Below, piece after piece: positions 1-64,000 of a DNA stretch of 64,000 bases (within the stretch, counting starts at the first letter, position 1; the number at the start of each line of letters is the position of its first letter). A program made the position numbers and the translations under genes. The stretch comes from Pseudochrobactrum asaccharolyticum (GTDB lineage: Bacteria > Pseudomonadota > Alphaproteobacteria > Rhizobiales > Rhizobiaceae): NCBI RefSeq assembly GCF_003314995.1, contig NZ_QNRH01000003.1, forward strand, positions 382,553-446,552, read 5' to 3'. The notes beneath the pieces were generated by a model that searched no databases, was not told the origin of the DNA, and saw only the letters and a program-made list of their open reading frames with translations.

Positions 1-1193
1 ATTATCCGGTGGCGATCGGCGGGCCGGTAACAAAAATCGTGGATGATCTGATCACTCGTTTTGAAGGGCAAAATCCGGAGATCAAGGTCAAGCCGATTTA
101 TTCCGGCACCTACCCTGAAACACTGAGCAAGTCGCTCACAGCCTTCAAGTCCGGTCAAGCGCCGGAAGTGGCGGTGATGCTCTCGACAGATATGTTTACG
201 CTGATCGAAGAAGACGCCATTATTCCATATGAAGATCTGGCAAAAACCGATGATGACAAAGCATGGCTTGCAGGTTTTTCGCCGGTTTTCATGATAAACA
301 GCAAGAGTGAAGATAAAACATGGGGCGTGCCTTTCCAGCGTGGCACCACAGTTTTCTTCTGGAACAAAGATGCTTTCAAGGAAGTTGGACTTGATCCGGA
401 AAAAGGCCCGCAGGACTGGTCAGAGGTGGTTGATTTTGCAACTAAACTGACCAAACGTTCCGGTAGCGGTAATGTTGAACGCTGGGGCATGCAGGTGCCG
501 TCATCGCTCACATCTTATTGGCTGTTGCAGGGTTATGTTGCGCAAAACGGCGGCAAGATTGCTGAGCCGGACGGTAAAAAAACCTACTTCAATTCGTCTG
601 AAGTTGTTGAAGCCATGCAATATTGGGTCGATCTGGCACACAAACACAAAGTAATGAAGCCGGGCGTGATCGAATGGGCGACCAATCCGAAGGATTTCTT
701 CGAGGGGCGTGCAGCCATGATCACCACCACCAGCGGCAACCTGACCAATGTAAAAAACAATGCGCCTTTCCCGTTCGGCGTGCAGATTTTGCCAAAGAAC
801 AAGGCCTATGGCGCCCCGACAAGTGGTGGCAATGCTTATATTTTCAATGTTGAAGATGATGCAAAGCAGCAGGCAGCCTTTAAATTTGTAAAATGGCTGT
901 CTTCGGCAGATCAGGCTGCCGAGTGGAGCATCAAAACCGGCTATATCGCTGCGCGCGATGATGCATGGGAAACCGAAGCGATGAAGAAATATGTTGCCGA
1001 ATTCCCGGGTGCAAAAGTCCCGCATGACCAGATTCAATATATGGTGCCGGAACTTTCAACCTATGAAAATCAGCGGGTTGCCCGTGTGATTGATGACGCG
1101 ATTGAAGCGGCGTTGACCGGCAATAAGAGCGTTGAAAAAGCGCTGGAAGATGCTCAGACCGAAGCCGAGCGCATTCTCAAGCCTTATCAGTAA
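1..1193 (+). CDS. ABC transporter sugar/glycerol-phosphate-binding protein, 5' partial
   Basis: Periplasmic solute-binding protein of a carbohydrate ABC importer, most like UgpB (sn-glycerol-3-phosphate) in sequence. The open frame runs in from before the window (codons in frame from base 3 read Y-P-V-A-I-G-G), so the GTG at 9 is not the true start; the signal peptide and a few dozen N-terminal residues are missing. Visible features are an extended family 1 binding-protein fold: the region GTYPETLSKSL near residue 36, a central GVPFQRGT segment, and a C-terminal helix ending at LKPYQ. It is followed by a strong stem-loop and two permease genes in the same direction, so it is the first gene of a UgpB-A-E type operon. 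Substrate is inferred from family resemblance only; no ATPase gene lies immediately downstream. Confidence 0.88.
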   Translation, partial: YPVAIGGPVTKIVDDLITRFEGQNPEIKVKPIYSGTYPETLSKSLTAFKSGQAPEVAVMLSTDMFTLIEEDAIIPYEDLAKTDDDKAWLAGFSPVFMINSKSEDKTWGVPFQRGTTVFFWNKDAFKEVGLDPEKGPQDWSEVVDFATKLTKRSGSGNVERWGMQVPSSLTSYWLLQGYVAQNGGKIAEPDGKKTYFNSSEVVEAMQYWVDLAHKHKVMKPGVIEWATNPKDFFEGRAAMITTTSGNLTNVKNNAPFPFGVQILPKNKAYGAPTSGGNAYIFNVEDDAKQQAAFKFVKWLSSADQAAEWSIKTGYIAARDDAWETEAMKKYVAEFPGAKVPHDQIQYMVPELSTYENQRVARVIDDAIEAALTGNKSVEKALEDAQTEAERILKPYQ

Positions 1194-1208
1194 GTCTTAA
1201 AGTAATTC

Positions 1209-1239
1209 AGCTGTGCATGACGGGAGGTCATGCACAGCT
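1209..1239 (+). other. Intercistronic stem-loop after binding-protein gene
   Basis: Thirteen-base perfect inverted repeat (AGCTGTGCATGAC and its complement) around a five-base loop, 16 bases after the stop of the binding-protein gene. No run of T follows on the + strand, so it is not a standard Rho-independent terminator. By analogy with malE-malF it probably protects the 3' end of the binding-protein mRNA and lowers expression of the permeases. Confidence 0.75.
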
Positions 1240-1316
1240 CATTCCATCAATAAAGTAATGCAGTGCAGCGCGAATAAATTCCGAGCGCACTGATATAAAA
1301 GGCTGGAGGGGCTCGC

Positions 1317-2192
1317 GTGACTCAGGCGAAAAACCAGATAACACCTTGGCTGTTGCTTTTGCCGGCCACAGTTTTGCTGGCAGTGTTTACGCATATTCCT
1401 GCGGTGATGACATTCATCAACAGCTTCTATCAGACGCCGCGCGGCAAGCGTCCGCCGCAATTTGTCGGGACAGATCATTATACAACAATGATCAATGATC
1501 CGGTGTTTTGGGCAGCTCTGAAGAATAATGCGATTTATGCGCTCGGCACCGTGCCTGCCTCGATCGCGCTGGCAATGCTGATGGCGATTATCGTCAACTC
1601 ATCCATTCGCGGTCGCTCGCTGATGCGGATGTCTTTCTTCTTGCCAACCGTCTTGCCGATGATCGCGGTCGCTAATATCTGGCTGTTTTTCTACACGCCG
1701 GGTTATGGCCTGATTGATCAGTTTCTCGGACTGTTCGGCTTTCATGAAACGAACTGGCTGGGCAATCCTGATACTGTGCTTGGCAGCCTGATGGCGCTGG
1801 CAATCTGGAAAGAAGCTGGTTTCTTCATGATTTTTTATCTGGCTGCTTTGCAGCAGATCAGTCCCAGCTTGTCGGAGGCGGCAGCACTGGAGGGCACAGG
1901 GCGTTGGTACTTCTTCCGTCGCGTAACATTTCCGCTGCTGATGCCAACCACATTGTTTGTGCTGATTAATGCGGTGATTAATGCCTTCCGTCTGATTGAT
2001 CATGTGATCGTCATGACGCGTGGCGGGCCGGATAATGCCAGTACATTGCTGCTTTACTACGTTTACAATGTTGCTTTCCGTTTCTGGGATACGGCCTATG
2101 CATCGGCTTTGACTGTTGTGCTGTTGCTGGCGCTGGCTCTCATCGCTTTCGTCCAGTTCGGAATTCTTGATCGCAAGGTGCATTACAAATGA
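1317..2192 (+). CDS. ABC sugar permease, UgpA-like (MalF family)
   Basis: Inner-membrane permease of the carbohydrate importer whose binding protein lies just upstream. 291 residues with about six hydrophobic segments; the first spans residues 10-30. The cytoplasmic coupling (EAA) loop is visible as EAAALEGTGRWYFF near residue 187, followed by FPLLMP. The GTG start is supported by GGAGGGG six bases upstream. The gene overlaps the next permease by four bases (ATGA), showing translational coupling. The two permeases should form a heterodimer. The ATPase partner is not adjacent and may lie upstream of the window or be shared. Confidence 0.9.
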   Translation: MTQAKNQITPWLLLLPATVLLAVFTHIPAVMTFINSFYQTPRGKRPPQFVGTDHYTTMINDPVFWAALKNNAIYALGTVPASIALAMLMAIIVNSSIRGRSLMRMSFFLPTVLPMIAVANIWLFFYTPGYGLIDQFLGLFGFHETNWLGNPDTVLGSLMALAIWKEAGFFMIFYLAALQQISPSLSEAAALEGTGRWYFFRRVTFPLLMPTTLFVLINAVINAFRLIDHVIVMTRGGPDNASTLLLYYVYNVAFRFWDTAYASALTVVLLLALALIAFVQFGILDRKVHYK

Positions 2193-3031
2193 GTGCAATG
2201 ACATTACCGCATCAGCCGCGTGAGTTCTCTTTCTGGCGTGCTATTGAGACTTTCGGCTGTTATCTGCTTGGCTTCTTATGGATTTTGCCATTGCTCTATG
2301 CCGTTTGGATGGCCTTTCATCCACCGGAATATGAGGCACGTTTTGATCTGCTTGCCCCGCTGACACTGGAAAATTTCACCAATGCGTGGAATGCCGCTCC
2401 TTTCGGGCGCTACTTTTTCAATACGTTCCTGCTGATCAGCACAATTCTGATTAGCCAGTTTATTATCTGTACACTCGCAGCCTATGCTTTTGCCCGTTAT
2501 GAGTTTCGCGGCAAGACCATTGTTTTCATGCTGGTGCTGGTACAATTGATGATTATGCCGGAAGTGCTGCTGGTTGAGAATTACCGCACTATTGCTAAGC
2601 TCGGTCTGGTTGATACAGTTGTAGCGATGGGGCTGCCTTATATGGCATCAGCCTTTGGTATTTTTCTGCTGCGTCAGACATTCCTAACCGTGCCTAAAGA
2701 GCTGGATGATGCAGCGCGTGTGGAAGGCGCAGGGGCGCTCACTACTTTGCTCAAAGTCTATGTACCTTTGGCCAAGCCGATCTATGTGGCCTACGGGCTG
2801 GTATCCGTGAGCTACCACTGGAACAATCTGCTCTGGCCACTGGTGATTACCAATTCGGTATCAACACGTCCGCTGACAGTTGGTTTGCAGGTGTTCTCTT
2901 CACCGGATCAGGGGGTGCAATGGAGCATTATCTCTGCGGCAGCCTTGATGACCTCAGCACCGCTTCTGATCGGCTTCCTGTTGTTCCAGCGTCAGTTTGT
3001 ACAAAGCTTTATGCGCGCAGGGATCAAGTGA
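2189..3031 (+). CDS. ABC sugar permease, UgpE-like (MalG family)
   Basis: Second inner-membrane permease of the carbohydrate importer. 280 residues, about six membrane segments, with the EAA-type loop DDAARVEGAGALTT near residue 172. The conserved MalG-type C-terminus FVQSFMRAGIK is present. Start ATG 2189 overlaps the stop of the UgpA-like gene and has AAGGTG about seven bases upstream. It is the last gene of the unit; a stem-loop at 3104-3136 lies between it and the convergent ATPase gene. Confidence 0.9.
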   Translation: MSAMTLPHQPREFSFWRAIETFGCYLLGFLWILPLLYAVWMAFHPPEYEARFDLLAPLTLENFTNAWNAAPFGRYFFNTFLLISTILISQFIICTLAAYAFARYEFRGKTIVFMLVLVQLMIMPEVLLVENYRTIAKLGLVDTVVAMGLPYMASAFGIFLLRQTFLTVPKELDDAARVEGAGALTTLLKVYVPLAKPIYVAYGLVSVSYHWNNLLWPLVITNSVSTRPLTVGLQVFSSPDQGVQWSIISAAALMTSAPLLIGFLLFQRQFVQSFMRAGIK

Positions 3032-3103
3032 AAACCATACTTTATAATCGGTAGTACGCTGATAAGAAAAGCACATATCACAAATAAATAATGATGCACT
3101 TTG

Positions 3104-3136
3104 AGAGAGGCAAAACGGATGTCGTAATGCCTCTCT
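3104..3136. terminator. Probable bidirectional terminator between convergent genes
   Basis: Nine-base inverted repeat AGAGAGGCA / TGCCTCTCT with a 15-base loop, followed on the + strand by a short ACATTTT stretch. It lies in the 190-base gap between two convergent transcription units. The T-tract is weak, so strength is uncertain. Confidence 0.5.
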
Positions 3137-3224
3137 ACATTTTAAAACTAAACGCTTGCCCGAACATATTTTTGAGCCCACGGCTAAACCAAAAATCCGC
3201 CTTGGAATCAGATAAAAATTAAAT

Positions 3225-5057
3225 TTACTGGACCTGCATCACAAAATGGCCGGTTGTGATTTCTGAATATTGGCGTTCAGGCACTGCATATCCGACAGGA
3301 CGGATCGGGCTTCGTAATTCTTCCGTTTGCAACTGACGCTTCATATGACGTCTGGCCGGATCAAGTACCGGTACTGCGGCCATCAGCTTGCGGGTATAGG
3401 GATGTTGCGGGTTTTCAAAGACAGCTGATCGCGGGCCGATTTCAACAATTTCACCCAGATACATCACAGCGACACGATGGCTGACGCGCTCAACCACGGC
3501 CATATCATGACTGATAAACAGATAAGACAGACCAAGACTTTCCTGCAAATCCATCATCAGATTACAGACCTGTGCTTTGATTGAAACGTCAAGCGCAGAG
3601 ACAGCCTCGTCAGCAACAATGACTTTCGGATCAAGTGCCAAGGCGCGGGCAATGGCAATACGCTGACGCTGACCTCCGGAAAACTCATGCGGATAGCGCT
3701 TCATAATATCAGCGGAAAGGCCGACACGTTCCAGCAGTGCCGCTGCTTTTTCCTGAGCTGCGGATTTACTGAGCAAGCCACGCTGAATAAGAGGTTCTGC
3801 AATCGCATTGCCGACACTCATACGCGGGTTGAGAGACGCAAACGGATCCTGAAAAATCATCTGCACATTGCGGCGTGCCAAACGCAGTTTTTCAGCATTC
3901 AGGTTCAAAAGATCTTCATCTTTGAGCAGGATTTCGCCGGAGGTTGCATTGGCAAGCCGCATGATTGTGCGGCCGATTGAAGACTTCCCGCAACCGGATT
4001 CCCCCACCAAAGCCAGTGTTTCACCGGGAAAAAGCTGGAAGGAAACATTTTCAACCGCATGCACTGCACCGGTTGCTTTACCCAACAACCCGCCGGTCAC
4101 ATGATAGCGTGTCGTGAGATTGCGGATATCCAGAATTGGTTTTTGCATATCCACCTGTCTGCTAACCGGCACGGGCTCGTGTTTTTCGCCGGTGGCCATA
4201 TCAATTACAGGGAAAGGCAAAGGTTCCGCAATACCGTTCATTGACCCCAGATGCGGCACGGCTGATAGCAAGGCGCGTGTATAGGGATGAGCAGCATGCC
4301 GGAACAGATCGGCGGTTGCACCATTCTCAACCATTTCCCCGCGATACATGACGACTGTGCGGTCAGCGGTTTCTGCAACCACGCCCATATCATGGGTGAT
4401 GAATAGGACGGAAGTTCCTTCTTCCTCCTGCAGGGTTTTAATAAGGTCAAGAATTTGCGCCTGAATGGTCACATCAAGCGCTGTTGTCGGCTCATCGGCA
4501 ATCAGGAGTTTCGGGCGGCTGGCAAGCGCCATGGCAATCATGACACGCTGGCGCATGCCGCCGGAAAACTGGTGCGGATAATCGGAAAAGCGTGACGCTG
4601 CATTGGGAATACGCACTTTATCCAGCAGGCGCAGTGTCTCGGCTTTTGCGGCTCTCGCATCAATGTCGCCGTGACAGGTCAAAGCCTCGGCAATCTGGCG
4701 GCCAATAGTAAAAACCGGATTGAGCGAAGTCATCGGCTCCTGAAAGATCATCGCCATTTCACGTCCGCGCAGATTACGCATCTGATGCTCTTTAAGAGAC
4801 AAAAGATTTTGCCCGTTGAGGAATATCTCACCGGAAATACGTGCGGTTTGGCTATCCAGAAGCCCCATGATTGACAGTGAGGTGACGCTTTTACCGGAGC
4901 CGGATTCACCGACAATGGCAACTGTTTCACCGGCATTCACATCAAAGGAAACACCTTTGACAACCGGATTCCAAAGCCCGCCATTATGAAAGGCTGTTGT
5001 CAGGTTGCGGACGGACAGAACCGGCGATGTGACTGGCTTCTGATCTGGCAGGGACAT
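3225..5057 (-). CDS. Peptide ABC transporter ATPase, two fused nucleotide-binding domains (DppD-DppF/GsiA type)
   Basis: Cytoplasmic ATP-hydrolysing subunit of an oligopeptide/nickel-type importer. 610 residues hold two complete ABC cassettes: Walker A GESGSGKS at residues 50-57 and a second GESGCGKSS near residue 353, signatures FSGGMRQRV and FSGGQRQRI, and two Walker B motifs ([24 protein letters not shown]). In the second one the canonical P of DEP is replaced (DEAVSALD), which is common in DppF-like domains. Each half carries the Dpp/Opp C-terminal extension with HPYTR. It is the third gene of a leftward unit after the ROK regulator and the M81 peptidase; the binding protein and permeases it should serve are on the other side of the regulator at 7897-11338. 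Confidence 0.93.
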
Positions 5058-5098
5058 GACCGGCGCCTCCTCAAGCGGATATCATTTGGGCTATTATA

Positions 5099-5136
5099 CA
5101 AAGCGCTGCTGTTTCCTCTTAAGCAGAAGCGCTTTG
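5099..5136 (-). other. Intercistronic stem-loop between M81 peptidase and ATPase genes
   Basis: Inverted repeat CAAAGCGCT / AGCGCTTTG, extended after one mismatch by CTG/CAG. It lies in the 90-base gap inside the leftward operon and has no clear U-tract in the transcribed direction. Likely an mRNA-processing or stabilising hairpin or a weak attenuator. Confidence 0.6.
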
Positions 5137-5146
5137 TTGGCAGGCG

Positions 5147-6592
5147 TTAAGTGGTTGCAGGATTGCGGGCTGATCCGATGGCAACAGGCTCGAAAGTGAA
5201 ATCACGATCAAACGGAAATGTCGGATGTGCTTTGCGCAAACGTGGCAGGCGTTCAACAAACTGATCAACGACACCTTGCGACAAGGCCATCAGATTTGGA
5301 TTGGCAATCGGGGCCAGTTCCGGTGACAAATAGCCGGATTTAACAACGACGATTTTCGCCTGCGCAGGATCAAGGCCGAGCAAAGTGAAATCTGCAATAT
5401 TGTGATACGGGCGGCGTTTGGCACATAAAACCAGATCAATGCCGCCGATACGCACTACTGCCTGACGATCCGCCGGTTTATCGGCATCTTGCAGACGGAC
5501 AATAGTGCCTTCTACTATAACCGGCTGGCTGCCTGCTGTGTCCAGTGTCGCGCCAATGGTTAGCTCAAAGCTTGTGCCTTCACCTGCCTCAAAACATTTT
5601 TCCAGTGCCGGAGCATCGGTAATACCGGCAAAAATCACGCCTTGCGCCTGCTGACTGATCAGTTCAGCCAGAACATCCGCGCGGTCACCAACGCCGCCGC
5701 CGGTCGGGTTGTCGCCGGATTCTGCGAGAATAACAGGCGCTGTTGTGCTGGCAATTGCACGGCTGACACAATCAGCAATCGTGCCGGTTTCGCAACCGAA
5801 GACAAAATCTTCACGGGCATCCCAATAAGCCTGTGCCAGCTTTTTAGCTTCGCGTTCAAGAACTGTACGATCTGTACCGGTAAGAATAGCGGCAGCGGTG
5901 GCACGTGGTTCATCCGCCCAGACATAGCCCACCATTAAAGACGCATCCCAGATGCCATCGATTGCATCAATGTCCGGCAGGCGAGCATAAAGACCTTTGG
6001 CTGGTTCATCTTCCGTTGAAGTTCGCTCCCCCGGCAACACAACCGGCACCGGAGCCCAGATCAGACTAGGCTGCACACCTGTTTCAAGGCTTTTTACCAG
6101 CATTGTGACCGAGCGGCGCATGGTTTCTTCAACATCAATATGCGGTGCTGTGCGATAGGTGGAAAACATATTCAGCGCATCAATAATCCGCTGGCTGACA
6201 TTGCCGTGCAGATCATAGCTGGCAGAGATAGGGCAATCATCACCGACAATCATACGGGCATTGCTGATCCAGTCACCTTCCGCATCTTCCATGCCTTCAA
6301 CAAACATGGCGCCATGCATGGCCAGATACAGACCATCAATCGGCAGAGCCGCTTTCAAGCGTTCAGAAAACTCTGCTTTAAAGGCCTCGTAGGCTGCACG
6401 GGAAACCGGTCCGCCAGGGATGGCACGGGCATGCAAGGTTGGCACAAATTCCGCATCATAATCTTTGAGAAAAGCGAAACGCGGTGCTTCAAGCAAGGCA
6501 TCACCGCGCAATACATCAAAATCTTTCTCTTGCGCGAGCACAGGATTATAGGTGCTGCATTCAGTATGAATTCCGCCTACGGCAATACGCAT
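5147..6592 (-). CDS. M81 family metallopeptidase (MlrC/microcystinase C-like)
   Basis: Cytoplasmic zinc-type metallohydrolase of the family founded by MlrC, which degrades linearised microcystin; most members act on unknown short peptides. 481 residues from ATG 6592, chosen over an in-frame TTG at 6604 because GAGG lies six bases upstream and the family starts M-R-I-A-V-G-G. The metal-binding elements DLHGN (near residue 140) and PHID (near residue 162) are visible, as is the N-terminal GGIHTECST motif. It sits between a ROK repressor and a peptide-transporter ATPase, which suggests that it cleaves what the transporter brings in. The real substrate cannot be read from sequence. Confidence 0.88.
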   Translation of the reverse strand: MRIAVGGIHTECSTYNPVLAQEKDFDVLRGDALLEAPRFAFLKDYDAEFVPTLHARAIPGGPVSRAAYEAFKAEFSERLKAALPIDGLYLAMHGAMFVEGMEDAEGDWISNARMIVGDDCPISASYDLHGNVSQRIIDALNMFSTYRTAPHIDVEETMRRSVTMLVKSLETGVQPSLIWAPVPVVLPGERTSTEDEPAKGLYARLPDIDAIDGIWDASLMVGYVWADEPRATAAAILTGTDRTVLEREAKKLAQAYWDAREDFVFGCETGTIADCVSRAIASTTAPVILAESGDNPTGGGVGDRADVLAELISQQAQGVIFAGITDAPALEKCFEAGEGTSFELTIGATLDTAGSQPVIVEGTIVRLQDADKPADRQAVVRIGGIDLVLCAKRRPYHNIADFTLLGLDPAQAKIVVVKSGYLSPELAPIANPNLMALSQGVVDQFVERLPRLRKAHPTFPFDRDFTFEPVAIGSARNPATT

Positions 6593-6624
6593 GAATAACC
6601 TCAATCAGATCGGGTTGGCACGGG

Positions 6625-7761
6625 TCAATAGGGCCCTGCGGGATTGACAAGAAAACGATGAGCAGCAATGGCTGCGGCACCGCGTGCCCAGACATTATGA
6701 TCAACGCGCAAAGTGCGGATATTGGTTTGCACCGCCTGTTGCGGTAGTACATTGGATTCAATGGCTTGACGCATCACAGTGCCGAACAGTCCGTCAAAAG
6801 CATGTTCATCATGGGTTACAAGAATCTGCCCCGGATCATTCAGCTGAATGATATGCGCGATTGCTAAACCCAAAGCTGAACCGGCGCGATGCAGAATACG
6901 GATGGCTGTGCTATTGCCGGTCGCAGCCTGAACTTCAATATCATCAAGTTGCTCGCAGACCATGCCCTCTGCACGAGCCGCTTCACGGATTGCATGCATG
7001 GATGACACGGTGTCTAAGCAACCGCGTTTCCCGCAACGGCATGGCAGCCCGCCTGGCTCAATCGTCAGATGGGCGATTTCACCGGCACCACCGTGATTAC
7101 CGCGATATAGCTGACCGTCGATAAAATGCGCACAACCGATACCGTCGCCAAAGGATACCAGACTGAAATTGGTCACTTCACGGGTTTCGCCAAACAGCTT
7201 CTCACTGACAGCAACGGCCTTGGCGTCATTCTCGATATAAACCGGCACTTCAACATGAGCCGCAACCATTTCAGCTAAAGGAACATTTTGCCAGCCAAGT
7301 AATGTGGACTGAATGCAATGACTTTGCGTTTCGTCAACAAAACCCGAAAGCGCAATGCCGATCCCTGCCAGTCGTTCTTTTGCTTCAAGATTGCTGGCAA
7401 GCAATTGTGCTACAGCTTTGGCAATGCTGGTGGCAATGGTTGCAGGATCGCGCGACAGTGGAATAGTCGCCTGCGCAATAATCGTTCCTCCAAGGTCGGT
7501 CAGCACCACAGGCGCAGGATCCTGCATCAATGATACACCCAGCGTTAAGGCGCAATTCGGGTGAATATCCAGCAGCAGCGACGGTCGGCCGGAGCCGTAA
7601 ACCGGCACAGTTTCCTGCAAAATACCGCGATCAATCAAATCACGCACCAAGCCGCTCATCGCCCCCTTGCTGACGCCAAGTATAGACATCAGTGCGCTGC
7701 GGCTGAGAGGGCCGGATTCACTGATGGCTCGGAGTATCTGACGCTGGGACGAAGAAAACAT
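6625..7761 (-). CDS. ROK family transcriptional repressor (NagC/XylR type)
   Basis: DNA-binding regulator with a sugar-kinase-like effector domain. 378 residues: N-terminal winged helix-turn-helix (residues 5-60, SRSALMSILGVSKGAMSGLVRDLI region), then the ROK fold with the zinc motif CRCGKRGCLDT near residue 246. A stop codon precedes the start in frame, so ATG 7761 is the first possible start; no clear ribosome binding site is seen. It is divergent from the peptide-binding-protein gene and heads the leftward unit containing M81 peptidase and ATPase, so it probably controls both arms from the 135-base spacer. The effector is likely a sugar or amino sugar, judging from the ROK kinase in the same locus. 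Confidence 0.9.
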   Translation of the reverse strand: MFSSSQRQILRAISESGPLSRSALMSILGVSKGAMSGLVRDLIDRGILQETVPVYGSGRPSLLLDIHPNCALTLGVSLMQDPAPVVLTDLGGTIIAQATIPLSRDPATIATSIAKAVAQLLASNLEAKERLAGIGIALSGFVDETQSHCIQSTLLGWQNVPLAEMVAAHVEVPVYIENDAKAVAVSEKLFGETREVTNFSLVSFGDGIGCAHFIDGQLYRGNHGGAGEIAHLTIEPGGLPCRCGKRGCLDTVSSMHAIREAARAEGMVCEQLDDIEVQAATGNSTAIRILHRAGSALGLAIAHIIQLNDPGQILVTHDEHAFDGLFGTVMRQAIESNVLPQQAVQTNIRTLRVDHNVWARGAAAIAAHRFLVNPAGPY

Positions 7762-7794
7762 TGGTTCAACATAGCAAGAGGAAAGACTTCTTGC

Positions 7795-7838
7795 TTGACA
7801 CTAAGTTCAATTAATGAACTAATCAATAGGGAATTAGT
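7795..7838 (+). promoter_or_regulatory. Putative promoter with overlapping ROK operator
   Basis: TTGACA at 7795-7800 and ACTAAT at 7818-7823 are separated by 17 bases and could be the -35 and -10 of the rightward operon. The spacer contains a dyad, AGTTCA at 7804-7809 and TGAACT at 7815-7820. A second dyad, ACTAAT (7818-7823) with ATTAGT (7833-7838), overlaps the -10. An operator here would block the promoter directly. Assignment to the neighbouring ROK protein is inference. Confidence 0.5.
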
Positions 7839-7896
7839 GCAAATTCGATCCAATTAAAAAACATTAGCGTGTTAAATAAGTAATAAGGGGTTACGC

Positions 7897-9468
7897 ATGA
7901 TGATGGGGCGAACATTCCAGAACCTGCACCAAAGTGCTGTAGGTGCCCGTAAATTTGTTATGGCCGGTGTGCTGCTCGCAAGCGCATCTTTGCTGTCATT
8001 TCAGAGCTATGCAGCGACACTGACCGTGATGCAGACCGAAGCGCCGCGCTCGATGGATCCGGGTGATCAGACCGCGACCTATACCGCAGCGGTACTTGAT
8101 CCTATTTATGAAGGCCTGTTGCGCCGCAGTGATACTGAGCCATATGCGCCGTCGCTTGCCACCGAATGGACAGGTGATGAAACAGGTCTGATCTGGACAT
8201 TTAAACTGCGCGAAGGTGTTAAGTTTCATGACGGCACGGCGTTTAATGCTGATGCTGTAGTGAAGAATTTCTCCCGTCATCTCGATACCAAGCGCGGCCT
8301 TGCAGCCAGCGGCCGCTTGCGTCTTATCCTTGATAAAGTTGAAGCTGTTGATGACAACACTGTCAAAATCACGCTTAAAAAACGCTATCCCGCGTTCCTG
8401 TCATTGCTGACAACCGCCTCCTGCTGGATGGTCAGCCCAACGGCTGATGAGGCCGGAACCATCGGTGCCAAAGCGGTCGGAACAGGACCATATCGCTTTG
8501 CAGAATATAAATCCGGCGAATATGTGCTGCAGGAAAAGAACCCTGATTATTGGGGTGGCAAAACCGATACTGTTGATCAGATCAAATGGACATGGACATC
8601 CGAACCGTCGGTCATGAGCATGGCTATTCAGACCGGGGATGCAGATATTGTCAGTCCTCTGCCTCCGGTTTTTGCCGCACAGCTTGGCAGCAGCGATGAG
8701 ATTAAAGTTGAAAGCTCTGACGGTGCTGCCGTTTTCTGGGTATCGCTTAATATCAAGATGAAGCCGCTGGACGATGTTCGTGTGCGTCAGGCACTGAACC
8801 TTGCAACAGATCGTGACGGCTTGGTGCGTGCGATTATGCAGGGCTATGCAACACCGGCAAATTCACCATTGCCGCCGGTTTTTGCCAATTACGACAAGTC
8901 TCTTCCAGCAGCAGCTTTTGACATCGACCAAGCGAAGAAGTTACTGGCTGAAGCCGGTTATCCTGATGGTTTCAGCATGTCGACCGCCGTTCAGGAACCG
9001 GAAGCCCGTATCGGTGAACTGTTACAGACGATGTGGGCGAAGATCGGTGTTAAACTTGATGTGCGCCGCATGGAAAGCGGCGTGTGGAGCAAGGCCGCCT
9101 TCGCCGATGCTGCAGGCAAAGAAGCTGACGGCATTGGTTCTGTGATTGCCTCATGGTCAACACTGATGAACGGCAATGACCAGCAGTTGCGCCCGCTCTA
9201 TTATTCCGCAAGTGCGGCACCGGCCGGTGCCAATCTCGGATTCTTCAGTGATACCAAGCTCGACAAATTGCTGGATGATGCCATTGACGTGCAGGATGAA
9301 GGCGAGCGCAGCAAGCTCTATAATGAAGCGCAAAAAGAGATCATCGATCAGGCACCGCATGTGTTGCTTTACACAACCAAAGATATCTATGCCCTGCGCA
9401 AAGGTATTGATCATGTCAGCGTCATTCCGGGCGGGCAGATCGTTGTGAAAAACGCCGTCAAAAACTGA
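7897..9468 (+). CDS. Peptide ABC transporter substrate-binding protein (DppA/OppA family)
   Basis: Periplasmic binding protein of family 5 (peptides, nickel, some oligosaccharides). 523 residues with a signal peptide of about 43 residues (positively charged start, hydrophobic VMAGVLLASASLLS, cleavage near SYAA). Family hallmarks are WTFKLREGVKFHDG near residue 108, AVGTGPYRF near residue 194 and a C-terminal PHVLLYTTKDIYAL segment. AAGGGG precedes ATG 7897. First gene of the rightward operon opposite the ROK repressor; a stem-loop separates it from the permease genes. Confidence 0.93.
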   Translation: MMMGRTFQNLHQSAVGARKFVMAGVLLASASLLSFQSYAATLTVMQTEAPRSMDPGDQTATYTAAVLDPIYEGLLRRSDTEPYAPSLATEWTGDETGLIWTFKLREGVKFHDGTAFNADAVVKNFSRHLDTKRGLAASGRLRLILDKVEAVDDNTVKITLKKRYPAFLSLLTTASCWMVSPTADEAGTIGAKAVGTGPYRFAEYKSGEYVLQEKNPDYWGGKTDTVDQIKWTWTSEPSVMSMAIQTGDADIVSPLPPVFAAQLGSSDEIKVESSDGAAVFWVSLNIKMKPLDDVRVRQALNLATDRDGLVRAIMQGYATPANSPLPPVFANYDKSLPAAAFDIDQAKKLLAEAGYPDGFSMSTAVQEPEARIGELLQTMWAKIGVKLDVRRMESGVWSKAAFADAAGKEADGIGSVIASWSTLMNGNDQQLRPLYYSASAAPAGANLGFFSDTKLDKLLDDAIDVQDEGERSKLYNEAQKEIIDQAPHVLLYTTKDIYALRKGIDHVSVIPGGQIVVKNAVKN

Positions 9469-9478
9469 TGACTTTATG

Positions 9479-9510
9479 GCGCTCATGATGTGCAAAGACA
9501 TCATGAGCGC
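9479..9510 (+). other. Intercistronic stem-loop after peptide-binding-protein gene
   Basis: Thirteen-base perfect inverted repeat GCGCTCATGATGT / ACATCATGAGCGC with a six-base loop, ten bases after the stop codon. A T-rich stretch (GATTTTCTTT) follows, so partial termination is possible. Same position relative to the binding-protein gene as the hairpins at 1209, 16459 and 48353. Confidence 0.75.
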
Positions 9511-9548
9511 TCTGTGATTTTCTTTATGCCATCCGGAACGGGATATGT

Positions 9549-10469
9549 ATGAAAACCTATATTATCCGTAAGCTTATCGGCCTGCCGCTGATCCTGATCG
9601 GCGTGTCTCTGCTGATCTTTCTGGCACTGCGTGCATTGCCGGGAGATCCGGCGCGCCTGATGGCGGGGCCAGAAGCGACGCAGGAAGCCGTTGATAATAT
9701 GCGTTCCCGTCTGGGGCTTGATCGCAGTCTGCCGGAACAATATGCACAGTTCGCTTATGGTGCAGTGCAGGGCGATCTTGGCACGTCTATCCGCTCAAAA
9801 TTACCAGTGACCAGTGAAATATCTGAGCGTTTGCCCTATACACTGGCTTTGACCCTGACAGCCTATTTGCTGGCGATGGCCATCGGTGTGCCGGCGGGTA
9901 TGCTCGGAGCAATTTACCGCCATGGCTGGCCGGATCAGATGGTGATGTTTCTGGCGATTATGGGCGCTTCCATCGCCAATTTCTGGCTGGCTTTAATGGC
10001 GATGAACACGTTTTCCGTCAAACTCGGCTGGTTGCCGCTGCTCGGTGCATCAAGCTGGAAAAGCTTTATCCTGCCATCTGTGACACTGGCTGTTCTGCCT
10101 GCCGCGCTCATTGCCCGTATGACGCGTTCGAGCATGATTGAAGTGCTGGGGCAGGACTTTATTCGTACAGCACGAGCCAAAGGTGTCTCTGTTGCTGCTA
10201 TTTATTGGCGTCATGCTCTGCGCAATGCACTGATCCCGATCATCACCATTGTCGGGTTGAATTTCGGCGCTCTGATAGGCGGTGCTGTTGTCACAGAATC
10301 TGTATTCAACTGGCCCGGCATCGGTCGTCTGCTGGTGGATGCTGTGCGCTATCGTGATTATCCGGTCATTCAGGGCGTTACACTTGTTGCAGTTACCGGT
10401 GTTGTCATGGCGAATTTCATTGCTGAGCTGCTGATTGCAACGCTCAATCCGCGCATAAGGTTTAACTGA
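9549..10469 (+). CDS. Peptide ABC transporter permease (DppB type)
   Basis: Inner-membrane subunit of the peptide importer. 306 residues, six likely membrane segments, with the N-terminal motif ALPGDPARLMAG typical of DppB/OppB and the EAA-type loop IRTARAKGVSVAAIYWRHALRNA near residue 203. It ends in the family-typical LNPRIRFN. The stop overlaps the start of the DppC-like gene (TGATG). Confidence 0.93.
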   Translation: MKTYIIRKLIGLPLILIGVSLLIFLALRALPGDPARLMAGPEATQEAVDNMRSRLGLDRSLPEQYAQFAYGAVQGDLGTSIRSKLPVTSEISERLPYTLALTLTAYLLAMAIGVPAGMLGAIYRHGWPDQMVMFLAIMGASIANFWLALMAMNTFSVKLGWLPLLGASSWKSFILPSVTLAVLPAALIARMTRSSMIEVLGQDFIRTARAKGVSVAAIYWRHALRNALIPIITIVGLNFGALIGGAVVTESVFNWPGIGRLLVDAVRYRDYPVIQGVTLVAVTGVVMANFIAELLIATLNPRIRFN

Positions 10470-11338
10470 TGACAAATGCTAATCTTATCGCCGGATCATC
10501 GCGCCGCAGCACATTCATGCGCTGCATGCATTGGCTGGCTCAACATCCCAGCATTACCATTGGCGGTTTTCTGGTTTCTCTGATTGTGCTATGCGCAATT
10601 TTTGCGCCACTTCTGACCGGTGCCGATCCCTATGAACAGGACTTGCTGAGTACAATGCTGCCGCCGTCATGGGAGCATCCCTTCGGGACAGATGACAGCG
10701 GACGCGATATTTTTGCGCGCGTGGTTTACGGGGCACGTATCTCCCTGCTGGAGGTCACACTGGGTGTCGGACTTGCTATTATCAGTGGTGTTCCGCTTGG
10801 TATCTTGTCAGGCATGGCAGGCAAGCGCGTTGATGCGGTGATTATGTGGTGCATGGATGTGCTGTTTGCCTTTCCGGGCATCGTGCTGGCCATCCTGCTG
10901 GTTTCCATTCTCGGCAGCAGTCTGGTCAACCTGCTGGTGGCAATTGCGATTTTCTCCATCCCTGTCTATGCACGTCTTGCCCGTAATCTGACCTTGGGGT
11001 TGCGCTCGATGGATTATGTGGAAGCGGCAATTTCTCTCGGGCTACGGCGCTGGCGGGTGATGACCCATTATATTCTGCCAAACGCCATCGGGCCGATTAT
11101 CGTACAGTCCACCCTGACAGCCGGTACGGTAATTTTGTCGGCAGCCAGCCTTTCTTTCCTTGGCCTTGGTGCGCAACCGCCTTTGCCGGAATGGGGAGCA
11201 ATGATGTCGAGCGGGCGCAATTATCTCGGTGTGAATATTTATATGTCGCTGTTTCCGGGTATCGCGGTCATGATAACCGTTCTTGGTTTTAACATTCTTG
11301 GTGACGGCCTGCGCGATCTTCTGGATCCGCGCCGTTGA
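10469..11338 (+). CDS. Peptide ABC transporter permease (DppC type)
   Basis: Second inner-membrane subunit. 289 residues; the periplasmic motif HPFGTDDSGRDIF near residue 70 and the coupling loop YVEAAISLGLRRWRV near residue 181 are diagnostic of DppC/OppC, and the protein ends GDGLRDLLDPRR. AAGG lies ahead of the ATG, which overlaps the preceding stop. It overlaps or abuts the ROK kinase gene, showing one operon. Confidence 0.93.
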   Translation: MTNANLIAGSSRRSTFMRCMHWLAQHPSITIGGFLVSLIVLCAIFAPLLTGADPYEQDLLSTMLPPSWEHPFGTDDSGRDIFARVVYGARISLLEVTLGVGLAIISGVPLGILSGMAGKRVDAVIMWCMDVLFAFPGIVLAILLVSILGSSLVNLLVAIAIFSIPVYARLARNLTLGLRSMDYVEAAISLGLRRWRVMTHYILPNAIGPIIVQSTLTAGTVILSAASLSFLGLGAQPPLPEWGAMMSSGRNYLGVNIYMSLFPGIAVMITVLGFNILGDGLRDLLDPRR

Positions 11339-11349
11339 GGCACGCATCG

Positions 11350-12300
11350 ATGCAGTATTCAGAAACTTCAAACACAATTCCGGTTTTCGCAGCGGATGTG
11401 GGCGGTTCATTTATCCGTCTGGCATTCTCGCCGGAATCGGGAGAGCTTGTGCCTCTTGATAAAGTGACAACACCGGTTGATGACTGGTCAGCATTTGTAC
11501 AAGCACTCAAAACATTGCTGAATAAGCATGGCGGAGATAATCAGGCACCGCTTGCTTTGTCGATTGCGGGACTGATTGATCCGGCAGACGGGCGGGCATT
11601 CTCAGCCAATATTCCGTGTATCAACGGCCATGTGCTTGATCAGGAGCTTGAGCAACATCTCGGACGTCGAGTGGTTGCTGTCAATGATGCCGACAGTCTG
11701 GCACTGGCCGAAGCTGGTGAAGGCGCAGGTGCAGGCCATCGCGTTGTGTTTTGCGCAGTTCTTGGTACCGGTGTCGGCGGCGGCCTTGTCAATGAAGGGC
11801 GCCTGATACGCGGTGCCGGCGGCATCACCGGCGAATGGGGGCATGGGCCGATCCTCAACACGATGCTAGAGTTAGAGGGTGAAGCAAACCCGCTTTATAT
11901 ACCACGCTTTTCCTGTGGTTGCGGGCAAAAGGGTTGCGTTGACACTATTGGCGGTGCACGGGGCATCGAGCGGCTTCATCGGTATTTGCACAATGAAGAA
12001 AGTGACAGCCGCACAATTGTGACAGGCTGGGAGCAGGGGGCTGAAAAGCCCAAACGCACTATTGAGGTCTATCTGCACCTTATGGCTGATCCGCTGGCAG
12101 CCGTGATCAATATTACCGGCGCATCCATCGTACCGGTTGGCGGAGGTCTGACAAGTGCTGAGAAGCTTATTCAGGCGCTGGATCGGGCAGTCAGAGCGCG
12201 GATTTTACGACGGATTGAGCAGCCGGTTGTTGTGCCCGGTCGGTTCCGCAGTGAAGGCGGATTGATCGGTGCAGCTATATCCGCGCGGCAATTATCATAG
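11350..12300 (+). CDS. ROK family sugar kinase (N-acetylhexosamine kinase-like)
   Basis: Cytoplasmic kinase predicted to phosphorylate a hexose or N-acetylhexosamine. 317 residues from ATG 11350, preferred over TTG 11335 because GAGG lies nine bases upstream. Visible motifs: phosphate-binding AADVGGSFIRLAF at the N-terminus, VNDADSLALAEA (catalytic Asp) near residue 110, GTGVGGGL, and the zinc motif CGCGQKGCVDT near residue 190. No DNA-binding domain is present, unlike the ROK repressor at 6625. Its place in a peptide-transporter operon suggests that the imported compound carries a sugar, for example a muropeptide; that is inference. Confidence 0.87.
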   Translation: MQYSETSNTIPVFAADVGGSFIRLAFSPESGELVPLDKVTTPVDDWSAFVQALKTLLNKHGGDNQAPLALSIAGLIDPADGRAFSANIPCINGHVLDQELEQHLGRRVVAVNDADSLALAEAGEGAGAGHRVVFCAVLGTGVGGGLVNEGRLIRGAGGITGEWGHGPILNTMLELEGEANPLYIPRFSCGCGQKGCVDTIGGARGIERLHRYLHNEESDSRTIVTGWEQGAEKPKRTIEVYLHLMADPLAAVINITGASIVPVGGGLTSAEKLIQALDRAVRARILRRIEQPVVVPGRFRSEGGLIGAAISARQLS

Positions 12301-12309
12301 GGGCATAAC

Positions 12310-13035
12310 ATGAAGAAGATGCTGGAAATTTGCGTTGATGATCCGGAAGGGTTGGCTGTCGCGCTTGAGGGTGGCGCAGACAGAATTGAACTCTGCTCCA
12401 GTCTCGATAGCGGCGGACTAACACCGACAGCCGGATTGATCGCGCAGGCCGCTTTGGCACCGGTTCCGGTCTATGCCATGATCCGTCCGCGCGCCGGTAA
12501 TTTCTGCTTCACTGCATTGGAATCCGAAGCCATGTTGCAGGAAATAGATGCGATGCGCAAAACCGGACTTGCCGGCGTGGTACTAGGTGCTTCAACACAT
12601 GATAACCAGCTGGATATCGCGCTGTTGCAACGCTTGATTGCGCGGGCAAAGGGGATGGGACTAACGCTGCATCGGGCTTTTGATTTAGTGCCGGAGCCGT
12701 TTGAGGCATTGGAACAGGCAATTGAGATGGGCTTTGAACGTATTCTGACCTCCGGCCAGCAATTAAAGGCAATTGACGGGCTTGATCTGCTGCAACAACT
12801 GGTACAGCGAGCAGCTGGCCGGATTTCAATCATGCCGGGCAGCGGCGTGAATGTTGAAAATGCGCGAAAGATTTTGCAGGTAACCGGTGTGCATGAAATT
12901 CACAGCTCAGGACGCATCAGCCAACCTAATCCGGATGTGAGAAGTGTGGAGCTGGGTTTTGCCCCGCCAGTCTTTTCACAAACCTCTGCTTCCAATATCC
13001 GGCAGATAAAAGATATTGTTGAGACTGCACATTAA
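12310..13035 (+). CDS. cutC: CutC family protein
   Basis: TIM-barrel protein of the CutC family, named for a copper-tolerance phenotype in Escherichia coli that later work did not clearly support; its reaction is unknown. 241 residues: N-terminal ICVDDPEGLAVALEGGADRIELC, central MIRPRAGNF near residue 57, LHRAFDL near residue 119, and ITSGQ-like LTSGQQ near residue 144, followed by MPGSGVN. It starts ten bases after the kinase stop and closes the operon. Its presence beside a sugar kinase and peptide transporter fits a catabolic rather than a metal role here. Confidence 0.9.
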   Translation: MKKMLEICVDDPEGLAVALEGGADRIELCSSLDSGGLTPTAGLIAQAALAPVPVYAMIRPRAGNFCFTALESEAMLQEIDAMRKTGLAGVVLGASTHDNQLDIALLQRLIARAKGMGLTLHRAFDLVPEPFEALEQAIEMGFERILTSGQQLKAIDGLDLLQQLVQRAAGRISIMPGSGVNVENARKILQVTGVHEIHSSGRISQPNPDVRSVELGFAPPVFSQTSASNIRQIKDIVETAH

Positions 13036-13072
13036 CGTTTTGCATGAAGTTGTTTTTGATGATTTTGTTCTC

Positions 13073-13975
13073 TCATTGAAATACCGGCACTGTCTCGGTT
13101 TCGAGGGTTGAGAACAACCAGTCAATGAAAACACGGACAATAGGTGCTGCACGTGCTTCGTGACGGCAGGTTACAAAAAACGCATCATTGGCAGGAACTG
13201 TGTAATCAAAGGGTACGATTAACTCACCGCGGGCAATGAGATTGCTGACTGTCAGGGTATCGCCCAATGCTACGCCCTGATTGTGGAGTGCGGCTTCAAT
13301 CGAAAGTCGCGCATCGCTGAAATAGTGCTGTCTGCCGCGAGGGACAGATTTAGCTTCTGCAACCGTAGACCATGTATTCCACTCGCGCCCGTCATCACCA
13401 TGCAGGATCGTATGGTTCTGAAGATCACGCAAAGACCGCAACGGCTGCTTGTTCAGCAATGTCGGACTGATAACAGGAAACAGTTCCAGCCTGCTCCATA
13501 GACGTGACCAATGATCACCGCATTTTCCGTCACCATAAAGTAGGCACAGATCAATATCGCGGCTTTGCAGATTGGCCGGATCATTGGACGGAACCAGTGT
13601 CAGTTGGATTTCTGGGAACTGCTGTGTGAACAAATGTAAACGCGGGATCATCCATAATGAGAGCAGCGCAGGCACGCAGGCAACTTTTAACCGTCCGCTT
13701 GTCGCCGGTCTGGTGACGGCTGTTGTTGCGGCTGCAATTTCAGCAAAAGCATGGCTGACAGCAGGGAGAAGAAATGCGCCCTGTGCTGTAAGTTTGAGCC
13801 GTTTTCCGCCTCTTTCAAACAGCGTTACATCGAGGAAGAGCTCCAGTGCACGGATTTGATGACTGATAGCGCCGTGAGTAACATTCAGTTCCTGTGCTGC
13901 GGCCGTAACCGACCCGCAGCGTGCAGTTGCTTCAAATGCACGGAGAGGATTGAGGGGTGGCAGGCGATTGGTCAT
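13073..13975 (-). CDS. LysR family regulator (GcvA-like)
   Basis: DNA-binding activator/repressor, 300 residues from ATG 13975, chosen because GAGGGAGA lies six bases upstream; the longer in-frame start at 13993 has no such site. N-terminal helix-turn-helix PLRAFEATARCGSVTAAAQELNVTHGAISHQIRALE is typical of the GcvA/AmpR subgroup, followed by a substrate-binding domain. It is divergent from the agmatinase-polyamine transport operon and probably regulates it. A dyad lies in its own leader (13989-14019). Confidence 0.88.
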   Translation of the reverse strand: MTNRLPPLNPLRAFEATARCGSVTAAAQELNVTHGAISHQIRALELFLDVTLFERGGKRLKLTAQGAFLLPAVSHAFAEIAAATTAVTRPATSGRLKVACVPALLSLWMIPRLHLFTQQFPEIQLTLVPSNDPANLQSRDIDLCLLYGDGKCGDHWSRLWSRLELFPVISPTLLNKQPLRSLRDLQNHTILHGDDGREWNTWSTVAEAKSVPRGRQHYFSDARLSIEAALHNQGVALGDTLTVSNLIARGELIVPFDYTVPANDAFFVTCRHEARAAPIVRVFIDWLFSTLETETVPVFQ

Positions 13976-13988
13976 GCAAAATCTCCCT

Positions 13989-14019
13989 CTCACAATATGT
14001 GAGTTATTCTCACATGAGG
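13989..14019. promoter_or_regulatory. Dyad cluster in LysR-agmatinase spacer, putative operator
   Basis: CTCACA-ATA-TGTGAG at 13989-14003 is a perfect dyad, and CTCACATGAG at 14010-14019 repeats the half-site. The pair lies just ahead of the LysR start codon, where a bound protein could repress the LysR gene and act on the divergent operon. Assignment to this LysR protein is inference. Confidence 0.45.
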
Positions 14020-14180
14020 TATGGGGTTAATGTCAATTGATTTTCATCTGAAATTGCCTCCTAATTATCGAAAGATTTTAAAAAAGATCCGCGGGGACGG
14101 GCAAATATAAAAACGGATCAAATATCCGTCGATCTGAGCATTGTTGTTGATCCCCGTCAGAAACGCTGAGGAGAACGGTA

Positions 14181-15239
14181 ATGGCATGGGATGCAAATAA
14201 GCTGGATGAACTACGTGCTAAATATGGTGAAAGCCATGGCGGCGAAATGTTTGATCCGGTTTTTCAGAAAGTTGCAGCAAAAATATTTAACGAAAGCGGC
14301 ACGCGTGTTGCGCCTTATGCTGGTATGCCAACACTTCTGACTGCGCCGCATTTGGCTGTCGATGCGGAAACACCGGATTTTGGCGATCTGCAGGTGGCGC
14401 TTCTCGGTGTGCCGATGGATCTTGGCGTGACAAACCGCACCGGCTCACGTTTCGGGCCGCGCGCCTTGCGTACAATTGAACGCATCGGTCCTTACAATCA
14501 TGTGCTTGGCTGTACGCCGCTTCATGAATTGCGGGTTGCTGATATCGGAGATGTGCCTTTTCGCAGTCGTTACCGGCTGGAAATGAGCCATGACGATATT
14601 GAAAAGCGCGTTAGCCAAATTGTGGATGCGGGAGTTATTCCGCTTTCTGTCGGCGGCGACCACTCCATAACGCATCCGATCTTGAAAGCGGTGGGTAAAA
14701 AACGTCCGGTTGGTATGATCCATATTGATGCCCATTGTGACACCGGCGGTGCCTATGACCTGACCAAATTCCATCATGGCGGGCCGTTTCGTAATGCGGT
14801 GCTGGACGGTGTGCTTGATCCGACCCGTGTTATTCAGATCGGTATTCGCGGGTCATCCGAATATCTTTGGGAGTTCTCGTATGAATCCGGCATGACAGTG
14901 ATCCATGCGGAAGAAGTGACGGGCATGGGCATTCCGGCTATTATTAAGAAGGCGAAAGCCATTATTGGTGACGGGCCGACTTATTTGTCTTTTGATATTG
15001 ATAGCCTTGATCCAAGTTTTGCACCGGGTACAGGTACTCCGGAGGTGGGAGGACTGACAACACGCGAAGTGCTGGAACTGTTGCGCGGGCTGAAAGGTAT
15101 TAATCTGGTTGGCGGTGATGTGGTGGAGGTTGCGCCACAATATGATGCGATGACCAATACGGCACATGCCGGTGCACAGGTTTTGTTTGAAATTCTCAGC
15201 CTGATGGTTTTCAGTCCTGCAATAACGGGTCTGCGATAA
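14181..15239 (+). CDS. Agmatinase-family ureohydrolase
   Basis: Binuclear manganese hydrolase that releases urea from a guanidino compound (agmatine, guanidinobutyrate or similar). 352 residues, longer than Escherichia coli SpeB (about 306) by an N-terminal extension. Metal-binding motifs are intact: GGDHSIT near residue 155, HIDAHCDT near residue 180 and SFDIDSLDPSFAPGTGTP near residue 269. GAGGAGA lies before ATG 14181. It precedes a polyamine-type ABC importer and is divergent from a LysR regulator, so it likely degrades an imported guanidino compound to a polyamine or amino acid. Which of the subfamilies it belongs to cannot be decided by eye. Confidence 0.9.
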   Translation: MAWDANKLDELRAKYGESHGGEMFDPVFQKVAAKIFNESGTRVAPYAGMPTLLTAPHLAVDAETPDFGDLQVALLGVPMDLGVTNRTGSRFGPRALRTIERIGPYNHVLGCTPLHELRVADIGDVPFRSRYRLEMSHDDIEKRVSQIVDAGVIPLSVGGDHSITHPILKAVGKKRPVGMIHIDAHCDTGGAYDLTKFHHGGPFRNAVLDGVLDPTRVIQIGIRGSSEYLWEFSYESGMTVIHAEEVTGMGIPAIIKKAKAIIGDGPTYLSFDIDSLDPSFAPGTGTPEVGGLTTREVLELLRGLKGINLVGGDVVEVAPQYDAMTNTAHAGAQVLFEILSLMVFSPAITGLR

Positions 15240-15333
15240 TACGTCAGATAAAGTGAGATTGATTTAAGTTCAAATTTATACATAAATTCACTGGGGAGAT
15301 TGGCAGTTTATATCTGCCGCTGGGAGGAAGATA

Positions 15334-16413
15334 ATGACGATTATGTCGATGAACCGACGCACTGTATTGGGCGCGGGATTGGCTGGCATATCAGTATTGG
15401 CCATGCCTGGTATTTTACGCGCGCAGGACAAATCCTTGAAAGTCGGCGTCTATGGCGGCTACTTCAAAGATTCATTTGATAAGAATATTTTTCCGGAATT
15501 CACTAAAGCAACCGGTATTGCGGTGGAGTCGATTGCTGAACCGACAGGTGAGGCGTGGCTGGTGCAGCTCTCACAGGCTGCCCGTGCCGGACAGGCTCCG
15601 GCAGACGTTTCAATGATGTCGCAGGTGGCGATGCTGAAAGGTCAGGCCAATGAGCTTTGGGCACCGCTTGATTTAGACAAGATCAAAAACAGCTCGAATT
15701 TGCTGGATCGCTTTATCAATAAATATCCTGACGGTCGTGTTGCCGGTATTGGTGCTGTGTCGTGGTATATTACACTTGTCACTAATACGGATGTTTATAA
15801 AGAACCTCCGACTTCTTGGGCAGCACTGTGGGATCCGGCCAACAAGGATAAGCTTGGACTGCTGGCTTTGGTTTCTAACTCCTTTTTGCTGGACGTGACT
15901 GCAAAAACCTATTTTGACGGGCCGGAAATTCTGGATGCGGAAGAAGGTATTCTCAAGGTTTTTGACAAATTAGCGGAAGTAAAACCGAATGTCCGGCTGT
16001 GGTATCGGGATGAGGCGCAGTTTGAGCAGGCGCTGAAATCCGGTGAAATTCCGATGGGGCAATATTATCACGATGTCACGGGGCTTGCGGCCGCTGACGG
16101 TAACCCTGTCCGTTCAACCTTCCCGAAAGAAGGCGGCATTCAGGATGCGGGCAGCTGGGCATTATCCAGTGCATCCAAGAAGAGCGAAGAGGCGCATATT
16201 TTCATTGATTATATGTGTCAGCCTGCCATTCAGGCGACGCTTGCCCGTAAAGTCGGTACATCGCCGACTGTCAAACGCGACAGTATGGATTTGACTGCTG
16301 AAGAATTTGCAGCGGTATCATCTGATATTGATCCGGTCATTCCGCGTTTTGCCATGTATCAGACACGTGCTGACTGGCTTAATCAAAAATGGACGGAAAT
16401 GATCGCCGGTTAA
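15334..16413 (+). CDS. Polyamine-type ABC transporter substrate-binding protein (PotD/PotF family)
   Basis: Periplasmic binding protein for spermidine/putrescine-like or related cationic compounds. 359 residues with a twin-arginine-like signal (NRRTVLGAG, hydrophobic stretch, cleavage after LRAQ), so export may use the Tat path. The body has the family 1/6 look: KVGVYGGYFKDSF at the mature start, PTGEAWLVQLSQAARAGQAPADV, and a C-terminal DWLNQKWTEMIAG. GGGAGGAAG precedes ATG 15334. A stem-loop and then the ATPase gene follow. Confidence 0.88.
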   Translation: MTIMSMNRRTVLGAGLAGISVLAMPGILRAQDKSLKVGVYGGYFKDSFDKNIFPEFTKATGIAVESIAEPTGEAWLVQLSQAARAGQAPADVSMMSQVAMLKGQANELWAPLDLDKIKNSSNLLDRFINKYPDGRVAGIGAVSWYITLVTNTDVYKEPPTSWAALWDPANKDKLGLLALVSNSFLLDVTAKTYFDGPEILDAEEGILKVFDKLAEVKPNVRLWYRDEAQFEQALKSGEIPMGQYYHDVTGLAAADGNPVRSTFPKEGGIQDAGSWALSSASKKSEEAHIFIDYMCQPAIQATLARKVGTSPTVKRDSMDLTAEEFAAVSSDIDPVIPRFAMYQTRADWLNQKWTEMIAG

Positions 16414-16458
16414 AAACAGCGCGACATCGGTTTTCCGTCGCGTTTTGCATATTCATAA

Positions 16459-16487
16459 CTCCTGTCAGGTTTTGTCCCTGACGGGAG
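16459..16487 (+). other. Intercistronic stem-loop after polyamine-binding-protein gene
   Basis: Inverted repeat CTCCTGTCAGG / CCTGACGGGAG, 11 pairs with one G-U, around a seven-base loop. No U-run follows. It occupies the only sizeable gap of the operon, directly after the binding-protein gene. A smaller stem (CGCGAC/GTCGCG) lies just before it. Confidence 0.7.
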
Positions 16488-16551
16488 CACCTTAAGGCAA
16501 TTGCCAATATTCAATATTATGCGCGTTTGAGGGCAGGTAAGAAGGATAAGC

Positions 16552-17589
16552 ATGTCGGGACTTGCACTTCAGAATATTGTGAAAGAATTCGGGAATTTTC
16601 GTGCAGTCAATAATGTTGATCTGCATGTACCTCACGGCACATTCGTTTGTATGCTGGGGCCGTCCGGCTGCGGGAAGACAACATTACTACGCATGATCGC
16701 AGGTCTTGACCTGCCAACTACTGGCAAAATTGCGCTAGATGATCAGGATATTACCCGCATGCCGACCCATAAACGGGAGCTCGGCATGGTGTTTCAGTCA
16801 CTGGCATTGTTCCCGCATTTATCGGTGGGAGAGAATATTGCTTATCCGTTGCGGATCCGTGGTGCAGGTAAGCAAGAGCAAAAACAGCGTGTGGATGAAC
16901 TTCTGGATATGATCCATCTCAAGGGGTTCGCTGACCGGCCTGTGGCTAAGTTATCCGGCGGGCAACGACAGCGCGTGGCTATTGCCCGTGCCTTGACGAT
17001 AGCGCCAAAACTATTTTTGCTTGATGAACCACTCTCGGCGCTGGACGCAAAATTGCGCGAAGCAATGCAGGTTGAGTTGCGGCAACTACAACAGAGGCTT
17101 GGTATTACGACCATTGTTGTGACGCATGATCAGCGTGAAGCAATGACAATGGCTGATACGGTTGTGGTGATGAATGGCGGCGAAATTCGTCAGGTTGCTC
17201 CGCCAATTGAAATTTATCGTCGACCGGCGGATAGTTTTGTGGCCGATTTTATCGGGCAAACTAATTTGCTGGAACTCGAGAAAGATGCCGCTCAGCGCGT
17301 GCTGGCCTTCGGGCAAGTGGTTGAGGCTGTCACTATGCCTGACGATCTTGCCAAGGGTATTCTATGTGTACGCCCTGAGGATATTGAGCTTATTGCGCCG
17401 CGCGAAGGCGTTCTGTCAGGTCAGGTGTCTTTTATTCGCGATCTGGGCGCAACAACAGAAACTTTCATTGACATTGCCGGCAGGCAAATTGTTGCGGTTT
17501 CAACGCAAAGAGAGAATACGCAAATTAAAGTCGGGCAGATGGTTGGTATTGCGTTTGCTCAGGATAACAGCGTGGTGCTGCGCAAATGA
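16552..17589 (+). CDS. Polyamine-type ABC transporter ATPase (PotA family)
   Basis: Cytoplasmic ATPase energising the importer. 345 residues: Walker A GPSGCGKTT near residue 36, Q-loop VFQSLALFPH, signature [15 protein letters not shown] near residue 134, Walker B LFLLDEPLSALD, switch His in VVTHDQREA, and a C-terminal TOBE-type domain (residues 240-345). AAGGA precedes the ATG. Its stop overlaps the first permease start by four bases. Confidence 0.93.
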   Translation: MSGLALQNIVKEFGNFRAVNNVDLHVPHGTFVCMLGPSGCGKTTLLRMIAGLDLPTTGKIALDDQDITRMPTHKRELGMVFQSLALFPHLSVGENIAYPLRIRGAGKQEQKQRVDELLDMIHLKGFADRPVAKLSGGQRQRVAIARALTIAPKLFLLDEPLSALDAKLREAMQVELRQLQQRLGITTIVVTHDQREAMTMADTVVVMNGGEIRQVAPPIEIYRRPADSFVADFIGQTNLLELEKDAAQRVLAFGQVVEAVTMPDDLAKGILCVRPEDIELIAPREGVLSGQVSFIRDLGATTETFIDIAGRQIVAVSTQRENTQIKVGQMVGIAFAQDNSVVLRK

Positions 17590-18440
17590 GACGTGAACCG
17601 CCACAGCATTTAAGTGATTATATGCCGATCCTGTTTCCGGCATTGATGCTGATTGTGTTTTTTGTGGTTCCGTTCGGAACAATGATTGCGGTGAGTTTTT
17701 TCAAGCGTCAGGCAGGCGGGTTTTATACAACAGATTTCGTGCTGGATAATTATGCCCGTTTCATATCAACGTTTTTTGGCGGTGTGCTGAGCTTCTCAGT
17801 GGGGCTGTCAATTCTGGTCGCAGTTTGCTGCGTTATATTGGCTTTACCTTTCACCTACTTATTAACGCGGATGCAAAAACAAGTGCAGGTCGTGTGGCTG
17901 GTAGCGCTGTTGTCAATTCTGTCCTTGTCAGAGGTGATCATCGGCTTTGCCTGGTCAACTCTGTTCTCCCGCACGGCAGGGATTACCAATATTTTGGTTC
18001 TGTTAGGGTTGATGCAGGAGCCTGTGGCATTAACGCCGAGTTTTGGTGCCGTTTTGACAGGCATGGTTTATCAGGCGTTTCCCTATACCGTGCTCGTTTT
18101 ATTTCCTGCACTTGTGCGACTTGATCCGACGCTGACAGAGGCCGCACGAACACTGGGAGCGTCGCCTGTCAAAGCTTTTGCAACGGTCGTTATTCCTGCC
18201 TTGCGCAATACGATTATTGCTACATTGATCATGGTGTTTATCTTTGCGCTGGGAAGTTATTTGCTGCCGCAACTCTTGGGGCGTCCGCAGCACTGGACTT
18301 TGTCGGTATTGATCACCGATCAGGCGATTTACCAGTCCAATATGCCGTTTGCTGCAGCAATGGCTGTCTTTCTGGTGTTGGTAACGCTTGGCTTGGTGGC
18401 GCTGACAGTGATTGCCGGTAAAAAAGGAGAAACAGCATGA
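17586..18440 (+). CDS. Polyamine-type ABC transporter permease (PotB family)
   Basis: Inner-membrane subunit, 284 residues with about six membrane segments and the coupling loop LTEAARTLGASPVKAFATVVIPALRN near residue 182. Translationally coupled to PotA-like (ATGA) and PotC-like (ATGA) genes. Confidence 0.92.
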   Translation: MRREPPQHLSDYMPILFPALMLIVFFVVPFGTMIAVSFFKRQAGGFYTTDFVLDNYARFISTFFGGVLSFSVGLSILVAVCCVILALPFTYLLTRMQKQVQVVWLVALLSILSLSEVIIGFAWSTLFSRTAGITNILVLLGLMQEPVALTPSFGAVLTGMVYQAFPYTVLVLFPALVRLDPTLTEAARTLGASPVKAFATVVIPALRNTIIATLIMVFIFALGSYLLPQLLGRPQHWTLSVLITDQAIYQSNMPFAAAMAVFLVLVTLGLVALTVIAGKKGETA

Positions 18441-19234
18441 GCGGATTTCTCCGAAAACTATATTTCTGTCTGATCGGCCTGTTTCTGGCACTGCCGCTGA
18501 TTGTGGTGGCCGGTGTGTCGATTAATGAGAAACAAGCGTTGAATTTTCCGCCCAAAGGCATGTCATTGCATTGGTATGCTGAGATTTTTCTGAATCCAGA
18601 ATGGAGGAACGCATTGATCGCATCGCTGATTTTGGCGCTGTTATCTGCGGCTTTTGCTGTTTCAATTGCTCTGCCATTGGCATGGTTCGTTTGGCGGAGA
18701 AAAGCCAAATGGGCAAATATTTTCCAACTTCTGGGAATTGCACCCTTTACGCTGCCGCCGGTTATCACCGCACTGGGGCTTTTGACGTTTTGGGCAACGA
18801 CCGGTTTTTACGGACAATCCTGGACGGCGGTTATCAGCCACGGTATTTTCTTTGTCACGCTGCCACTGGTAACACTGTCTCTGGGGTTCAGTTCTATCGA
18901 CCGCTCTTTGGTTGAAGCCGCGGCTACTATGGGTGCAGGAGATCGGGTCATTTTCCGCACCGTCATTCTGCCGTTGATTACGCCCTATATTGTTTCCGGA
19001 TATGCTTTTGCGTTCGTTTTATCACTCAACGAATATATCGTGGCCTATATGACGGTTGGTTTCACTATGGAAACGCTACCGATCAAAATCTTCAATTCTC
19101 TGCGTTATGGCTACACACCGACAATGGCATCGGTCACTTTGCTGTTCGTACTGACTGCAGCGGTTATCTTTGGCCTTGTTGCGCGTTTTGGCGATTTACC
19201 AAAGCTTTTGGGCGCGATGTCCGATCGCGATTGA
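18437..19234 (+). CDS. Polyamine-type ABC transporter permease (PotC family)
   Basis: Second inner-membrane subunit, 265 residues, with the N-terminal pattern LFLALPLIVVAGVSINEKQALNFPPKG typical of PotC and the loop LVEAAATMGAGDRVIFRTVILPLITP near residue 156. GGAGAAACAGC lies before the ATG. Last gene of the operon; about 190 bases of non-coding DNA follow before the avidin-like gene. Confidence 0.92.
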   Translation: MSGFLRKLYFCLIGLFLALPLIVVAGVSINEKQALNFPPKGMSLHWYAEIFLNPEWRNALIASLILALLSAAFAVSIALPLAWFVWRRKAKWANIFQLLGIAPFTLPPVITALGLLTFWATTGFYGQSWTAVISHGIFFVTLPLVTLSLGFSSIDRSLVEAAATMGAGDRVIFRTVILPLITPYIVSGYAFAFVLSLNEYIVAYMTVGFTMETLPIKIFNSLRYGYTPTMASVTLLFVLTAAVIFGLVARFGDLPKLLGAMSDRD

Positions 19235-19290
19235 GACGCGTAATCAAAAGGTCTCACAAAATATCCTCAGTGGTATTGCTCCTCTCATGC

Positions 19291-19306
19291 CTACTCACTC
19301 GGGTAG
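19291..19306. promoter_or_regulatory. Dyad-like site upstream of the avidin-like gene (copy A)
   Basis: CTACTCACTCGGGTAG, about 120 bases ahead of the avidin-like start codon. It matches 13 of 16 positions of the perfect dyad CTACCCGTTCGGGTAG at 23038-23053 in front of the racemase gene. The shared sequence in front of two units flanking the LAL regulator gene suggests that it is the regulator's binding site. By itself this copy makes a poor hairpin, which argues against a terminator. Confidence 0.5.
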
Positions 19307-19425
19307 CTTATCGGGGCAGGTATTTTATGTATTTATCTCATGCACTAAAAGCGTGAATAAATCAGCGATTTTAAAGGCAGTTTGCATCCTGCTATCGCTG
19401 AAATAAAATATCTGAGGGAATGACA

Positions 19426-20205
19426 ATGAGCATAGCTGGCATATGGCAAAATGAATACGGATCACGCATGACCCTGACAGTGCGTGGTTCAGTCGTTGAA
19501 GGTGTTTACGCATCGACAACCGGTTCTACCGGTGAATTCAGCGTGACAGGCTGGGCTTGTGAAAACGCAGCCACTACAGAGGCCGGACAGCCTGTTGCTC
19601 TTTCGATCAAATGGCATACGCTCGTTGACGGGGAGGCAGATGCAAGCTGGAACTGGGCATCTGCAATGGGCGGTCAGGTCAATATTGTTGATGGTCGTGA
19701 AGCAATGGTTTTGTCACACTTTATGATTGCCTCGCGATCATTCGAAGGCCTATGCAAGCACGGCGTATATATCGATAAGCTGACATTCTACCGGATCAGT
19801 GATGTACCAAAACCAGTCGAAAACCTTAACTTTATTGAGGCGAAAGCTGATGATCCTATGAGCGGATCGTGGATAACATCTGACGGGAGCCTGATGGATA
19901 TTTCTGTCCGGTATGAGAGCGAATACAGGTTCGGCCACCTGAGCGGCTTCTTACATTTCGATGGTATGAAACTGGCTTTATCCGGCTTCACTGATGTGAA
20001 GGCAGAAGATGATCAGCTTGATCTGCAGGCTACAAGTATTGTTGTGCATGATGCGCTCAATAATAGTACCATCGCGATGGGTGGATTTTTGAAGCTGAAA
20101 GACGGTGCATTAGAATTGCAGGTGCTGACTAATCAGACGACAGGCAGTGAAGTCAGCTATACGCAAAGCCAGATCAGTTTCTTACGTTTTACCCGTAAGG
20201 TTTAA
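19426..20205 (+). CDS. Two-domain avidin-like protein
   Basis: Protein with a tandem avidin-type beta-barrel, 259 residues from ATG 19426 (GAGGG seven bases upstream; ATG 19420 is too close to it). No signal peptide, so probably cytoplasmic, unlike most secreted avidins. Domain 1 (residues 5-124) aligns by eye with streptavidin: N9, S13, Y28, S30, W63, W77 and D117 correspond to N23, S27, Y43, S45, W79, W92 and D128. These include the residues that hold the ureido ring of biotin. The positions of W108 and W120 are occupied by H98/F99 and L109. Domain 2 (about 146-256) repeats the pattern G-S-W...D-G-S but has T151 for the first Asn and no Tyr or Asp equivalents, so it is probably non-binding. 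It lies before a LAL regulator and a hydantoin-type locus. Ligand unknown: biotin or another cyclic urea are both possible. Confidence 0.78.
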   Translation: MSIAGIWQNEYGSRMTLTVRGSVVEGVYASTTGSTGEFSVTGWACENAATTEAGQPVALSIKWHTLVDGEADASWNWASAMGGQVNIVDGREAMVLSHFMIASRSFEGLCKHGVYIDKLTFYRISDVPKPVENLNFIEAKADDPMSGSWITSDGSLMDISVRYESEYRFGHLSGFLHFDGMKLALSGFTDVKAEDDQLDLQATSIVVHDALNNSTIAMGGFLKLKDGALELQVLTNQTTGSEVSYTQSQISFLRFTRKV

Positions 20206-20209
20206 TATA

Positions 20210-20243
20210 AATCTGCCAGGCGCACAGCAGTGCCTGGCAGATT
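20210..20243 (+). terminator. Stem-loop after the avidin-like gene
   Basis: Perfect 12-base inverted repeat AATCTGCCAGGC / GCCTGGCAGATT with a ten-base loop, starting a few bases after the stop. No T-run follows, so it may be a weak terminator or a processing hairpin between the avidin-like and regulator genes. Confidence 0.6.
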
Positions 20244-20314
20244 AATGAGCTGGGATAGTTTCAGACGCTTGGTATTCAGCTCCGGCCGCAAGCAATCTGC
20301 TCATGGAGGGAGCA

Positions 20315-23035
20315 ATGCCAGATTATCCAATCATTCCTGATATTGAACAGCTGCTTCAGCTCAAGCTGATGGTCCCGCGCCTGCCGGTAAATCTGGTGAA
20401 CAGACCCAGATTAATAGAGATATTAGACAGCGCTCCTGACCACTCTTTTATAAAATTTATTGCACCGGCAGGTTTTGGAAAAACAACCTTGTTGGCGCAA
20501 TGGTGCGCGCATTTATCAGCACGTGGCGAAAAAGTTGCCTGGCTGTCACTGGATGACAGTGATGCCGATCTGTACAGGTTTTTGACAGGAATTGTGCGCG
20601 CACTGGAAATTGCACAGATTGATACCGGCATCTTGTTATCAAAGATTGACCGTGATGCCTCTGAACTCAGCATCAATAACTTGCTGCGTGATTTGTACAA
20701 AGTTTTAGCGGGCGTGCGTGAACCCGTCACGCTGATCTTGGATGATTATCATCGTGCATCGAACAATCATCTGGATGAACTATTAGAGCATCTACGCAGT
20801 CATTTATCCGCGCATGTCCGGATTTTGCTCAGTACTAGATTACGGGCTGAGAATACGCATCGTCATAAATTCATTGCTTCAACTCTGGTTGAGATAACCA
20901 GTGATATGCTGCGCTTTACGCCCGAAGAGGCGCGTCAGGTTCTCAATATCGATATTTGTGATACGGATCGCGACGTGTTGGTGGAGCGAATTGAGGGATA
21001 TCCCGTTGTGTTGCAGCTCGCGCGGCTGGTGGCCTTTCAAGGGCAGTCTTCGCCGGATGTGCTGGAGCGGTTAATGGCACGGGGCGGGCATCTCTGGAGT
21101 TTTCTGACTGAGGAAGTGCTGCGCAATCTGCCGGAAGAGGTTGTCGATTTCTTGCTGGATACATCGATATTTGACCGCTTTACCGTGGAAATCGCGGATG
21201 TCGTACGGCAGCGTAAAGATAGCTGGCAAATCATGTCGCAGTTAGAAACGCTGCAATCATTATTGACGCCGTTGGATTCCAATAATCACTGGTATCGTTA
21301 TCATCATCTTTTTGCAGAATATTTACAGGCTCAGTTACGGCAGCGTTACCCGGCAAAACTGGCTGCGCTGCATTTGCGCGCCTCCGAAGCCTTCCAGCAA
21401 TATAACATATTGGGGGAGGCAGTACGCCATGCCAGTCTGGCCGGTGATTATGGTCGCTGCACGCAGCTGATTGAATCCGCCGGAGGATGGCGGCTGGTGC
21501 TTTATGGCGGCATGAGCCAGCTCAACCAGTTGCTGAATTACATTCCTAAAGCCGAGAGACTGTCACATCCGAGATTATTGCTCGCCGAAGCCTATTTAAT
21601 GCTGAAAAGCGGAAATATGACAGATGCTCGCACAACATTTAATCTGGTTGCACAATCAATGCCGGATTTCCCGCCGGACTGGGATTTGCTGGATGAATGG
21701 GGGCGTGATTTTTTCAGCGTTGATGTGCTCATCCGAACCTATGAAGATAATAGTGTTAACGCCAATTATCTTGCATTCTTTGAAAAAATCAAAGACTGGC
21801 CGCCGGAAACTGACGGGCTTGCTTATGGTGTACTCGGTTGTGCGGGGGCTGTTTATGCGTTGTGTCTCGGCAGGTTGAATGCAGCAGAAGAATTTGCCCG
21901 AAAAGCGATGACCGCGATGCGGTTTGATAACTCGGTTCTCGGTCTGAATTACTGTTTTATCCATGCAGCCATTGCCTGCACATATCGTGGTGAATTGCGC
22001 AGCGCGGCTGCTTATTTGTCACGTGCACAAGCAATGGCTATCGAGAATTTTGGCGAAGACAGCGGGCTGAAGGCAATTATCGATGTCTTACTGGTGATGG
22101 TCAATCAATGGGGCAACAATGATCTGAGCATTGTCTCTGCTGAATATGATGCTTCATTTCAGCAAGTCTGCGACTATGACGGCTGGTTTGACATCTATGC
22201 GGCAGGGCTGGATGCCCGCTTCTGGATAGCATGGAAAAGCAGGGATATTCGTAAGCTTGATCAGGTGATCCGCGATGGCGCCAACCTGACCCGCTCACGT
22301 GGTCTTGACCGTCTTTCCGGGCTGGTTGAAGCGCAAACGCTGCTAAGGCATTGTCTTGTGCAGGACGAAAAGTCCGCATTTGCTGTCGCGCAACATCTTG
22401 GTCAAATATATCCGTTGGGATGCTGGCGGGAAAACGCTGCTAAGTGGCGACCATATCAGGATGTGGGCTACGTACTGATCAGCTGGTTGCTCACGCATAA
22501 TATTCAGCAAGCAAAATTACGGGCTGATGATCTGTTGTCTTGTGCAAAAAATTACGGTGCCGGTCTCTATCAGATTCGTGCTTTGTTATTGCGTGCCCGT
22601 GTTGCCCAAGCGTTAAAGGATCGTGAGAAAGCGTGCGGGCTGATCGGACAGGCCGTTGAACTTGCGGCAGCGGAAAAGATTATTCGTCCTTTTCTCGAAC
22701 AATACGAATTGGCACAGTGTTTTACGCAGCTTAAGCGTGAATTATGGGAAACCGGCCGCCATCCGGTCGAAGCTTCTTTCTTGTCGGATGTCACTGATAT
22801 TCTGAGTGAGTTCTATCCGGATACGCAACAAACACTGCTGGTTTTAAGTGCCCGTGAACAGGAAGTGATGCAAGAATTATCACGCGGATTGACGAATAAG
22901 GAAATCGCGCGTGTTCTGGATATGACGGAACATACTGTGAAGTTTCATTTGAAAAATATCTTCGCAAAATTGAACGTCGACAGACGTGCCCACGCGATTG
23001 AGATTTACCGAAGAACGGAAGCTTCGACCCTATAA
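20315..23035 (+). CDS. LuxR family, MalT-type (LAL) ATP-dependent regulator
   Basis: Large STAND-class transcription factor, 906 residues from ATG 20315 (GGAGGG just upstream, preferred to ATG 20303). N-terminal NTPase with Walker A APAGFGKTTLL near residue 51 and Walker B-like TLILDDYH near residue 142, a long helical, TPR-like sensor region (about 340-820), and a C-terminal LuxR helix-turn-helix LSAREQEVMQELSRGLTNKE (about 840-900). Proteins of this build bind a small inducer and ATP, oligomerise and activate catabolic operons. It sits between the avidin-like gene and the racemase-hydantoinase genes and is the only regulator in the locus. Confidence 0.92.
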   Translation: MPDYPIIPDIEQLLQLKLMVPRLPVNLVNRPRLIEILDSAPDHSFIKFIAPAGFGKTTLLAQWCAHLSARGEKVAWLSLDDSDADLYRFLTGIVRALEIAQIDTGILLSKIDRDASELSINNLLRDLYKVLAGVREPVTLILDDYHRASNNHLDELLEHLRSHLSAHVRILLSTRLRAENTHRHKFIASTLVEITSDMLRFTPEEARQVLNIDICDTDRDVLVERIEGYPVVLQLARLVAFQGQSSPDVLERLMARGGHLWSFLTEEVLRNLPEEVVDFLLDTSIFDRFTVEIADVVRQRKDSWQIMSQLETLQSLLTPLDSNNHWYRYHHLFAEYLQAQLRQRYPAKLAALHLRASEAFQQYNILGEAVRHASLAGDYGRCTQLIESAGGWRLVLYGGMSQLNQLLNYIPKAERLSHPRLLLAEAYLMLKSGNMTDARTTFNLVAQSMPDFPPDWDLLDEWGRDFFSVDVLIRTYEDNSVNANYLAFFEKIKDWPPETDGLAYGVLGCAGAVYALCLGRLNAAEEFARKAMTAMRFDNSVLGLNYCFIHAAIACTYRGELRSAAAYLSRAQAMAIENFGEDSGLKAIIDVLLVMVNQWGNNDLSIVSAEYDASFQQVCDYDGWFDIYAAGLDARFWIAWKSRDIRKLDQVIRDGANLTRSRGLDRLSGLVEAQTLLRHCLVQDEKSAFAVAQHLGQIYPLGCWRENAAKWRPYQDVGYVLISWLLTHNIQQAKLRADDLLSCAKNYGAGLYQIRALLLRARVAQALKDREKACGLIGQAVELAAAEKIIRPFLEQYELAQCFTQLKRELWETGRHPVEASFLSDVTDILSEFYPDTQQTLLVLSAREQEVMQELSRGLTNKEIARVLDMTEHTVKFHLKNIFAKLNVDRRAHAIEIYRRTEASTL

Positions 23036-23037
23036 AG

Positions 23038-23053
23038 CTACCCGTTCGGGTAG
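23038..23053. promoter_or_regulatory. Perfect dyad upstream of the racemase gene (copy B)
   Basis: CTACCCG-TT-CGGGTAG, a perfect 16-base palindrome a few bases after the LAL stop and about 140 bases before the racemase start. A related GGTAGCTT half-site recurs at 23091-23098, and GGTAGCTT also follows copy A at 19302-19309. It could form a small hairpin, but no T-run follows and the same sequence recurs at 19291, so an operator is the better reading. Confidence 0.55.
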
Positions 23054-23191
23054 GGCACTGGCTGGCTGCCTGAGCACAGCTATGCTTCAAGGTAGCTTGT
23101 ACGCTGAAAGCTCTCAGAGGACACTCGCTCCTTAATATCACAGAAGACCGGAACATAATTTACCGGCACGTGATTTTAAGAGGGAGAGGAC

Positions 23192-24028
23192 ATGTCAGCC
23201 ATATCGCATACAGAGCAGCCGGCAACAACGCCATTGAAAATTCTATGGGTTAATCCCATCAATCAATCGGGCTATGACCAGCCTATTGCAGATTTGATTG
23301 AACGCGTGAAGCTGCCCAATACTGAAGTTCACGTTGTGTCACTTGATATTCCCGAGCCGGTGAAGCTGACCAATCTTGAATGGCGCGGATTTGAAAGCAA
23401 AATCTGGTTTCCGGTTACAGCCATTGCCAATTATGCGGCAGAAAACGGCTATGATGGTTATGCGATTGGTTGCTTTTACGATACTGCTCTGGATGAGGCG
23501 CGTGAGGTCTCCGGCGATGCAGTCGTGTGTGCACCTTGCCAGTCGGCCTTGCAGATTGTTTCCAATCTTTGCAACCGCTTCTCGGTGGTAATCGGAGTGC
23601 AAAAATGGAAGGTGCAGATGGAAGATCGCATCCGCCATTATGGTTATCATGACAGACTGGCTTCATTCCGTACAATTGGTTTGCATGTTGACGAGTTTCA
23701 GCAGGACAAGCAATGCACTGAAGATGCTATCCGTAAAGCTGTACGCGATGCGATTGAAATCGATAAAGCAGAAGCCATTATTCTCGGCTGCACAATTGAA
23801 TTCGGCTTCTATGCGCAACTGCAAAAAGAATTCAATGTGCCGATCGTAGATGCGCTCTATGCCTGCTTTAAAGGTACGGAAAATGCAGCGCTCAATAAAG
23901 TCCAGTTCGGCTGGAAACCGAGCCGGCTCTATAGCATGGCTCCGCCGGAAGCCGCGCGTCTGAAAGAAAGCGGCATTTTTGCTGCACCTGCACCGATTGC
24001 AAACACAGTGATCGTTCCGCGCGCCTAA
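23192..24028 (+). CDS. Asp/Glu/hydantoin racemase family protein
   Basis: Cofactor-independent racemase-type enzyme, 278 residues. N-terminal ILWVNPINQSGYDQP resembles hydantoin racemase starts. The two cysteines of the two-base mechanism are present: GCFYDTALDEAREV near residue 98 and ILGCTIEFG near residue 199. GAGGGAGAGGAC precedes ATG 23192. Hydantoin racemase is the best guess because HyuA/HyuB-like proteins follow; aspartate/glutamate racemase or maleate isomerase-like activity are alternatives. First structural gene behind dyad copy B. Confidence 0.85.
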   Translation: MSAISHTEQPATTPLKILWVNPINQSGYDQPIADLIERVKLPNTEVHVVSLDIPEPVKLTNLEWRGFESKIWFPVTAIANYAAENGYDGYAIGCFYDTALDEAREVSGDAVVCAPCQSALQIVSNLCNRFSVVIGVQKWKVQMEDRIRHYGYHDRLASFRTIGLHVDEFQQDKQCTEDAIRKAVRDAIEIDKAEAIILGCTIEFGFYAQLQKEFNVPIVDALYACFKGTENAALNKVQFGWKPSRLYSMAPPEAARLKESGIFAAPAPIANTVIVPRA

Positions 24029-24124
24029 GCGGACTGCAATGGCATCAGAGTAGCCACCAGCAGATGAACGGCTGCTCTGACTGCCGCAACTGCGCACTTA
24101 AAATACATCATAGGAAAAAGAGTT

Positions 24125-25024
24125 ATGAAAACTCGCGCAACCGGCAAAAATGCAGCATATATCTGTGCTGCTGCCATAACAATTTTAACGCCATTATTGA
24201 GTGTGACGCCCTCAAAAGCAGGGAATTTTATCGGGCATTCGACACCGGGCAAACCCGGCTATGCCATTCAGTTCTGGCCGAGCTTTTCGCACAAATCGGG
24301 CGGCGCTAACTCTGCGGGTAGCTTTTATCAGCTGGCCTGGTTCAGTGAAACCGGACTGACCGGCACCAAGCGCGATCAGTTTGAGCTCTGGCTTGGTTTT
24401 AATGCAGGCTATGCAGGTACAACATCCGGCTCCGGCGATGCGCAGTGGGGTGCCACCGCACCACAGATCGGTTTCGAGTACTATTACGAGGTTGTTCAGC
24501 CTGAAGTAGAGGCCGGAAAAGCCGGACATCGCAACTGGTGGATCAGTCCGACATTGATGGTCAATACCCCCAACGGCAACGATAAATCGAGCGGTTTTGG
24601 TGCTGGAACGAACCAGTTTTCTGTTGCCTTTAACATCAATAATTACATTGCCTATGATCGCTGGCAACTGACCGTTTCACCGGTCTCAGCGCTGTATTCC
24701 TTTGAAAACCGGCATAAATCTGAATGGATTAACGGCAAGCAAAAACGTTTGCGCGGTGGCTTGTCGCTGACCTTTGCAGATGCCGCCCTTGGCTATCGTG
24801 TGACGGATGATCTGAGTGTCGGTATTCATCATCAGTTTGATGTTTTTAACAGTGCGTCATCCGATTTTAAACGCAGCGAAAGAGGGGCGGTTGGCCCGAG
24901 CTTTACCTATACGGGCTTTGCTTCAAAGGGGTATTTTATGTCTGCGACGCTGGATTTTGACTACTACAACAGAGGCACCACCCGCAGCACGACCCTGAAT
25001 ACATGGCTGGCGAAAACGTTCTGA
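24125..25024 (+). CDS. Outer-membrane channel, phenol-MetA-degradation (PF13557-like) family
   Basis: Predicted outer-membrane beta-barrel, 299 residues with a signal peptide (ATGKNAAYICAAAITILTPLL, cleavage near SKAG). The mature chain starts NFIGHSTPGKPGYAIQFWPSF and shows alternating aromatic/polar strands ending in the terminal F (TWLAKTF) expected of barrel proteins. Members of this family lie in catabolic operons for aromatic or nitrogen compounds and are thought to pass the substrate across the outer membrane. Placed between the racemase and HyuA genes. Confidence 0.75.
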   Translation: MKTRATGKNAAYICAAAITILTPLLSVTPSKAGNFIGHSTPGKPGYAIQFWPSFSHKSGGANSAGSFYQLAWFSETGLTGTKRDQFELWLGFNAGYAGTTSGSGDAQWGATAPQIGFEYYYEVVQPEVEAGKAGHRNWWISPTLMVNTPNGNDKSSGFGAGTNQFSVAFNINNYIAYDRWQLTVSPVSALYSFENRHKSEWINGKQKRLRGGLSLTFADAALGYRVTDDLSVGIHHQFDVFNSASSDFKRSERGAVGPSFTYTGFASKGYFMSATLDFDYYNRGTTRSTTLNTWLAKTF

Positions 25025-25109
25025 AGCTTTACGCGGCAAATCAGACAACACCCGATCTTACAATGCATGATCAGGCATTCTCCTGAACTAAGTCTTGGGA
25101 AATATTGAG

Positions 25110-27185
25110 ATGAACAACAAAACAATACGTGTAGCAACGGATGTCGGGGGGACATTTACAGATCTCGTTTGCTTTGAAACGGATAAGCAAACGGGGCAAT
25201 CCCGCATCATTACAGCCAAGTCAGACACCACGCCGCCAAACTTTGAGCAGGGCGTTCTGAATGTTCTGGATAAAGCGCAGATTGATCCCGCTACAGTTGA
25301 TTTTCTGGCTCACGGAACAACGGTTGTTATCAATGCGCTGACGGAACGTAAAGGCGTTAAAGTCGGGCTTATCACGACCGAAGGTTTCCGCGATACTTTG
25401 GAAATCGCCCGTGGGAATCGTCCTGATTTTTTCAACCTGCACTATAAAAAACCGGAGCCGTTTGTCCCGCGCTATCTGCGCCGTGAATTGCAGGGACGCC
25501 TGTCCTATAAAGGGGAGGAGCTGACTGCTCTTGATCTGGCGCCGCTTGCTGACATTCTCGCCGATTTTAAGCGGGAAGGTGTTGAGGCCGTCGCGGTTTG
25601 CTTTCTCCATTCATATGCCAATAGTGCGCATGAAGAAGCAACATTGGCAGAGATTAAACGCCTGTGGCCGGAAGTGTCCGCTGTTTCATCACACCAGATC
25701 ACTCGTGAATGGCGCGAATATGAGCGCTGTAATACCACGGCTTTGTCGGCCTATGTTCAACCATTGGCTGAGCGTTACCTGTCGCGTCTTGCGAGCGGAT
25801 TACAGGAAAAGGGGTTGCGCAGCGATCCGTATATTATGCAGTCCAATTGCGGCGTGAGCACTCTTGAGACGACTGCACAAATTCCCATTACCATGGTGGA
25901 ATCCGGTCCTGCATCCGGTTTCTGGGGCGCGGCAGAACTTGGTAAGCTGATTGATGAACCTAATATTCTCGCACTTGATATCGGGGGCACGACCGCAAAA
26001 TGCTCTCTGATTGAGAAAAGCGAAGTTAAGATCAAGACCGATTATTGGATCGAGCGTGATCAGACCTCGGCAGGCTATCCGATTATGGTGCCGGTTGTGG
26101 ATCTGGTGGAAATCGGCAATGGCGGCGGATCAATCGCCTGGGTCGATAATTTTGAAGAGCTGCATGTGGGGCCGCAATCCGCAGGGGCATCACCGGGGCC
26201 TGCTGCCTATGGCAGAGGCGGCGATAATGCCACGACAACCGATGCCAATTTATGGCTCGGGCGCATCAATAAGGATTATTTCTGTGGCGGTGAAGTTGTT
26301 GCCGATATGGCAGCTACAGAAGCTGCGATTAAACAGGTTGGCGACAGGCTGGGCATCAGCACTGATGAAGCCGCACGGGGCATCATCCGTATTGCTAATA
26401 ATAATATGGTCAATGCGCTGAAACTGGTGTCGCTGAATCGCGGGCATGATCCGCGTGAATTTACACTGGTTGCTTTTGGCGGCGGCGGCGCATTGCATGC
26501 GGTTGCACTTGGACTGGAACTGGGTGTTAAAAAGGTCGTTATTCCTGCCGGCGCTGCGGTATTCTCAGCATGGGGGATGATGATGTCGGACTTGCGACGC
26601 GACTATTTTGTAACCCGTCTTGCCGAGCTGGATACAGGCTCTACCAAAGTGATCGAAGATGTCTTCTCCGAAGCTGAAACGCTCGCCTTGGCACAGTTCG
26701 CGGCTGAGAATATTGACGCGAGCAAGGTGGAGTTCCAGCGCTATGGCAAATTCCGCTATCAAAATCAGGAACATACTACTGAGGTTCTGATCGAGGCCGG
26801 AGCAATTACACCGCAGCGTATTGCTGCAATTGAAAGCGCTTTCCACGAACTCTACGAGCAGGAATATACCTATCGTCTGAATGCACCGGTTGAAATGGTC
26901 GGTATCCATCTGGTGGCTTCGTCCGAGGTTGGCAAGTTGACCATGAAGAAGCAGGAGCTGTCCGGTGCAGATGCGCAGACGGCACTCAAAGGCCGTCGTG
27001 ATGTTGATTATGCACTGGAAGGGATTCATAGCGCCGCGATTTATGATCGTGATCTGCTTATGCCGGGTATGAGATTCATGGGGCCTGCCATTATTGAGGA
27101 TTCCGGTACAACCGTTGTCATTCATCCGGACAATGACGTTCAGATCGATGGTTACGGCAATATTCACGTCGTTCTGGCGGCATAA
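25110..27185 (+). CDS. hyuA: Hydantoinase/oxoprolinase subunit A (HyuA family)
   Basis: ATP-dependent cyclic amide hydrolase, subunit A. 691 residues from ATG 25110; the ORF can extend to TTG 25095, but the family starts with a short lead before VATDVGGTFTDLV. The ASKHA phosphate-binding motif DVGGTFTD at the N-terminus and a second LALDIGGTTAKCSL near residue 290 are present, as is GNGGGSIAWVD. It catalyses ATP-driven opening of lactam or ureide rings (5-oxoproline, N-methylhydantoin, hydantoin, caprolactam) together with HyuB, whose gene follows 11 bases later. The substrate cannot be told from motifs; the racemase upstream favours a 5-substituted hydantoin. Confidence 0.9.
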   Translation: MNNKTIRVATDVGGTFTDLVCFETDKQTGQSRIITAKSDTTPPNFEQGVLNVLDKAQIDPATVDFLAHGTTVVINALTERKGVKVGLITTEGFRDTLEIARGNRPDFFNLHYKKPEPFVPRYLRRELQGRLSYKGEELTALDLAPLADILADFKREGVEAVAVCFLHSYANSAHEEATLAEIKRLWPEVSAVSSHQITREWREYERCNTTALSAYVQPLAERYLSRLASGLQEKGLRSDPYIMQSNCGVSTLETTAQIPITMVESGPASGFWGAAELGKLIDEPNILALDIGGTTAKCSLIEKSEVKIKTDYWIERDQTSAGYPIMVPVVDLVEIGNGGGSIAWVDNFEELHVGPQSAGASPGPAAYGRGGDNATTTDANLWLGRINKDYFCGGEVVADMAATEAAIKQVGDRLGISTDEAARGIIRIANNNMVNALKLVSLNRGHDPREFTLVAFGGGGALHAVALGLELGVKKVVIPAGAAVFSAWGMMMSDLRRDYFVTRLAELDTGSTKVIEDVFSEAETLALAQFAAENIDASKVEFQRYGKFRYQNQEHTTEVLIEAGAITPQRIAAIESAFHELYEQEYTYRLNAPVEMVGIHLVASSEVGKLTMKKQELSGADAQTALKGRRDVDYALEGIHSAAIYDRDLLMPGMRFMGPAIIEDSGTTVVIHPDNDVQIDGYGNIHVVLAA

Positions 27186-27196
27186 GGGAGAGACCA

Positions 27197-28864
27197 ATGA
27201 ACAAGCATCTTCAAGACCCTATTACGCTGCGGATTATCCAGAACTCACTTCAGGCAACGGCGGATGAAATGTTCGCAGTCATGCGCAAGACTGCCATGAG
27301 TTCGATTATTTATGAAGTGCTGGATATGGGAACCGGCATTACAGACCCTAAAGGTCAGCTGGCATCCTCCGGCGCGGGTATTCCTGCATTCGTCGGTGTT
27401 CTCGACAAAGCGGTGAAAGTGCTGGTTGAGAAGTTCAACCAGCCGGGCGATATTGAACCGGGCGATGTTTTCGCAACCAACGATCCTTATTATGGCGGCG
27501 TTACCCATCTCAACGATATTATTGTGGCAATGCCCGTCTTCTCGGGAGATCAGATTATCGCATGGACAGCCGCTATCGGACATAATTCGGATGTTGGCGG
27601 CATGGCTCCGGGCTCGCTGAGCGGTGACGCAAACGAGATTTTTCAGGAGGGCTTACGCCTTCCGGCGATTAAAATGATCTCAAGGGGCGAGCCGATCCGT
27701 CCGGTCATTGAAATCATCAAAACCAATTCCCGTATGCCGGATGTCCTTGAAGGCGATGTCTGGGCGGCGATTGCCTCTGTGCGGATTGGCGCCAAGCGGT
27801 TGGTGGATGTCAGCGAGAAATACGGCGTTGAAACATTCAATCATGCCATGAGCTCATTCATGGATATGGGGGAGAAGATTGCGCTGTCCGAATTGCAGAA
27901 ACTGCCGAAAGGACAGTTTGAGCTTTCTGAAGAACAAGATGACGGCCGTATCTTTAATGTGAAAATTACGATCACAGATACGGAATTCATTGTTGATCTG
28001 CGTGATAATCCTGATCAGTCGGACAATCCGGTCAATACCAGTCGTGACGGTGTGATGATCTCCGCACAGATGCTCTTTAAATCTCTGACCGATCCTTATT
28101 CTGCGGCCAATGAAGGCTCATTCCGGCCTATCAAACTTCTGACCCGTAAAGGCTCGGTCTTTGAGGCGCAAGAACCGGCACCGATGGGCTTCTACTATGA
28201 GATTGAGTTGCGGGTTTACGATATTATGTGGCGCTGCCTTGCACCGCATGTATCTGATCGTCTTGCAGCCGGTCACTTCGCCTCGGTTTGCGGAACATTT
28301 ATCAGCGGTCTTCATCCTGATACCGGTCGCCAATATACAATTATTGAACCGCAGATCGGCGGCTGGGGCGCAAGCCGTACCGGCGATGGCAATAGTGCGA
28401 TGTTCTGTGGTTTCCATGGTGAAACCTATAATTGTCCGGCTGAAATCAATGAAGCGCGTAACGGGGTTTTTGTTGACCGTATGGAACTGAACCTTAATCC
28501 GGGAGGTGAGGGGAAACATACGGGCGGACGCGGTATTATTATGGATTATCGCGTGCGGGCTAATAACTGCCTTTTGACCATGGGCTATACCCGTTCGAAA
28601 TTTCCGCCTTGGGCACTTGAAGGCGGACATGAAGGCTCTTCCAACTATGTTGAAGTGCTGCGTGCAAAAGACGGCAGCAAAGAAACATACGCTTTTGTCT
28701 CCGGTTTGAAGGCTTACACGAACGATGTGATCCGTGTTGTGACCGGTAATGGCGGCGGATTTGGCGATCCGAAAGAGCGTGATCAAACCCTCGTGGCACA
28801 AGATATTCGCAATGGCGTGCTGAGTCTTGAGCGGGCCCGCTCTGTCTATGGCTATCAGGGCTGA
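27197..28864 (+). CDS. hyuB: Hydantoinase/oxoprolinase subunit B (HyuB family)
   Basis: Partner of HyuA, 555 residues. Recognisable blocks: ITLRIIQNSLQATADEM at the start, FATNDPYYGGVTHLND near residue 93, AAIGHNSDVGG, SRDGVMI, and GNGGGFGDPKERD near the C-terminus. GGGAGAG lies ahead of ATG 27197. HyuA and HyuB form the active complex; in some homologues they are fused. Two stem-loops follow at 28902-28964. Confidence 0.92.
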   Translation: MNKHLQDPITLRIIQNSLQATADEMFAVMRKTAMSSIIYEVLDMGTGITDPKGQLASSGAGIPAFVGVLDKAVKVLVEKFNQPGDIEPGDVFATNDPYYGGVTHLNDIIVAMPVFSGDQIIAWTAAIGHNSDVGGMAPGSLSGDANEIFQEGLRLPAIKMISRGEPIRPVIEIIKTNSRMPDVLEGDVWAAIASVRIGAKRLVDVSEKYGVETFNHAMSSFMDMGEKIALSELQKLPKGQFELSEEQDDGRIFNVKITITDTEFIVDLRDNPDQSDNPVNTSRDGVMISAQMLFKSLTDPYSAANEGSFRPIKLLTRKGSVFEAQEPAPMGFYYEIELRVYDIMWRCLAPHVSDRLAAGHFASVCGTFISGLHPDTGRQYTIIEPQIGGWGASRTGDGNSAMFCGFHGETYNCPAEINEARNGVFVDRMELNLNPGGEGKHTGGRGIIMDYRVRANNCLLTMGYTRSKFPPWALEGGHEGSSNYVEVLRAKDGSKETYAFVSGLKAYTNDVIRVVTGNGGGFGDPKERDQTLVAQDIRNGVLSLERARSVYGYQG

Positions 28865-28901
28865 CAGAAATAGCGACTTCTGAAGCGTAGTTTTAAGTCA
28901 A

Positions 28902-28964
28902 CATATTTCGCCTCGTCAGTGAGGCGAAATATGAAAGCCCCTTTGCGTCTTGCGGACAGGGGCT
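28902..28964 (+). other. Tandem stem-loops between hyuB and M24 peptidase genes
   Basis: First stem CATATTTCGCCTC / GAGGCGAAATATG (13 pairs, loop GTCAGT, 28902-28933); second stem AGCCCCT / AGGGGCT (28936-28942 and 28958-28964). They fill the 128-base gap inside the operon. Neither has a good T-tract. Confidence 0.6.
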
Positions 28965-28998
28965 GAGCCGGAAATCTTGTAATCTATGAAGGATGTTG

Positions 28999-30195
28999 AT
29001 GATGATTGGTTGTTCCGATTATGCAACAGAATTGGCAGCTATTCGCCTGTGGGAAGACAAGGCACCTGCAATCACAGATGACGAGCGTTGGCAGCGTATT
29101 GGTAATGCCAGAAAGCTGATGGCTGAAGAGGGCGTTGACGCACTTATCATCGGTGCCGGAACCAGCCTGCGATATTTTACCGGTATTCGCTGGGGGATGA
29201 TTGAACGGCTGGTTGCTTTAGTTCTGCCTTTGCAGGGAGAGCCGGTTATTATTTGCCCTGCTTTTGAAGAAGGGTCGCTAACCGCAGAATTCTCTATGGA
29301 TATACGCGGTTGCTATTGGCAGGAACATGAAAGTCCCTATGCGCTTGTTGCCCGTGTCCTCGCGGAGAACCAATGCGCTGCGCTGGCCATAGACCCGTCC
29401 CTTCCGTTCGGCATGGTGCACGAGTTGAGCTGCGCTCTGGCAAACGTCAAAATATCTTCAGCAAGCAACATTGTTGATCAATGTCGCCGCATTAAATCGC
29501 CTGCGGAAATTGCGATTTTGCAACAAGCCAAGCTGATGACCCTTGAAGTGCAAAGGCGCGCATCCCGTATTCTGAAAGCGGGAATGAAGGCAAGTGAGGT
29601 TTGTTCCTTTATCACTGAAGCACATAAAGCCATTGGCAGTGACGGCACGACATTTTGTATTGTCCAGTTTGGCACTTCCACCGCCTTTCCGCATGGGTTG
29701 CCGCAGGACGATGTTCTGGCAGAGGGAGATATGGTGCTGGTTGATACCGGCTGTCTCGTGGAGGGATATAATTCCGATATTACACGCAGTTATGTTTTCG
29801 GAGAACCTGATGCCGAGCAGCAGCGTATCTGGAATATCGAAAAAGAAGCACAATTAGCGGTCTTTAACGCTGCCCGTCCGGGTGCTCTTTGTGAGGTTCT
29901 GGATCATGTTGCCCGTACGATTCTTGAACAGCACGGATTGGGACCTGACTACCAGCTGCCGGGTTTACCTCATCGCACAGGTCACGGCATCGGCATGACT
30001 ATCCATGAGGCACCATATCTCGTACGCGGCGATAAAACTCCGCTGCAAGCGGGAATGTGTTTTTCCAATGAACCGATGATTGTTATTCCGGATCGCTTCG
30101 GCATCCGCCTTGAAGACCATTTTTATCTCACGAAGACAGGTGCGCAATGGTTTACGGAACCAGCACTTAGCATCACGCAGCCTTTCGGAGAATAG
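28999..30195 (+). CDS. M24 family metallopeptidase (Xaa-Pro peptidase/creatinase fold)
   Basis: Pita-bread hydrolase, 398 residues from ATG 28999 (GAAGGA five bases upstream; ATG 29002 is also possible). Creatinase-type N-domain then the catalytic domain with all five metal ligands visible: VDTG (near 249), NSDITR (near 260), GHGIG (near 330), SNEPMI and RLEDHF. Members cleave Xaa-Pro peptides, creatine or other N-carbamoyl/amidino-like substrates. In a hydantoin-type operon it may open or hydrolyse the product of HyuAB; that is inference. Confidence 0.87.
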   Translation: MMIGCSDYATELAAIRLWEDKAPAITDDERWQRIGNARKLMAEEGVDALIIGAGTSLRYFTGIRWGMIERLVALVLPLQGEPVIICPAFEEGSLTAEFSMDIRGCYWQEHESPYALVARVLAENQCAALAIDPSLPFGMVHELSCALANVKISSASNIVDQCRRIKSPAEIAILQQAKLMTLEVQRRASRILKAGMKASEVCSFITEAHKAIGSDGTTFCIVQFGTSTAFPHGLPQDDVLAEGDMVLVDTGCLVEGYNSDITRSYVFGEPDAEQQRIWNIEKEAQLAVFNAARPGALCEVLDHVARTILEQHGLGPDYQLPGLPHRTGHGIGMTIHEAPYLVRGDKTPLQAGMCFSNEPMIVIPDRFGIRLEDHFYLTKTGAQWFTEPALSITQPFGE

Positions 30196-30245
30196 GCACA
30201 TTTAACAAGAAACGAGCCGTTCAAGGCTCACTGGGGAGGAACTGA

Positions 30246-31535
30246 ATGTCTGGTTTATCAAACGAGGCAGCTACGAGCGGCTATGCCAAAGAACTGGTGC
30301 CTGAAAGTGAACAGGGCACTGGCTGGAAGATTTTCTTTATTGTTGCAGGCAGCCTGTGCGGATTACCTGTTTTTATTCTTTCAGCGCATATTTTCTCAAG
30401 CCTTGGCTTTGTTCAGGGCATGGCAGCTGTGGCTGTGGGAGGGGTAATTTCGGGTTTGCTGGGGGCTATGACGGCTTTTACCGGTTCTAAATCGCGCATG
30501 GGGCTGGCGTTGCTCGCAGATCAGGCATTTGGCCCATGGGGAGCAAGTCTGGTGAAACTGGTTATCGCCATTTCACTGATCGGATGGTTTGGTGTGAATA
30601 TTGGCGTTCTGGGTGTTACTGCTGCCAGTGCGCTCACACAGATGACCGGCTATAATATTGCTGCACTCACCGTTGGTTTGCCCGTCTGTTTACTTATTGC
30701 GGGTATCACTCTCTACGGCGCCTCCGGTCTGGAGCGTTTAGGCAATATTCTTGTGCCGGCTACTTTGCTGGTATTGATTGCTTCACTGGTTTTAGTTGCA
30801 CCGCAATTGGGAGAGGTTTGGAGCAAGCAGGGCAACGGTGCAATCAGTTTTGGCGGCGCTGTTTCTGCGGTTGTTGGTGCCTATGTTGTGGGCATCGTTA
30901 TTCAGCCGGATTATGGTCGATTTGTCCGCCGTCCTGCATTTGCGGCAATGGGGGCAGGTGTGGCGCTGGGGATTGCTTATCCGGTCATCATGACCATGTC
31001 TTCTGTCGCAAGTCTTGCATCGGGAACACCTGAATTTATTTCGGCAATGATCCTGCTGGGGTTTGGCTTACCTGCACTATTAGTGTTGCTGCTGGGGGCG
31101 TGGATTGATTCATCCGCATGTCTGTATTCTGCCAGCCTGTCACTGGCCAATCAGTTTCCGCGTTTCAGGTTCATTACGATTATCGCAGCAATAACAGTTG
31201 TGGGCGTGGTACTGGTTGTAGTGGGTGCGGATAAAGCGTTTATCCCGTTTTTGATCGCGCTGAGTGTAAGCCTGCCGCCGCTGGCAACAATTCTGGTACT
31301 TTCCGCGCTTTTGCCGCAACCGTCACACCCTCATGCTGTTCACAGAGCCATTCCAGTAGTGTGCTGGGCATTGGCAACGATTTTCGGTTTAATGACCAAT
31401 TACGGCTATTGGAGCTTTTCAACATTGCCGACATTTGATGCCGTTCTGATCTCGGCTGTTATCTTTATTATGTTGCGGGTTGCGGTCTCTTTTGCACCTT
31501 TAACGTCAGCCGTTAGTGACGGGTCAGTCGAATAA
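30246..31535 (+). CDS. NCS1 family permease (cytosine permease CodB-like)
   Basis: Inner-membrane importer, 429 residues with about twelve hydrophobic segments. CodB-like features are GLPVFILSAHIFSSLGFVQG near residue 37, a GWFGVNIGV motif near residue 118, and IQPDYGRF near residue 219. The NCS1 family carries purines, pyrimidines, allantoin and hydantoins (the hydantoin carrier Mhp1 is a member), which fits the locus. CTGGGGAGGAA precedes ATG 30246. Followed by a terminator at 31560. Confidence 0.88.
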   Translation: MSGLSNEAATSGYAKELVPESEQGTGWKIFFIVAGSLCGLPVFILSAHIFSSLGFVQGMAAVAVGGVISGLLGAMTAFTGSKSRMGLALLADQAFGPWGASLVKLVIAISLIGWFGVNIGVLGVTAASALTQMTGYNIAALTVGLPVCLLIAGITLYGASGLERLGNILVPATLLVLIASLVLVAPQLGEVWSKQGNGAISFGGAVSAVVGAYVVGIVIQPDYGRFVRRPAFAAMGAGVALGIAYPVIMTMSSVASLASGTPEFISAMILLGFGLPALLVLLLGAWIDSSACLYSASLSLANQFPRFRFITIIAAITVVGVVLVVVGADKAFIPFLIALSVSLPPLATILVLSALLPQPSHPHAVHRAIPVVCWALATIFGLMTNYGYWSFSTLPTFDAVLISAVIFIMLRVAVSFAPLTSAVSDGSVE

Positions 31536-31559
31536 TTATACCTTTTGCATTATCTGAAT

Positions 31560-31600
31560 AACCGGTCTGAAGTTGCTTTAAATGGTAATTCAGGCCGGTT
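31560..31600 (+). terminator. Terminator of the ureide operon
   Basis: Inverted repeat AACCGGTCTGAA / TTCAGGCCGGTT, 12 pairs with one G-U, 17-base loop, followed by TTGAATATTT. Placed just after the NCS1 permease gene and before the kdp control region. Confidence 0.65.
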
Positions 31601-31811
31601 TTGAATATTTACGTGTCAGCAAAAGTGTATCGTAAAGCACATTAATTTATGCGTTTTCATATATGAGATTTTTATATCTCTTATCATTTCCCTCTCTCGA
31701 ACCACTATGCATTTTTGCACCATAATTCCGCCTGATTTCGGCTCGTCCCGCCTTTAGCGGTGCGCCGGAAGCAGCCGTTGCATCTGCACCGGCTGAAATT
31801 CAGGAGTTCGG
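31601..31811 (+). promoter_or_regulatory. kdp operon control region
   Basis: AT-rich stretch ahead of the kdp genes. It contains a dyad GAGAT-TTTTAT-ATCTC at 31665-31680 inside a T-rich tract, resembling the AT-rich sites bound by KdpE in enterobacteria, though the match is loose. A clear promoter could not be fixed by eye. A GC-richer imperfect dyad (near 31770-31795) lies closer to the first gene. Confidence 0.35.
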
Positions 31812-31895
31812 ATGATGGATATCATTATGATTGCCGCAGGCGCCGGATTTATCGGCCTGTCTTATTTTTACGCCCTTGTTTGCGACCGGCTGTGA
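31812..31895 (+). CDS. Small membrane peptide upstream of kdpF
   Basis: 27-residue reading frame (MMDIIMIAAGAGFIGLSYFYALVCDRL) starting at ATG 31812 or 31815, with CAGGAG five to eight bases upstream. One hydrophobic helix followed by a charged end. Peptides of this pattern (short, one helix, Cys/Asp or Glu-Arg-Leu end) commonly precede kdpF in proteobacteria; the role is unknown. Ten bases separate it from kdpF. Confidence 0.65.
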   Translation: MMDIIMIAAGAGFIGLSYFYALVCDRL

Positions 31896-31904
31896 GGGCG
31901 CATC

Positions 31905-31994
31905 ATGTGGTTTGATTATGTTCTCGGCGGCTCGGTTGCCGCATTGCTCAGCCTCTATCTGCTTTATGCACTGGCACGACCTGAGCGCTTCTAA
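31905..31994 (+). CDS. kdpF: Potassium-transporting ATPase subunit KdpF
   Basis: 29-residue single-helix peptide, [20 protein letters not shown] then YALARPERF. The length and the A-R-P-E-R-F end are typical of KdpF, which stabilises the KdpFABC complex in the inner membrane. GAGGGCG lies just upstream. A repeat element separates it from kdpA. Confidence 0.88.
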
Positions 31995-31998
31995 CACT

Positions 31999-32053
31999 TT
32001 GTTTTGTCGCATTGTCCTACGCAAAACCGCTTCACACTTTTGCTGGAAATGCT
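31999..32053 (+). repeat. Rhizobiales-type intergenic repeat, half copy (copy 1)
   Basis: 55 bases that align closely with the right-hand half of the elements at 42322-42420 (opposite strand) and 54465-54563: core TTGTTTT..CGCATT, then AAAACCGCTTCACACTTTT and GGAAATGCT. Here only the second half is present. It lies between kdpF and kdpA and lengthens that gap to 83 bases. Confidence 0.75.
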
Positions 32054-32077
32054 TTAAAAGACAGAAAGTATCTTCCA

Positions 32078-33775
32078 ATGACTTTCAACGGAATATTGCA
32101 AATTGCGATCCTGTTCGGGCTCACAATTCTGCTGGTGAAACCGGTCGGTGGTTATCTGACCCGCGTGTTCACCGGTGAACGAACCTTCCTTTCGCCGGTA
32201 ATCGCACCGGTTGAGCGCGGCCTCTACAGATTGGCCGGAACCCATGAAAAAGAAGAACAACACTGGACGGTCTATGCGGCATCGTTGTTGATGTTCAGCA
32301 TTGCCGGTTTTGTGGCGCTCTATCTGTTGCAGCGTCTGCAAGGTGCATTGCCTTATAATCCTGCTGGTATGCAGGCTGTCGAGCCGACTTCTGCCTTTAA
32401 TACGGCAATCAGCTTCATGACCAATACCAACTGGCAGGGTTATGGCGGTGAAAGCACGATGAGCTATTTCACCCAGATGGCCGGTATCACAGTGCAGAAC
32501 TTTGTCTCTGCCGCAGTGGGTATCGCCGGAGCTATGGCGATTACCCGTGGCTTTGCCCGTTCTTCGAGCAATACCATCGGCAATTTCTGGGTCGATCTGA
32601 CCCGCGCCACGCTTTATGTGCTGCTGCCGATCTGCATCATCGGCACACTTGTACTGGTCTGGCAGGGCGTGCCGCAAAATCTCAATGATTATACGCTTGC
32701 AACCACGCTGGAAGGTGCGCAGCAAACCATTGCGCAAGGCCCTGTGGCCTCGCAGATGATTATCAAACATCTGGGCACCAATGGCGGTGGCTTCTTCAAT
32801 GCCAACTCGGCACATCCGTTTGAAAATCCGACGGCGTTGACCAATCTTATTCATCTGCTGTCGATTTTCGTAATTTCTACCGCCATGACCAATGTGTTCG
32901 GCCGTATGGTTGGCAATCAGCGTCAGGGCTGGGTGCTGTTCGCCGTCTTTGGCGTTCTGGTGGTGCTGGGAACATCAGTGCTCTATTGGGCTGAGGCCAG
33001 CGGTAATCCACTGATGCAGGCGTTGAGCGTGGTTGGCGGTAATATGGAAGGCAAAGAAGCGCGCTTCGGCATTGCGCTGTCGGCGCTGTTCTCTGAGGTC
33101 ACAACAGCGGCTTCCACAGGTGCGGTCAATAATATGCATGACAGCCTGATGCCACTCGGTGGTCTGGTGCCGCTGTTTAATATGCAGATCCCAAATCTCG
33201 GCGGTATTGGTGCTGGTATCTACGTCATGTTGCTGTTTTTCATTCTGGCAATCTTTATTGCTGGTCTGATGGTTGGCCGCACACCGGAATATCTGGGCAA
33301 AAAAATTGAGGCCAAAGAGGTCAAGATGAGCCTGCTGGCCACGCTCGGACCATCACTTGCCATTCTCGGTTTTGCTGCATTGGCTGTGGTTTTGCCGCAA
33401 GGTTTGTCGAGCATTCAGGATGCAGGCCCGCATGGTTTCAGCGAAGTGCTTTACGCTTACTCATCCGGTGCCAACAATAACGGCAGTGCCTTTGCCGGTC
33501 TCAATGCCAATACGCCTTTCTACAATCTCACCATTGGTTTTGCGATGCTGATGGGGCGCTTTTTGCTGATTGTGCCGGTGCTGGCGATTGCCGGTTCGCT
33601 GGCCGCCAAGAAAACCGTTCCTGCCTCGGCCGGTACATTGCCGACCACTGGCCCGTTGTTTGTTGGTTTGGTCTTTGGTGTGACGATGATTGTTGGTGGT
33701 TTGACTTTCTTTCCGGCCTTGGCGCTGGGGCCGGTTGTTGAGCATTTCGCAATGCTCTCCGGTCAGCTGTTTTAA
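32078..33775 (+). CDS. kdpA: Potassium-transporting ATPase subunit KdpA
   Basis: Potassium-selective channel-like subunit of the KdpFABC pump in the inner membrane. 565 residues from ATG 32078 (MTFNGILQ), chosen because family members begin there; an earlier in-frame start at 32012 would run through the repeat element. All four selectivity-filter regions are visible: [38 protein letters not shown] and GANNNGSAF. Ribosome binding site is weak (ACAGAAAG). Followed by a 55-residue reading frame and then kdpB. Confidence 0.95.
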
Positions 33776-33784
33776 AGGTGCATG

Positions 33785-33952
33785 ATGGCGAAGAATTCTT
33801 TTCTGATGAAGCAATTATTCCGTTCGAATTCCACACAGAAGCAAAATCTGCGCGGTGTGAAAAAGGAAGATTGCCCGAAACTCACCAGCATTATGCTGAT
33901 CCTTGTGCTGGCGATGCTGGCCGGTGTTTTCCTCGTGAAGGCGCTGACCTGA
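33785..33952 (+). CDS. Small single-helix membrane protein between KdpA and KdpB
   Basis: Reading frame of 55 residues (ATG 33785; ATG 33782 also possible), with AAGG six bases upstream, starting nine bases after kdpA. The first half is polar and basic (MAKNSFLMKQ...RGVKKEDCPK), the second half one membrane helix (LTSIMLILVLAMLAGVFLVKALT). Orientation by the positive-inside rule places the N-terminus in the cytoplasm. I do not recognise it as a standard Kdp subunit. The tight spacing and site support real translation. It could be an accessory or regulatory peptide of the pump. Confidence 0.62.
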   Translation: MAKNSFLMKQLFRSNSTQKQNLRGVKKEDCPKLTSIMLILVLAMLAGVFLVKALT

Positions 33953-34045
33953 GTTTAAGTTAAAACATTAACTTATCACTCTATTTCCATGAAAATTCTA
34001 TGCAGTTAATAAAATGATCTGCATAAATTCAGACGGAGGGCTCTG

Positions 34046-36106
34046 ATGAGCCAGTCAAAATCTTCCAGTATTCTGGATGCCAAAATCCTGTTGCCTGCGA
34101 TAGGCGGCGCTTTTCGCAAACTCGATCCGCGAAGCCTCGCTAAAAATCCGGTGATGTTTGTCGTTGCCGTTGTCACACTGTTGACGAGCGTGCTGTTTAT
34201 CAAAGATATGGCAAGCGGCGGCTCTGATCTGGGCTTCTCGTTTCAGATTATTCTGTGGCTGTGGTTTACCATTCTGTTTGCCAATTTTGCGGAAGCGGTG
34301 GCTGAAGGGCGCGGTAAGGCACAGGCGGAATCTCTGCGCCGCACCCGTACCGAAACCGAAGCAAAATTGCTGAGTGGTGACAGCAAGACCAATTATACGA
34401 TTATTGCAGGCAACAGCCTTAAAGTCGGTGATGTGGTGCTGGTGGAAGCCGGAGACATTATTCCATCCGATGGCGAGGTGATTGAAGGTGTGGCCTCGGT
34501 GAATGAGGCGGCGATCACCGGTGAATCCGCGCCGGTTATCCGTGAATCAGGCGGTGACCGTTCAGCCGTTACTGGTGGTACGCAAGTGCTGTCCGACTGG
34601 ATACGCGTACGGATTACCGCTGCTGCCGGATCGACCTTTATTGACCGTATGATCTCACTTGTGGAAGGTGCTGAGCGCCAGAAGACACCCAATGAGATTG
34701 CGCTGAACATTCTGCTTGCCGGTATGACGCTGATCTTTGTGCTGGCTGTCGTAACCATTCCGAGCTTTGCCACTTATGCAGGCGGTTCAGTGCCGGTGAT
34801 TGTGCTGGTGGCTTTGTTCGTTACGCTGATCCCGACCACTATCGGCGCTTTGCTCTCAGCCATCGGTATTGCCGGTATGGATCGCTTGGTGCGGTTTAAT
34901 GTACTGGCTATGTCCGGCCGTGCGGTGGAAGCTGCCGGTGACGTGGATACGCTGCTGCTCGATAAGACTGGCACAATTACGCTTGGTAACCGTCAGGCTA
35001 CAGAGTTTTGTGCCATCACAGGTGTCAGTGAACAGCAACTGGCCGATGCGGCGCAGCTTGCCTCACTTGCCGACGAGACACCGGAAGGTCGCTCCATCGT
35101 TGTGCTGGCTAAAGAGAAATACGGTATCCGTGCCCGCGATATGGCAAGCCTCCATGCAAGCTTTGTGCCTTTTACCGCACAAAGCCGGATGAGCGGTGTG
35201 GATGTGGATGGCAGTATCATCCGTAAAGGTGCTGTAGATGCGGTGCTGAAATATGTCGAGGCAGAAGGTGGTAAAGCTTCGACACCTGCCCAGCTACAGG
35301 AAATCCAGTCAATTGCCGCGCAGATTGCCAAGGCGGGTGGAACACCGCTGGCGGTGGTCAAGGACGGGCAGCTGATGGGCGTGGTCTCGCTGAAGGATAT
35401 TGTCAAAGGCGGTATCCGTGAGCGTTTTGCAGAACTGCGCCGCATGGGCATCCGCACGGTGATGATTACCGGTGATAATCCGATGACGGCTGCGGCGATT
35501 GCCGCAGAAGCGGGCGTGGATGATTTTCTGGCACAGGCAACTCCGGAGAACAAGTTGTCGCTGATCCGTGAGGAGCAGGCCAAGGGCAAGCTGGTGGCAA
35601 TGTGCGGTGACGGTACTAACGATGCGCCGGCGCTGGCGCAGGCTGATGTGGGCGTGGCGATGAATACCGGTACAGTAGCTGCGCGTGAAGCGGGCAATAT
35701 GGTCGATCTCGACAGCGACCCGACCAAGCTGATCGAGATTGTGGAAATCGGCAAGCAATTGCTGATGACGCGTGGTGCGCTGACAACCTTCTCGATTGCC
35801 AATGATATTGCCAAATATTTCGCGATTATTCCGGCAATGTTCCTCGCTTTCTACCCGCAGCTCGGTGTGCTGAATATTATGGGGCTGCATAGTCCGCAGA
35901 GCGCCATTCTCTCGGCCATCATCTTCAATGCGCTGATTATTGTGGCATTGATCCCGCTGTCACTGCGCGGGGTTAAATATCAGGCGGTTGGTGCGGGCGC
36001 ACTGCTGAGCCGCAATCTGATGATCTACGGTCTTGGCGGGATTATCGTGCCTTTCGTAGCGATCAAGCTGATTGATATGGCAATTACCGCTCTGGCTCTG
36101 GTGTAA
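34046..36106 (+). CDS. kdpB: Potassium-transporting ATPase subunit KdpB
   Basis: P-type ATPase subunit that drives potassium uptake. 686 residues: phosphorylation loop [10 protein letters not shown] near residue 310, TGES in the actuator domain near residue 156, TGDNPMTA near residue 475 and [10 protein letters not shown] near residue 518, with membrane segments at both ends. CGGAGGGCTCTG precedes ATG 34046. The 93-base gap before it follows the small membrane-protein gene. Confidence 0.96.
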
Positions 36107-36117
36107 GGAATAAACCC

Positions 36118-36681
36118 ATGTTGAAACAATTACGTCCTGCTGTGGTGATGATTGTCAGTCTGACCGTAATCACCGGTATTGCCTATCCGCTGGCTATGAC
36201 CAGTGTGGCGCAGACCCTGTTTCCCTCTCAGGCCAATGGCAGTCTGATCGTGAAGGACAATAAGGTGATCGGCTCATCCCTGATCGGTCAGCAATTCACC
36301 TCTGAACGGTATTTCCACGGTCGCCCGAGTGCAGCAGGAGAAGGCTATAATGCTGCATCCTCCGGCGGTTCCAATCTGGCGCCAACCAGCGCAGCATTAC
36401 TGGATCGTGTAAAGGCCGATGTAACTAAGCTGCAGGCAGAGAATCCAAATCAGGCGGTGCCTGTTGATCTGGTGACAGCATCCGGCAGCGGGCTTGATCC
36501 GCATATTACGCCGGAAGCGGCACTGTTCCAGATACCGCGTATTGCCAAGGCTCGCGGACTGGATGAGCGTAAACTCAAGACTTTGGTTGAAGCACATATA
36601 CAAGAGCGTTTGCTGGGTGTGCTCGGCGAGCCGGTTGTGAATGTGCTTGCGCTTAATCTCGCACTGGATCAGGTTAAATAA
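36118..36681 (+). CDS. kdpC: Potassium-transporting ATPase subunit KdpC
   Basis: Single-span subunit of the Kdp complex, 187 residues: N-terminal helix ([20 protein letters not shown]), [23 protein letters not shown] near residue 63 and [14 protein letters not shown] near residue 121, all family signatures. GTAAGGAA lies ahead of the ATG. Eleven bases after kdpB. Confidence 0.95.
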
Positions 36682-36712
36682 GACAGAACATGCAGAGTCC
36701 GGATCATAATTG

Positions 36713-39472
36713 ATGAATGATGACAGTCAGCTGCAGGAAAGTATGCGCAATGGTGACAACAGACCGTCACCGGATGCGCTGCTCGCCAAAGCCGAACAGG
36801 AAACACGCGGCCGCCTCAAGATTTTTCTCGGGGCGGCTCCGGGCGTTGGTAAAACCTATGAAATGCTGATGTCCGGCCGCAGTCTGCTGACTGACGGAGA
36901 GGATGTGGTGATCGGGGTTGTCGAGACCCACGGTCGTCAGGAAACACAGGCGCTGACCGAAGGCTATGAGATTATTCCCCGTGCGCGTGTCGATTATAAA
37001 GGCCATGTGCTTGAGGAGATGGATCTCGACGCTGTACTGGCGCGACGTCCAAAGCTGGTACTGGTGGATGAGCTGGCGCATACCAATGCTCCGGGTAGCA
37101 GGCACCCCAAGCGTTATCTTGATGTTGAGGAACTGCTGGCCAACGGGATTGATGTTTATACCACGCTAAATATTCAGCATGTCGAGAGCCTTAATGATGT
37201 GGTGGCGCAGATCACCCGTATCCGTGTCCGCGAAACCGTGCCGGACAGTATTATCGACCGTGCAGATGATATTGAAATCGTTGATATTACGCCGGAAGAC
37301 CTGATCAAGCGTCTGAAAGAAGGCAAGGTTTATCTGCCAAAGACGGCGAAACGTGCGACACAGAATTACTTCTCTGCCGGTAATCTCACAGCCTTGCGCG
37401 AGCTTGCCCTGCGGCGCACGGCGCAGCGTGTGGACGATCAGTTGCTCAGCCATATGCAGGCCAATGCCATTTCGGGGCCTTGGTCAGCGGGTGAGCGTGT
37501 GCTGGTTTGTATTGATGAGCAGCCGCATGGCGCGGCACTGATCCGCTATGCCCGCAGACAAGCAGACCGGCTGCGTACGCCATGGACAGCGCTCTATGTG
37601 GAGACATCCCGCGCGGCAACACTCTCTGAAGAAGAGAAAGACCGTATTGCCGCCACCTCACGGCTGGCAGAGCAACTCGGCGGTGAAATCATCACGCTGA
37701 CCGGTCATGATGTGGCGCAGGATATTATCAATTATGCTTTGGCACATAATTTTAGCCACATCGTAATCGGTAAGCCGAATAAGCCGCGTCTGCGCAAGAT
37801 TTTTGAGGGCTCGGTCTCTCATGATCTGATCCGCAAGGCCGGTAATCTCAGTATCCATATTATTTCCGGCAGCCAGCAGGATGCCGTGCCGGTGCGGCAA
37901 GTGGCAACAGCGGAGGAGAAGGCGTTTTCACTGCGGCCGTACCTGATGAGCCTTGGTTATATCGCGATTGCGCTGGTTGTCGGTACGCTGCTCGATCATG
38001 TGCTGGATGTACGCAATATTGCGCTGGTGTTTTTGATGGCCGTGCTCGCGACGGCTGTGGCCTCCGGTTTGCGACCCGCTTTATTCGCCTCGCTGGTCAG
38101 TGCCTTTGCTTTCAATTTTCTGTTTCTTCCGCCGCTCTACACGCTGCATATTGCAGGGCCGGAGAGTGTGATTGCGCTGGCATTTTTCATTTGTGTGGCG
38201 CTGGTCGCCAGCAATCTGACTGCGCGTGTGCAACGGCAGGCAGTGGCCGCTCGTAACCGCGCGAGAACAACGGAAGGTCTATACCAGTTCAGTAAAAAAC
38301 TGGCGGTGGCGGGTACGTTGGAGGATGTACTTTGGGCAACGGTCTATCAGATTGCTGCAATGCTGAAAGTACGCGTTGTCGTATTGTTGCCAGATGAAGG
38401 CACGGCTAATACGTCTATTTCCGTACGTGCCGGTTATCCGCCGGATGATACGCTGGCCGATGCGGATATTGCCGCTGCCCGCTGGGCTTGGGAGCATGAC
38501 CATGCGGCCGGACGTGGTGCGGATACTTTGCCTGGTGCAAAGCGGCTTTATCTGCCGCTGCGTACCGGCGGCGATACAATCGGCGTGGTCGGGCTGGATG
38601 ATGACCGGCAAGGGCCAATCCTGACGCCAGAACAGCAACGCTTGTTCGATGCACTGGCAGAGCAGGCCGCTTTGGCAATCGCGCGTATTCAGCTGGTGGA
38701 TGATCTGGACAGGGCGCAATTGGCGGTTGAGGCGGATCGATTGCGCTCGGCCTTGCTGACCTCGATCTCTCATGATCTGAAAACGCCGCTTGCAGCTATT
38801 CTCGGCGCTGCGGATACGCTCAAAAGCTATTCCGGCTCTTTGCCGGATGAAGACCGTGCGGAACTGTTGACAACAGTGGTCGATGAGTCTGAGCGGCTCA
38901 ATCGCTTTATCGCCAACCTGCTGGATATGACGCGGATTGAATCGGGGGCTATGCAGCCGAATAAATCGCTGCATTATCTGGGCGACATTGTTGGCAGTGC
39001 GCTGAAGCGTGCCGCGAAAATTCTGCAACATCATCGTGTTGAAACCGATATTGCCGCCGATTTGCCAATGCTGAAACTTGATCCGGTGTTGTTTGAGCAG
39101 GTCTTGTTCAACTTACTGGATAATGCCGCCAAATATGCGCCTGAAGGCAGTCTCGTGCAGATTTCAGGACAGGTAGAGCAGGGTGACATCGTATTGCGTA
39201 TTAGTGATGAAGGTGCAGGCATACCGGTAGGCGATGAGATGCGCATTTTTGACAGTTTCTACCGCGTGCGTAAAACTGATCAGGTGCGCGCCGGAACAGG
39301 GCTGGGGCTGGCAATCTGCAAGGGCTTTACAGAAGCGATGGGCGGCACCATTACTGCTGCCAATCGGAGTGATTATTCAGGCCATAGCGGCGCTGTTTTT
39401 ACCATCAGATTGCCGCTCAGCAGCTGCGCTGAAATGATAAGCGGAACAGAAGAGGGATTATCCTCCCAATGA
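36713..39472 (+). CDS. kdpD: Sensor histidine kinase KdpD
   Basis: Membrane sensor of potassium limitation, 919 residues from ATG 36713 (a TTG three bases earlier and an ATG at 36743 with AGGAA are alternatives). Order: KdpD domain with Walker A GAAPGVGKTYEML near residue 40, USP-like domain (about 250-380), four membrane helices (about 405-510), a GAF-like region (about 525-660), HisKA with SISHDLKTPLAAI near residue 685, and a HATPase domain with DNAAKYAPEGS and GTGLGLAICKG. Its stop overlaps the kdpE start. Confidence 0.95.
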   Translation: MNDDSQLQESMRNGDNRPSPDALLAKAEQETRGRLKIFLGAAPGVGKTYEMLMSGRSLLTDGEDVVIGVVETHGRQETQALTEGYEIIPRARVDYKGHVLEEMDLDAVLARRPKLVLVDELAHTNAPGSRHPKRYLDVEELLANGIDVYTTLNIQHVESLNDVVAQITRIRVRETVPDSIIDRADDIEIVDITPEDLIKRLKEGKVYLPKTAKRATQNYFSAGNLTALRELALRRTAQRVDDQLLSHMQANAISGPWSAGERVLVCIDEQPHGAALIRYARRQADRLRTPWTALYVETSRAATLSEEEKDRIAATSRLAEQLGGEIITLTGHDVAQDIINYALAHNFSHIVIGKPNKPRLRKIFEGSVSHDLIRKAGNLSIHIISGSQQDAVPVRQVATAEEKAFSLRPYLMSLGYIAIALVVGTLLDHVLDVRNIALVFLMAVLATAVASGLRPALFASLVSAFAFNFLFLPPLYTLHIAGPESVIALAFFICVALVASNLTARVQRQAVAARNRARTTEGLYQFSKKLAVAGTLEDVLWATVYQIAAMLKVRVVVLLPDEGTANTSISVRAGYPPDDTLADADIAAARWAWEHDHAAGRGADTLPGAKRLYLPLRTGGDTIGVVGLDDDRQGPILTPEQQRLFDALAEQAALAIARIQLVDDLDRAQLAVEADRLRSALLTSISHDLKTPLAAILGAADTLKSYSGSLPDEDRAELLTTVVDESERLNRFIANLLDMTRIESGAMQPNKSLHYLGDIVGSALKRAAKILQHHRVETDIAADLPMLKLDPVLFEQVLFNLLDNAAKYAPEGSLVQISGQVEQGDIVLRISDEGAGIPVGDEMRIFDSFYRVRKTDQVRAGTGLGLAICKGFTEAMGGTITAANRSDYSGHSGAVFTIRLPLSSCAEMISGTEEGLSSQ

Positions 39473-40164
39473 CACAAAATATTGTCAAAATCCTAGTGGT
39501 GGATGATGAGCCGCCAATTCGTAAATTATTGCGCGTAGGGCTAGGGACAGAAGGCTTTTTAATACTCGAAGCACCATCGGCAGCCATTGCCAGAGAAATT
39601 ATGCGGGATGACCGGCCTGATCTGGTGCTGCTGGATCTCGGTCTGCCGGATATGTCCGGCCACGATCTTCTGACACTGTGGCGCTCGGAATTGATTGATC
39701 TGCCAGTGATTATTCTTTCCAGCCGCACAGATGAAAGCGGAATCGTCAAGGCGCTGGAACTCGGTGCTGATGATTATGTGACCAAGCCGTTTGGTATGAA
39801 AGAACTGGCAGCCCGAATCCGTGTCGCACTGCGTCATAAATTACAGGAGCAGGGCGAAAAACCAGTCTTTCAGACCGGTGAACTGTCGGTGGATCTGGTG
39901 AAGCGTATCGTACGGCTCAAAGAGCACGAGATTAAGCTCTCGCCGAAAGAATATGATATTTTGCGTATTATGGTGCAGCATGCAGGTAAGGTGCTGACAC
40001 ATAGTTTCATTCTCAATCAAATTTGGGGTGGCATGAGTGATGTGCAATATCTGCGTGTCTATGTGCGCCAGTTGCGTCAGAAGCTAGAGGAATCGCCAGA
40101 TCAACCATTTTACATTCTGACAGAGACAGGTGTTGGCTATCGGTTACGCGAGCCTGATAGCTGA
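39469..40164 (+). CDS. kdpE: Response regulator KdpE
   Basis: OmpR-type transcription factor, 231 residues. Receiver domain with acidic pocket DDEPP, phospho-acceptor in VLLDLGLPDMSG near residue 52 and DDYVTKPF lysine near residue 105; C-terminal winged helix (LSPKEYDILRIMVQHAGKVLTH, VRQLRQKLE). Overlaps kdpD by four bases. Expected to activate the kdp genes upstream. The roughly 180 AT-rich bases after it show no clear terminator. Confidence 0.95.
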   Translation: MTQNIVKILVVDDEPPIRKLLRVGLGTEGFLILEAPSAAIAREIMRDDRPDLVLLDLGLPDMSGHDLLTLWRSELIDLPVIILSSRTDESGIVKALELGADDYVTKPFGMKELAARIRVALRHKLQEQGEKPVFQTGELSVDLVKRIVRLKEHEIKLSPKEYDILRIMVQHAGKVLTHSFILNQIWGGMSDVQYLRVYVRQLRQKLEESPDQPFYILTETGVGYRLREPDS

Positions 40165-40347
40165 AACAGATATCTTTTAATACTCAAAATAGTTCCATAA
40201 TATATATTATGTGATCTACAACGATTATAAAAACATTTAAAATTAAAATGCGCTTTACATAAAGTACCCATAAATAACAGAATACTAAGAGCTCCACCTA
40301 TGAGCATATTGATTTAGAGGAGCACCGTAAAATACAAAAGTCGCACT

Positions 40348-41127
40348 TCAGACAGCATGCTGCAAAACGCTTAAGCCCCCGTCAATGGTCAGACAGGTTG
40401 CCGTCATAAACGGGCACTCATCCGAAATCATAAACACTGCTGCCATCGCAATTTCCTGCGTCGTCGCAAGGCGTCCGCCTGGGTGCAGGCGCATGGTTTC
40501 AGCTTCTGCAGCCACCGGATCTGGAAAACTATTCCAATAATCCACATTCTTCTGCGTCAGCACATAACCCGGTGCAATCGCATTCACCCGTACCTGTTGC
40601 GGTGCATATTCCAGCCCTAGCGATTTGGTCATACCGAGCAAAGCGTGTTTGGCCAGCGGATAAGGAAAAGTATGCGGAATAATGGTGAACGAATGCGTTG
40701 AGGCGATATTAAGAATAGCGCCGCCGCCCTGCTCTATCAACCGTGGCAACACAGCCTTAGAACAATTCCACGCACCTTTGAGATTAACGTCAAAACAACG
40801 GTTCCACGCTTCATCATCCATTTCCAGCGGTTTGCTGAAAACGTTGATACCGGCATTATTGACCAGTGCATTGATTTGTCCGATTTCCGCATCGGCCTGA
40901 ATAAAGGCATTTTCAATCGCCTTTGCATCAGAAATATCTGCCTGAGCAAAACCAACTTTCGCACCACTTGCCCGTAAGCTCAGTGCTTCTTTTTCCAGCA
41001 ATGCGCCATCTGTATCAATCAGGAACAGAGCCGCTCCTTCACGGGCAAAACATTGTGCAATCGCAAGTCCGATACCCTGTGCGGCACCGGTGACAAAAAT
41101 ACGTTTTCCGATCAGACGATCAACCAT
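40348..41127 (-). CDS. SDR family dehydrogenase, probable D-galactose 1-dehydrogenase
   Basis: NAD(P)-dependent short-chain dehydrogenase, 259 residues: cofactor motif TGAAQGIGLA near residue 13, NNAG near residue 92, and the catalytic Ser-Tyr-Lys represented by IASTHS and YPLAKHA (residues about 143-161). AAGGATAATT precedes ATG 41127. It is the last gene of the leftward galactose operon. All other steps of the De Ley-Doudoroff path are encoded upstream, so oxidation of D-galactose to galactonolactone is the missing function it likely fills; SDR enzymes of other sugar paths look similar. Confidence 0.85.
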   Translation of the reverse strand: MVDRLIGKRIFVTGAAQGIGLAIAQCFAREGAALFLIDTDGALLEKEALSLRASGAKVGFAQADISDAKAIENAFIQADAEIGQINALVNNAGINVFSKPLEMDDEAWNRCFDVNLKGAWNCSKAVLPRLIEQGGGAILNIASTHSFTIIPHTFPYPLAKHALLGMTKSLGLEYAPQQVRVNAIAPGYVLTQKNVDYWNSFPDPVAAEAETMRLHPGGRLATTQEIAMAAVFMISDECPFMTATCLTIDGGLSVLQHAV

Positions 41128-41154
41128 ACCAATTATCCTTTTTGAACGCCCGAT

Positions 41155-42303
41155 TTACCACTCGGCGAAACTTCCGTCTTCATGACGCCAGACAGGATTG
41201 CGCCAGCGATGTCCGGTCTTTGCCCGCTCAATCACATAGGCCTCATCCACCTCGACACCAAGACCGGGCCCTTGCGGGATAGAAACAAATCCGTCTTTAT
41301 AATCAAAGACTTCACGATTAGTGATATAATCCAGGATATCATTATCCTGATTATAATGGATATTCAGGCTCTGCTCCTGAATAAACGCATTGTAACTCAC
41401 GGCATCAATCTGCAGACAGGCCGCCAGCGCTATCGGTCCCAGCGGGCAATGCGGCGCCAGTGCAATATCATAAGCTTCGGCCATAGCCGCAATTTTGCGA
41501 CACTCCGTGATCCCCCCCGCATGAGATAAGTCAGGCTGGATAATATCCACATAACCGCCGGAGAGAATATTTTTAAAATCCCAGCGGGAATAGAGACGCT
41601 CACCCAGTGCAATCGGTGTCGATGTGTGGCTGGCAATTTCTTTCAGCGCTTCATAATTTTCAGACAATACCGGCTCTTCGATGAACATCAGCCGGAACGG
41701 ATCGAGAGCTTTTGCCAGAACTTTCGCCATAGGCCGGTGTACACGTCCATGAAAATCAGCACCAATACCAATATGTGGTCCGACGGCATCCCGCACAGTG
41801 CCGATCGTTTCCACGATGGCGTCAATCTTGGCGTAGCTGTCAACAATTTGCAGCTCTTCTGCGCCGTTCAGCTTCAAAGCCGTAAAACCGCGTTCAACCA
41901 TTTCTCGCGCATTGCGTGCCACATCAGACGGACGGTCACCGCCGATCCATGAATAGACCTTAATGCGATCACGACACTGGCCGCCGAGCAACTGGTGCAC
42001 CGGCACATTCAGTGCTTTGCCCTTAATATCCCACAAAGCCTGATCAATACCGGCTATCGCGCTCATATGCACTGCGCCACCACGATAGAAACCACCGCGA
42101 TACATGACATTCCAATGGTCTTCGATCAGAAAAGGATCTTTACCGATCAGATAATCAGACAGCTCATGCACAGCCGCTTCAACGGTCAGAGCGCGGCCTT
42201 CAACAATCGGCTCTCCCCAACCGGAAATCCCCTCATCGGTTTCCACTTTTACAAACAGCCAGCGCGGCGGCACAATATAGGTCGTGAGCTTGGTGATTTT
42301 CAT
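41155..42303 (-). CDS. dgoD: D-galactonate dehydratase
   Basis: Enolase-superfamily enzyme making 2-keto-3-deoxy-D-galactonate from D-galactonate. 382 residues: N-terminal cap [39 protein letters not shown] near residue 46, then the barrel with ADFHGRVH (metal Asp and His) near residue 184, FIEEPV, ALGERL and [11 protein letters not shown] near residue 260. AAAAGGG precedes the ATG. Separated from the mutarotase gene by a repeat element and terminator-like hairpin. Confidence 0.92.
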
Positions 42304-42321
42304 TTTGTTACCCTTTTATCA

Positions 42322-42420
42322 AGCATTTCCAGTAAAAGTGGGACCCGGTTTTACGTCAGGAAATGCGTAAAAACAAAAAATGGAGCATTTCCCTGTTCTA
42401 ATTAAAACTGGAATGCTCCA
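42322..42420 (-). repeat. Rhizobiales-type intergenic repeat, full 99-base copy (copy 2)
   Basis: Reads on the - strand as a hairpin (TGGAGCATT ... AATGCTCCA) followed by TTTTTTGTTTTTACGCATTT and then AAAACCGGGTCCCACTTTT to GGAAATGCT. Same order and same total length as copy 3 at 54465-54563, and its second half matches copy 1 at 31999-32053. Its first 20 or so bases overlap the last seven codons of the mutarotase gene, so it supplies that protein's C-terminal tail. Confidence 0.75.
42372..42420 (-). terminator. Terminator-like hairpin inside the galactose operon
   Basis: On the - strand a nine-pair stem TGGAGCATT / AATGCTCCA is followed directly by TTTTTTGTTT. This is a good Rho-independent terminator shape, placed between the mutarotase and galactonate dehydratase genes and formed by the repeat element. 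It may reduce read-through to the last two genes. Confidence 0.6.
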
Positions 42421-43321
42421 GACCTGATGTTTTAAGGTACTCAGGCTGCAAGCGAATTGTTCCGGACAGGCTTTCAGACGGTTGCAATATTTTCAGCCCG
42501 CCATAGTCACTCCGGCAGTGATCCCCTGCCATATGGGACATCGGCTCCAGACAAAAATAATCCGAGCGGGATTGTGGTTCCGGAACACCATGTGGAACAT
42601 AGAGAAAGAACCGGTCAAAGAGCGGGTCGGCCCTGATAGCCAGCGCTGTATTCTGTTCCGGCCAGACTATGCGGGCTTTGCCGTCCCATCCCTCAAAGCC
42701 GTTATTCACCCAATGATCCGGCAATTTTTGCAGCGTGCTGAAATTCAGATCATCCGGCAGATCCATACAGCTCTCCGGCAAATATCCCGCTCCCTGCGTC
42801 CACACTTTGCGTGTATTGAGCTGTAATTGTGTTTGGCGGGTCAGATGAAAATACGGATGCCAGCCCAAGCCGAAAGGCATGGCTCTGTCCCCTTTATTGG
42901 TCACGCGCATGGTGAGACTGAATCCTATCTCATTCAGGCTGAAAACCTGTTCCGCTTCATAGATAAAAGCAGCACCCGCCTGATGATGGGTAAAATGCAG
43001 CGCTAAATGATGATCTGACACTTCTGCAACCTGCCAGATGCCCTGCCAGCTTTCACCATGAATATAAAGAGGATCATCATCAGTATTCGGCTGAAACTGG
43101 TAATCATTCCCCTCAAAGCTGAAACGGTTTTGCGGGATACGGTTGCCAAACGGAATAAGCGGAAATCCTCCACTCTCTACAGGTGCGGCATTCGTGCTTT
43201 TGGCTTCACGCAGCAATGGTATATTTTTGCCCTGATCGGTCCACCACAGGCCATGCACCGTGCCGCCTTGCGTGGCAATATGCGCTTCAAATTGTGCCGT
43301 TTTCAATGTGATGATGCTCAT
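42398..43321 (-). CDS. Aldose 1-epimerase (mutarotase)
   Basis: Galactose mutarotase-like enzyme interconverting alpha and beta anomers, 307 residues. Family motifs: GGFPLIPFGNRI near residue 51, catalytic His in GLGWHPYFHLT near residue 152 and EPMSHMAGDH near residue 270. The C-terminal residues L-E-H-S-S-F-N come from the repeat at 42322-42420. Overlap with neighbours is nil; the lactonase gene ends 12 bases before its start. Confidence 0.88.
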   Translation of the reverse strand: MSIITLKTAQFEAHIATQGGTVHGLWWTDQGKNIPLLREAKSTNAAPVESGGFPLIPFGNRIPQNRFSFEGNDYQFQPNTDDDPLYIHGESWQGIWQVAEVSDHHLALHFTHHQAGAAFIYEAEQVFSLNEIGFSLTMRVTNKGDRAMPFGLGWHPYFHLTRQTQLQLNTRKVWTQGAGYLPESCMDLPDDLNFSTLQKLPDHWVNNGFEGWDGKARIVWPEQNTALAIRADPLFDRFFLYVPHGVPEPQSRSDYFCLEPMSHMAGDHCRSDYGGLKILQPSESLSGTIRLQPEYLKTSGLEHSSFN

Positions 43322-43333
43322 AGATCCGTCCGA

Positions 43334-44212
43334 TCAGCCGATTTTAACATCAGGTTCAAATTTGCCTTTGAATGGCAAATCCAGCACGAAAGTAGCGCCT
43401 GCAGGTTGTTGCTGGCGTGCGGCTTCATCCATGCCAAGCCATGCAGAGGTGACCAGCATTTGGTTCGCATCCCTGCCAACAAAAGCGGGGCAGCTCGGCT
43501 GTGAAACCGGCAAAGCAATCGAGCGCAGAAAACTGCCATCCGGTGCATATCCGGCAATCTGTGAGCCACCCCATAGCGCCACCCAGAAATTGCCTTCTGC
43601 ATCCACAATCGCGCCATCGGGGTTGCCCGCAGGAAATGCGGCCAGAAAAACTGATGCCTCGCCAACCGGCAGCCCGTTGGCAGGATCAAGCGGCACCCGC
43701 ATAACTCTGCGCAAAGCAGTATCTACAAAATAGCCAACAGCCCCGTCAGGCGAGAAACAAATGGCGTTACTAATGGTGATCTTGTCGAAAATCTTGCGCA
43801 ACGCGCCCTTATAATACCAGTAAATTGCACCGGCTTCCGGCTCCGCCTGCCAGCCCATAGTCCCCAGCCAGAAGGCTCCTGACGGGTGCACCCGCGCATC
43901 ATTGGAACGGGTTACCGGATTATCAGCTTCAAGCTCCAGATGCAGAGATAAATCCCCCGTTGTTACATCACGCAGATATAAGCCGCGCTCCGTAAAAACG
44001 AGTTGCGTATGCCCATCCACGCGCGCCAGCGCACTGGCTGCAAATGGCAGATCATGTTGCTTGCTGACGCCGCTTCCGAACTGATACGCACAGAGCTTCG
44101 CATTCAGAATATCAAACCACCAAGCCGTATCTGTATGAGGATCATAGGTTGGCCCCTCACCCAGCTTACACAGCGGAACATCAAGTGCGGCCGGCACAAA
44201 CATCTCAGCCAT
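43334..44212 (-). CDS. SMP-30/gluconolactonase family lactonase
   Basis: Beta-propeller lactonase, 292 residues from ATG 44212 (MAEMFVPA), which overlaps the aldolase stop by eight bases and has GGTGAT upstream; the ORF could extend to 44236. Metal-binding blocks are visible: KLGEGPTYD near residue 16, VTRSNDARVHPSGAFWLGTMG near residue 100, ISNAICFSPDG near residue 145 and NPDGAIVDAEGNFW near residue 197. Predicted to open D-galactono-lactone to galactonate. Confidence 0.87.
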   Translation of the reverse strand: MAEMFVPAALDVPLCKLGEGPTYDPHTDTAWWFDILNAKLCAYQFGSGVSKQHDLPFAASALARVDGHTQLVFTERGLYLRDVTTGDLSLHLELEADNPVTRSNDARVHPSGAFWLGTMGWQAEPEAGAIYWYYKGALRKIFDKITISNAICFSPDGAVGYFVDTALRRVMRVPLDPANGLPVGEASVFLAAFPAGNPDGAIVDAEGNFWVALWGGSQIAGYAPDGSFLRSIALPVSQPSCPAFVGRDANQMLVTSAWLGMDEAARQQQPAGATFVLDLPFKGKFEPDVKIG

Positions 44213-44846
44213 GTATATCACCAAAGGTCTGATCATAGGCTGTTATCGTCAATCGTGCCTTTGCCCGCACAGTTTCAGCACTGTCTCCCGGCTTATAAAG
44301 GCTGGAACCAATGCCGAATGTTCGTATGCCCGCACGGGCATATTCGCCGAAATTCTGATCAGATACGCCACCGACTGCCCCGATGACTGCATTTTCAGGC
44401 AGGATCGTTTTAATCGCCGCGATACCGGAAGCGCCCAGCGATCCGGCAGGAAAAAACTTCAATGCGGATGCACCGCTGCGAATTGCCAGCAAAGCTTCAC
44501 TTGCCGTGTAACAGCCGGGCATCGTAATCAGCCCGCAGGACGAGGCATGGCGGATCACCTCTGCATCCGTATTCGGGCTCACCATAATCCGCCCGCCAAT
44601 ATCCGCCAGACGCTGCGCATCCGCTGTTGTCAGCACTGTACCAGCACCAATCAGAACTTTATCGCCGAACAGCTTCACTGCTTTTTCAATCGAGACCCAC
44701 GGTTCCGGTGAATTAAGCGGAATTTCAATAACCTCAAAACCTTCCGTAATCAGGGCTTCAAGAACCGGTTCAACCTCATCATTGCGGATACCGCGAATAA
44801 TCGCGACCAGTGAGCGTTGTAATGATGGCCAGACGACAGAACCCAT
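44205..44846 (-). CDS. dgoA: 2-dehydro-3-deoxy-6-phosphogalactonate aldolase
   Basis: Class I aldolase splitting KDPGal into pyruvate and glyceraldehyde-3-phosphate, 213 residues. Schiff-base lysine in ALKFFPAG near residue 129; VIEIPLNSPEPW near residue 37 and IGAGTVLTTADAQ near residue 61 are typical of DgoA. AAAGGAAT precedes the ATG at 44846. Three bases separate it from the kinase stop. Confidence 0.92.
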   Translation of the reverse strand: MGSVVWPSLQRSLVAIIRGIRNDEVEPVLEALITEGFEVIEIPLNSPEPWVSIEKAVKLFGDKVLIGAGTVLTTADAQRLADIGGRIMVSPNTDAEVIRHASSCGLITMPGCYTASEALLAIRSGASALKFFPAGSLGASGIAAIKTILPENAVIGAVGGVSDQNFGEYARAGIRTFGIGSSLYKPGDSAETVRAKARLTITAYDQTFGDIHG

Positions 44847-44849
44847 ATT

Positions 44850-45800
44850 TTATTCCTTTGAACCCGACATGTTAGCAACCGGCCATAGCTGGCTTGCTGC
44901 TGCAAATAATCCCTGCCGGACGACTGTTTCACCATTATGCAAAATAATCTCAAAACCCGCCTTTTGTAGAACAGCCTGATAAAAACGGCCAAGCGTTCCC
45001 GAAGCCACCAATCCGATTGTACCGGTGCCATAGAGTTGCTTTACACGGCCGACCTCACTGCCGATCAGCAGGCCAGAGAGATGCGCTGCCCCATCTGATT
45101 GCTCTTCAAAACCAAGCAGTTGCGATGCGCGGACACCAAAGAGGCTTTCTGCCATAGATACCGGCTCTTTAAGCGCTGCTTCAACAGCACGGATAAAAGC
45201 AGGCGTGTTTTCATCGAAGCGCAAATCCGCTGCCACGGCATGCCGGAGAATGGAGTGCTGTGACAGAACCGCATATAATTCACCGGTCATGAAGGTGGTG
45301 AATTGGGTAACAATACCACCCTCAACTTTTGTCCATTTGCTGTGTGTGCCAGGCATACATACCAGACCATCGGGCATAGAAGCCGCGATACCTGCGAGTT
45401 GTGTTTCCTCACCACGCATCACATTTGCAGAGTGCTGTTCCCGCTGCGCTAAACCCGGCAGAATACGGATGTCCCGTGTCTGATGCTCAATTCTGAGGGC
45501 TTGCGTGGCCAGCCCGTCCAGTGCCGTCGGCAGGTTGATATAAGGTGCTTCCGCCCATCCCTGCCGAGCTCCGGCCATGCCGCAAATCATAACCGGCAGA
45601 TTTACGGGCGCTGCCAGCTTTTGCAAATGCGTGTCCAGCACTTGCGCAAACCCCGCAGAGTCACCTGACGAAGCACAATGCATCATCCCTTCATCACTGC
45701 GGCTCTCACCCAGCACATGGCCTTGCGCATCCGTGACCCAGAGACGAAAGCTGCTCGTTCCCCAATCGACCAATGCGTAATTCATCACCGGCTCTGTCAT
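44850..45800 (-). CDS. dgoK: 2-dehydro-3-deoxygalactonokinase
   Basis: Kinase making KDPGal from 2-keto-3-deoxygalactonate, 316 residues. N-terminal phosphate loop LVDWGTSSFRLWV, MICGMAGARQGW near residue 72, MPGTHSKW near residue 148 (ribose/substrate contact) and a C-terminal GTLGRFYQAVL. GAGGG eight bases ahead supports ATG 45800 rather than ATG 45785. Five bases after the permease gene. Confidence 0.92.
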   Translation of the reverse strand: MTEPVMNYALVDWGTSSFRLWVTDAQGHVLGESRSDEGMMHCASSGDSAGFAQVLDTHLQKLAAPVNLPVMICGMAGARQGWAEAPYINLPTALDGLATQALRIEHQTRDIRILPGLAQREQHSANVMRGEETQLAGIAASMPDGLVCMPGTHSKWTKVEGGIVTQFTTFMTGELYAVLSQHSILRHAVAADLRFDENTPAFIRAVEAALKEPVSMAESLFGVRASQLLGFEEQSDGAAHLSGLLIGSEVGRVKQLYGTGTIGLVASGTLGRFYQAVLQKAGFEIILHNGETVVRQGLFAAASQLWPVANMSGSKE

Positions 45801-45805
45801 GATGA

Positions 45806-46756
45806 TTACCCTCGAAAGCCAATGATATTCGAGCGCAGATTATCCAGCAGCACCGCAATAAGAAGGATGCAGCCACGAACAACATACTGATAAAAAGCCT
45901 GAATATTCAAAAGGTTCATAACATTCTCGGCGATGCCCATAATCAGCACACCAACAATCACACCCAGCATCGCGGCGCGACCACCGGCAAGCGAAACGCC
46001 GCCGAGCACACAGGCCGAGATCACCGACAATTCCAGTCCGGTTGCCGCATTCGGCTGGCCAGATGTAATACGTGATGCCAGCAAAATACCGGCAATGCCG
46101 CATACCAGTCCTTGCAGCGCAAAAATCCAGATCCGCATGGAAACAACGTTGACACCGGCAAGACGTGAGGCTTCGGGATTACCACCGATGGCCAGTGTGT
46201 TTTTACCGAATACCGTACGGTTCAGAACAAAGCCAAACACCACGAACAACAATAACATCACCCAGATCGGTGTCGGAATACCAAGAAATTTTGACAGCGC
46301 CAGCTGATAGAATGACGGATCATTGATGCCGACAGCCCGTCCGTCGCTGGAGATCAGCGCCAGTCCGCGCACGATCTGCATAGTTGCCAATGTGGTAATC
46401 AGCGCATTGATACGAAATTTGGCAATGACAACGCCGTTAAACAGCCCAACGATAAAACCACCCGCCAAAGCAGCCAGCAAACCGAGAAGAATTGATCCCG
46501 TGGCATTGGAAGCCATCACCGCAATCATGCCGGTAAAAGCAACGGTCGAGCCAACCGACAAGTCAAAATCACGCGAGGCGAGACAGAACATCATCGTACA
46601 GGCAACAATGCCGATGGTGACCACAGATTGTAAAAGCCCGAGCATATTACGCTCAGTCAGGAAGTTCGGTACAGTCAGTGCGACCACTGCAAAAGCCAGC
46701 AGGAAGATAACCACAAGCCCTTGTTCACCAAGCAGAATTTTTTTAATTGAAGTCAT
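45806..46756 (-). CDS. araH: Sugar ABC transporter permease, AraH-like
   Basis: Inner-membrane permease of a ribose/arabinose/galactose-class importer, 316 residues with eight to ten hydrophobic segments; includes ASRDFDLSVGSTVAFTG near residue 60 and GGNPEASRLAGVNV near residue 192, family signatures. It forms a homodimer in known systems. Overlaps or abuts the ATPase gene. Confidence 0.88.
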   Translation of the reverse strand: MTSIKKILLGEQGLVVIFLLAFAVVALTVPNFLTERNMLGLLQSVVTIGIVACTMMFCLASRDFDLSVGSTVAFTGMIAVMASNATGSILLGLLAALAGGFIVGLFNGVVIAKFRINALITTLATMQIVRGLALISSDGRAVGINDPSFYQLALSKFLGIPTPIWVMLLLFVVFGFVLNRTVFGKNTLAIGGNPEASRLAGVNVVSMRIWIFALQGLVCGIAGILLASRITSGQPNAATGLELSVISACVLGGVSLAGGRAAMLGVIVGVLIMGIAENVMNLLNIQAFYQYVVRGCILLIAVLLDNLRSNIIGFRG

Positions 46757-46759
46757 CGT

Positions 46760-48295
46760 TCACGATACCTTTTGTAATGATCCGGCTGCCGCTTCAGAGA
46801 CGGTCTTATCCGGTAGTGCCGCTTTGAGAATTGCACGGTCATTGAAATTGACGCGCTCAAAGCTGGCCGCAATCTGCCCTTCGCACATCACCATAATCCT
46901 GTCAGAAATGCCCATCACCTCGGGCAGTTCACTGGAAATCACCACAATCGCCATGCCGCTTTCAGCAAGCTGATAGAGAATTTCATAGATTTCAGCCTTG
47001 GCACCAACATCGATGCCGCGTGTCGGTTCATCAATGATCAGGACTTTGATATTCTGCTCGGCAAGCCAGCGACCAAGAATAACTTTTTGCTGGTTGCCGC
47101 CCGAGAGATTGACAATATCCTGCTTACGCGACGGCGTGCGAACCCGCAATTTTGCGATATAGGTCTCGGCCAGTTCTGCTTCCTTTTTCGGACGGATCAA
47201 TCCGAATGGTGAAAAATGACGGCGGGCAGAAATTGCAATATTTTCCTCAATGGAACGTCCCTGCACAATACCATCGAATTTGCGATCTTCCGGACACAAT
47301 ACAATACCCGCACGGATGGAACTGCGCGGATCATCCGCAGCCACCATACGCCCCTCGACACTCACTTTGCCCGTGCGTCGCGGATCCGCGCCATAAATCA
47401 GGCGGCTCATTTCTGAGCGCCCTGCCCCGATCAGCCCGAAAAAACCTGTAATTTCTCCTGCCCGTACTTCAAAATTAACCGGAACCGGCAATTTGCTGCC
47501 ACTGAGATTTTCAACCTTCAGCAGCACCTGACTGCCTATCTCACGGCTGCGCCAGCCCCAGATATTGCTGATTTCACGCCCGACCATCTCAGCAATGATC
47601 TGATCGCGTGTCACGTTTGCAAGGCTCGGGTGATGCGCAGCCAGTTTGCCGTCACGCAACACCGAGAGACTGTCGCAAAGCTGAAGAATCTCATCCAGTC
47701 GATGAGAAATATAGAGGATAATCTTACCCTCGGCTTTCAGCCGCCCGATCAAGCGGAACAGGATTTCGCTTTCCCGCGAAGACAGTGAAGATGTCGGCTC
47801 ATCCAGCGCAATAATGCGCGCATCCAACATAACCGCCTTGGCAATTTCCACCATCTGGCGCTCGCCAATGGAAAGATGTGCAACTTTGGTGGCCGGATCA
47901 ATGTCAATGCCGATCATCCGCAGCTTTTCACCAACCTCTTTGGCCAGCGTTTTAAAGCTGATAAGTCCGGCTTTTGCAGGATAACGCCCGAGCAATAAAT
48001 TCTCAGCAACACTCAGCTCCGGCACAAGTTGCAATTCCTGATGGATCACGATCACACCGGCATCAAATGCATCCCGCACAGTGGCATATTTTTGCACTTC
48101 GCCATTAATAATAATGGTGCCGCTGTTCGGCTGCTGATCTCCTGACAGCACACGAATAAGCGTGGATTTGCCAGCGCCGTTTTCTCCCATCACCCCGTGC
48201 ACGGCACCTTTAGCCACGTTGAAAGACACATCTGTCAGCGCTTTGACACCGGGATAGAATTTGGAGATATTTTTAAAAGTCAGGAAGTCATCCAT
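46760..48295 (-). CDS. araG: Sugar ABC transporter ATPase, two domains, AraG-like
   Basis: Double-cassette ATPase of the ribose/arabinose/galactose class, 511 residues. First domain with intact Walker A GENGAGKST near residue 37, signature LSIGERQMVEIAKA and Walker B IIALDEPTSSL; second domain has the degenerate Walker A GLIGAGRSE typical of this class, signature LSGGNQQKV near residue 398 and LIIDEPTRGIDVG. Three bases before the permease start. Confidence 0.92.
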   Translation of the reverse strand: MDDFLTFKNISKFYPGVKALTDVSFNVAKGAVHGVMGENGAGKSTLIRVLSGDQQPNSGTIIINGEVQKYATVRDAFDAGVIVIHQELQLVPELSVAENLLLGRYPAKAGLISFKTLAKEVGEKLRMIGIDIDPATKVAHLSIGERQMVEIAKAVMLDARIIALDEPTSSLSSRESEILFRLIGRLKAEGKIILYISHRLDEILQLCDSLSVLRDGKLAAHHPSLANVTRDQIIAEMVGREISNIWGWRSREIGSQVLLKVENLSGSKLPVPVNFEVRAGEITGFFGLIGAGRSEMSRLIYGADPRRTGKVSVEGRMVAADDPRSSIRAGIVLCPEDRKFDGIVQGRSIEENIAISARRHFSPFGLIRPKKEAELAETYIAKLRVRTPSRKQDIVNLSGGNQQKVILGRWLAEQNIKVLIIDEPTRGIDVGAKAEIYEILYQLAESGMAIVVISSELPEVMGISDRIMVMCEGQIAASFERVNFNDRAILKAALPDKTVSEAAAGSLQKVS

Positions 48296-48352
48296 GCTGC
48301 ACCTGTCTCTCAGCAGTGGTTATGCCGTTTGAATAATATAGTCTTAGAAATA

Positions 48353-48381
48353 AGAGCCGGAATGTTGTGTCTTCCGGCTCT
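48353..48381 (-). other. Intercistronic stem-loop after AraF-like gene
   Basis: Perfect ten-base inverted repeat AGAGCCGGAA / TTCCGGCTCT with a nine-base loop, about 20 bases after the binding-protein stop and before the ATPase gene. On the - strand it is followed by TTATTTC, so partial termination is possible. Confidence 0.75.
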
Positions 48382-48399
48382 AAACCATTCAAAGCATAG

Positions 48400-49401
48400 T
48401 TATTCGATGCCAAGCTCTTTGCGGACAGCGGCATAATTATCGCGCAGTGCGAGCTGACCCGATGTCAAAGTCAGTTTTTCCGGCTCTTTACCATCGGCAA
48501 GCCATGCATACATATTCATGGCTGTTTCATAACCATGGCGTTTCGGTGAAATAATCACTGTGCCATAGAAACCCGTCGGGCTTGGCTTTTTGAATTCATT
48601 GATGGCAGATTCCGCACCACCAATACCAACTGCGACAACATTTTCCGAAGGAATGCCAACGCTTTCCGTAGCACGCACGGCACCCAGCACCGATTCATCA
48701 TTCAGCCCGACTGCAACCCAATGCTTAATGCCGGCATTTTTATTGAGCACAACGGTTGAGGCATTCAGTGCCGCTTCTGTATCGGTTTTTGCCTGCGGAG
48801 CAGCGAAAATATTTGCTTCCGGCAGACCATTTTCTTTCAGGACAGAAAGTGCGCCCTCGACACGGTCAACAGCCGTCGGCAGCTGGTCATAGGAAACACG
48901 GATTGCACCGACATCTTTCCAGTCCCAGCCACGTTTTTTAACTTCTTCGCTGATTGCACGGCCAACTTCTTCACCAATTTTGGTGGCAGAAATGCCCATA
49001 TGCACCACATCTTCGAGCGGCTTGCCAGCAGCACCGACAAGACGGTCATCAACAGTCATCAGTTTAAGACCATTGGCTTCTGCCTTGGCGATGATACCAG
49101 GTCCGAGTTTGACATCTGGCGTACAAATAATCACGCCCGTCGCACCCTGTGCAGCCAGATTATCCAGTGCAGACTGAACCTTTTCGCCGTCTTCCGCACC
49201 GATTTTAACCAGAGTGAAGCCTTTTTCCTTTGCCGCTACATCGGCAAATTTCCACTCATCCTGAAACCACGGTTCTTCCGGCTGTTTAACAACAAAACCA
49301 ATCTTAACGTCTGCTGCATAGGCAGCCGATGATCCGGCAACAGCTGCAAAAACTGTTCCGGTCATAATACCGGCCAAAGCGGCCGCTTTCAGAAAATGCA
49401 T
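48400..49401 (-). CDS. araF: Sugar ABC transporter binding protein, AraF-like
   Basis: Periplasmic binding protein, 333 residues from ATG 49401, chosen because GGGAGGAAAG lies directly upstream; the longer in-frame start lacks a site. Signal peptide to about residue 28 (cleavage near AYAA). Mature part reads DVKIGFVVKQPEEPWFQDEW, the arabinose-binding-protein hallmark, and ICTPDVKLG and GLNDESVLGAVRATE follow. Escherichia coli AraF binds both L-arabinose and D-galactose, which fits a galactose-degrading operon. Highest expressed gene expected, being first and followed by a hairpin. Confidence 0.9.
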   Translation of the reverse strand: MHFLKAAALAGIMTGTVFAAVAGSSAAYAADVKIGFVVKQPEEPWFQDEWKFADVAAKEKGFTLVKIGAEDGEKVQSALDNLAAQGATGVIICTPDVKLGPGIIAKAEANGLKLMTVDDRLVGAAGKPLEDVVHMGISATKIGEEVGRAISEEVKKRGWDWKDVGAIRVSYDQLPTAVDRVEGALSVLKENGLPEANIFAAPQAKTDTEAALNASTVVLNKNAGIKHWVAVGLNDESVLGAVRATESVGIPSENVVAVGIGGAESAINEFKKPSPTGFYGTVIISPKRHGYETAMNMYAWLADGKEPEKLTLTSGQLALRDNYAAVRKELGIE

Positions 49402-49650
49402 TGCTTTCCTCCCAAAGAATGCCGCATCCAGTCTTTGCCTCCCGCGCAGAAAAAGATGCAATTGTTCTCCAACAATAAAGGAGGCTAAATCAAATCATCA
49501 TACCAGTCAATATGTCTTGTATGATGATTTAAAATTCATCATAATACATAAGAAGACAAAAATATTATCTTGTGGCATATAACACCACAGATCAAAGCCC
49601 TGACGAATGAAATGCCTGTGATTCCAGCCATATCAATTGAGAGAAATAGC

Positions 49651-50385
49651 GTGACTGAAATATCGGAGCAGAAACAAACCGAGCCTTCCCGTGCGCAGCG
49701 TCCACGTGTGCAAAAAAATGTCACGGCAATGATGGCGGCGGATATTCTCAATGGCCGCTATGAACAGGGCACGATGCTGCCGCGGGAAAATGACCTCTGC
49801 GAAGAATATGAGGTGAGCCGCACCGTCATTCGCGAAACCATCAAGACTTTAGAGTCAAAAGGGCTGGTACGCGGCAAACCACGCATCGGCACTATGGTAT
49901 GCGATCAGGATGACTGGAACCTGCTCGATCAGCAGGTGCTGGACTGGCTGGGGCCGCGCATTGTCGATCTTGATTTGCTGCTCTGTGTACTGGAAGCCAG
50001 ACGCGCTATTGAGCCGGTGGCCGCAGAACTGGCAACCCAGCGTGCCTCCGCTATGGATATTGCCGCGCTGGAGATCGCGTGGAACCGTATGAATGAGGCG
50101 GGCGGCGATATAGAAGCATTCACGCAAGGCGATGTCGACTTCCACATTGCACTGCTGCGTGCCAGCCATAATCAGGTTTTTCGTCAGCTTTGCGGTATTA
50201 TTGAAGCTGCGCTGCGCTATACGCTCTATACATCCAATGATGCTGTTCCGAGCCGTGAAGAGGCAATTTCCGAACATCTCGAGCTGATAGAAGCGATACG
50301 TCTGCGCGATAAAGAACGCGCCCGCAAAAGCTCGCACAAAATGCTTGATCTCGCAGCGCGTGATCTCGGAATGATCAATCAATAG
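49651..50385 (+). CDS. GntR family regulator (FadR/DgoR type)
   Basis: Transcription factor of 244 residues from GTG 49651, supported by GAGAGA six bases upstream; the frame is open further back to 49570. N-terminal winged helix (VTAMMAADILNGRYEQGTML, VSRTVIRETIKTLESKGLV) and a C-terminal FCD effector domain with typical acidic/His positions (DVDFHIALLRAS, EHLELIEAI). Divergent from araF, so probably represses the galactose operon; galactonate or a later intermediate is the likely signal by analogy with DgoR. Confidence 0.87.
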   Translation: MTEISEQKQTEPSRAQRPRVQKNVTAMMAADILNGRYEQGTMLPRENDLCEEYEVSRTVIRETIKTLESKGLVRGKPRIGTMVCDQDDWNLLDQQVLDWLGPRIVDLDLLLCVLEARRAIEPVAAELATQRASAMDIAALEIAWNRMNEAGGDIEAFTQGDVDFHIALLRASHNQVFRQLCGIIEAALRYTLYTSNDAVPSREEAISEHLELIEAIRLRDKERARKSSHKMLDLAARDLGMINQ

Positions 50386-50419
50386 CGCGATTAATCTTTG
50401 TAACGTTGCAGATTGCCCA

Positions 50420-50458
50420 AGGGTCAGACATACATATGCTTTATATGCGCCTGACCCT
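50420..50458. terminator. Stem-loop between convergent GntR and M20 genes
   Basis: AGGGTCAG / CTGACCCT, eight pairs, with a 23-base loop that itself holds a small ATATGC/GCATAT-like dyad. No strong T-run directly after. Placed between two convergent genes. Confidence 0.5.
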
Positions 50459-50527
50459 CGTGAATTAATTGAAATAACGATAAATTTTCTTATGAACTAT
50501 TTTCGCTAAATCTTTGAATAAAAATAG

Positions 50528-51730
50528 TTATGCTTCAGCACCATTGCCGCCGGCTGCCAGATAGCGCTCTGCCAGACGTGCCCAGAGTGCGGAACCAACA
50601 GGCAGGTTTGCGTCATTGAAGTTGTATTTCGGATTGTGCAACACCGCTGAATCCACACCATTCCCCAGACGCAGGAAGCTGCCAGGTTTATGTTGCAGGA
50701 AATAAGCGAAATCTTCACTGCCCGGAATAAGCGGACAGGTTGAAACCTTATCGTCACCAATCAGTTCGCGCACAACTTCAGTTGCGAAGACTGTTTCCGC
50801 ATCCGAATTGACCACGACCGGATAGCCCAGCTCATATTTTATCTCAGCAGTCGCACCATAGGCTGCCACGTGCTGTTCAGTGAGTTCGCAAACACGCTTT
50901 TGCAACAAATCACGCACAACCGGCGAGAAAGAGCGGATGCTCACGGCCAGATCAACATCATCCGGAATAACATTGGATGCTTCACCGCCGTGGATAGCGC
51001 CCACAGTGATAACCGCGGTTTCTGTCGGGTCAATATTACGGGCAACAACGGTCTGCAAAGCCATCACCAGACTACAGGCAACCATAACCGGATCAACGGT
51101 CAGATGCGGGCGGGAAGCATGACCGCCTTTACCGATAACTTTAATATAGGCTGTGTCAGCCGCTGCCATGATCGGGCCCGAGCGGGTGAGAACTGTGCCT
51201 TCCGGTGCACCCGGATGATTGTGCAGACCAAAAATCGCATCGCACGGGAAGCGCTCAAACAGACCATCGGCGATCATCGCCTGCGCACCGCTGATTTCAC
51301 CGGCTTCTTCAGCTGGCTGGAAGACCAGTGTTACAGTGCCGTTGAAGTTTTTGGTACGCGCCAGATATTCCGCAGCACCGAGTAGCATTGTTGTGTGACC
51401 ATCATGGCCACAGGCATGCATTTTGCCTTCAAATTTGCTGGCATAAGGCAGACCGGTCTTTTCTAAGATCGGCAGCGCATCCATATCCGCACGGATAGCA
51501 ACACTGCGTCCGCCGGTACCAACGGTCAGGCAACCGACAACGCCATGACCACCAACATTGCGCGTGACTTCATAGCCCCAGCTTTCCAGTTTATCCGCAA
51601 CAAAAGCAGCGGTTTTTTCTTCTTCAAAAGAAAGCTCCGGATTAGCATGGAGATGATGGCGGATTTCTTCCAGTGCCTCGCGGCGTGGTTCAAGATCGGC
51701 GAGACGGGCGAAATTATCGGACTGTGTCAT
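50528..51730 (-). CDS. M20 family amidohydrolase (HipO/IAA-amino acid hydrolase type)
   Basis: Zinc-dependent hydrolase removing an acyl group from an N-acyl amino acid. 400 residues: metal ligands in ADMDALPI near residue 83, MHACGHDGHTTMLLGAAEYL near residue 109, and FQPAEEAGEISGAQAMI near residue 139, with a dimerisation domain (about 190-310). GGGAG precedes the ATG. It is the last gene downstream of an amino-acid ABC importer but separated from it by a strong terminator, so it may have its own promoter. Confidence 0.9.
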   Translation of the reverse strand: MTQSDNFARLADLEPRREALEEIRHHLHANPELSFEEEKTAAFVADKLESWGYEVTRNVGGHGVVGCLTVGTGGRSVAIRADMDALPILEKTGLPYASKFEGKMHACGHDGHTTMLLGAAEYLARTKNFNGTVTLVFQPAEEAGEISGAQAMIADGLFERFPCDAIFGLHNHPGAPEGTVLTRSGPIMAAADTAYIKVIGKGGHASRPHLTVDPVMVACSLVMALQTVVARNIDPTETAVITVGAIHGGEASNVIPDDVDLAVSIRSFSPVVRDLLQKRVCELTEQHVAAYGATAEIKYELGYPVVVNSDAETVFATEVVRELIGDDKVSTCPLIPGSEDFAYFLQHKPGSFLRLGNGVDSAVLHNPKYNFNDANLPVGSALWARLAERYLAAGGNGAEA

Positions 51731-51828
51731 GGTCTGCTCCCGTTATCAGAACGGGATCTCCTGTATTGGTTATCGGCAGGCATGCTGCATTGCGGTCAGA
51801 GACTCAAACTACTGCACTATATATGCAA

Positions 51829-51856
51829 AACACGCCGGTTTTGTCTCCGGCGTGTT
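51829..51856. terminator. Rho-independent terminator between ABC and M20 genes
   Basis: Ten-base stem AACACGCCGG / CCGGCGTGTT with an eight-base loop, followed on the + strand by GTTTTTT; on the - strand it is followed by TTGCAT. For the leftward genes it lies after the ATPase gene, and its T-tract there is short, so termination in that direction is probable but not certain. Confidence 0.7.
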
Positions 51857-51864
51857 GTTTTTTA

Positions 51865-52650
51865 TCAAATAAAACGGCTGAGGAAGCTGCGGGTACGCGG
51901 ATGCTGAGGATTTTCGATCACCTCTTGCGGTGTTCCCTCTTCAACCACCTTGCCGCCATCCATAAAGACCACTCGGTCAGCCGCTTCACGGGCAAAGCCA
52001 ATCTCGTGAGTAACCACGATCATCGTTTGCCCCTGATCGGCAAGGCTGCGCATTGTGGTCAGCACTTCACCCACCAGTTCCGGATCGAGTGCCGATGTCG
52101 GCTCATCAAACAGGATCAGCTTCGGCTTTACAGCCAGTGCACGCGCAATCGCCACACGCTGTTGCTGGCCACCGGAAAGCTGGCGCGGATAAGCGTTGAT
52201 CTTATGCGACATGCCGACTTTCGCCAGCAGTTCCTTTGCCGTTTCAATAGCTTCGCTTTTGTTACGGCCATGAACACCAACCGGCGCTTCAATCACATTC
52301 TGCAAAACCGTCATATGCGGATAGAGATTGAATTGCTGAAACACCATGCCGATCTGGCTACGCTGTTTAGCAATAGCGCGATCTGACAAAGGCAGCAGCC
52401 GGTTGTTTTTGTACTGATAGCCGATCTGTTGCTCATCGACAAAGATCGAACCTTTGTCGATGGTCTCAAGGCGGTTGATACAACGCAGGAACGTGGACTT
52501 GCCTGAGCCGGAAGGCCCGAGAATAACCACGACTTCACCGGAGCGCACTTCCAGATCAATGCCGCGCAGCACTTCAATACCATGAAAGGCTTTATGCACA
52601 TTATTGGCGCGAACCAGAGGTTTTTGCATATTGGTTGTCTTATCCATCAT
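51865..52650 (-). CDS. Polar amino-acid ABC transporter ATPase (GlnQ/HisP family)
   Basis: Cytoplasmic ATPase, 261 residues: Walker [10 protein letters not shown] near residue 45, [13 protein letters not shown] near residue 100, signature [15 protein letters not shown] near residue 159, Walker [15 protein letters not shown] and switch His in VVTHEIGFA. Start ATG 52650 follows AGGAGAATGC and overlaps the permease stop by four bases. Confidence 0.93.
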
Positions 52651-53564
52651 GCATTCTCCTGCACTTTGGCCGGTGCTTCGTCCTTGGTCGCATCACCGCG
52701 TTCGCCACGGTTATAATGACGCTCAATCGCACTTTGTCCGACATTCAGAACCGACGTGATCAGCAGATACCAGATAACGGCAACCATCAGCATCGGAATA
52801 ACTTCGAATGTGCGGTTATAGATCGACTGCACAGAGTAAAGCAGATCAGCCATCGCAATCACACTGACAAGCGATGTCGCTTTGATCATGCTGATCAGCT
52901 GGTTGCCTGTTGGCGGCACAATAGACCGCATTGCCTGCGGAATAATTACACGACGCAAAGCGCGTGCCCGTGTCATGCCAAAGGCTGCGGCTGTTTCACC
53001 CTGTCCTTTATCAACAGACAGCAGACCGCCACGAATAATTTCCGCCATATAGGCAGCTTCATTCAGAGCGAGACCAACAATTGCCGCCGTCAGCGGTGTA
53101 ATAATGTCATTGGTGTTCCAGCTGATCAGTGTCGGACCAAAAGGAATGGCCAGCGAGATTTTTGGAAACAATGTCGAAAGATTGTACCAGAAGATCAGCT
53201 GCACCAGCAAAGGCGTGCCACGGAAGAACCAGATGAAGAGGTTAGAAAGCGAGCTTGCGAGCCTGTCCTGCGACATGCGGGCAATCGCCAGAATAAGACC
53301 GAGCGCGACACCGATAACCATCGCAATAACAGTCAGGCCGAGCGTAATTGTCAGCCCTTCCATCACTGTCGTATCAAAGAAATACGCGGCGACAACCGGC
53401 CAGCCAAAATTCGGATTATTGGCGACAATAATACCGAAATCGAGCGCGACGCCGAGAATGACGACCCACAGGATCACCCGTCGCAGCGGAAAAGGCGGGC
53501 GCGCCCGAGCGACGTCGAAACGCTCAACATCACCCGCAGCTGCATTGGAGACAGACGCGCTCAT
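52647..53564 (-). CDS. Polar amino-acid ABC transporter permease (HisM/GlnP family)
   Basis: Inner-membrane permease, 305 residues. A long polar N-terminal region (about 30 residues) precedes the first membrane helix; the conserved segments WFFRGTPLLVQLIFWY near residue 138 and LNEAAYMAEIIRGGLLSV near residue 206 mark the HisM family. Only one permease gene is present, so a homodimer is expected. A polar tail of about 25 residues follows the last helix. Start overlaps the binding-protein stop. Confidence 0.9.
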   Translation of the reverse strand: MSASVSNAAAGDVERFDVARARPPFPLRRVILWVVILGVALDFGIIVANNPNFGWPVVAAYFFDTTVMEGLTITLGLTVIAMVIGVALGLILAIARMSQDRLASSLSNLFIWFFRGTPLLVQLIFWYNLSTLFPKISLAIPFGPTLISWNTNDIITPLTAAIVGLALNEAAYMAEIIRGGLLSVDKGQGETAAAFGMTRARALRRVIIPQAMRSIVPPTGNQLISMIKATSLVSVIAMADLLYSVQSIYNRTFEVIPMLMVAVIWYLLITSVLNVGQSAIERHYNRGERGDATKDEAPAKVQENA

Positions 53565-54444
53565 TGCGCGGTCTTTCCGGCCAGATTAATACCTGCTTTA
53601 TCAATCATATTCTTTTCGAGACCCCACTTTTTCATGATCGTGGCATAGGTGCCGTTGTCGATCAGGATCTGGATACCATCGCGGAAGACTTCGCTCAGCG
53701 GCGAGTCTTTCGGCAAAACAGCACCCTGATACAGGTCGTCAAAGCCGTTTTTCTGTCCGGTTGCCGCAAGTTCCAGCTGGCCATTGGACTGCTGCACAAA
53801 ATAGGTCAGCGGCGCCTGCGAAGAGAAGAAAGCATCAGCACGGTTGGAACGCACAGCCAAAATAGAGCTAGGCTGATCATTGTAAGACTGCACTTCAATC
53901 GGTTTGCCGTCGGCAGTGCATTTCTCGTTCTGATCCTTGATCACTTTTTCAGCAGAACCACCAGCCATCACTGCAACGCGTTTACCGCAAGCAGTATCCA
54001 GCGAGGTAATGCCTTCCGGATTGCCGGTTTTCACCGCGAAAACCACATATTCACGCACCCAGTCAACGAAATCATTAGCACCTTGGCGTGATGGGAAATC
54101 ACCGTTCGGCCAAAACCAAGCTGGTAGCGTCCGGCGGAAATACCGCTGAGAACAGATGGCAGGCCACTGACTGTGGAATGAGTGATCTTAATTCCCATCA
54201 GCTGCCCCAGTGCATCAGTCATATCAGCCGCTGCACCGTTGACTTCCTTACCATTGATAATCTGGTATGGCGGGAAGGAACCGGAATTCACATCATTGAT
54301 AACACCGGCTTTGATGATTTCTTCCGGCAGACGGGCGCGCAGCGCTTCATTCAATGCCTGTTCCGGAATTTTCACATCTTCAGCCAAAGCCTGTTGCGCA
54401 AAAATACTGCCAAATACAGCAGCAGCCAGCACGGTCTTCTTCAT
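53561..54444 (-). pseudogene. Amino-acid ABC transporter binding protein, frameshifted
   Basis: Binding protein of the family 3 type split over two frames. The upstream part (ATG 54444, site GGGAGA; signal peptide ending ALAED; then VKIPEQALNEAL... to GRYQLGFG) runs into a wrong frame near 54109. The second part continues in another frame as VREYVVFAVKTGNPEGI to the stop at 53561. Restoring one C in the GGCC-GAACGG stretch (plus strand near 54108-54110) would give continuous G-F-G-P-N-G-D-F and rejoin both parts as about 294 residues. So a single-base loss in a short homopolymer is the likely cause. It may be a true mutation that disables the importer, or an assembly or read error. Confidence 0.85.
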
Positions 54445-54464
54445 TCTCATTCTCCCAATAGTTC

Positions 54465-54563
54465 AGAGCACTTCCAGTTTGTCTGCAATGATAGGAAATG
54501 CTCTATCTGTTTGTTTTGGCGCGTATCTTATCCGAAAACCGCTTACACTTTTCGGGATACGCT
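54465..54563 (+). repeat. Rhizobiales-type intergenic repeat, full 99-base copy (copy 3)
   Basis: Starts with the hairpin AGAGCACTTCC ... GGAAATGCTCT, continues TTGTTTTGGCGCGTAT, then GAAAACCGCTTACACTTTT and CGGGATACGCT. Same length and order as copy 2. It lies between the frameshifted binding-protein gene and the Pht5-like gene. Confidence 0.72.
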
Positions 54564-54576
54564 CCGGTAAGCGTTT

Positions 54577-55539
54577 TCACGCCTTGTTCGCATAAAACGG
54601 AAACAGTTCTTCAACGCTCAGCTTGCGTTGCAAGATGCCTTGCAGGTGCAGTTCTTCTGCAAAATCATTGATCATCGCCTCATTGGCCGCAATACCGCTA
54701 ACATTCCAGTCTTCCGGCAGATCCTGCGCACATTTCAGCAATTCATCGATCATCCATGGCGTGGTTTCAGCATATTTGCGACGCTTGGCCGTCCACATAC
54801 GCTGGCTCTCATCCAGCAGATCGCTCAGTTCCTGTGCAACCCACGGATGCTCTGCCAGAATTTCCGGCTTGATACCCATCAGATGCATACCCGGCACGTA
54901 GCCGACATCATTGAAATAATTCAGCTCCGCACTGCGAAAATCAGGCAGAACCTGACGGAAACCTGCATTCTTGCCAAAATAACCATCCGGCATAAAAGGC
55001 GTGAACACGGCATCCAGCGCACCTTCACGCAAGGCATCCATCATTGGCTGCTCACCCGGCATGACTTCAATCCGGCCTTCACGGCCAAAACCATCCAGAC
55101 GATCGGTGATCGGATGCGCTGCTGTCAAACGGCCTGCATACCAATAGGCATCTTCAACACCAATATCATGACGGCGCAGGGCAGCTCTTGTCCATGTATT
55201 ACCGGAATCACGCCATCCGGTTACACCGATCTTCTTGCCAGCCAGTTGCTCAAAACTGGTGATACCACTGTCGACACTGGTAATGACACAGCGATGACGA
55301 AAGCCGCGCATGATGAAATTCGGAATTCCGACAATGCTGGTATCGCCTTCATCACGCAATGAAACATAGCGGCTGAACGACATTTCCGAAGCTTCATGCG
55401 CTTCATCCTCTCCCGGATCGGAAACCAAAGTGCCGACACGATCAACAATCACATCAAGTTTTTCCGAACGAATATCGCCAAGTGCCAGCGGTGTCAGATA
55501 ATCCCAGTCACGTACAGCGATACGCAGTTTAACCGTCAT
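54577..55539 (-). CDS. Pht5-like (4,5-dihydroxyphthalate decarboxylase-related) protein
   Basis: Protein with the periplasmic-binding-protein II fold of the group that includes 4,5-dihydroxyphthalate decarboxylase, but no signal peptide is seen, so it should be cytoplasmic. 320 residues from ATG 55539 (GAGGGAC seven bases upstream). It begins MTVKLRIAVRDWDY, with EMSFSRYV near residue 56 and GVTGWRDSGNTWTR near residue 98. The decarboxylase assignment is from family resemblance; solute-binding or other non-oxidative decarboxylase functions are possible. Divergent from a MocR regulator. Confidence 0.72.
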   Translation of the reverse strand: MTVKLRIAVRDWDYLTPLALGDIRSEKLDVIVDRVGTLVSDPGEDEAHEASEMSFSRYVSLRDEGDTSIVGIPNFIMRGFRHRCVITSVDSGITSFEQLAGKKIGVTGWRDSGNTWTRAALRRHDIGVEDAYWYAGRLTAAHPITDRLDGFGREGRIEVMPGEQPMMDALREGALDAVFTPFMPDGYFGKNAGFRQVLPDFRSAELNYFNDVGYVPGMHLMGIKPEILAEHPWVAQELSDLLDESQRMWTAKRRKYAETTPWMIDELLKCAQDLPEDWNVSGIAANEAMINDFAEELHLQGILQRKLSVEELFPFYANKA

Positions 55540-55641
55540 AAACAGTCCCTCAAAATTTCCTCTGTACAAATGAGGTTAAATGTTCAAATTAAACTGATCA
55601 AATGTTATTATGTTACTGAACATTAAATCGGATAATGAGCT

Positions 55642-56973
55642 ATGGTGCCTGATTTTTCCAGCGCGTGGTTTGCCAACCACCTCGAAGACCGCACAATGCG
55701 TGGTATTGCCCGCGATATGGCTGGCCTTATCAGACGCGGCACATTGCCGGTCGGCACCAAATTACCACCAATCCGTGATCTGGCTTATGTGCTGGGGATC
55801 AGCCCCGCCACGATCTCGGAAGCGCTGAGCGAATTACGCAAACTCAAAATCATTAATGGCAAAGGACGAAACGGCACTTGGGTCAGCGGCGATCATTTTG
55901 CGGCCAAACCTGCGCGTTTGATGAGCTTCGGCAATTACGGAGACGATGTACTGGATCTCTCGATGGCTATACCGGATACGGCATTACTGCCGTCTCTGGA
56001 ACTGGCGCTCCGCCATGGTGCACAGGCGGAAGGCCTCAATAGCTATCAGCGGGTTCGTATTTTGCCGGAACTTGAGGAGGCTGTACGCCGCGACTGGCCC
56101 TATGAACCTGAAGCTTTTCTCGCGACCAATGGCGGCTATAATGCCACTTACACGCTAATCCACGCTCTCCTCACCCCCGGCGCATCAATTGCGATTGAAG
56201 ATCCGACAGCCATGCGCCTTCTTGATATTATTGAGGATTTTGGCGCAAAGATCATCCCTGTACACTGTGACGATCAGGGGCCTCTGCCCTCTTCCCTTGC
56301 GGCAGCGCTTGAAAAGAAACCGGCAGCCTTTTTATTCCAGCCACGCGTTCATTCTGTGACCAGCCACTGCATGAGCAAGGAGCGCCTGATGGCGCTGGGC
56401 GATGTGCTTGAAGGCCACGATACATTGATTATCGAAGATGACGGTGTTGCTGATATTGCCGCATCGCCCCGTCAAACACTCGGCGCACGTTTTCCTGACC
56501 GCGTAGTCCATATTCTGTCTTACTCCAAGACACTGGGACCGGATTTACGTCTGGCTGTACTTTCCGGCTCCGCCAGCCTTGTGGAGCAAATTCAGTCTTA
56601 CCGCAGCTTCAGCTCGGGCTGGACAAGCCGTATTCTGCAATCTGCTGTCGCTTGGCTTTTGAAAGATGAGGCAACACAACATAGTTTGGAACAGGCACGG
56701 CAAATCTATCAGCAACGCGCCCGCCATTTTCAGCAGGCACTGGCTGCTCATGGTAAAAGAATTCCGGATAATCATGGTCTGTGCTGCTTTATGCCGGTGG
56801 AATCCGAGCAATTCGCGCTGATCACACTGGCAGCACGCAATATTGCTGTCGCACCGGGCTCCAAATTCTCAGTCAGACCACTGCCTGCTGTGCGTATTGC
56901 AACCAGCACATTACAGGATCATCAAGTCGAGGCGGTGGCTCATGCCGCATATCTTGCAAGCAAGCCAGTATAG
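55642..56973 (+). CDS. MocR family regulator (GntR helix-turn-helix fused to aminotransferase-like domain)
   Basis: 443 residues: N-terminal GntR-type winged helix (residues 15-80, LPPIRDLAYVLGISPATISEALSEL) and a fold-type I aminotransferase domain with the PLP lysine in LSYSKTLGPDLRLA near residue 295 and IEDDGVAD near residue 258. Such proteins bind PLP and a ligand to control divergent genes, here the Pht5-like gene about 100 bases away. The intergenic stretch is AT-rich. Confidence 0.9.
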   Translation: MVPDFSSAWFANHLEDRTMRGIARDMAGLIRRGTLPVGTKLPPIRDLAYVLGISPATISEALSELRKLKIINGKGRNGTWVSGDHFAAKPARLMSFGNYGDDVLDLSMAIPDTALLPSLELALRHGAQAEGLNSYQRVRILPELEEAVRRDWPYEPEAFLATNGGYNATYTLIHALLTPGASIAIEDPTAMRLLDIIEDFGAKIIPVHCDDQGPLPSSLAAALEKKPAAFLFQPRVHSVTSHCMSKERLMALGDVLEGHDTLIIEDDGVADIAASPRQTLGARFPDRVVHILSYSKTLGPDLRLAVLSGSASLVEQIQSYRSFSSGWTSRILQSAVAWLLKDEATQHSLEQARQIYQQRARHFQQALAAHGKRIPDNHGLCCFMPVESEQFALITLAARNIAVAPGSKFSVRPLPAVRIATSTLQDHQVEAVAHAAYLASKPV

Positions 56974-57022
56974 ATCTTCGTCTCAAGGTTTAACAACGGT
57001 ACCGTGCTGCAATGCCACTACA

Positions 57023-57469
57023 TCAAAGCCTTCGCTTTAATTGTTCAGCAGCATCTTCAAGCACCTGAAACGGCAGCAGAATAGAACCGTGACGTGCTTT
57101 AAAAGAGCGGGCAGCAATAAACATTTCCAATGCACGCCATTCTTCCGGAAAGCGCACATCTTCACCTGCCAGCAAACGGCCAAGTTTTTCGCCAATTTCA
57201 TGAACAGCTGAAAAACTGCAACCCGGCGCTACTACCACAACAACGGCAGTCGAAGCCATACCAAGCGTACAAGCCCGCGCCTGATAACCAAGCTCTGTAA
57301 TCACTTCCTGATTATGACGAATATCGAGAGTAACAGCACTGCCACAGACAGGACTGATGCGCCGAACACTCAGATCTGCAGGAACGAGACGGACGTCATT
57401 ACGAGATTTCCGTGCCCATTCACGCACATTATTCTCATAAAGACGCCCGATTTCCGTTTCAGTTGTCAT
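57023..57469 (-). CDS. NifU-like iron-sulfur cluster scaffold domain protein
   Basis: Small IscU/NifU N-terminal-type protein, 148 residues. Two of the scaffold cysteines are in family positions: SPVCGSAVTLDI near residue 41 and ARACTLGMAST near residue 66. The third site has H-G-S (FKARHGSILLPFQVL near residue 122) in place of a Cys; from memory this is usual in an alphaproteobacterial subgroup. Start overlaps the DUF1641 stop (ATGA). Confidence 0.78.
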   Translation of the reverse strand: MTTETEIGRLYENNVREWARKSRNDVRLVPADLSVRRISPVCGSAVTLDIRHNQEVITELGYQARACTLGMASTAVVVVVAPGCSFSAVHEIGEKLGRLLAGEDVRFPEEWRALEMFIAARSFKARHGSILLPFQVLEDAAEQLKRRL

Positions 57470-57876
57470 TCTTCTGTTGTTTTGTCCATTTGTCGGCCAA
57501 GCACAGCAAGAAACTGCAACACAAAATGCAGTCCCCGCCGCACATCCTCATTACCGGCAACTTTCAACAAACCAAACAGGGACGGCAAAGGTAAAGTCGC
57601 GGTCTGGTTTTGCGCATAACGCGCAGCATTACCTAATGCCCACGCTGCACCGACGGATTCTTCATAGGCTTTCATCAGCTTTTGCACCATGGCATCGTCA
57701 AACATATCAACGCCGTCAGAAGCCAGAGACAGCAGATCGACCACATTATGAAGACGCTTGCCCTGTAAAAGTGGTGAAACTTTTTCCAGCAGGTCTTTCA
57801 GACCTTGTTCTGTCGCCTCATCCATCATTGGCGACAATGTTGCAAATTCGTCCGGATTGGATTTATTCAAAGTCAT
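57466..57876 (-). CDS. DUF1641 family protein
   Basis: 136 residues from ATG 57876, supported by GGGGAGGA just upstream; the ORF extends further back through the SQR gene and is not used. All-helical, with VVDLLSLASDGVDMFDDAMVQKLM near residue 45 and a C-terminal LQFLAVLGRQ. DUF1641 proteins often sit beside sulfide:quinone-reductase-like genes; role unknown. Confidence 0.8.
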   Translation of the reverse strand: MTLNKSNPDEFATLSPMMDEATEQGLKDLLEKVSPLLQGKRLHNVVDLLSLASDGVDMFDDAMVQKLMKAYEESVGAAWALGNAARYAQNQTATLPLPSLFGLLKVAGNEDVRRGLHFVLQFLAVLGRQMDKTTEE

Positions 57877-57908
57877 GTCCTCCCCTGAGGCTGCATCTTG
57901 CCAAAACT

Positions 57909-59099
57909 TTAGATGATACCGCGTGCGACAGACCAATAAATGCCGCGATTGAAGGCCTTACGCAGCAGCCCTCCCACTTTTGTTGGTGGCGTAGGATGCA
58001 CATCCTCATCATAATTATACCAAAGCGGCATACCAGCCTCGAGCCCCATCTGCGCGACGGCCTGTACCTTACCGTCATAAGCATCGACAACTCGGCCGAG
58101 ACGAATATCACCGGCAATATTATTGGCGATCACAGGGCACTGATTATGGCAGGAACCACCCGCCTTAGAGATCGGCAGATCAACCGTATCGCCCATAACA
58201 TAGGCATTCGGATAGCCATCCAATTGCAATGTTTGCCGGTTTGTCGGCAGCCAGCCCTCATTATCCGCGGCTTGTGAAACGCCGCTTTCAAGAACTGCAT
58301 CCACAGCTCTGATAGGCGGTGTACACATCAAGAGATCGAAGTTCTCCTCTTTACCCTCTTCAGAAACCGCCGTTTTACGCTCCGGATCAACTGAAGCCAG
58401 TGTAAAGCCACGCTGGAATTTAATGCCTTTGCTCTCGAAAATCGCAGGCATTACTTCACATACTTCCTGCTGGAGGAAGAGACAGTTTCGCAAGAGCTGA
58501 GAAACCGTCGGATAGGTATAGACGATCTCGACTTGATCCCGCACACCTTTACGCCGCAGATATTCATCCAGCATCAGCGTGGTTTCTACCGGTGCGATAC
58601 CGCATTGATGCGGGACATTCGGGGTTTTCGGGAAATTCACCGTAATGAAAATACGGCCCTTTTCGAAGTTACGCAGCTTCTCTGCCATCTGCAGCGCCGG
58701 CTTCTGTTGATAGAAGTAATCTCCGGCCTGCTTCAAACCCGGAATACGTTCCGGAGCCGGTAAACAACCGGTAGACACCACGATATAATCATAGCCGATC
58801 GTCTTACCGCTCTCGGTTGTAACGGATGAACCGGCAAAATCGAAACGGGTGACTTTATCGACCTGAAAGTTAATTTCCGGACGCAGCAGTGTCTGTTGCT
58901 TGCGCCGCAATTCGCCTTCAAAAAACATATCGAAGGCTACATACATAAAAGCAGGCTTATAGTAGTGCCACGGCGAATCCGACAATAATGTTACTTTGAC
59001 AGAACCGCGCGCTACTTCCGGATAAAGTTTAGCGACGATACTATTGGCAGTCATAGTGCCGCCAATACCGCCTCCGACAACGATAATATGCTTGGTCAA
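57909..59099 (-). CDS. Sulfide:quinone oxidoreductase-like flavoprotein
   Basis: FAD-dependent oxidoreductase, 396 residues. TTG start at 59099 has AGGGGGC six bases upstream. N-terminal FAD motif VGGGIGGTMTA, SPWHYYKPAFMYV near residue 42, cysteine-bearing STGCLPAPERI near residue 110 and VPHQCGIAPVETT near residue 165, GDTVDLPISKAGG and SCHNQCP near residue 320. The SQR redox cysteines appear present. It should oxidise sulfide (or a persulfide) and pass electrons to the quinone pool from the membrane face. Operon with DUF1641 and NifU-like genes. Confidence 0.85.
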   Translation of the reverse strand: MTKHIIVVGGGIGGTMTANSIVAKLYPEVARGSVKVTLLSDSPWHYYKPAFMYVAFDMFFEGELRRKQQTLLRPEINFQVDKVTRFDFAGSSVTTESGKTIGYDYIVVSTGCLPAPERIPGLKQAGDYFYQQKPALQMAEKLRNFEKGRIFITVNFPKTPNVPHQCGIAPVETTLMLDEYLRRKGVRDQVEIVYTYPTVSQLLRNCLFLQQEVCEVMPAIFESKGIKFQRGFTLASVDPERKTAVSEEGKEENFDLLMCTPPIRAVDAVLESGVSQAADNEGWLPTNRQTLQLDGYPNAYVMGDTVDLPISKAGGSCHNQCPVIANNIAGDIRLGRVVDAYDGKVQAVAQMGLEAGMPLWYNYDEDVHPTPPTKVGGLLRKAFNRGIYWSVARGII

Positions 59100-59451
59100 G
59101 AAAGCCCCCTGTTGCTGATGATTTATGCATGCGTGGTTACATTCTCAAAATCAGGCTAACACAGGTAATTTATTGCAACAAGCATAGTTTTTTACATAAA
59201 AATATTTCTAAAAATAAGAAAATATATGAAATTCATTTTTTAATATTGTAGCGGTCAAAATATCTCATGAGTATTACGCATCAAAATATTGTAATAACAA
59301 TAAAAAACGAAATTTCAGAAAATTTATACGGCCGTAAATGCCATAACCGGCAAGATTAATACAAAACTGACCTGATCCAATCTCAGTTCAGGCAACAAGG
59401 CAGACATAAGAAAACGTTCAACAGACTCCGCTTAAACAGACAGAAATTTTA
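59100..59451. other. AT-rich non-coding gap upstream of the SQR operon
   Basis: 352 bases without a credible gene, very AT-rich between about 59160 and 59330. Holds an imperfect AT dyad ATATTTCT / AAGAAAATAT near 59204-59227, which might be a regulator site for the SQR operon, but no clear promoter could be named. Confidence 0.45.
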
Positions 59452-60348
59452 TCATTCAACCCTGTTTTTCAAGAAATCAATGAACGCTCTGACCTTTGCC
59501 GGTATGTGACGTGTATTCGGATAAATCGCTGACACTGCTTGTTTCGGAAAACGAAAATCCGACAACAAATGGATTAAACGCCCTGCAGCGATATCGTCAG
59601 CGACCAACCATTCGGGCAACAATGCCACTCCGGCGCCGCGCAACGCGAACTCCCGCAACGCTGAAGAACTATCTGCCGTTATCATTGCCTCCGTTTGCAT
59701 ATCCAGCACCTCCTGAATTTTGTTTGGCGCTTCAACCTTCCAGATTAATGGTGTGTCCAAACGGCTATGTGCCATCCACCGTAAAGCTTTGAGCTCAGGA
59801 AGGTCGGAAGGCTCCTGAATATTTTGATTTTTCAGATAATCCGGCGATGCGACCGGAAGAATGGAAAATGTTTCAATCAGAGCTGCTCGATAGCCTGTAT
59901 CGGCAATCTGCCCCAGACGTATTGCAATATCAAAACGCTCTGCAACCAAATTGACATGATGGGATGATGCGCTGTGCTGTATTTTCAATTGCGGGTGCAT
60001 TTGAGAAAATGTTGCAAGTGCAGGAACGATTTTGTGGACCCCATATTCGAGCGTGGTTGAAATCCGTAACAGCCCGTTCAGTTCCTGATGTCCGCTCCGC
60101 GCATCCTCCTCAGCTAAAGCGGCATCTTGCAACAGCCTTTGCCCGTGTGTGTAAAACCTCTGCCCGGCTTCAGTCAGCATTAAACGCCGTGTGGTTCGGA
60201 TGAGCAGTGATACGCCGAGATCAGCTTCAAGTTGCTTGATATTAAAGCTGATAACCGCCCGCGTCTGACCAAGCAACTCCGCCGCTGCTGTAAATGATCC
60301 GCTATCAACAACCGTCACGAAAATATTGACCCGTAGTAAATTGAGCAT
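59452..60348 (-). CDS. LysR family regulator
   Basis: 298 residues from ATG 60348 (MLNLLRVNIF); a longer TTG start at 60369 has no ribosome binding site. N-terminal helix-turn-helix FVTVVDSGSFTAAAELLGQTRAVISFNIKQLEAD, then a substrate-binding domain. Divergent from the DHA2 transporter gene and probably its regulator. Confidence 0.88.
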   Translation of the reverse strand: MLNLLRVNIFVTVVDSGSFTAAAELLGQTRAVISFNIKQLEADLGVSLLIRTTRRLMLTEAGQRFYTHGQRLLQDAALAEEDARSGHQELNGLLRISTTLEYGVHKIVPALATFSQMHPQLKIQHSASSHHVNLVAERFDIAIRLGQIADTGYRAALIETFSILPVASPDYLKNQNIQEPSDLPELKALRWMAHSRLDTPLIWKVEAPNKIQEVLDMQTEAMITADSSSALREFALRGAGVALLPEWLVADDIAAGRLIHLLSDFRFPKQAVSAIYPNTRHIPAKVRAFIDFLKNRVE

Positions 60349-60453
60349 GAGAACAGTGCCTATTGTCAAAATTATTTTGCTATTTATTTCAGAATTGTCT
60401 GACTTATCATCATTATCATAAGGCGTATAGACGGATCTTCATAAGGAGATCCC

Positions 60454-61866
60454 ATGTCATACCGGACTAAAATCGCGACTGTTTATCTGCTGGGTTTCTT
60501 TCTGGACCTTATTAATCTCTTTGTAGCAAGTGTTGCTTATCCGCTCATCGCACGCGATCTTAATGCAACGGTGACAGAACTTAGCTGGATTGGCACGGGC
60601 TACATTCTCAGCCTTACACTGATTATTCCCTTAAGCAGCTGGTTATCCAAACGCTACGGTGCCAGACCCATATTGCTGCTGTCTCTGACGCTGTTTGCAG
60701 TTGCTACAGCGGGCGCAGGCATGGCCGGATCAGTTTACGTGCTGATTGCATGGCGGGTACTGCAAGGCTTGGGCGGCGGTCTGCTTATTCCGGTTGGCCA
60801 GACTTTGACATATCAGCATTACCGGCCGGATGAACGGGCCGGACTGTCCTCGGTCATCATGCTCGTTGCCTTACTCGCGCCAGCTCTTTCGCCTGCGGCA
60901 GGCGGGATCATTGTTGATTATCTTGGCTGGCGCTGGATATTCTTTCTCAACCTGCCACTGGCACTTTTAACGCTCTGTCTTGCCAGTATCTGGCTTAAAA
61001 CAGATAACCGGCATACCAACCCTGTTCCGCCATTCGACTTTTTCAGCTTTCTTACCGGATCGCTCGGTTTGGTATTTTTATTGTTTGGCCTGTCGCAACT
61101 TGCCGATCCGCAAACACTCTATAACGGAACACTTAGTGTTGCAGCAGGGCTGGCAGCTATAGCCCTGTTCATTCGCCTCAGTCTGAAAAAACCGCAGCCC
61201 GTCCTGAATTTGCGCTTAACCGCAGATCTCCTGATGAGGGCCTCAATGCTTGTGTATTTACTGATCCCCGGTGTGTTTATCGGCATCAGTATGATTACAA
61301 TGCTTTATCTTCAATCAGTACTGGGAATGTCTGCTGCAAATACCGGTCTTCTGATGCTCCCCTGGTCACTTGCTTCTTTTATTGCCATCAGCCTGACCGG
61401 AAAATTCTATAATCATTGCGGGCCACGCCCGCTGTTTATGATCGGATGTGTCCTTCAAGGCTGCGGTATTGCTATGCTCTCTCAAACACAGAGTTCAGAC
61501 CAATATTCGCTGTTCATAATTGCCTTCGCTTTTATGGGCTTCGGCGGCAGTCTGTGCAGCAGTACCGCACAAAGCACTGCCTTTATGCAGGTTCAAGCAT
61601 CCGATCTGGCAGATGCCAGCGCAATCTGGAACATCAACCGGCAGCTGGCCTTTGGTTTTGGCGTCGCTCTTCTGTCGTTGTTTCTCAACGTCATTTTATC
61701 CTGGCACAATGTTGCTGATGTAACCGACCCGTCCCAGACCAAAGCAGCGATACAGGCTTTTCATAGCTGTTTTTTGATCATCGCCCTGACTGCTTTAATC
61801 CCGCTCGCGATATGTGCGCGACTACCAAACCGCAAAATTCTCGACAATCTTCAATCCCGAACCTAA
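60454..61866 (+). CDS. MFS multidrug transporter, DHA2 (EmrB/QacA) family
   Basis: Inner-membrane proton-driven efflux pump, 470 residues with about 14 hydrophobic segments. Motif A-like WLSKRYGARPIL near residue 63, motif C-like LVALLAPALSPAAGGIIVDYLGWRWIFFLNLP near residue 132 (family hallmark GxxxGPxxGG variant) and an Arg-rich loop. AAGGAGATCCC precedes ATG 60454. Seventeen bases to the NTF2-fold gene. Confidence 0.9.
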   Translation: MSYRTKIATVYLLGFFLDLINLFVASVAYPLIARDLNATVTELSWIGTGYILSLTLIIPLSSWLSKRYGARPILLLSLTLFAVATAGAGMAGSVYVLIAWRVLQGLGGGLLIPVGQTLTYQHYRPDERAGLSSVIMLVALLAPALSPAAGGIIVDYLGWRWIFFLNLPLALLTLCLASIWLKTDNRHTNPVPPFDFFSFLTGSLGLVFLLFGLSQLADPQTLYNGTLSVAAGLAAIALFIRLSLKKPQPVLNLRLTADLLMRASMLVYLLIPGVFIGISMITMLYLQSVLGMSAANTGLLMLPWSLASFIAISLTGKFYNHCGPRPLFMIGCVLQGCGIAMLSQTQSSDQYSLFIIAFAFMGFGGSLCSSTAQSTAFMQVQASDLADASAIWNINRQLAFGFGVALLSLFLNVILSWHNVADVTDPSQTKAAIQAFHSCFLIIALTALIPLAICARLPNRKILDNLQSRT

Positions 61867-61882
61867 GCAAAAGAGATACTCA

Positions 61883-62278
61883 ATGACGCAATCCGATATG
61901 TATTTTGACCTTATCCGCAACACAGTCAGTATGATTGAAGATTGGTTCAGCGGTGCAGATAACAGTGCCAAACTCTATGAAAAACTCATGGCCGATTTTT
62001 CAGCAGATTTCACAATGATCACGATGAGCGGTTCAGAGCTTGGCTATCCTGAAATCGGTGCCTTTTTCAAAGCACAGGCCGGTGCAAAATCAGGGCTGAA
62101 AATTACCCTCGAAAATATGTCTGTTATCTATGAAGGTTCTGACGGCGCGGTTGTAACCTATCATGAAATTCAGGAGCAATCAGGCCATGAACCAACAAAG
62201 CGCGTAGCGACAGCCTTCCTGAGCAGCATAGGCGCCCAATTGCAATGGAAACATTTGCATGAAACATCCGTTGCTTAA
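61883..62278 (+). CDS. NTF2-like (SnoaL/DUF4440 type) small protein
   Basis: 131 residues from ATG 61883 (AAGAGA upstream; the longer frame from 61814 overlaps the transporter gene). The pattern IEDWFSGADNSAKLYEKLMADFSADFTMITMSGSELG and the strand-rich second half suggest an NTF2-like cone fold. Follows the DHA2 pump in one operon. Enzymatic role unknown. Confidence 0.65.
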   Translation: MTQSDMYFDLIRNTVSMIEDWFSGADNSAKLYEKLMADFSADFTMITMSGSELGYPEIGAFFKAQAGAKSGLKITLENMSVIYEGSDGAVVTYHEIQEQSGHEPTKRVATAFLSSIGAQLQWKHLHETSVA

Positions 62279-62309
62279 ACTGAGACGCAAGCGGTGAAGT
62301 TAGCCCGTT

Positions 62310-63149
62310 TTACAAAGCCTGAAATGCAAGGACGAGGCGGCGCAATACTGACGCTGCCCGTTCACCGGTAACACTTGAAACAAGAACAATGTCCCGTTTC
62401 GGCAATGGCGGTAATTTGGTCTTCTCACTAATATCGACCAGTTGAGAAGGTGCAGCTTTATATGCCAGCAACGCCACGGCCAAACCAGCCTCCGCAGCAG
62501 CAGAGACAGATATAGCGCCTGTTCCGACAAATGCTTCCCGCCAGGCAATGCTGCCGCTATCAAGCGTTTTAAGCGCCATAGCACGGAGATTACAGGGTTC
62601 GGCCTGAATCGCGAGAGGCAAAGGCGCTTCGTCCGGTATTATGAAATCCGGAGCGGCGAACCAGCCAAAACGTTCCTCTGTCAGAAACTCGCCATCCCGC
62701 CGGCTTTCATCGTATCGCAGAATGATAACTGCATCCAAATCTCCTGCATCATACCGATCCAGCAGTTCCCTTGTACCGGCAGTGCGCAAGTGCAGCGTCA
62801 CACCGGTTTCCCGTTCATTCATACGGCTCAGCAATTTTGGAAGATTTGGCCCGACCAGATGATGGGTAATGCCAATAGAAAGGCGCGCAGGTGTTTGTGC
62901 AAAAATTGCAGCCGCTCGTCTGCCGCTGGCCATATAGTCTTTGGCCGGTTGCAGGAAATGCGCACCGGCCACAGTAAGCCGCACGTGTCGCGGCGTACGC
63001 TCCAGCAAACGCTGACCCAGCCCCTCTTCCAAACGCCGAAGGCGTAAAGAAATGGCCGCTTGTGTCGTATTCAGTGCGCCTGCTGCCTTTGTAAAAGACT
63101 GCAATTCTGCAACAAGAAGAAAGGCTTCGACGGCTTCAGGATCAAGCAA
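62310..63149 (-). CDS. LysR family regulator
   Basis: 279 residues from TTG 63149 (M-L-D-P-E-A-V start, with GGGA six bases upstream); the frame is open to another TTG at 63161. Helix-turn-helix VEAFLLVAELQSFTKAAGALNTTQAAISLRLRRLEE. Divergent from the MFS gene at 63256. Confidence 0.84.
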   Translation of the reverse strand: MLDPEAVEAFLLVAELQSFTKAAGALNTTQAAISLRLRRLEEGLGQRLLERTPRHVRLTVAGAHFLQPAKDYMASGRRAAAIFAQTPARLSIGITHHLVGPNLPKLLSRMNERETGVTLHLRTAGTRELLDRYDAGDLDAVIILRYDESRRDGEFLTEERFGWFAAPDFIIPDEAPLPLAIQAEPCNLRAMALKTLDSGSIAWREAFVGTGAISVSAAAEAGLAVALLAYKAAPSQLVDISEKTKLPPLPKRDIVLVSSVTGERAASVLRRLVLAFQAL

Positions 63150-63255
63150 GGCACATCCCAACCATAAACAATAGTTATCATTGAAACATATAATAGCATG
63201 TTTCTGTTTATGTCGCTTTAGGGCTTATTGAGAAAATAACAGGAAATGCTTTCTC

Positions 63256-64000
63256 ATGACTCAGTCCGCCATTCAAAGCGCCAGCACCTCCGCAAATACA
63301 GATTCCCGCATCTGGGGCATTCTGGCAATCGCCGTCGGAACACAAGCAGCCGGATCAATCGTATCGCAAGGAATCTATATTCTGGTTCCTTTTTGGCGGG
63401 AGGCCTTTGGGGTGACGCTGGCTTCTGCTTCACTTGCGGTCACCGTTATGAATGGCGTCCAGATCATCACAATGTATAGTTTTGGTCGTGCTATCGATAT
63501 GTATGGCGAGCGTAAAGTTGTCGGCATTGCAATGACAGCAATGGCGGCAGCAATGGCTGCAACGGCTCTTTTCGTCGACAATCTGGTCAGCCTTTTGATC
63601 TGCATGGCCTTTTTAGGCGGCACTTATTCAGCCGTACAGCCTGGCGGAACCCGCGCAGTTATGCGGTGGTTTCCACCACATAAGCGCGGCATTGCTACTG
63701 GCTTCCGTCAGGCTGCGGTTCCTTTCGGCACTATGATTGCAGCAGCCGTGTTACCCTATTTCGCCGTTCATTATGGCTGGCACAGCGCGGCATGGGTTGG
63801 TGCCGGTGTTTCAATATTTGGTGCTCTTCTGTTTTGGGGGCTTTATCGCGAACCCGACAGCATCGCCACCAAAGCAGCAGCACCCCTCCCCCTGAAAATA
63901 CTTATTCGCACCGTTGGCGAAGAGAAAAATTTCTGGCCGGTTTTACGGCTCGGAATAGCTATGTCCGCTTTTCAGTTCACCTTTACCGCACATATGATCA
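63256..64000 (+). CDS. MFS transporter, 3' partial
   Basis: Reading frame from ATG 63256 (AGGAAA upstream) that runs off the window end after about 248 residues. Begins MTQSAIQSASTSANTDSR then GILAIAVGTQAAGSIVSQGIY, with the MFS motif FGRAIDMYGERKVVG near residue 75 and MRWFPPHKRGIATGFRQAAVPFG near residue 135, as in oxalate/formate antiporter-like or cyanate-type transporters. Six or more membrane helices are visible. Substrate unknown; likely controlled by the divergent LysR gene. Confidence 0.85.
   Translation, partial: MTQSAIQSASTSANTDSRIWGILAIAVGTQAAGSIVSQGIYILVPFWREAFGVTLASASLAVTVMNGVQIITMYSFGRAIDMYGERKVVGIAMTAMAAAMAATALFVDNLVSLLICMAFLGGTYSAVQPGGTRAVMRWFPPHKRGIATGFRQAAVPFGTMIAAAVLPYFAVHYGWHSAAWVGAGVSIFGALLFWGLYREPDSIATKAAAPLPLKILIRTVGEEKNFWPVLRLGIAMSAFQFTFTAHMI

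Follow-up and report, generated by a model that had tools for sequence, protein, structure and literature searches.

Two-repeat avidin-like proteins with a putatively altered pocket recur beside pepsin-like peptidase, HyuAB and regulator genes

What is known of avidins concerns almost only the trapping of biotin, and neither the avidins nor the pepsins of bacteria have a settled role. The closest described systems are those that Laitinen et al. (2021; PMC8033661) termed “Extended avidins”, a clade that includes Marinomonas and that, in the main text of that paper, carries a C-terminal extension of about 150 residues and, in some members (Pseudomonas fluorescens, P. veronii), an N-terminal pepsin-like A1 peptidase. 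The same text identifies no domain in the extension, regards extended avidins as apparently potent biotin binders, suggests a role in defence, reports a secretion signal for about half of avidins, and cites fibropellin as a structural or oligomerisation use of the avidin fold; the words hydantoin, racemase and transcription are absent from it. Bacterial pepsins were predicted to be intracellular by Rawlings and Bateman (2009; PMC2761423), and shewasin D was found mainly in the cytoplasm (PMC4814920); the word avidin is absent from the main text of both papers. HyuAB-type enzymes were grouped as ATP-dependent lactamases in work on caprolactamase (PMC8453981).

The gene analysed here lies in a 64,000-nucleotide stretch of a Pseudochrobactrum asaccharolyticum contig (the window), part of a genome of 4.65 Mb (G000) of the genus Pseudochrobactrum, in which the following features were recognized:

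19426 to 20205, + strand: avidin-like protein of 259 residues with two repeats (translation, PF01382, PDB profile), without a signal peptide by inspection
19426 to 19800, + strand: repeat 1, an avidin domain with N9, S13, Y28, S30, W63 and D117 (Pfam, profile match to PDB streptavidin, family conservation)
19801 to 20202, + strand: linker and repeat 2, diverged and without the contact residues (hhalign of repeat 1 versus repeat 2)
20210 to 20243, no strand assigned: perfect inverted repeat with 12-bp arms and a 10-base loop, between the avidin and luxR genes (read from the sequence)
20303 to 23035, + strand: MalT-like STAND/LuxR regulator of 910 residues with AAA, MalT TPR and LuxR HTH domains (Pfam)
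23192 to 24028, + strand: protein of the Asp/Glu/hydantoin racemase family, 278 residues (PF01177, E 7e-22)
24125 to 25024, + strand: porin-like protein of 299 residues, with a signal peptide and the look of an outer-membrane beta-barrel by inspection
25095 to 27185, + strand: HyuA, ATP-dependent lactamase/hydantoinase large subunit (Pfam, nearest solved structures)
27197 to 28864, + strand: HyuB subunit (PF02538, E 8e-147)
28993 to 30195, + strand: M24 Xaa-Pro dipeptidase (Pfam, comparison with solved structures)
30246 to 31535, + strand: NCS1-type cytosine/purine/allantoin permease (PF02133, E 6e-16; NCBIfam)

The order avidin, luxR, racemase, porin-like, HyuA, HyuB, M24 and NCS1 runs on one strand and is followed by kdp; on its other side, before the avidin gene, are genes for a PotD-like ABC transporter and an agmatinase-type protein, and neither has a match upstream of avidin in the two congeners. 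Pfam and NCBIfam agree with an earlier note on this DNA, which had named the racemase, HyuA, HyuB and NCS1 as neighbours. The 910-residue regulator scores 289 bits with the NCBIfam MalT model, under its cut-off of 537; the solved relatives of the racemase are a putative hydantoin racemase, the epimerase OpaE and an allantoin racemase; and those nearest to HyuA are N-methylhydantoinase (E 6.5e-118) and 5-oxoprolinase. HyuA and HyuB belong to the HyuAB/caprolactamase enzyme family described in PMC8453981, with scores under the caprolactamase equivalog cut-offs. The porin-like protein has no Pfam or NCBIfam match and found nothing as a query against plasmids; homologues at 41-43% identity are present in six Pseudomonas-type loci.

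The reading frame runs from ATG 19420 or the in-frame ATG 19426 to the stop at 20205, and the second start, which gives 259 residues, is likelier because GAGGGA abuts ATG 19420 directly (inspection). The N-terminus, MSIAGIWQNEYGS, has no signal peptide by inspection. PF01382 (Avidin) matches residues 3-75 (E 1e-6; 29.5 bits against a gathering cut-off of 24); a profile of repeat 1 from 19 members, compared with the PDB, gives streptavidin as its best match (E 6e-14, a chain of 343 residues matched in two stretches) and core streptavidin 1mk5 at about 7e-8. Repeat 2 has no Pfam match and found no avidin in the PDB with its own profile; profile-profile comparison of the two halves with hhalign gives P values of 9.6e-8 and 1.8e-8 in two settings, with a probability of 94%, and thus supports the view that the second half is a strongly diverged avidin repeat. 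The signal-less protein of 259 residues with two avidin-type repeats that the earlier note had described is in this respect borne out. Sequence profiles favour the avidin fold, an eight-stranded barrel; the AlphaFold models, made with an alignment of three near-identical sequences, reached a mean pLDDT of 34.9 for the whole protein and 42.5 for repeat 1 and were discarded as unusable, so that the reading of the pocket rests on alignment.

The window protein fits the Extended avidins already described (PMC8033661), and the family itself is therefore not new: 134 residues follow repeat 1, much like the extension of about 150 residues, and the window extension is alignable with those of the Marinomonas-type (g591) and Pseudomonas-type (g560) members, labels that we inferred from PMC8033661 and PMC2761423. 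The comparison differs from the main text of PMC8033661 in two respects: the extension, there without an identified domain, is here a second avidin repeat by profile comparison, and the members, there judged potent biotin binders, have lost W108 in 27 of 27 cases. A pepsin-like peptidase, which that text reports for some members and does not require, has no PF00026 match in the window's genome. New relative to that text are the linkage to hyu genes and the linkage to regulators. With streptavidin and single-domain avidins the protein shares the sequence of repeat 1 and the polar urea-ring contacts; unlike them it has two repeats per chain, no Trp wall and, by inspection, no secretion signal.

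We assembled a family of 27 members, namely the window protein, two congeners (G1143, G1145), a Novosphingobium plasmid protein, seven Pseudomonas-type and 15 Marinomonas-type proteins, and G703, which has a single repeat; the avidin of G1440, shortened near a contig end, was counted for repeat 1 only, and an internally deleted remnant (G1439) and a weak match with internal stops (G1563) were left out. Full-length relatives are rare among the genomes sampled: one of 151 genomes of the taxonomic family and one of 385 of the class have one, both times the window's own genome, as do three of seven genomes of the genus and one of 72,556 plasmid records (Novosphingobium sp. EMRT-2 pABRDHK22, 39.5% identity over the full length); none was found among viral contigs. 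A phylum survey with PF01382 matched 16 of 398 genomes and led to the full-length relatives G1009, G1097 and G942, and a search of the genus of G1009 and G1097 matched seven of 199 genomes, G1009 and the dropped G1563 included, adding the pepsin-avidin fusions G1538, G1670, G1546 and G1671 and an avidin alone in G1495.

In streptavidin, N23, S27, Y43, S45 and D128 are what we take to be the polar contacts to the ureido ring of biotin. MAFFT aligns N9, S13, Y28 and S30 of the window protein with the first four, as had been proposed from the sequence; the fifth proposed pair, D117 with D128, is a register read by eye, and MAFFT sets D128 on L119, two columns away. The equivalents of N23, S27, Y43, S45 and W79 are kept in the alignment in all 27 members, and the Asp equated by eye with D128 in 26; the pocket residues are strictly conserved among members 33-51% identical to the window protein, including those without pepsin (G000, G1143, G1145, Novosphingobium, G1495). 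The proposed replacement of W108 and W120 extends to the whole family, with no Trp at either place in any of the 27 members: past its conserved GQ, repeat 1 is free of Trp throughout (a script flag in G1453 was a false match to an earlier GQ, and its true stretch has none), and the W108 place read by eye, one residue before the MAFFT column, holds His in 12 members and Asn in 15. The MAFFT W108 column itself has Ser (11), Leu (7), Thr (4), Phe (3), Val (1) and Ala (1).

For comparison we used 18 other avidins of the same surveys, two of them near-identical. All 18, which are not proven biotin binders, have Trp at W108, against none of the 27 family members, whereas W120 is Trp in eight and absent in ten. 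As N23, S27 and D128 are invariant in these controls too, these three residues alone give no pointer away from biotin; Y43 is Tyr in 8/18 and S45 is Ser in only 2/18. The alignments suggest that the family has kept the polar groups that hold the ring and replaced the aromatic wall, which, as far as an alignment can tell, weakens the view in PMC8033661 of extended avidins as potent biotin binders.

Genes for HyuA, HyuB and a racemase stand beside the avidin gene in ten of the 27 members (the window, G1145, G1143, Novosphingobium and six Pseudomonas-type), loci that are not independent and represent three lineages, Pseudochrobactrum, Novosphingobium and one Pseudomonas-type genus; none of the three genes was found at 16 control loci of 7 to 20 kb, G029 and G192 having been omitted from the 18 controls for want of long flanks. 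The block common to the three Pseudochrobactrum genomes comprises avidin, luxR, racemase, porin-like, hyuA and hyuB, and the locus of P. kiredjianiae (L004) is close to that of the window (avidin 88%, luxR 96%). M24 was not found in the stretch compared of G1145 and is present only as a fragment in G1143; in P. kiredjianiae a weak M24 fragment lies between hyuB and NCS1 (L004, about 19647-19862), where the gap is too short for a whole gene, so that M24 seems lost. A record titled Bacillus subtilis strain SK6B4 (L003, JAHREI010000011.1) carries the locus at 93-99% identity; we placed it in the window's genus, and its label looks wrong.

On the Novosphingobium plasmid the order is avidin, luxR, TonB receptor, racemase, hyuA, hyuB and M24, with identities to the window of 83% for the racemase, 66% for M24, 57% for luxR, 54% for HyuA, 42% for HyuB and 40% for the avidin. 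The window's HyuA and HyuB are nearer (77% and 71%) to those of a Roseateles locus that lacks an avidin; HyuAB therefore seems to have been exchanged, with avidin, regulator, racemase and M24 staying together. Adjoining the avidin cluster on this plasmid is a second cluster of LuxR, HyuA-like, DUF917 and racemase genes (L006:7886-13951). Of the six hyu-linked Pseudomonas-type genomes, five of 5.8-7.3 Mb were searched as a whole (G1009, G1538, G1670, G1546, G1495), and in each the single full-length HyuA match is the one beside the avidin. With four HyuA matches in the window's genome and three in each of its two congeners, adjacency is less telling in Pseudochrobactrum.

The survey for avidin genes beside hyuA and hyuB that the earlier note had called for thus finds the pairing in three lineages, but in 17 of the 27 members the stretch compared contains no hyu genes, and G942, the one Marinomonas-type genome searched as a whole, has no HyuA match. 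It follows that the avidin is not tied to hydantoin metabolism. The note's statement that no avidin-hydantoinase pairing had been described agrees with our literature search, which gave no paper that combines avidin with hydantoinase (full text, with preprints and most subscription papers outside its scope), none on a two-domain avidin or avidin-like protein with hydantoinase, and none linking biotin, avidin, hydantoinase and degradation; the family as such, however, had been described as Extended avidins (PMC8033661).

By number of members, a pepsin-like peptidase is a commoner partner than the hyu genes, being fused or adjacent in 22 of 27. In six of the seven Pseudomonas-type members, as first met in G1009 and G1097, the peptidase forms the N-terminal and the two-repeat avidin the C-terminal part of one protein; six of the seven (G1097 included) have genes for a racemase, a porin-like protein, HyuB and HyuA beside them, the exception being G1671, whose genome has no full-length HyuA match. 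Upstream of the G1671 fusion and on the same strand lie an M20 peptidase and a PLP alanine racemase (L093:5801-10890), again a racemase and a peptidase, from other families than in the hyu loci. In the genus of G942, 16 of 48 genomes have a pepsin match; all 15 Marinomonas-type members have a full-length pepsin gene with the avidin gene directly downstream (shortened by the contig end in G1440). In G1439 a pepsin-avidin remnant (L109:9449-9774) matches the first 32 pepsin and the last 65 avidin residues, the middle being missing. The Marinomonas-type loci have no match to hyuA, hyuB or racemase and a few M24 matches at 24-27%, and G703 has a distant pepsin beside its single-repeat avidin on an 11-kb contig.

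Both D-S/T-G motifs are kept in all 14 Marinomonas-type pepsins scanned and in P0005, P0006 and P0008; like the bacterial pepsin homologues of PMC2761423 and PMC4814920, the pepsins of these loci keep both Asp motifs and, by inspection, have no signal peptide. The Marinomonas-type pepsin of L098, 406 residues long, has D49 as listed for Marinomonas sp. MWYL1, with the second Asp at 272, not 274. PF00026 has no match in G000, G1143, G1145 or the Novosphingobium plasmid (plasmid only). Near two further bacterial pepsins (G641, G614) neither an avidin nor a hyu match was found, and the avidin-pepsin link is therefore limited to one pepsin subfamily. In a 1.5-Mb genome (G1150), a pepsin-like gene is divergent from hyuA-hyuB, with no avidin in the 15 kb compared (L089:6751-11953).

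Regulator genes form the third recurrent neighbour. The avidin gene lies directly before a MalT-like regulator gene in the window, the two congeners and Novosphingobium, and a hybrid sensor kinase gene lies directly after it in 14 of 15 Marinomonas-type loci (in the fifteenth the contig ends there). Behind the kinase, 12 of the 14 loci encode a protein that BLAST groups with the response regulator-GGDEF protein of G942; the domains were checked with Pfam in four kinases (L039, L104, L106, L107) and in one GGDEF protein (L039). Five of the six hyu-linked Pseudomonas-type loci have a luxR match, at the opposite end from the avidin, and the contig of the sixth (G1097) ends just past hyuA. Aminobacter and Rhizobium tumorigenes have LuxR relatives (26-27% identity) next to hyuAB and no avidin match there; such a regulator can therefore do without an avidin.

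Given these neighbours, the likeliest reading, which we advance tentatively, is that the protein descends from the avidins and serves in the cytosol as a receptor for a cyclic amide or ureide, passing the signal to the regulator encoded next to it: by inspection it has no signal peptide, its polar pocket is intact, a regulator lies downstream in two unrelated settings, and genes for cyclic-amide catabolism with a racemase, and often a peptidase, accompany it in ten of 27 members. The polar groups of repeat 1 would hold the ring of a different, more polar cyclic amide or ureide, either hydantoin-like or a cyclic peptide derivative; such a ligand is probable because the polar urea contacts are kept and the Trp wall for the ring and tail of biotin is lost. 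Repeat 2, which has no contacts, is probably a built-in dimer partner or the face that contacts the regulator. Depending on whether a ligand is bound, the avidin would alter the activity of the neighbouring regulator (MalT-like STAND/LuxR in the window and Novosphingobium, a hybrid sensor kinase in the Marinomonas-type), and the window regulator would in turn induce the genes for taking up the compound (porin-like protein, NCS1), for opening its ring (HyuAB) and for its racemisation and Xaa-Pro cleavage. Since G942 has no HyuA, the ligand cannot always be a HyuAB substrate. A diketopiperazine pathway, for which the literature search gave no match, would be compatible with HyuAB and the Xaa-Pro dipeptidase. 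Biotin catabolism by HyuAB was also considered and dropped, as nothing seen in the locus fits side-chain oxidation.

The number of pepsin partners invites another reading, which we consider unlikely: that the two-repeat avidin is the partner of a pepsin-like peptidase, as substrate catcher, inhibitor or stand-in for a missing propeptide, and that copies without a pepsin are either relics or now work with a different peptidase. It would explain the 22 fused or adjacent pepsins (six Pseudomonas-type fusions, 15 Marinomonas-type genes directly before the avidin, the G703 pair), the motifs kept in the 14 Marinomonas-type pepsins and in P0005, P0006 and P0008, and the M24 peptidase in the pepsin-less loci of the window, Novosphingobium and G1495. 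Yet the pocket is kept where no pepsin match was found (G000, G1143, G1145, the Novosphingobium plasmid) and in G1495, where the avidin stands alone in its locus; M24 is no clean substitute, as G1097 has an M24 match together with its pepsin-avidin, G1145 has none in the stretch compared and G1143 only a fragment; and the G1150 pepsin stands beside hyuAB without an avidin. That the protein binds biotin so as to sequester it, to store it or to serve in defence, in line with what the main text of Laitinen et al. (PMC8033661) proposes for Extended avidins, seems to us improbable: the kept polar contacts and W79 equivalent speak for it, as does the potency that the same text ascribes to these proteins, but Trp stands at the W108 place in all 18 other avidins and in none of the 27 members, whose repeat 1 has no Trp anywhere in its second half, no biotin-synthesis family was found among the window neighbours scanned with Pfam and NCBIfam, and the missing signal peptide (inspection) makes secretion against others unlikely.

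We give still less credence to the avidin fold being a structural or oligomerisation module only, with an incidental gene neighbourhood; the contact-less repeat 2 and the fibropellin precedent cited in PMC8033661 would suit it, and strict conservation of the repeat 1 pocket at 33-51% identity and the recurrence of the neighbours in three lineages argue against it. The receptor reading could be part of a wider history, about which we are rather doubtful, in which one avidin branch gave up biotin, its members came to recognise cyclic amides or ureides (or cyclic peptide derivatives) inside the cell, and gene order coupled them to unrelated signalling proteins, namely STAND/LuxR regulators and hybrid kinases with GGDEF response regulators, some members being fused to a pepsin-like domain as well. 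The recurrence of an altered avidin with a pepsin, HyuAB and definite regulators provides a concrete, testable setting for the questions of what bacterial avidins and bacterial pepsins do. If that wider history is right, these loci contain an avidin-based sensing module for ring-opening catabolism, and a pocket that takes another cyclic urea or amide would be a natural starting point for avidin binders of ligands other than biotin.

Two minor observations concern the borders of the avidin gene. The inverted repeat at 20210-20243 is altered in L003 and L004 and was not seen in the avidin-luxR gap of Novosphingobium; it may be a terminator, an attenuator or an operator. Just upstream of the avidin gene in L003, on the opposite strand (L003:9643-9834), a stretch 55% identical to LuxR residues 261-318 is perhaps a relic of a second regulator copy.
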